Positions 1-15,212 of a stretch of 15,212 bases of DNA are shown one piece after another. The DNA lies in contig DGUK01000058.1 of the NCBI GenBank assembly GCA_002394635.1, positions 1 through 15,212 on the forward strand. Direction: 5' to 3'. The notes below the pieces were generated by a model. The model did not search any database. It was not told the origin of the DNA and saw only the letters and a program-made list of their open reading frames with translations. Source of the DNA: Faecalitalea sp. UBA4312 (GTDB taxonomy: Bacteria; Bacillota_I; Bacilli_A; Erysipelotrichales; Erysipelotrichaceae). The translations under genes and the position numbers were made by a program. Numbering within the stretch: the stretch's first letter is position 1; each line of letters begins with the position of its first letter.

Positions 1-101
1 GAAGCAAGCGTTGACGTACGTGTAGTTTGTCCACAGGCAAAGAGGCCGAACGATAACACAAACGCTGCTATCAACATAATATACTTTTTAAACCTTTTCA
101 T
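1..101 (-). CDS. Lipoprotein, N-terminal fragment (runs off window)
   Basis: Only the first 33 codons are present; the gene continues past the left edge. The start has two or three basic residues (MKRFKK), a hydrophobic stretch of about 15 residues, and a lipobox LFAC with the cysteine at residue 23, which is the classic type II signal peptide of a membrane-anchored lipoprotein. After the cysteine the chain becomes Thr/Ser-rich, as in flexible linkers. A GGAGG at 110-114 lies 8 nt upstream of the ATG, fixing the start. The mature domain is not visible, so substrate-binding protein, peptidase or other roles cannot be separated. Being a lipoprotein is well supported; the function is unknown. 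Confidence 0.75.
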   Translation of the reverse strand, partial: MKRFKKYIMLIAAFVLSFGLFACGQTTRTSTLA

Positions 102-357
102 CCTTCATACCTCCAGGCAGTATCCACCTATTTATAGTACGCATCTCCGGAAAGATCCATCTGAATTCTCCATGTGCAAGGATCATACCTTAAGCACCTA
201 ACTAAAAAAAGATAAACTTTAATTTATCCGGAGCCTGCAAATATTCAATTTCAATGAATGGACGATATCCATGGGTCCCTAAGCATTCTCTCCTTTCGTT
301 ATATTTAATATATATATCTTCTGCATCACTTTGTAAAGAGAAAAAGAATGCCTAATA
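102..357 (-). other. Long leader region of the lipoprotein gene, unexplained
   Basis: No convincing gene lies between 101 and 405. On the minus strand a TTTACA (337-332), 17 nt, TATATA (314-309) could be a promoter, which would give a leader of about 200 nt. In that leader I see an 11-codon reading frame (286-251) behind AAGGAG, a weak AT-only hairpin (228-211, arms GATAAA/TTTATC) followed by seven T, and two TCCGGA blocks (151-146 and 232-227) that could pair at a distance. A closer alternative -10 (TATAAA at 136-131) exists with a poor -35. No known riboswitch core was recognised. Confidence 0.3.
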
Positions 358-386
358 TTGTGAAATAATGGGAATCGAAATATAAT
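358..386 (+). promoter_or_regulatory. Sigma-A-type promoter of the 405 gene
   Basis: TTGTGA (358-363), 17-nt spacer, perfect TATAAT (381-386). Transcription would start near 393, leaving a very short leader that contains the GAGGTG ribosome binding site (395-400). A weaker alternative (TTGTAA 331-336, 16 nt, TAATAT 353-358) lies just upstream. Confidence 0.6.
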
Positions 387-404
387 GATGCCGTGAGGTG
401 ACCT

Positions 405-1040
405 ATGAAATTCAGTGATATTGACTTCTCTGCTATTGGAAAAATGTTGGATTCCATGAGCGATGAGGAAAAAGAACAAATTAATCAATATGCCAACAAT
501 ATGATGGAAAACATGCAGCAGAATATCGAACCGGAACCGGTGGAAGAAGAACCGGATTTCTTTGAACAGCTCCACATCAAGGAAGAAGATTACCAGGATC
601 TTCCGGGCCTTGTCCTTGATCAGATCGAAGCTGCCTGTGACCTGGAATACTATTATGAAGACGATGACCAGGCTGATTTCAGTGCTTCCGTTCTGTTCTA
701 TGCCAAAGCCGTTCTGCATCTGCTGCGGCACTATGATTTTGCGATCTACAAAGAGCTTCTAAACCCGGATGGCTTTGCCAATCCGAATGTAACCACTTTG
801 TATTCCTATCTCTTTCCATTGACTAACGAAAAAAACATACACACCCTCGTTGATCACGGATATGGAGATACATCCGGCTGGTTGGAAATACAAATGATGA
901 TCCGACAGTTGTATACTTTGTTAAACAGAGCTGAGTACGATACTGTATCCTATGATGATCTTCAAGCGTTAAAATCCATTCTTTTTGAGCAAAAAGGCTT
1001 GTTGAAGATCGTTGAATGTACAGAAACCACAGAGGATTAA
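405..1040 (+). CDS. Acidic cytosolic protein of unknown function, 211 aa
   Basis: I do not recognise this protein. It has no signal peptide or membrane segment. Residues about 18-60 are highly charged, with DEEKEQ, a Met/Asn/Gln-rich stretch (NNMMENMQQN) and a Glu/Pro segment (EPEPVEEEPD), suggesting a flexible acidic arm. Residues about 75-210 look mostly helical, with an acidic cluster EDDDQAD near 85. The start is fixed by GAGGTG (395-400), 4 nt before the ATG. Its last codons form one arm of a terminator, and its stop overlaps by 4 nt the stop of the convergent gene at 1037. It appears monocistronic, from its own promoter at 358-386. That it is a real gene is likely from promoter, RBS and terminator; its role is unknown. 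Confidence 0.8.
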   Translation: MKFSDIDFSAIGKMLDSMSDEEKEQINQYANNMMENMQQNIEPEPVEEEPDFFEQLHIKEEDYQDLPGLVLDQIEAACDLEYYYEDDDQADFSASVLFYAKAVLHLLRHYDFAIYKELLNPDGFANPNVTTLYSYLFPLTNEKNIHTLVDHGYGDTSGWLEIQMMIRQLYTLLNRAEYDTVSYDDLQALKSILFEQKGLLKIVECTETTED

Positions 1041-1057
1041 TCTCTGTGGTTCTTTTT
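1025..1057 (+). terminator. Intrinsic terminator inside two convergent genes
   Basis: A perfect 10-bp stem, 1025-1034 (AACCACAGAG) with 1042-1051 (CTCTGTGGTT), a 7-nt loop containing both stop codons, then TCTTTTT. The T-tract is good for the plus direction; in the minus direction only a short TTTC follows, so termination there is probably weaker. Confidence 0.85.
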
Positions 1058-1501
1058 AAATGCTTCCATTTTTTCCTTATAGGAAGGATCCGATGGAGAA
1101 ACCGTTGCCTGTATATTCGCAATGGAGGTGCAGATCAAGTTGTCCCTTTTGGTAAAGACGTGCATGCAGTCACTGGCCACTGCCAGATAATACAATGTAA
1201 AAACCAGAGAATTGTGCGGGCTCCAGACGACATGATCATAGCGTTTCAGCCCATCATTGGGTATCAGTACCTTGTGGCCGGCATGGACGGCTTCCAGTTG
1301 TCCGAGAAAATACAGGATCGTATCATGGTGCTCCATTATCTTTTCTTTATCAAAATCAATCGGTGGTGTAAAAATTTGCGTGGAAATTAAATCAAACATG
1401 TATGCGCGGATCGTCTCCTTGCTCTTTTCCGTCTTTTTGCATTGATTGTAGATATCCATGACATTTTTCCCATTCAGTTCCAATCCTTCAAATTTTTCCA
1501 T
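1037..1501 (-). CDS. Cytosolic protein of unknown function, 154 aa
   Basis: I do not recognise a family. The protein is soluble, without signal peptide or membrane helices. It is predicted helical through about residue 85 (KNVMDIYNQCKKTEKSKE onward), then has a mixed region with HDVVWS-like aromatic and histidine residues (YDHVVWSPHNS near 88-98). The C-terminus is basic (KEKMEAFKKNHRD). GGAG at 1509-1512 lies 7 nt before the ATG, and an extended -10 promoter (1530-1522) sits just upstream, so the start is secure. It is divergent from pyrC and convergent with the 405 gene. The last codons (N-H-R-D-stop) lie in the terminator hairpin. Both neighbours being unknown gives no functional clue. Confidence 0.8.
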   Translation of the reverse strand: MEKFEGLELNGKNVMDIYNQCKKTEKSKETIRAYMFDLISTQIFTPPIDFDKEKIMEHHDTILYFLGQLEAVHAGHKVLIPNDGLKRYDHVVWSPHNSLVFTLYYLAVASDCMHVFTKRDNLICTSIANIQATVSPSDPSYKEKMEAFKKNHRD

Positions 1502-1521
1502 AACAATACTCCGTTTTTCCC

Positions 1522-1539
1522 ATTATATCATGATATGAT
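1522..1539. promoter_or_regulatory. Interlocked divergent extended -10 promoters
   Basis: ATTATATCATGATATGAT reads as TGATATAAT on the minus strand (1530-1522, driving the 1501 gene) and TGATATGAT on the plus strand (1531-1539, driving pyrC). Both are TGn-extended -10 boxes placed back to back with no base between them. -35 matches are poor on both sides (minus TTCATG at 1550-1545). The central 12 bp (1525-1536) are a perfect palindrome. Confidence 0.6.
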
Positions 1540-1565
1540 AGGAACATGAAAAGCAGGTGAGACCT

Positions 1566-2828
1566 ATGTTACTGATTCAAAACGGACGAATTGTTGATCC
1601 CGTTACCCAAACCGATGCCATCATGGATTTTCTGATCGATCAGGGAACCATCCTTCAGGTTGGCAAAAAAATAGAAGTGCAGGCAGATCGGATCGATGCG
1701 ACAGGACTGGTGATTGCACCGGGCCTGGTAGATGCCCATGTACATTTCCGTGATCCCGGATTCACCTATAAAGAAGATATTCTTTCTGGCGCTGCTGCTG
1801 CCAAAAAAGGTGGTTTTACCACCGTCATCTGTATGGCTAATACCAAGCCGCCGGTAGATAATTCCGATACATTGCAATATATCCTTGAAAAAGGAAAACA
1901 GACCGGAATTCATTTGTACCAGACAGCAACAGTTACACAAGGCATGGCCGGTCGAAAACTTGTTGATATGGAAGAATTAGCCCGACAAGGAGCGGTCGGT
2001 TTTACCGATGATGGTCTGCCGATCATGGATGAAAATGTGTTGTTAAAAGCTTTGATCAAAGCCAGAAAATTAAATAAACCAATCAGCCTGCACGAAGAGG
2101 ATCCTCTCTTTATCAAGCAGCCTGGTGTCAATCAAGGCGATGTTTCCCACCAATTACGCTATGGCGGAGCCAGCCATACAGCAGAGGATATCATGGTTGC
2201 CAGAGATGCCGTACTGGCCCTGCACACCGGAGCCTCATTATGCATCCAGCATATCAGTTCAGCTAATGCCGTGGAAATCGTAAGGACCTTTAAAAAGCTG
2301 GGTGCCGACATCCATGCCGAAGCGACACCGCACCATTTTACATTAACAGAAGACGCTGTTCTTAAATATGGCACCTATGCCCGCATGAACCCGCCGGTAC
2401 GAACGGAATACGACCGTCAAAAAATCATAGAAGGGATCCAGGACGGCACGATTGATATGATCGTAACTGATCATGCCCCACACAGTACCGAAGAAAAATC
2501 AAGGCCTTTAGAGCAGGCGCCTAGCGGCATCATCGGTTTGGAGACTTCACTGGGTCTGGGGATCCATTCCCTGGTACAGCCAGGCTATATTTCCTTGTTG
2601 AAGCTGATGGAGCTAATGAGCAAAAACCCAATGGAATTCTATCATCTGCCCCCTGTCAGCATTCAACCAGGTCAGCCCGCTGATCTTGTTCTTTTCAACG
2701 AACAGGAAACATGGATCGTGGATCAATTTGCATCCAAAGCTTCAAACAGTCCGTTCACAGGATGGACATTACCAGGGAAGATCCATTATACAATTTGTGC
2801 GGGAAAGATTGTTTACCAAGGAGATTAG
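1566..2828 (+). CDS. pyrC: Dihydroorotase (class I), PyrC
   Basis: Zinc amidohydrolase that cyclises N-carbamoyl-aspartate to dihydroorotate, step three of de novo pyrimidine synthesis, in the cytosol. Family hallmarks in order: DAHVHFRDPG (metal histidines, about residues 58 and 60), the GFTDDG segment with the bridging aspartate expected in this class, SLHEED, HISSANAVEI, EATPHHFTLTED, and TDHAPHSTEEK with the catalytic aspartate. The length of 420 aa is normal for Bacillus-type PyrC. An in-frame GTG at 1557 would add three residues, but it lies inside the AGGTGA Shine-Dalgarno sequence (1555-1560), so I place the start at ATG 1566. No other pyr gene and no PyrR-type attenuator is visible, so this copy stands apart from a pyr operon. 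Dihydropyrimidinase or allantoinase are less likely alternatives. It is cotranscribed with the NUDIX gene. Confidence 0.92.
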   Translation: MLLIQNGRIVDPVTQTDAIMDFLIDQGTILQVGKKIEVQADRIDATGLVIAPGLVDAHVHFRDPGFTYKEDILSGAAAAKKGGFTTVICMANTKPPVDNSDTLQYILEKGKQTGIHLYQTATVTQGMAGRKLVDMEELARQGAVGFTDDGLPIMDENVLLKALIKARKLNKPISLHEEDPLFIKQPGVNQGDVSHQLRYGGASHTAEDIMVARDAVLALHTGASLCIQHISSANAVEIVRTFKKLGADIHAEATPHHFTLTEDAVLKYGTYARMNPPVRTEYDRQKIIEGIQDGTIDMIVTDHAPHSTEEKSRPLEQAPSGIIGLETSLGLGIHSLVQPGYISLLKLMELMSKNPMEFYHLPPVSIQPGQPADLVLFNEQETWIVDQFASKASNSPFTGWTLPGKIHYTICAGKIVYQGD

Positions 2829-2831
2829 ATC

Positions 2832-3386
2832 ATGGAGTTTAAAAAAATAAATAAGATCCAACAAGGAAAATTTATCACACGTTATGATATTGAATATATC
2901 AAAACCGATGGAAAAGAAAAAACCTACGAAATGATCAGCCGGAATCCACATATGCACACACTGGCCGACCTGAATAATCCGGAACCGGATTCTGTGATTC
3001 TGATCCTTACCAACCAGGAAGGCAAGATACTGATCAATAAAGAATATCGTATGGCCATGGGACAGTGGATCTATAACTTTCCGGCCGGTCTGATCGATCC
3101 GGGAGAAACACCGCAGCAGGCTGCTAAGCGAGAGCTGAAAGAAGAAACCGGTCTGGATCTGATCACCATCGATGATATCTTATTTGACAGCTACAGCGCC
3201 GTCGGCTTCAGCAATGAAAAGAACATTGTCATTGTTGGAACAGCCGAAGGGACCTTTCACGAAAGTACGAGCACCTCGGAAGAAATCGAAGCAAAATGGT
3301 ATACTAAAAAGGAAGTACGCCAGCTTTTGAAAAGCCAGTACTTTGCGGCACGTACCCAGGCATACTGTTATTTGTGGGCCAAATAA
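2832..3386 (+). CDS. NUDIX hydrolase, ADP-ribose pyrophosphatase-like
   Basis: Hydrolyses a nucleoside diphosphate linked to another moiety, with ADP-ribose the commonest substrate of this subgroup. The 184-residue protein has a full NUDIX box at residues 86-108: G86, E92, then RELKEETGL with the metal-binding E101, E104 and E105, matching GX5EX7REUXEEXGU. The N-terminal strand region (residues 1-50) and EYRMAMGQWIYNFPAGLI leading into the box resemble NudF/ADPRase proteins. AAGGAG (2818-2823) overlaps the end of pyrC, and only 3 nt separate the pyrC stop from this ATG, so translation is probably coupled. The substrate cannot be fixed from sequence; a nucleotide-sugar or NAD-derivative role is also possible. 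Confidence 0.88.
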   Translation: MEFKKINKIQQGKFITRYDIEYIKTDGKEKTYEMISRNPHMHTLADLNNPEPDSVILILTNQEGKILINKEYRMAMGQWIYNFPAGLIDPGETPQQAAKRELKEETGLDLITIDDILFDSYSAVGFSNEKNIVIVGTAEGTFHESTSTSEEIEAKWYTKKEVRQLLKSQYFAARTQAYCYLWAK

Positions 3387-3423
3387 TAAAACACTTTCTT
3401 TTCCCTTGAATTGACTATAAAAT

Positions 3424-3460
3424 AAAAGAGAATCACAAATGTGATTCTCTTTTCTCATTT
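3424..3460 (+). terminator. Hairpin after the NUDIX gene, containing an operator
   Basis: Arms 3424-3437 and 3440-3453 are perfectly complementary (AAAAGAGAATCACA with TGTGATTCTCTTTT), followed by CTCATTT. It can terminate the pyrC-NUDIX transcript but also sits in the leader of the next gene. The T-tract is interrupted, so read-through is likely. Its core is the operator TCACAAATGTGA. Confidence 0.5.
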
Positions 3461-3464
3461 GTAG
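3433..3464. promoter_or_regulatory. Operator O1 of the SorC-type regulator, with weak second site
   Basis: TCACAAATGTGA at 3433-3444 is identical to the site at 4421-4432. A degenerate copy TCTCATTTGTAG (3453-3464, 9 of 12 matches to the inverted form) follows at 20 bp centre-to-centre and touches the AGGAGG ribosome binding site (3463-3468) of the regulator gene. A TATAAA -10-like box at 3416-3421 lies just before O1 but lacks a good -35. The arrangement suggests autoregulation. Confidence 0.65.
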
Positions 3465-3473
3465 GAGGTTTTT

Positions 3474-4406
3474 ATGGAAGACGATAAACTTTTAGTCCAG
3501 ATTGCCCAGATGTACTACATGGAAAATAAAACCCAAAGCGAGATATCCCGTGCACTGCACATCCATCGCAGTACCATCAGCCGGATGTTGAAACAATGTC
3601 GGGATCAAGGCATCGTAACTATCTCCATCAATCCCCAAAAAGCCGGTACCGATTCTTTAGAAACACGATTGAAAGAAACATACAACCTGAAAGAGGCCAT
3701 TGTGGTCCCTGTCAGTTCCGGATTCAGTGATATGCAGAAAATGGAAGGAATGGGACAAGCTGCCAATCGTTATCTACAATCCATCCTGCAGGATCATATG
3801 ACGATCGGATTTTCCTGGGGAAAGACGACAGCCGCTATCGTTCAGTATTTTAAAGATAATGGAGCCGCCAACATCACATGTGTCCCTTTGATTGGAGGCG
3901 TGGAGGGAAGGATCGAAAGCAGTTATCACGTGAATACTGTTACCTATGAAGCCAGCCGACACCTGAATGGCAGCGCATTGTTGATCGATGCGCCAGCATT
4001 TGCCAGCAGTCCTGAAATCCGGGATATTCTGCTATCCAGTGAATTCAATCAAACGTTGATCAAGTACTGGAAACATACCGATATTGCGTTTGTCGGAATT
4101 GGTTCATTAAAAGCCAGTAACAGCCGGTGGCATTTCTACTATGGTGACAAAATCTTCAAAAACGTCGAACTCAATCATGTCACGGGTGATGTATGTGCCC
4201 ATTATTTTGATAAACAAGGCCAGCATATTCCAAGTTCTTTGGATGATCTTCTAATCAGTATAAGTATTGAAGATCTGAAGAAGATTCCATACCGGATCGG
4301 CGTTGCGGAATCCATCGATAAAGCAGAAGCTATCAAAGCAGCTATGCTCGGAAACTACATCAATGTATTGATCACCACCAGTGAAACAGCAGAACAAATT
4401 GTATAG
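3474..4406 (+). CDS. SorC/DeoR-family sugar-binding transcriptional regulator
   Basis: One-domain-plus-HTH regulator of 310 residues, the usual size for the SorC family (relatives: Bacillus CggR and the Bacillus-type DeoR). Residues about 5-50 form the helix-turn-helix: YYMENKTQSEISRALHI leading into the recognition helix HRSTISRMLK and then QGIVTISI. The rest is the sugar-phosphate-binding domain, with FSWGKTT (about 114-120), VPLIGGVEG, FVGIGSL, GDVCAHYFD near residue 240, and the C-terminal AEAIKAAMLGNYINVLITT. AGGAGG (3463-3468) lies 5 nt before the ATG. Operator-like sites flank both this gene and the next, so it probably represses itself and controls the EIIA-like gene. The effector is unknown; in the family it is typically a phosphorylated sugar. 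Confidence 0.9.
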   Translation: MEDDKLLVQIAQMYYMENKTQSEISRALHIHRSTISRMLKQCRDQGIVTISINPQKAGTDSLETRLKETYNLKEAIVVPVSSGFSDMQKMEGMGQAANRYLQSILQDHMTIGFSWGKTTAAIVQYFKDNGAANITCVPLIGGVEGRIESSYHVNTVTYEASRHLNGSALLIDAPAFASSPEIRDILLSSEFNQTLIKYWKHTDIAFVGIGSLKASNSRWHFYYGDKIFKNVELNHVTGDVCAHYFDKQGQHIPSSLDDLLISISIEDLKKIPYRIGVAESIDKAEAIKAAMLGNYINVLITTSETAEQIV

Positions 4407-4412
4407 ACCATT

Positions 4413-4440
4413 TTAAAAAGTCACAAATGTGACTTTTTAA
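4413..4440 (+). terminator. Hairpin after the SorC-type gene, containing operator O2
   Basis: Arms 4413-4425 and 4428-4440 are complementary: TTAAAAAGTCACA with TGTGACTTTTTAA, then TTTACATTT. The five T in the right arm plus the following TTT resemble a terminator. The core 4421-4432 is the operator sequence. Confidence 0.5.
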
Positions 4441-4453
4441 TTTACATTTGTGA
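4421..4453. promoter_or_regulatory. Operator pair O2/O3 upstream of the EIIA promoter
   Basis: O2 TCACAAATGTGA (4421-4432) and O3 TTACATTTGTGA (4442-4453, 11 of 12 to the inverted consensus) have centres exactly 21 bp apart, two helical turns. O3 abuts the -35 hexamer at 4454. Confidence 0.7.
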
Positions 4454-4482
4454 TTGACAACGACGCATCTCCCCTTTATCAT
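4454..4482 (+). promoter_or_regulatory. Near-consensus promoter of the EIIA-like gene
   Basis: TTGACA (4454-4459, perfect), 17-nt spacer, TATCAT (4477-4482, 5 of 6). Transcription would start near 4489. The promoter lies between two pairs of operator sites. Confidence 0.8.
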
Positions 4483-4489
4483 TAAAGTG

Positions 4490-4522
4490 TAACATATGTT
4501 ATTATTAATATCACATTTGTGA
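4490..4522. promoter_or_regulatory. Operator pair O4/O5 downstream of the EIIA promoter
   Basis: O4 TAACATATGTTA (4490-4501) is a perfect palindrome at the predicted transcription start. O5 TCACATTTGTGA (4511-4522) is the exact inverse of O1/O2. Their centres are again exactly 21 bp apart. Binding here would block initiation or early elongation. Confidence 0.7.
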
Positions 4523-4538
4523 GAAAGGAGGGCATTTA

Positions 4539-5180
4539 ATGAAACAAGCTGTTTCATTAAAACATTCCTTTTTCTCAAGCCGAAAAAGGATGACCGAAGC
4601 TATTCAACATCGTATTTTACAAAATTGTCAGACCCTTACAAACAATTTGAACGATTTGACTAACGACCGTAATATAAACAGTATTACTCACTTTGCCCAG
4701 TTAGATATCGATACAGCGTTTTTATATTGGAAAGAGCCTTTCGTCTCCCCTTTCTCAGGAACGATCATTCCTCTAAGTGAAGTTAGGGATCCAGTATTTT
4801 CATCCGGAGAAGCCGGCGTCGGCTTTGCGGTTATCCCTTCCAGTGGCGAGGTCGTATGCCCGGTCAATGGTATTGTTCGTACGATCTTTCCCATGGGGCA
4901 TACCCTCTTGATCGAAACAGATTTAGGAAAACAGGTTATTGTCCATATGGGCCTGGAAGCAGCTAATAAAGAACACGAAGGATTCCTCATTTTCTGTAAG
5001 GAAGGTGATATTGTCCACTGTAATGACATTTTGGCCGTCTTTGACATTGAACGGTTTAACCAACAAGGAAAATCCACGGTTTCCCCCGTCTTTATCCCGA
5101 ATATTCGTGGGAAGAAGTGCTCTGTTATCCCTTGTGGAAAAGTAAAGGCAGGTGATCCTTTAACCATCTGTATTGTATAA
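4539..5180 (+). CDS. Stand-alone PTS EIIA-Glc-type (type 1) domain protein
   Basis: Phosphocarrier of the sugar phosphotransferase system: it accepts phosphate from HPr and passes it to an EIIB. Residues about 68-205 match the Crr/IIA-Glc fold: SPFSGTIIPLSEV, DPVFSSGEAGVGFAVIP, SSGEVVCPVNGIV, then FPMGHTLLIET with H121 and VIVHMGLEAA with H136. The 15-residue spacing equals that of E. coli H75 and H90, and H136 corresponds to the phosphorylated one. EGFLIFCKEGDIV and the C-terminal KVKAGDPL follow. No EIIB or EIIC domain is present. Residues 1-65 form an unrecognised extension, basic at first, making the protein (213 aa) longer than the usual 150-170. AAAGGAGGG (4524-4532) fixes the ATG. It lies downstream of a SorC-type regulator and is surrounded by its likely operators. 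Confidence 0.88.
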   Translation: MKQAVSLKHSFFSSRKRMTEAIQHRILQNCQTLTNNLNDLTNDRNINSITHFAQLDIDTAFLYWKEPFVSPFSGTIIPLSEVRDPVFSSGEAGVGFAVIPSSGEVVCPVNGIVRTIFPMGHTLLIETDLGKQVIVHMGLEAANKEHEGFLIFCKEGDIVHCNDILAVFDIERFNQQGKSTVSPVFIPNIRGKKCSVIPCGKVKAGDPLTICIV

Positions 5181-5187
5181 TTCTCTC

Positions 5188-5213
5188 AAAAAAAGCGTCA
5201 ATGCCGTTTTTTT
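5188..5213. terminator. Weak bidirectional terminator between converging genes
   Basis: Seven A (5188-5194) face seven T (5207-5213), with CG/CG pairs inside (5196-5197 with 5205-5206) and one bulged G. Either strand therefore ends in a run of seven T. The stem is weak, but position between two convergent stops supports the role. Confidence 0.5.
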
Positions 5214-5955
5214 ATTTCAATCGATCGATCGCCTGGGCCATATCTTCCACCACATGATCGGCATAAGCTTTTACCGGATCCGGTGACCAAGTAAAGGTAA
5301 ACGCAATATCCGCTTTTTCCAATAAAGGAATATCATTATAAAAGTCTCCGATCCCAGCCATCACATCAATTTGCATCTTCTCCTTATATATCTGCAGAGC
5401 ATTGCCCTTGGAACATCCCTTGGCTACAATATCTACAAATCGGACATTTCGATAGGCGATGATCTCCTCTCCAAAGTATGCATTGGTCAGGTCCGTGATG
5501 CGCTGGGCATCCTCTTTGGAAAAACAGCCGAAAGATACACCTTGAAACGGCACATTCGGCAGGTCACTGACGGATGGCACATACTTGGACAGAAAGGAGA
5601 GATGACTGCTCTTCTGCATTTCATATACATCAAAACCCGTTCGGATATACATATTCGCCTGTCCATAGAAAGAGTCGTACAAAGCCTGGATCGTGGAGCG
5701 TTTCATTGCCTTCTCATAGATCAAACGATGGTCTTTGTCATAGATAGCAGCCCCACTGACAACGATGAAAAAATCGCAACAGATCCGATCGGTCAATGGA
5801 TACAACGTGCTCGGCAGATCTCTTCCAGTACAGATGCCGAACTGATTTCCCTGCTTCTGAAACTGTGCAATAGCTTGAATATCTTGTTCTTTGAAGTGTA
5901 CTTCATCATGCCCGAAGTACAAGGTGCCGTCAAAATCACTTGCCAACGCTATCAT
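5212..5955 (-). CDS. Cof-type HAD-superfamily phosphatase, 247 aa
   Basis: Mg-dependent phosphohydrolase of the HAD subclass IIB (Cof/YidA-like), acting on small phosphorylated metabolites in the cytosol. Motif I is DFDGTL with nucleophile D7 and acid/base D9; motif II is in the IVVSGAAIYD segment (about 64-73); the motif III lysine is K183 in CSKGNAL; motif IV is GDFYNDIPLLEKA with D204 and D208. The cap domain lies between about residues 80 and 180. I start at ATG 5955 because GGAGG (5963-5967) sits 7 nt upstream; a longer frame from 6006 would overlap the ABC gene and has no Shine-Dalgarno. It is the last gene of the exporter operon, 28 nt after it. The substrate is unknown. Confidence 0.88.
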   Translation of the reverse strand: MIALASDFDGTLYFGHDEVHFKEQDIQAIAQFQKQGNQFGICTGRDLPSTLYPLTDRICCDFFIVVSGAAIYDKDHRLIYEKAMKRSTIQALYDSFYGQANMYIRTGFDVYEMQKSSHLSFLSKYVPSVSDLPNVPFQGVSFGCFSKEDAQRITDLTNAYFGEEIIAYRNVRFVDIVAKGCSKGNALQIYKEKMQIDVMAGIGDFYNDIPLLEKADIAFTFTWSPDPVKAYADHVVEDMAQAIDRLK

Positions 5956-5983
5956 TTGTTTTCCTCCGTTCTTAGTGGGAAGC

Positions 5984-7783
5984 TCAAACTTCCATCCAGT
6001 CTTCATACTGCCTGGTATATAGTTGGAAATATTCCCCTTTTTGTTTCATCAGCTGGGCATGTGTGCCCTTCTCAACGATCTTTCCGTCATGGACAACCAG
6101 GATGATATCTGCATCGACGATCGTTGATAAGCGGTGGGCGATCACAAAGGATGTTCTTCCTTTGATTACTGCCCGAATTGCCTGCTGGATCTTCTTTTCC
6201 GTAATCGTATCCACACTGGACGTCGCTTCATCTAATATTAAAATCTTAGGGTCAGCCAAAACAGCTCTTGTGATCGACAATAATTGTTTTTCCCCTGTGG
6301 ACAGTCGATCTCCGCCTTCTCCGACCTGACTGTCCAGACCTTGATCGAACCGCCTGACAATTGTATCGGCAGCGGTTTTTTCCAAAGCATGCAAAATCTG
6401 CGCATCGGTCGCAAAAGCATTTCCATATTTCAGATTCTCCCGTACCGTTCCCGAGAACAAAAGTGGATTCTGTAATACATAGCCCAAATGGCTATGCAGC
6501 CAAAGCTGGCTGCGTTGACGGACATCCTTGCCGTCAATTAGAATTTGTCCCTCTGTCGGCTCATAAAACCGGCAAACCAGGTTCACCAATGTCGACTTGC
6601 CGGCACCAGTCTGTCCTACAATGGCTACATTGGTTCCTTGTTCCACCTTCAGATCAAAGTGCTCCAAGACATTTTCCTTGCCATCCGGATACATGAAGGT
6701 CACGTCTTTAAATTCGATATCTCCATGGAGTTCTTCCCAGTTTTCCTTTTTCGGGTTAAAAGCGTCCCCATATTTTTCAATCACATCGTCATTGTCCTTT
6801 ACATTGGGAACTTCTTCCAGCAGCCGTGAGTATCTCTCAATATTGACCTGAATAGCAACCAGTGCGGAAAAGGCCGCCATCAGCTCCTGAATTGGACTTA
6901 ACAAACCAACCGCATAAGACATAAAGACAGAAAGCGTACCAATTTGCATAAAGGCTTCCGTGGTCAGGATACCTCCCTGCCACAAAACAACCGCCAACGC
7001 AAACGAAGATACCATGGTCACCAAAGAAGTCAATAAAGCAGAGTGATGGGACACCTTCACGGCTTTTTCCACCATCTGGTGAGAATCTTCATGAAAAAGA
7101 TCCTTCTGTGTCTTTTCTATGACTAAAGTTTTTATGCTTTTGATTCCGGTAATCCCTTCATCAAAATGACCGGTAATACGAGCATTGAGCTCTCTTACGA
7201 TCCGGTTAAAAAACACCAGGCGCTTTTGAAAAAACAAAATCAGACAGACAATCACCGGCACGAAGATCAAAACACAAAAAGCCAGATGCGCATTCATGGC
7301 AAACATAACCACAAAGATAAAGACAATATAAGATACATTCCACACAATATCCATAAACCGCCAGGAGATCAGTTCCCCGATCTTTCCGGTATCGCTCAGG
7401 ACACGAGCATGAATATACCCCACATTATTCTGATTATAATAGGCAAAGGACAAGGTCTGCAAATGATGAAAGCTGGCATCCCGCAGATCTCTGTCAATCA
7501 ACATTTCCAGACGCCCTCCTTGAAACAGACTGATCAGGTCGATCGTTTGTTGGATCACCATCAATCCGAAATACATCAGGATAAAGGACGGTAGCCCTGA
7601 TAAGGTGCCCGGCAGAATAAAATGATCCAGGGCATATTGATGAAACAGAGGATATAAGGAATCCGCCAGGCTGACACCTATGCCTAGAATGATCATACAG
7701 ATTGTCATTTTTCGGTAAGGTCGGATATAGGGCAGCAGTTTAGGAATTCCGAAGAAAGGAAGCGTTTCTTTATTCTTTTTCAT
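5984..7783 (-). CDS. ABC exporter half-transporter, catalytic NBD (599 aa)
   Basis: Membrane domain fused to ATPase, type IV (multidrug/lipid-exporter-like) fold. Six membrane helices lie in residues about 25-310. The ATPase domain has Walker A GQTGAGKS (390-397), Q-loop YVLQNP, Walker B LILDE with the catalytic E519, and the switch H550 in IAHRLS. The signature is LSTGE (494-498), departing from the canonical LSGGQ. With its partner encoded just upstream this fits a heterodimer in which this subunit supplies the hydrolysing Walker B and the deviant signature. GAGGGGG (7797-7791) is the ribosome binding site, and ATG overlaps the partner's TGA (ATGA, 7783-7780), so expression is coupled. Substrate unknown; a drug, lipid or peptide are all possible. 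Confidence 0.93.
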   Translation of the reverse strand: MKKNKETLPFFGIPKLLPYIRPYRKMTICMIILGIGVSLADSLYPLFHQYALDHFILPGTLSGLPSFILMYFGLMVIQQTIDLISLFQGGRLEMLIDRDLRDASFHHLQTLSFAYYNQNNVGYIHARVLSDTGKIGELISWRFMDIVWNVSYIVFIFVVMFAMNAHLAFCVLIFVPVIVCLILFFQKRLVFFNRIVRELNARITGHFDEGITGIKSIKTLVIEKTQKDLFHEDSHQMVEKAVKVSHHSALLTSLVTMVSSFALAVVLWQGGILTTEAFMQIGTLSVFMSYAVGLLSPIQELMAAFSALVAIQVNIERYSRLLEEVPNVKDNDDVIEKYGDAFNPKKENWEELHGDIEFKDVTFMYPDGKENVLEHFDLKVEQGTNVAIVGQTGAGKSTLVNLVCRFYEPTEGQILIDGKDVRQRSQLWLHSHLGYVLQNPLLFSGTVRENLKYGNAFATDAQILHALEKTAADTIVRRFDQGLDSQVGEGGDRLSTGEKQLLSITRAVLADPKILILDEATSSVDTITEKKIQQAIRAVIKGRTSFVIAHRLSTIVDADIILVVHDGKIVEKGTHAQLMKQKGEYFQLYTRQYEDWMEV

Positions 7784-9546
7784 ATACTTTCCCCCTCATA
7801 TCCGGTCTGTATCTCATAAACTTTTCGATAGAATCCCGGCTGTCCGATCAATTGTTCATGCGTTCCCTTTTGAATGATCTTTCCGTGATGCATCACCAAG
7901 ATCTGATCGGCGTGTTTCAAGGTGGAGATGCGATGACCGATCAACAGAACCGTTGTATCCCGGTTATGTTCCTGTAATGCCTTTTGGATCTGACGATCGG
8001 TTTTTGCGTCCACCGCAGATAAAGAATCATCAAACACCATAATCGGAGTTTTTCGCATCAGCATCTGCGCAATAGCGACTCTTTGTTTCTGTCCACCGGA
8101 TAAAGTAATCCCTCTTTGCCCGACATAGGTCTGGTATCCATCTGTAAAATGTTCGATCGTTCCTTTCAACCCGGCAATCTCCGTCATTTTTTCCATATTT
8201 CCTTCGGGTGCAGAAATACGAATGTTCTCCTCCAACGTACCGGAAAACAAATACGGCTCTTGGATCACATAACCGATATGGCGTCTTAGCCACTTCCGAT
8301 CCATGGATCGGATATCCACTCCATCAATGGAAATCGTGCCGGACTGAACTTCATACAATCTATCCAGCAACGATAATACCGTTGATTTTCCGGAACCGGT
8401 CGTTCCCAGAATCCCTAAGGTCGTATGTGCCGGGACAGTAAAAGATATATCATCCAGCACCTTCTGCTTTCCATATCCAAACGATACATGATCAAAGCAC
8501 AATTCGCCTTTGATCTCCGGTTGTAAAGACCCTCCGACATCTTCCGTCTGCGCATTCATAATAAAGCGCAAACGATCAATGGATACGCCTGCTTCACTTA
8601 ACTGGGCAATCATACGTCCTAGACGACGGACCGGATTGGTCAATAGCGCGTTGTAGGATAAAAAAGCAATAAACTGCCCCGCTGTCAAAGTCCCCTGTAT
8701 ACAGAAAACGGCACCGACCACAGTCACCACAAGATCCCGTGTCGTTGAAATAACATTACTGAGAACATAAAAAGAGGCTAGGATCCTCTGCAAAGAGATC
8801 CATAAGTTTGTATAATAATGATTCTGTTTCTGAAATCTTTGATCTTCATATTTTTCTTTCCCAAAAGCCCGGATGACCCGAATCCCGGTCAAGTTTTCCT
8901 GGACGATACTGGAAAGCTTGCCGGACTCTTTTTCCACCTGATCAAAGGAAGTCCCTATCTTATTATGAAAGAATAAAGACCCTATTACCATCACCGGAAT
9001 ATAAAAAGAAGCCACCAAAGCCAGTTTCCAATGGATCTGCATCATAAAATATACAGAGAAAACGATCATCAAGATCACACGGAATAAGGAAGTGAGCTGT
9101 TCGGAAATAAAAACCTTAACAACATCGACATCCGTCGTACAACGCTGAATAATATCCCCGGTATGATGTCGGTCATGCCAGGAAAACGGCAGTTCGAGAA
9201 TATGGTCAAACAAAGTATTTCGCATCCGCTGTACAAATTTTTCGGCCGCAATGGAATTAAACAATTGAAACAAATACCGAAAACAAGCACCAATCAGCGC
9301 AACAACTGCCACTACAGCCGCAATCCCGACCAGATGTGTCTTCATAGAAAGGATCCATCCCTGCAAAAATTCCCATTGTACCGGCTTATCGCCGATGATG
9401 GAATCCACTGTGATCTCAATGATCTTTGGGTTTACAAGATCAAACAAGGAGACCAGGGAAGCAAAGACGATGCTGATCAAAAAATAGCGCTTACATCCTT
9501 TGAGAAAGTATAGCAGCATTTGTGTTTTCGTCTGATATTCTTTCAT
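7780..9546 (-). CDS. ABC exporter half-transporter, degenerate NBD (588 aa)
   Basis: Partner of the 599-aa subunit in a heterodimeric exporter of the BmrCD/TM287-288 kind. Membrane helices occupy residues about 20-300. ATPase motifs: Walker A GTTGSGKS (381-388), Q-loop YVIQEP, canonical signature LSGGQ (482-486), Walker B MVFDD with D507 where the catalytic glutamate should be, and H538 in IGHRIS. The Glu-to-Asp change plus the deviant signature of the partner create one degenerate ATP site, as known for this class. The ATG at 9546 has no Shine-Dalgarno; an in-frame stop at 9558-9556 rules out an upstream start. It is the first gene of the operon and divergent from the amylase gene. Confidence 0.93.
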   Translation of the reverse strand: MKEYQTKTQMLLYFLKGCKRYFLISIVFASLVSLFDLVNPKIIEITVDSIIGDKPVQWEFLQGWILSMKTHLVGIAAVVAVVALIGACFRYLFQLFNSIAAEKFVQRMRNTLFDHILELPFSWHDRHHTGDIIQRCTTDVDVVKVFISEQLTSLFRVILMIVFSVYFMMQIHWKLALVASFYIPVMVIGSLFFHNKIGTSFDQVEKESGKLSSIVQENLTGIRVIRAFGKEKYEDQRFQKQNHYYTNLWISLQRILASFYVLSNVISTTRDLVVTVVGAVFCIQGTLTAGQFIAFLSYNALLTNPVRRLGRMIAQLSEAGVSIDRLRFIMNAQTEDVGGSLQPEIKGELCFDHVSFGYGKQKVLDDISFTVPAHTTLGILGTTGSGKSTVLSLLDRLYEVQSGTISIDGVDIRSMDRKWLRRHIGYVIQEPYLFSGTLEENIRISAPEGNMEKMTEIAGLKGTIEHFTDGYQTYVGQRGITLSGGQKQRVAIAQMLMRKTPIMVFDDSLSAVDAKTDRQIQKALQEHNRDTTVLLIGHRISTLKHADQILVMHHGKIIQKGTHEQLIGQPGFYRKVYEIQTGYEGESI

Positions 9547-9552
9547 AATTTT

Positions 9553-9615
9553 AGTTTAATGGAACTGAAAAGGATGCGCAAAAAAAATGCATAGATTCTT
9601 TCATAAGTATGTCAA
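9553..9615 (-). promoter_or_regulatory. Candidate promoters of the ABC exporter operon
   Basis: Two options. TTGCGC (9581-9576), 17 nt, TAAACT (9558-9553) would start transcription at about the A of the ATG (9546), giving a leaderless message. TTGACA (9615-9610), 16 nt, TATGCA (9593-9588) would start near 9581 with a 35-nt leader lacking a Shine-Dalgarno. The choice cannot be made by eye. Confidence 0.4.
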
Positions 9616-9625
9616 TATTCAGAAT

Positions 9626-9639
9626 TGAAAGCGCAATCA
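9626..9639. promoter_or_regulatory. CcpA catabolite-responsive element (cre)
   Basis: TGAAAGCGCAATCA matches the cre consensus TGWAARCGYTWNCW at 13 of 14 positions (A for T at position 10). It lies in the divergent region, about 73 bp before the predicted amylase start and just upstream of the TTGACA on the exporter side. Upstream placement can mean activation in some CcpA targets. Confidence 0.65.
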
Positions 9640-9670
9640 GATGAAAAGTCGGCTATATTCTAGTCGAATT

Positions 9671-9699
9671 TTTACTCAGATTTTTAAAAATGTTATAAT
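9671..9699 (+). promoter_or_regulatory. Promoter of the alpha-amylase gene
   Basis: TTTACT (9671-9676), 17-nt spacer, perfect TATAAT (9694-9699) preceded by TGT (9691-9693), which makes an extended -10. Ribosome binding site AAAGGAG (9713-9719) lies 7 nt before the ATG. Confidence 0.8.
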
Positions 9700-9726
9700 G
9701 ATTCAAGTATTGAAAGGAGACCAGCT

Positions 9727-11133
9727 ATGAAACATGGAGTGATGATTCAATACTTTGAATGGTATTTGCCGGATGATGCTTCTCTTTGGAGACAACTGAA
9801 AAAGAATGCACAAGCTCTTGCAGATAAAGGTATCACCTCCGTCTGGATGCCACCAGCTTACAAAGGAGCCGGGGGGATCCACGATGTCGGATATGGTGTT
9901 TATGATATGTATGATTTAGGGGAATTTGATCAGAAAGGATCCATCCCGACCAAATACGGAACCAAGCAGGAATACTTACAAGCCATTAAAGCCCTGCAGG
10001 AAGCAGGCATCAATGCCTATGCTGATATTGTATTTAACCATCGTATGGGTGCCGATAGAGCCCAGAAAGTAGAGGCTGTCGAAACCGCCAGCGATGACCG
10101 TACGCAGACCATTTCTGATGTACATACCATTGAAGCATGGACCGAATTTGACTTTGAAGGGCGCCATAATAAATATTCTGACTTCAAATGGAGATACCCG
10201 CATTTTAATGGAGTCGATTATGATTCCTTGTCTCAAAAACACGGCATCTTTAATTTCGACCAATCCCCATGGCAGAAATGTGTTGATAACGAAAATGGAA
10301 ATTATGACTATTTGATGGGAGCCGATGTCAACTTTGATAACACCGAAGTCATCGATGAATTGACACGATGGGGACAATGGTATGTGGATATCACGCATGT
10401 AGATGGTTTCCGTCTGGATGCCTTGAAGCATATTGATGCCCGCTTTTTTCCTTCGTGGCTGTATACATTACGTACGACAAAAGAAAAGGAATTTTTTGCG
10501 GTAGGTGAATATTGGAACAGCGATGTACAAGTACTGGAAGACTACCTTGAAACAGCTGACTTTAGTATGTCCTTGTTTGATGTACCACTACATTTCAATT
10601 TATACCATATCAGTAAGAAGGAAATGAACCTGAATGAAGTTTTCAATAACACATTGGTCCAGAAACAAGACCGCTATGCGGTGACCTTTGTTGACAACCA
10701 TGATTCTCAAAAAGGACAAGCGCTGGAAAGTGAAATCGAAGACTGGTTTACAGAATCTGCTTATGCACTGATTCTTTTACGTTCAGAAGGGTATCCATGT
10801 GTATTCTACCGCGACTATTACGGAAGCCATCACGAACAGCTCGATCAGATGATGGAACTGAGAAAGACACGGATCGACGGTACTCGCCACGATTACTTTG
10901 AAGAGAACGATTGTGTCGGGTGGTCCTACGAAAACAACGGATGCGCTGTAATTATCAGTACCGGCAGCGAAAAAGAAAAAGAGATGCTTGTCGGCCAAGA
11001 TCATGCCGGACAAACATGGATCGATGCCCTTTCCCACAGTGAACAGGAAATTACGATCAACGAAGAAGGTATGGCCCACTTCCCTTGTTCAGCACAATCT
11101 GTCAGTATATGGATACCAAAGCAGGTGGATTGA
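9727..11133 (+). CDS. Cytosolic GH13 alpha-amylase, 468 aa
   Basis: Endo-acting retaining glucosidase that cuts alpha-1,4 glucans such as maltodextrin or glycogen. There is no signal peptide (MKHGVMIQYFEWYLP begins the TIM barrel directly), so it acts inside the cell. Conserved regions: DIVFNH (100-105), GFRLDALKHID with nucleophile D231, VGEYWN with acid/base E261, and FVDNHDS with D326. A long B domain lies at about 106-205. The layout and MPPAYKG(A)GG segment match the GH13_5 group (B. licheniformis type and E. coli AmyA), which measures about 480-495 aa; the 468 here is slightly short. A compact C-terminal beta domain ends the protein. The gene is monocistronic with a strong promoter and terminator, and a cre site suggests glucose repression or CcpA control. 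Confidence 0.93.
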   Translation: MKHGVMIQYFEWYLPDDASLWRQLKKNAQALADKGITSVWMPPAYKGAGGIHDVGYGVYDMYDLGEFDQKGSIPTKYGTKQEYLQAIKALQEAGINAYADIVFNHRMGADRAQKVEAVETASDDRTQTISDVHTIEAWTEFDFEGRHNKYSDFKWRYPHFNGVDYDSLSQKHGIFNFDQSPWQKCVDNENGNYDYLMGADVNFDNTEVIDELTRWGQWYVDITHVDGFRLDALKHIDARFFPSWLYTLRTTKEKEFFAVGEYWNSDVQVLEDYLETADFSMSLFDVPLHFNLYHISKKEMNLNEVFNNTLVQKQDRYAVTFVDNHDSQKGQALESEIEDWFTESAYALILLRSEGYPCVFYRDYYGSHHEQLDQMMELRKTRIDGTRHDYFEENDCVGWSYENNGCAVIISTGSEKEKEMLVGQDHAGQTWIDALSHSEQEITINEEGMAHFPCSAQSVSIWIPKQVD

Positions 11134-11148
11134 TCTCCACCTGCTTTT
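11118..11148 (+). terminator. Strong terminator at the end of the amylase gene
   Basis: A 12-bp perfect stem (11118-11129 with 11136-11147; AAAGCAGGTGGA/TCCACCTGCTTT), 6-nt loop holding the TGA stop codon, then TTTTATTATT. The last amylase codons form the left arm. Confidence 0.9.
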
Positions 11149-11177
11149 ATTATTGAATTCCATAGAAACGAACATTC

Positions 11178-11582
11178 CTAAATGTCTATAAACTCCTCTC
11201 TTTTGTTCAATTCTGTTTCAATCTGATTTAATGTGTTGAAAAAGCTATGGGTAGCAATCATAGGCCCGATCAGAATCACGATTCCAAAGACATTCCAGCC
11301 AAACATATGCCAAAAAGACGTATGATTTCCTTCTATCCCCAGTTCCATAGCCTTGTGTTTCAATTCTTCAGCAATTTTCGCCATCCAAACAAGTGTATAT
11401 ATAAACAAAGTAGGAATCCCTAACAGATAGGCTACATAATATCTTTGTGTCCTTCTATCCAAAATCTCATCGATCTCCTCCTGCAGGCCTAAAGGCATAT
11501 AACACAATAAAAAAATGCCAGCCGTAAAAAAATCAATGCATCCAATCAGAAACCCTTTTCGGTTTGTATGTTTAAATCTCAT
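11178..11582 (-). CDS. Small membrane protein, DUF4234-like, 134 aa
   Basis: I see three hydrophobic segments: about residues 11-31 (FLIGCIDFFTAGIFLL), 49-70 (GIPTLFIYTLVWMAKI) and 90-111 (FGWNVFGIVILIGPMIA). Between the first two is a charged cytosolic loop, EEIDEILDRRTQR. The pattern of a TLFIYTLVW helix, a charged KIAEELKH loop with a GIEG turn and a final helix ending in NTLNQIETE resembles the DUF4234 family of unknown function; this is a pattern judgement. Ribosome binding is weak (purines AGAAAGAAG about 15 nt upstream, none closer). It has its own promoter at 11637-11609 and is divergent from the 54-residue membrane protein. No clear terminator of its own is seen; a minor ACATT/AATGT hairpin lies at the stop. 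Confidence 0.7.
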   Translation of the reverse strand: MRFKHTNRKGFLIGCIDFFTAGIFLLCYMPLGLQEEIDEILDRRTQRYYVAYLLGIPTLFIYTLVWMAKIAEELKHKAMELGIEGNHTSFWHMFGWNVFGIVILIGPMIATHSFFNTLNQIETELNKREEFIDI

Positions 11583-11608
11583 AGCTTTTTAGACTTCTTT
11601 CTATAAAG

Positions 11609-11637
11609 ATTATATTCTTTTTCATAAGTCTTGCCAC
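11609..11637 (-). promoter_or_regulatory. Promoter of the 134-aa membrane protein gene
   Basis: GTGGCA (11637-11632), 17-nt spacer, perfect TATAAT (11614-11609). The start would be near 11602. Its -35 lies on the same bases as the -35 of the opposite promoter. Confidence 0.55.
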
Positions 11638-11659
11638 AGAAAGCTTTTTTAAATATAAA
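11631..11659 (+). promoter_or_regulatory. Promoter of the 54-aa membrane protein gene
   Basis: TTGCCA (11631-11636, 5 of 6), 17-nt spacer, TATAAA (11654-11659, 5 of 6). A second perfect TATAAT lies at 11670-11675 but its -35 (TTTTAA) is poor. Confidence 0.6.
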
Positions 11660-11704
11660 CAGTAAGTTATATAATAAAGAAAAGATATATCATGGGAGGT
11701 ACTT

Positions 11705-11869
11705 ATGAAGAATCGTGAAACATTAACAAAAACGGTAAAATCAGGTGTTTCATTTGGAAGCGCCTTAGCTATGGTTATCAGCTATACCAACTGGCATTCG
11801 ATTGCGTGGGCGATTATCCATGGATTGCTGAGCTGGTTTTATGTAATCTACTACATTATCCGATATTGA
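11705..11869 (+). CDS. Small membrane protein, 54 aa
   Basis: A short gene easily missed. GGAGG (11695-11699) lies 5 nt before the ATG, and two promoter candidates lie upstream. The product begins with a basic polar stretch (MKNRETLTKTVKSG), then SFGSALAMVISYTNWHSIAWAI and a C-terminal hydrophobic, aromatic stretch WFYVIYYIIRY. The Gly-Ser-Ala-Leu-Ala...His-Ser-Ile-x-Trp-Ala-Ile-x-His-Gly...Trp-Phe-Tyr-Val-Ile-Tyr-Tyr arrangement recalls a widespread family of uncharacterised 50-70-residue membrane proteins; this is from memory and not checked. One or two membrane helices are likely. Function unknown. A convincing terminator after it is not seen. Confidence 0.8.
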   Translation: MKNRETLTKTVKSGVSFGSALAMVISYTNWHSIAWAIIHGLLSWFYVIYYIIRY

Positions 11870-12087
11870 TCAAGAAATGCCGGATATCCTTTATGACAAT
11901 CATCCCAAAGAATTTATGATGTATATGTTTTTATTTCCTACTTAGAGAAGAATTGTTCGAAATTCATGATGTTATCCTTATGATGCTCAAAAAAGTTAAA
12001 AACACATTTAAATTATGTACCTATCGCAAATGGAGGCAAAACCTGTAATAATAAAGTTAGGATATTTATCTAATGGAGGATCATACT
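11870..12087 (+). other. Intergenic stretch before the oxidoreductase gene
   Basis: About 218 bases, AT-rich, without a supportable gene. A 22-codon frame (11877-11945) has no ribosome binding site. No clear intrinsic terminator for the upstream small gene and no convincing sigma-A promoter for the oxidoreductase were found, although several AT-rich -10-like blocks occur (for example around 12009-12015 and 12046-12053). GGAGG at 12075-12079 is the ribosome binding site of the next gene. Confidence 0.4.
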
Positions 12088-14016
12088 ATGACACAAAAAC
12101 TCTTTGAACGAGGTTCCATTGGTAACCTTGAATTAAAAAATCGTGTAGTTATGCCGGCGATGGGATGTTCTTTAGCCAGTGAAACCGGCATCGCCTCAGC
12201 CGAGATGATCCGGTATTATCAGGAACGCGCAAAAGGCGGTTGTGCACTGATCATTACCGAAATCACCCGTGTAGATGATGAAACCGGTATTGGTACCCCG
12301 TGCCAGTTATCAGTGACAAAGAAAGAAAACATTCCAAGTCTTGTACGATTAGCCGAGGCAGTTCATGCCTATGATTCAAAGGTCTTTGTTCAGCTGCACC
12401 ATCCGGGCAACCAGACACCGGCTCGCCTTTTAAATGGCCTACAGCCGGTATCAGCCAGTGATGTCACATGCTCAACGATCGGAGACAAGCCTCGCCCTTT
12501 AACGACAGAAGAAGTGGAAGCTCTGGTTAAAAAATTTGTAACAGGAGCTGCCTATTGCCAGATTGCCGGCATTGATGGAGTGGAGATCCATGCTGCCCAT
12601 GGCTATCTGGTGAATCAATTTATGTCTCCTCATACCAATAAACGGACTGATAAATATGGTGGAGATTTTAAGGGACGCATGCGCTTTGTGACCGAAATCA
12701 TAAAGGGGATCCAAACGGTGTGTGGACCAAACTATCCAATTTCTGTTCGTATCAACGGAGATGATTTCATCGAAGATGGTATCAAACTGGAAGAAGCCGT
12801 ACAGATGGCTGTCTATCTTGAAAAATTAGGAATTCAGGTTCTGAATGTCAGCTGTGGTACGTATGAATCCGGTTATACGATCATTGAACCCCAAGGTATG
12901 CCGGAAGCCTGGAAGCAGCACTTAGCCAAAACGATCAAAGCCCATATCAACATTCCGGTCATTGCCACCAACAATTTAAAACACCCGGCTGTTGCCGAGA
13001 AGCTTTTAGAAGAAGGTGTGTGTGACTATGTTGGGATTGCCCGTGGTCAGCTGGCAGATCCGCAATGGGCCAATAAGGCCAAAAACGGACAGGACAAACG
13101 GATCCGCAAATGTTTAAGCTGCATGGAATGCTTCCGCGTACTAAATGCCCTGCGCCCGTTGGAATGTACGATCAACCCGGTATTGGGAAGAGAACTGCAT
13201 TTCAATGATGAAACATTAAAGAAGAACGGAAACGGACAATCCGTAGCTGTCATCGGTGGAGGACCGGCCGGTATGCAGGCAGCAATTGTTCTGGCAAAAC
13301 GCGGGTTCAAATCAGTGCTTTTTGAAAAAGCAGATCGATTAGGCGGCAGCGCTTTGTTGGCTGCTGTTCCTCCGCATAAGGAAATGATGAGCGAGTTCAT
13401 CGAAACCATGATTGAGGAATGCAAAGAATACGGTGTAGAGATCCGCTTGGATACACAAGCTACAGCGGAAGATGTCAAAGCCATCGATCCGGTAGGCATC
13501 TTTATGGCTACGGGTGGCAATCCAATCATTCCAAATCTTCCGGGTATTGAACATGCTGTTACCAGTACCGACGTATTAACGGGAAAAGCAGTCTATAAGG
13601 ATAAGAATATTATTGTAATCGGCGGCGGTGTTACCGGGCTGGAAACCGCTGAAACGATCTGTGCCGACAACGATGTAACCATAGTGGAAATGATGAAAGA
13701 TGTCGGTACAACCCTGTATGCCAGTGCCAAAGCTCTGTTAATGAAACGACTGACAGACCAAGGGACAAAAGTCATGACCAGTACAACATTAAAATCTTTG
13801 CAAAGTGATTCTATTACCGTGACGGATGCAGAAGGCAAGGAAAGCACAATTCCTTGTGATGCCGTTGTTCTGGCAATGGGTGTACACAGTGATAAAAGCC
13901 TTCGCAAAGAGCTGGAACAAGTCTCTGATCGCGTTATTCTGATTGGTGACTGTGATAAGCCGGGACAGATTCGCGAAGCTCTGCATGCTGCGTACGACAA
14001 AGCTTTTGTTTTCTAG
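12088..14016 (+). CDS. Old-yellow-enzyme / 2,4-dienoyl-CoA reductase-like flavo-Fe-S oxidoreductase
   Basis: NAD(P)H-dependent reductase of activated C=C bonds, 642 aa, related to FadH, clostridial enoate reductases and BaiCD/BaiH. Domain 1 (1-340) is the FMN TIM barrel: GNLELKNRVVMPAM, VQLHHPGNQ, and VEIHAAHGYLVNQFMSP with H168, H171 and Y173, then RTDKYGG. A 4Fe-4S cluster follows: C342, C345, C348, C360 in CLSCMECF...ECTINP. Domain 2 binds FAD (VAVIGGGPAGMQAA, about 387-400) and NAD(P)H (IIVIGGGVTGLETAE, about 510), ending in LIGDCDKPGQIREALHAAYD. I use ATG 12088: the in-frame ATG at 12073 lies across the GGAGG (12075-12079). It seems monocistronic with a strong terminator. The substrate (enoyl-CoA, cinnamate-like acid, 3-oxo-delta4 steroid) cannot be fixed from sequence. 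Confidence 0.9.
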   Translation: MTQKLFERGSIGNLELKNRVVMPAMGCSLASETGIASAEMIRYYQERAKGGCALIITEITRVDDETGIGTPCQLSVTKKENIPSLVRLAEAVHAYDSKVFVQLHHPGNQTPARLLNGLQPVSASDVTCSTIGDKPRPLTTEEVEALVKKFVTGAAYCQIAGIDGVEIHAAHGYLVNQFMSPHTNKRTDKYGGDFKGRMRFVTEIIKGIQTVCGPNYPISVRINGDDFIEDGIKLEEAVQMAVYLEKLGIQVLNVSCGTYESGYTIIEPQGMPEAWKQHLAKTIKAHINIPVIATNNLKHPAVAEKLLEEGVCDYVGIARGQLADPQWANKAKNGQDKRIRKCLSCMECFRVLNALRPLECTINPVLGRELHFNDETLKKNGNGQSVAVIGGGPAGMQAAIVLAKRGFKSVLFEKADRLGGSALLAAVPPHKEMMSEFIETMIEECKEYGVEIRLDTQATAEDVKAIDPVGIFMATGGNPIIPNLPGIEHAVTSTDVLTGKAVYKDKNIIVIGGGVTGLETAETICADNDVTIVEMMKDVGTTLYASAKALLMKRLTDQGTKVMTSTTLKSLQSDSITVTDAEGKESTIPCDAVVLAMGVHSDKSLRKELEQVSDRVILIGDCDKPGQIREALHAAYDKAFVF

Positions 14017-14026
14017 AATCAAATAG

Positions 14027-14064
14027 AATAAACCTTCAGGAAGCCCACCTGAAGGTTTATTTAT
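14027..14064 (+). terminator. Strong terminator after the oxidoreductase
   Basis: A 14-bp perfect stem (14027-14040 with 14048-14061; AATAAACCTTCAGG/CCTGAAGGTTTATT), 7-nt loop, then TATT. It should separate this gene from the bile salt hydrolase. Confidence 0.9.
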
Positions 14065-14149
14065 TCTGACGATGGATAGTCAAGAGCTGATCATTCCCAA
14101 ATCTGCCATGAACCTTTAACGCCACTTGAACCAATCATAACATCCAATG

Positions 14150-14178
14150 GCTTCTTAGAGGCACTTTTAGGGTATACT
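14150..14178 (+). promoter_or_regulatory. Probable promoter of the bile salt hydrolase gene
   Basis: TATACT (14173-14178, 5 of 6) lies 27 nt before the ATG. The region 17 nt upstream (GCTTCT, 14150-14155) is a poor -35, so this promoter may be weak or need an activator. Confidence 0.4.
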
Positions 14179-14204
14179 AAAGGTAATGAATGGAGGTTGG
14201 TTCT

Positions 14205-15179
14205 ATGTGTACTGCAGCAACATATCAAACAAAAGACTTTTATTTTGGCAGAACATTCGATTACGGATCTTCTTACGGAGAAGAAGTAGTAATCACACCA
14301 AGAAAGTATATATTTAACTTCAGAAAAGAGGGCGTTCTGAGCAATCATTATGCGATGATCGGAACTGCCTATGTCGCAAATGAATATCCTCTTTATTATG
14401 AAGCTGTCAACGAAAAGGGACTGGCAATGGCCGGGTTGAACTTTGCCGGTAATGCTGATTATAAAGAAGAATGTGAAGAGAAAACGAATATTGCTCCGTT
14501 TGAATTGATTCCATGGATCCTTGGTCAATGTCAAACAGTAAAAGAAGCTAGAATACAGTTAGAGAAAATGAATCTGGTTAATATATCTTTCAGCGATCAA
14601 CTGCCTTTAACACCTTTACATTGGCTCATTGCCGACAAAAACGAAGCTATAACTGTGGAATCTGTCAAAGAAGGCTTATTTATTTATGAGAATCCGGTTG
14701 GTGTCTTGACCAATAATCCCACCTTTGACAAACAGTTGTTTCATCTGAACAACTACCGCTATCTTCAAACCACAACACCGGATAACACCTTTGGAAAAGA
14801 TCTATCCCTGGATGTTTATAGTCTGGGAATGGGAGGCATGGGCCTGCCAGGTGATCTATCTTCACAATCCCGCTTTGTACGAGCTTCTTTTGCGAAATTA
14901 AATTCTTCATCGGACAATGACGAATTATCCAGTGTCAGTCAATTTTTTCATATCCTGGACTATGTATCGCAACCACGTGGATTGTGCAGTCTGGGAAACG
15001 GGCAATATGAAATAACCATTTATGCATCTTGTTACAATACCGATGCCGGCATTCAGTATTATACTTGTTATGACAATCATCAAATCACAAAGGTTGATAT
15101 GCATAAAGAAAATTTAGATGAAAGAAACCTGGTACGTTATCCACTCATTACTAAAGAACAAATCAACGCACAAAACTGA
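14205..15179 (+). CDS. bsh: Bile salt hydrolase (choloylglycine hydrolase), Ntn family
   Basis: Hydrolyses the amide bond of glycine- or taurine-conjugated bile acids; a cytosolic enzyme of intestinal bacteria. The protein of 324 aa matches family length. It starts MCTAATYQTKDFYFGRTFDY, so removal of Met exposes catalytic C2. Other conserved residues: R16 and D19, N79 in GLNFAG, N171 in LTNNPTFD, and R223 in SSQSRFVR. GMGGMGLPGD is a family signature. I choose ATG 14205 because Cys must be residue 2 and GGAGG (14192-14196) lies 8 nt upstream; the in-frame ATG at 14190 would block the active site. Penicillin V acylase is the main alternative within this family, but the N-terminus and LPGDLSSQSRF segment favour a bile salt hydrolase. 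It lies alone, downstream of the oxidoreductase and its terminator. Confidence 0.92.
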   Translation: MCTAATYQTKDFYFGRTFDYGSSYGEEVVITPRKYIFNFRKEGVLSNHYAMIGTAYVANEYPLYYEAVNEKGLAMAGLNFAGNADYKEECEEKTNIAPFELIPWILGQCQTVKEARIQLEKMNLVNISFSDQLPLTPLHWLIADKNEAITVESVKEGLFIYENPVGVLTNNPTFDKQLFHLNNYRYLQTTTPDNTFGKDLSLDVYSLGMGGMGLPGDLSSQSRFVRASFAKLNSSSDNDELSSVSQFFHILDYVSQPRGLCSLGNGQYEITIYASCYNTDAGIQYYTCYDNHQITKVDMHKENLDERNLVRYPLITKEQINAQN

Positions 15180-15212
15180 GCATATATAAATCGAGTAGGG
15201 AAAATTTTCTAA

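Follow-up and report, generated by a model that had tools for sequence, protein, structure and literature searches.

A SorC-family regulator with probable paired operators, likely redirected from a sorbose-type operon to a solitary EIIA-Glc gene in Faecalitalea

In Faecalitalea sp. UBA4312, five palindromes of the form T-N-ACA-NN-TGT-N-A surround the gene for a SorC-family regulator, and four of them form two 21-bp pairs that flank a TTGACA-17-TATCAT promoter in front of a gene for a glucose-family EIIA protein. We put a probability of about 0.8 on the reading that these palindromes are operators of the regulator encoded at 3474-4406, that each pair is a site for a tetramer, and that the whole is a sorbose control module rewired to drive the EIIA gene. 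The argument draws on the clustering of exact sites, on their occurrence at loci encoding related regulators, and on a geometry of sites and promoter that recurs in those relatives.

Results

Palindromes, promoter, and gene order

The window, by which we mean the whole 15,212-nucleotide stretch of DNA that was analysed, is contig 109 of a 1.78-Mb genome that is 82% complete. Genes for a dihydroorotase and a NUDIX hydrolase precede the regulator gene, and the EIIA gene is followed by a convergent HAD hydrolase gene (Table 1). No Rfam family was found in the window at gathering thresholds. At 12073-15179, a gene for a BaiCD-like Fe-S flavoenzyme (NF041087, 2.8e-143, under that model's cut-off) lies directly upstream of one for a choloylglycine (bile salt) hydrolase (NF038245, over cut-off), and the two are possibly a bile-acid gene pair.

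All five palindromes listed by the original prediction are present, the two pairs are each spaced by 21 bp from centre to centre, and the promoter between them is as described, with its -35 box (TTGACA) at 4454-4459 and its -10 box (TATCAT) at 4477-4482 separated by a 17-nt spacer. Transcription of the EIIA gene would start at G4489. The centres of the two pairs are 69 bp apart, or about 6.6 turns. The exact form TCACAAATGTGA reads on the plus strand at 3433-3444 and 4421-4432 and on the minus strand at 4511-4522. A further copy, proposed at 3453-3464 on the basis of 9 matches in 12 positions, was dropped because it scores -2.4 on the motif matrix, compared with 12.1-19.6 for the five sites.

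Table 1. Features of the regulator and EIIA region, in window coordinates; operator positions after "about" or with a sign are relative to the predicted EIIA start site
Feature	Position	Strand	Basis or remark
Dihydroorotase (pyrC)	1557-2828		
NUDIX hydrolase	2832-3386		
13-bp hairpin, loop 4, operator 1 at apex	3424..3453	+	Terminator scan; folding
Operator 1, predicted autoregulatory, TCACAAATGTGA	3433..3444		Exact match
SorC/DeoR-type regulator P0001, 310 aa	3474..4406	+	Pfam PF04198, 2.7e-69; tree; solved-structure match
12-bp hairpin, loop 4, operator 2 at apex	4413..4440	+	Terminator scan; folding
Operator 2, predicted, distal pair, TCACAAATGTGA	4421..4432		Centre 4426.5, about -62.5
Operator 3, predicted, distal pair, TTACATTTGTGA, abuts -35 box	4442..4453		Centre 4447.5, about -41.5
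Promoter TTGACA-17-TATCAT	4454..4482	+	11/12 matches
Operator 4, predicted, proximal pair, at start site, TAACATATGTTA	4490..4501		Centre 4495.5, +6.5
Operator 5, predicted, proximal pair, just 5' of ribosome-binding site, inverse of TCACAAATGTGA	4511..4522		Centre 4516.5, +27.5
Glucose-family EIIA P0002, solitary	4539..5180	+	PF00358, 1.3e-33; alignment to solved IIA-Glc

Clustering of exact sites

The genome holds 32 exact copies of the degenerate palindrome, five of which fall inside 1.1 kb here. With a background rate taken from the other 27 copies, the Poisson probability of finding at least five in 1090 bp is about 1e-11; under a first-order Markov model, 0.3 copies are expected per window and the maximum across 300 runs was 3. 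If one mismatch is allowed, the whole window contains 9 matches, which is unremarkable against 7.5 expected, and across the genome the motif is not over-represented (32 copies vs 57 for a backwards control). The signal consists of exact matches and their clustering.

Mismatch-free pairs exactly 21 bp apart occur at only these two places in the assembled genome, and none was found among the other 27 palindromes, all single; on these grounds a genome-wide regulon was rejected. Gene context was inspected for nine of the 27, six of them inside open reading frames and three intergenic (two on contig 101 and one on contig 88). On contig 101 (L155:1922), TTACAATTGTAA stands in a divergent intergenic region upstream of a SorC paralog (L155:2137-3105), and this palindrome is possibly that paralog's own operator.

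A regulator from the sorbose-operon clade

Regulator P0001 matches PF04198 over residues 58-310 (233.7 bits) and HTH-type models within residues 12-54, giving the domain layout of the DeoR-type subfamily of the SorC family (N-terminal HTH followed by PF04198). Its best match among solved structures is 2w48, which we take to be K. pneumoniae SorC, and it passed no specific NCBIfam equivalog cut-off. Five more PF04198 proteins are encoded in the same genome; of 315 genomes in the order, only one other has a match to the regulator at 1e-60 or better.

The comparison set comprised 80 loci, each with a gene for a relative of the regulator. The resulting tree has 76 rows: near-duplicates and cut sequences were left out beforehand (L069, L071, L072, L074, L086, L102, L104, L106, and L109), as is one paralog from the same genome, and five of the omitted loci (L069, L071, L072, L074, and L086) were assigned to the 32-locus clade discussed below by identity and not by the tree. 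The window regulator groups with those of Catenisphaera (L079) and Absicoccus (L083) with support of 100/97, and this group falls inside a clade of sorbose-operon regulators with members from Enterococcus, Tetragenococcus, Vagococcus, Streptococcus, Catenisphaera, and Sebaldella. Absicoccus porci (L083) appears as sister of the window regulator with weak support (89/42), and in its fetched stretch we found no exact copy of the operator motif and no motifs of a sorbose operon.

Motifs of a short-chain dehydrogenase or of sorbose-type PTS subunits occur in the fetched stretches of 26 of the 32 clade loci. The dehydrogenase scored over the sorbitol-6-phosphate dehydrogenase cut-off in both loci tested (L066 and L079), and the PTS genes of L079 match PF03610 and PF03830; because of these matches, we regard the neighbouring genes as a sorbose-type operon. 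By sequence comparison, then, the gene at 3474 is an ortholog of regulators that mostly adjoin sorbose-type operons, composed of a sorbitol-6-phosphate dehydrogenase and a mannose-family PTS.

The motif follows the regulator clade

The original prediction staked itself on conservation of the sites near orthologs in related genomes, and they are conserved: the exact motif is present in 29 of the 32 clade loci, with 50 sites and none for the backwards control. Outside the clade it was found in 4 of 48 loci, with four sites and three for the control. The clade loci lacking an exact site are L080, L083, and L086, the last being a short, cut stretch. Considering only the 250 bp upstream of the regulator match, the motif occurs in 21 of all 80 loci and in 19 of the 32 in the clade, where it sits 36-140 bp before the first matched regulator codon; in L065 and L068 this upstream region also precedes a divergent operon. 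Many clade loci have the motif before the next operon as well, paired at the operon start site, and in relatives there is often a second pair upstream of the -35.

Since the motif tracks the clade of this SorC regulator, sequence evidence points to the five palindromes being, very probably, binding sites of the adjacent regulator, as first suggested. The upstream sites in relatives likewise make autoregulation through the 3433 site probable. The target differs between loci: in the window the sites precede the EIIA gene, and in most orthologs they lead to a sorbose-type operon instead. The palindromes could alternatively belong to another regulator, perhaps a CRP/FNR-type protein or a SorC paralog, of which the genome encodes five, and palindromes with TCACA/TGTGA arms do have the look of several regulators' sites. 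However, a foreign regulator would have to share the distribution of P0001 (29/32 loci vs 4/48), and the sites adjoin the P0001 gene, with exact 21-bp pairs nowhere else in the genome; we consider this explanation most improbable.

The freely readable literature on SorC and sorbose operators, and on operators that overlap terminators, yielded no description of the present operator, and a string matching TCACAAATGTGA turned up only in two papers unrelated by title.

Pair spacing and promoter geometry

An operator of the SorC/DeoR type is made up of two half-sites separated by roughly two turns of the helix, an arrangement seen in the 21-bp pairs here and in partners at +/-20 in relatives. In a leave-one-out matrix scan, which counts a pair made of two exact sites once from each side, partners scoring >5 bits were found at +20 and at -20, for 11 of the 49 anchors in each case, compared with 0.04% of control positions. 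The anchors derive from the 50 relatives' sites used for the palindrome-extension comparison below, one of which lies inside a coding region (L079) and is dropped from the spacing matrix. A spacing of 21 bp did not hold up as a rule, for 20 is usual in relatives and Catenisphaera has 22.

For the arrangement of sites around promoters we used relatives chosen for a downstream promoter visible in the stretch, 18 for the TTGAC distance and 20 for the match between spacings. Of 19 promoters, that of the window among them, 17 have the TTGAC of the -35 box 34-37 bp ahead of the proximal pair, and the other two have it 41 bp ahead. The best distal spacing equals the proximal spacing in 13 of 21 promoters, namely 21/21 in the window, 22/22 in Catenisphaera, and 20/20 in eleven, which has a binomial probability of 3e-11 at 1/16 when relatedness is ignored. 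The spacings are unlike in the other eight, which comprise seven Enterococcus avium-like loci (L067, L069-L072, L076, and L099), where one distal site is weak, and L092 (Sebaldella), where no distal pair rose above shuffles. In nine loci (L066, L067, L069-L072, L076, L099, and L122) the anchor was placed 20 bp before the exact site after sequence inspection, so a proximal spacing of 20 is not independent there, and the leave-one-out scan serves as the independent measure. Since the spacing varies by lineage and yet is often the same for both pairs of a promoter, the geometry of the tetramer and the spacing of its sites may have coevolved.

The distance between pairs varies. The distal pair starts 65-69 bp before the proximal site in the window, L066, and the streptococci L084, L085, and L091; it starts 75-78 bp before it in eleven relatives and 82 bp in two, about one helical turn further.

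A model of control

Passages of PMC11229326 describe DeoR and CggR as repressors and as tetramers, joined through their effector-binding domains, that occupy a pair of half-operators on one face of the DNA; the operator sequences quoted there give half-operator distances of about 20 bp for CggR and 22 bp for DeoR. Because these tetramer-bound half-operators are spaced so similarly, each 21-bp pair is probably one complete tetramer operator, on which a dimer of dimers would place one DNA-binding dimer per palindrome. The idea that paired sites suit a tetramer is thus in keeping with partners about two helical turns apart. The proximal pair should repress, since it overlaps the start site, and would block EIIA transcription when effector is lacking. 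The distal pair abuts the -35, and its centres at -41.5 and -62.5 suit an activator in contact with RNA polymerase. From this position the regulator may activate once a sugar phosphate is bound, as has been reported for SorC at the L-sorbose operon. SorC has been reported to activate with L-sorbose and to repress without it, in a passage of PMC12817954 that cites Wohrl et al. 1990. The site at 3433 would add autoregulation. In this scheme we infer the binding, the tetramer, the activation, and the effector.

Control might instead be purely repressive, with the two pairs flanking the promoter as repressor sites and the distal one having no activating role. DeoR and CggR would be the precedents for such an arrangement, and the position of the distal pair varies between relatives, its start being 65 to 82 bp upstream of the proximal pair. 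Nevertheless, SorC itself is reported as both activator and repressor. The distal pair abuts the -35 in the window, and in many relatives it is set back by roughly one helical turn, a difference that activators tolerate. Pure repression is a real possibility; by analogy with SorC, dual control seems somewhat more likely.

The two pairs might also be joined by looping through higher oligomers, as the original prediction entertained. For this we found no support: a tetramer of the DeoR/CggR type already spends its four DNA-binding domains on one pair, and the two pairs lie 69 bp apart from centre to centre (about 6.6 turns; pair starts 65-82 bp in relatives), which makes looping unlikely.

The EIIA protein and its possible clients

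EIIA P0002 matches PF00358 at 115.8 bits (cut-off 27.2), and its H121 and H136 align with histidines of 1ax3, the best-matching solved glucose permease IIA domain. It scores 96.4 against TIGR00830, just under the cut-off of 97.5, passes no specific NCBIfam equivalog cut-off, and is the only PF00358 match found in the 82%-complete genome. Its N-terminal extension of 64 residues (4539-4730) is unexplained because, among the matches listed, none apart from the protein itself reaches residues 1-31. In a search of 195 family genomes, the best other match was 42% identical over residues 53-210. Of 94 candidates for the same EIIA in other places, only the cluster of the query itself and a single weak hit passed.

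A sorbose-operon regulator controls a sorbitol-6-phosphate dehydrogenase and a mannose-family PTS, whereas the adjacent target here is an EIIA-Glc gene. No orthologous sorbose PTS was found among the three PF03609 proteins of the assembly: the best EIIC of the genome is 40% identical to that of Catenisphaera, to which an Enterococcus EIIC is 82% identical. At 82% completeness, the assembly could lack a sorbose operon or a further EIIA gene that the organism has. It is likely that the module's target has changed, with regulator and operators conserved and the target gene new; the control region would then descend from that of a sorbose operon and act in the present lineage on a solitary EIIA-Glc protein.

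The only PF00367 match in the genome is the EIIB of a MurP-like EIIBC without an EIIA, which scores 324 against the MurP cut-off of 516. On contig 96 (L153:4267-7672), genes for MurQ, this MurP-like EIIBC, and MupG adjoin one for an RpiR-like regulator (assigned by eye). This is a MurNAc recovery cluster whose transporter has no EIIA, and the fetched stretch (L153) contains no exact site. In a second EIIC protein, encoded on contig 15, the match to the beta-glucoside model is confined to the EIIB-EIIC portion. Most likely, the solitary EIIA would phosphorylate EIIBC proteins lacking an EIIA of their own, such as the MurP-like transporter.

Predicted operators within terminator-like hairpins

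Operators 1 and 2 lie at the apices of hairpins that stand behind gene ends and have T-rich tails, with folding energies of -15.9 kcal/mol (3424-3455) and -12.1 kcal/mol (4413-4440). Beyond the 12-mer, the palindrome continues perfectly for 9 bp per side at 3433 and 8 at 4421, the arm sequences being unlike; the extension is 0 bp at 4442, 4490, and 4511 and 0-2 bp at the 50 relatives' sites. Of the 55 sites compared, only the 3433 and 4421 operators extend into hairpins. We argue for a structural role because the arms differ in sequence yet pair perfectly. Five terminator-like sites were found in 2800-5400, two of them being the 3424-3453 hairpin on either strand, compared with 2.4 (sd 1.4) in shuffles, and 4413-4440 is the best such structure between the regulator gene and the EIIA promoter. 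Of 16 relatives scanned between regulator and operon promoter, nine have a hairpin apart from the operators there, and in six the scan detected none. In L085, the best terminator-like hit is formed by the two distal operator sites. In the RNA of 4405-4460, operators 2 and 3 can pair to form a longer hairpin (-14.7 kcal/mol) that rivals the terminator-like one.

These features suggest that operators 1 and 2 have become part of terminator-like hairpins, which may end transcription of the genes before them; the 3424..3453 hairpin is a candidate terminator for pyrC and the NUDIX gene and a candidate leader for the regulator gene. Alternatively, the repeats at 3433 and 4421 could be plain intrinsic terminators whose cores are alike by accident, given their stems of 12-13 bp, their T-rich tails, and their location just past gene ends. 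This is very unlikely, as relatives have the same core without a hairpin in front of regulator genes and operons (extension 0-2 bp), the sites at 4442, 4490, and 4511 have no extension, and the stems hold only 3-4 G-C pairs. An intrinsic terminator has a G+C-rich stem followed by a U-tract; both hairpins have a stem and a T-rich tail, the stem being G-C-poor. The operator function probably came first and the hairpins were added here, since the core is conserved elsewhere without them.

Discussion

The predicted operators described here give a DNA code and a geometry for the sorbose branch of SorC regulators, in which a 12-bp palindrome is paired at two turns and placed at the start site, often also upstream of the -35. 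They also represent a likely case of a conserved regulator-operator module with a changed target gene, in which operators overlap terminator-like hairpins. A tentative and rather doubtful extension is that the rewired four-palindrome region governs the sole EIIA-Glc of the cell, licensing PTS uptake of other substrates such as cell-wall amino sugars, and that two of the operators are dual elements, a regulator site in the DNA and, in the RNA, the terminator hairpin of the gene before it. If this is true, regulator occupancy and termination could influence each other at operators 1 and 2.

Paired SorC-family operators are already known, and what is unusual here is the target gene, the overlap of operators with hairpins, and the lineage-specific spacing. 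Among the Yersinia sorC loci fetched, none contained the motif. The nearest known systems are the SorC/SorR regulators of L-sorbose operons, with K. pneumoniae SorC and the orthologs of Enterococcus, Streptococcus, and Catenisphaera. The loci of these last three have an orthologous regulator, the same motif, the same geometry of pairs and promoter, and in many loci a site before the regulator's own gene, as here. Unlike these loci, the window has a solitary EIIA-Glc gene as its target, with no orthologous sorbose PTS found in the draft genome, a spacing of 21 instead of 20, and two operators inside hairpins.

DeoR (dra-nupC-pdp) and CggR (gapA) of B. subtilis likewise use two tetramer-bound half-operators about 20-22 bp apart, as read from the operator sequences quoted in PMC11229326. 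Their motif sequences are unlike that of the window, and each has one full operator, not two flanking a promoter. On the side of the target, the closest parallel is E. coli EIIA-Glc (Crr), which supplies MurP in trans. Like Crr, the EIIA in the window is a stand-alone EIIA-Glc with both histidines, encoded in a genome with a MurP-like EIIBC that lacks an EIIA; unlike Crr, it has a 64-residue extension and is probably under SorC-type control, and its supply of the MurP-like transporter is conjectural.
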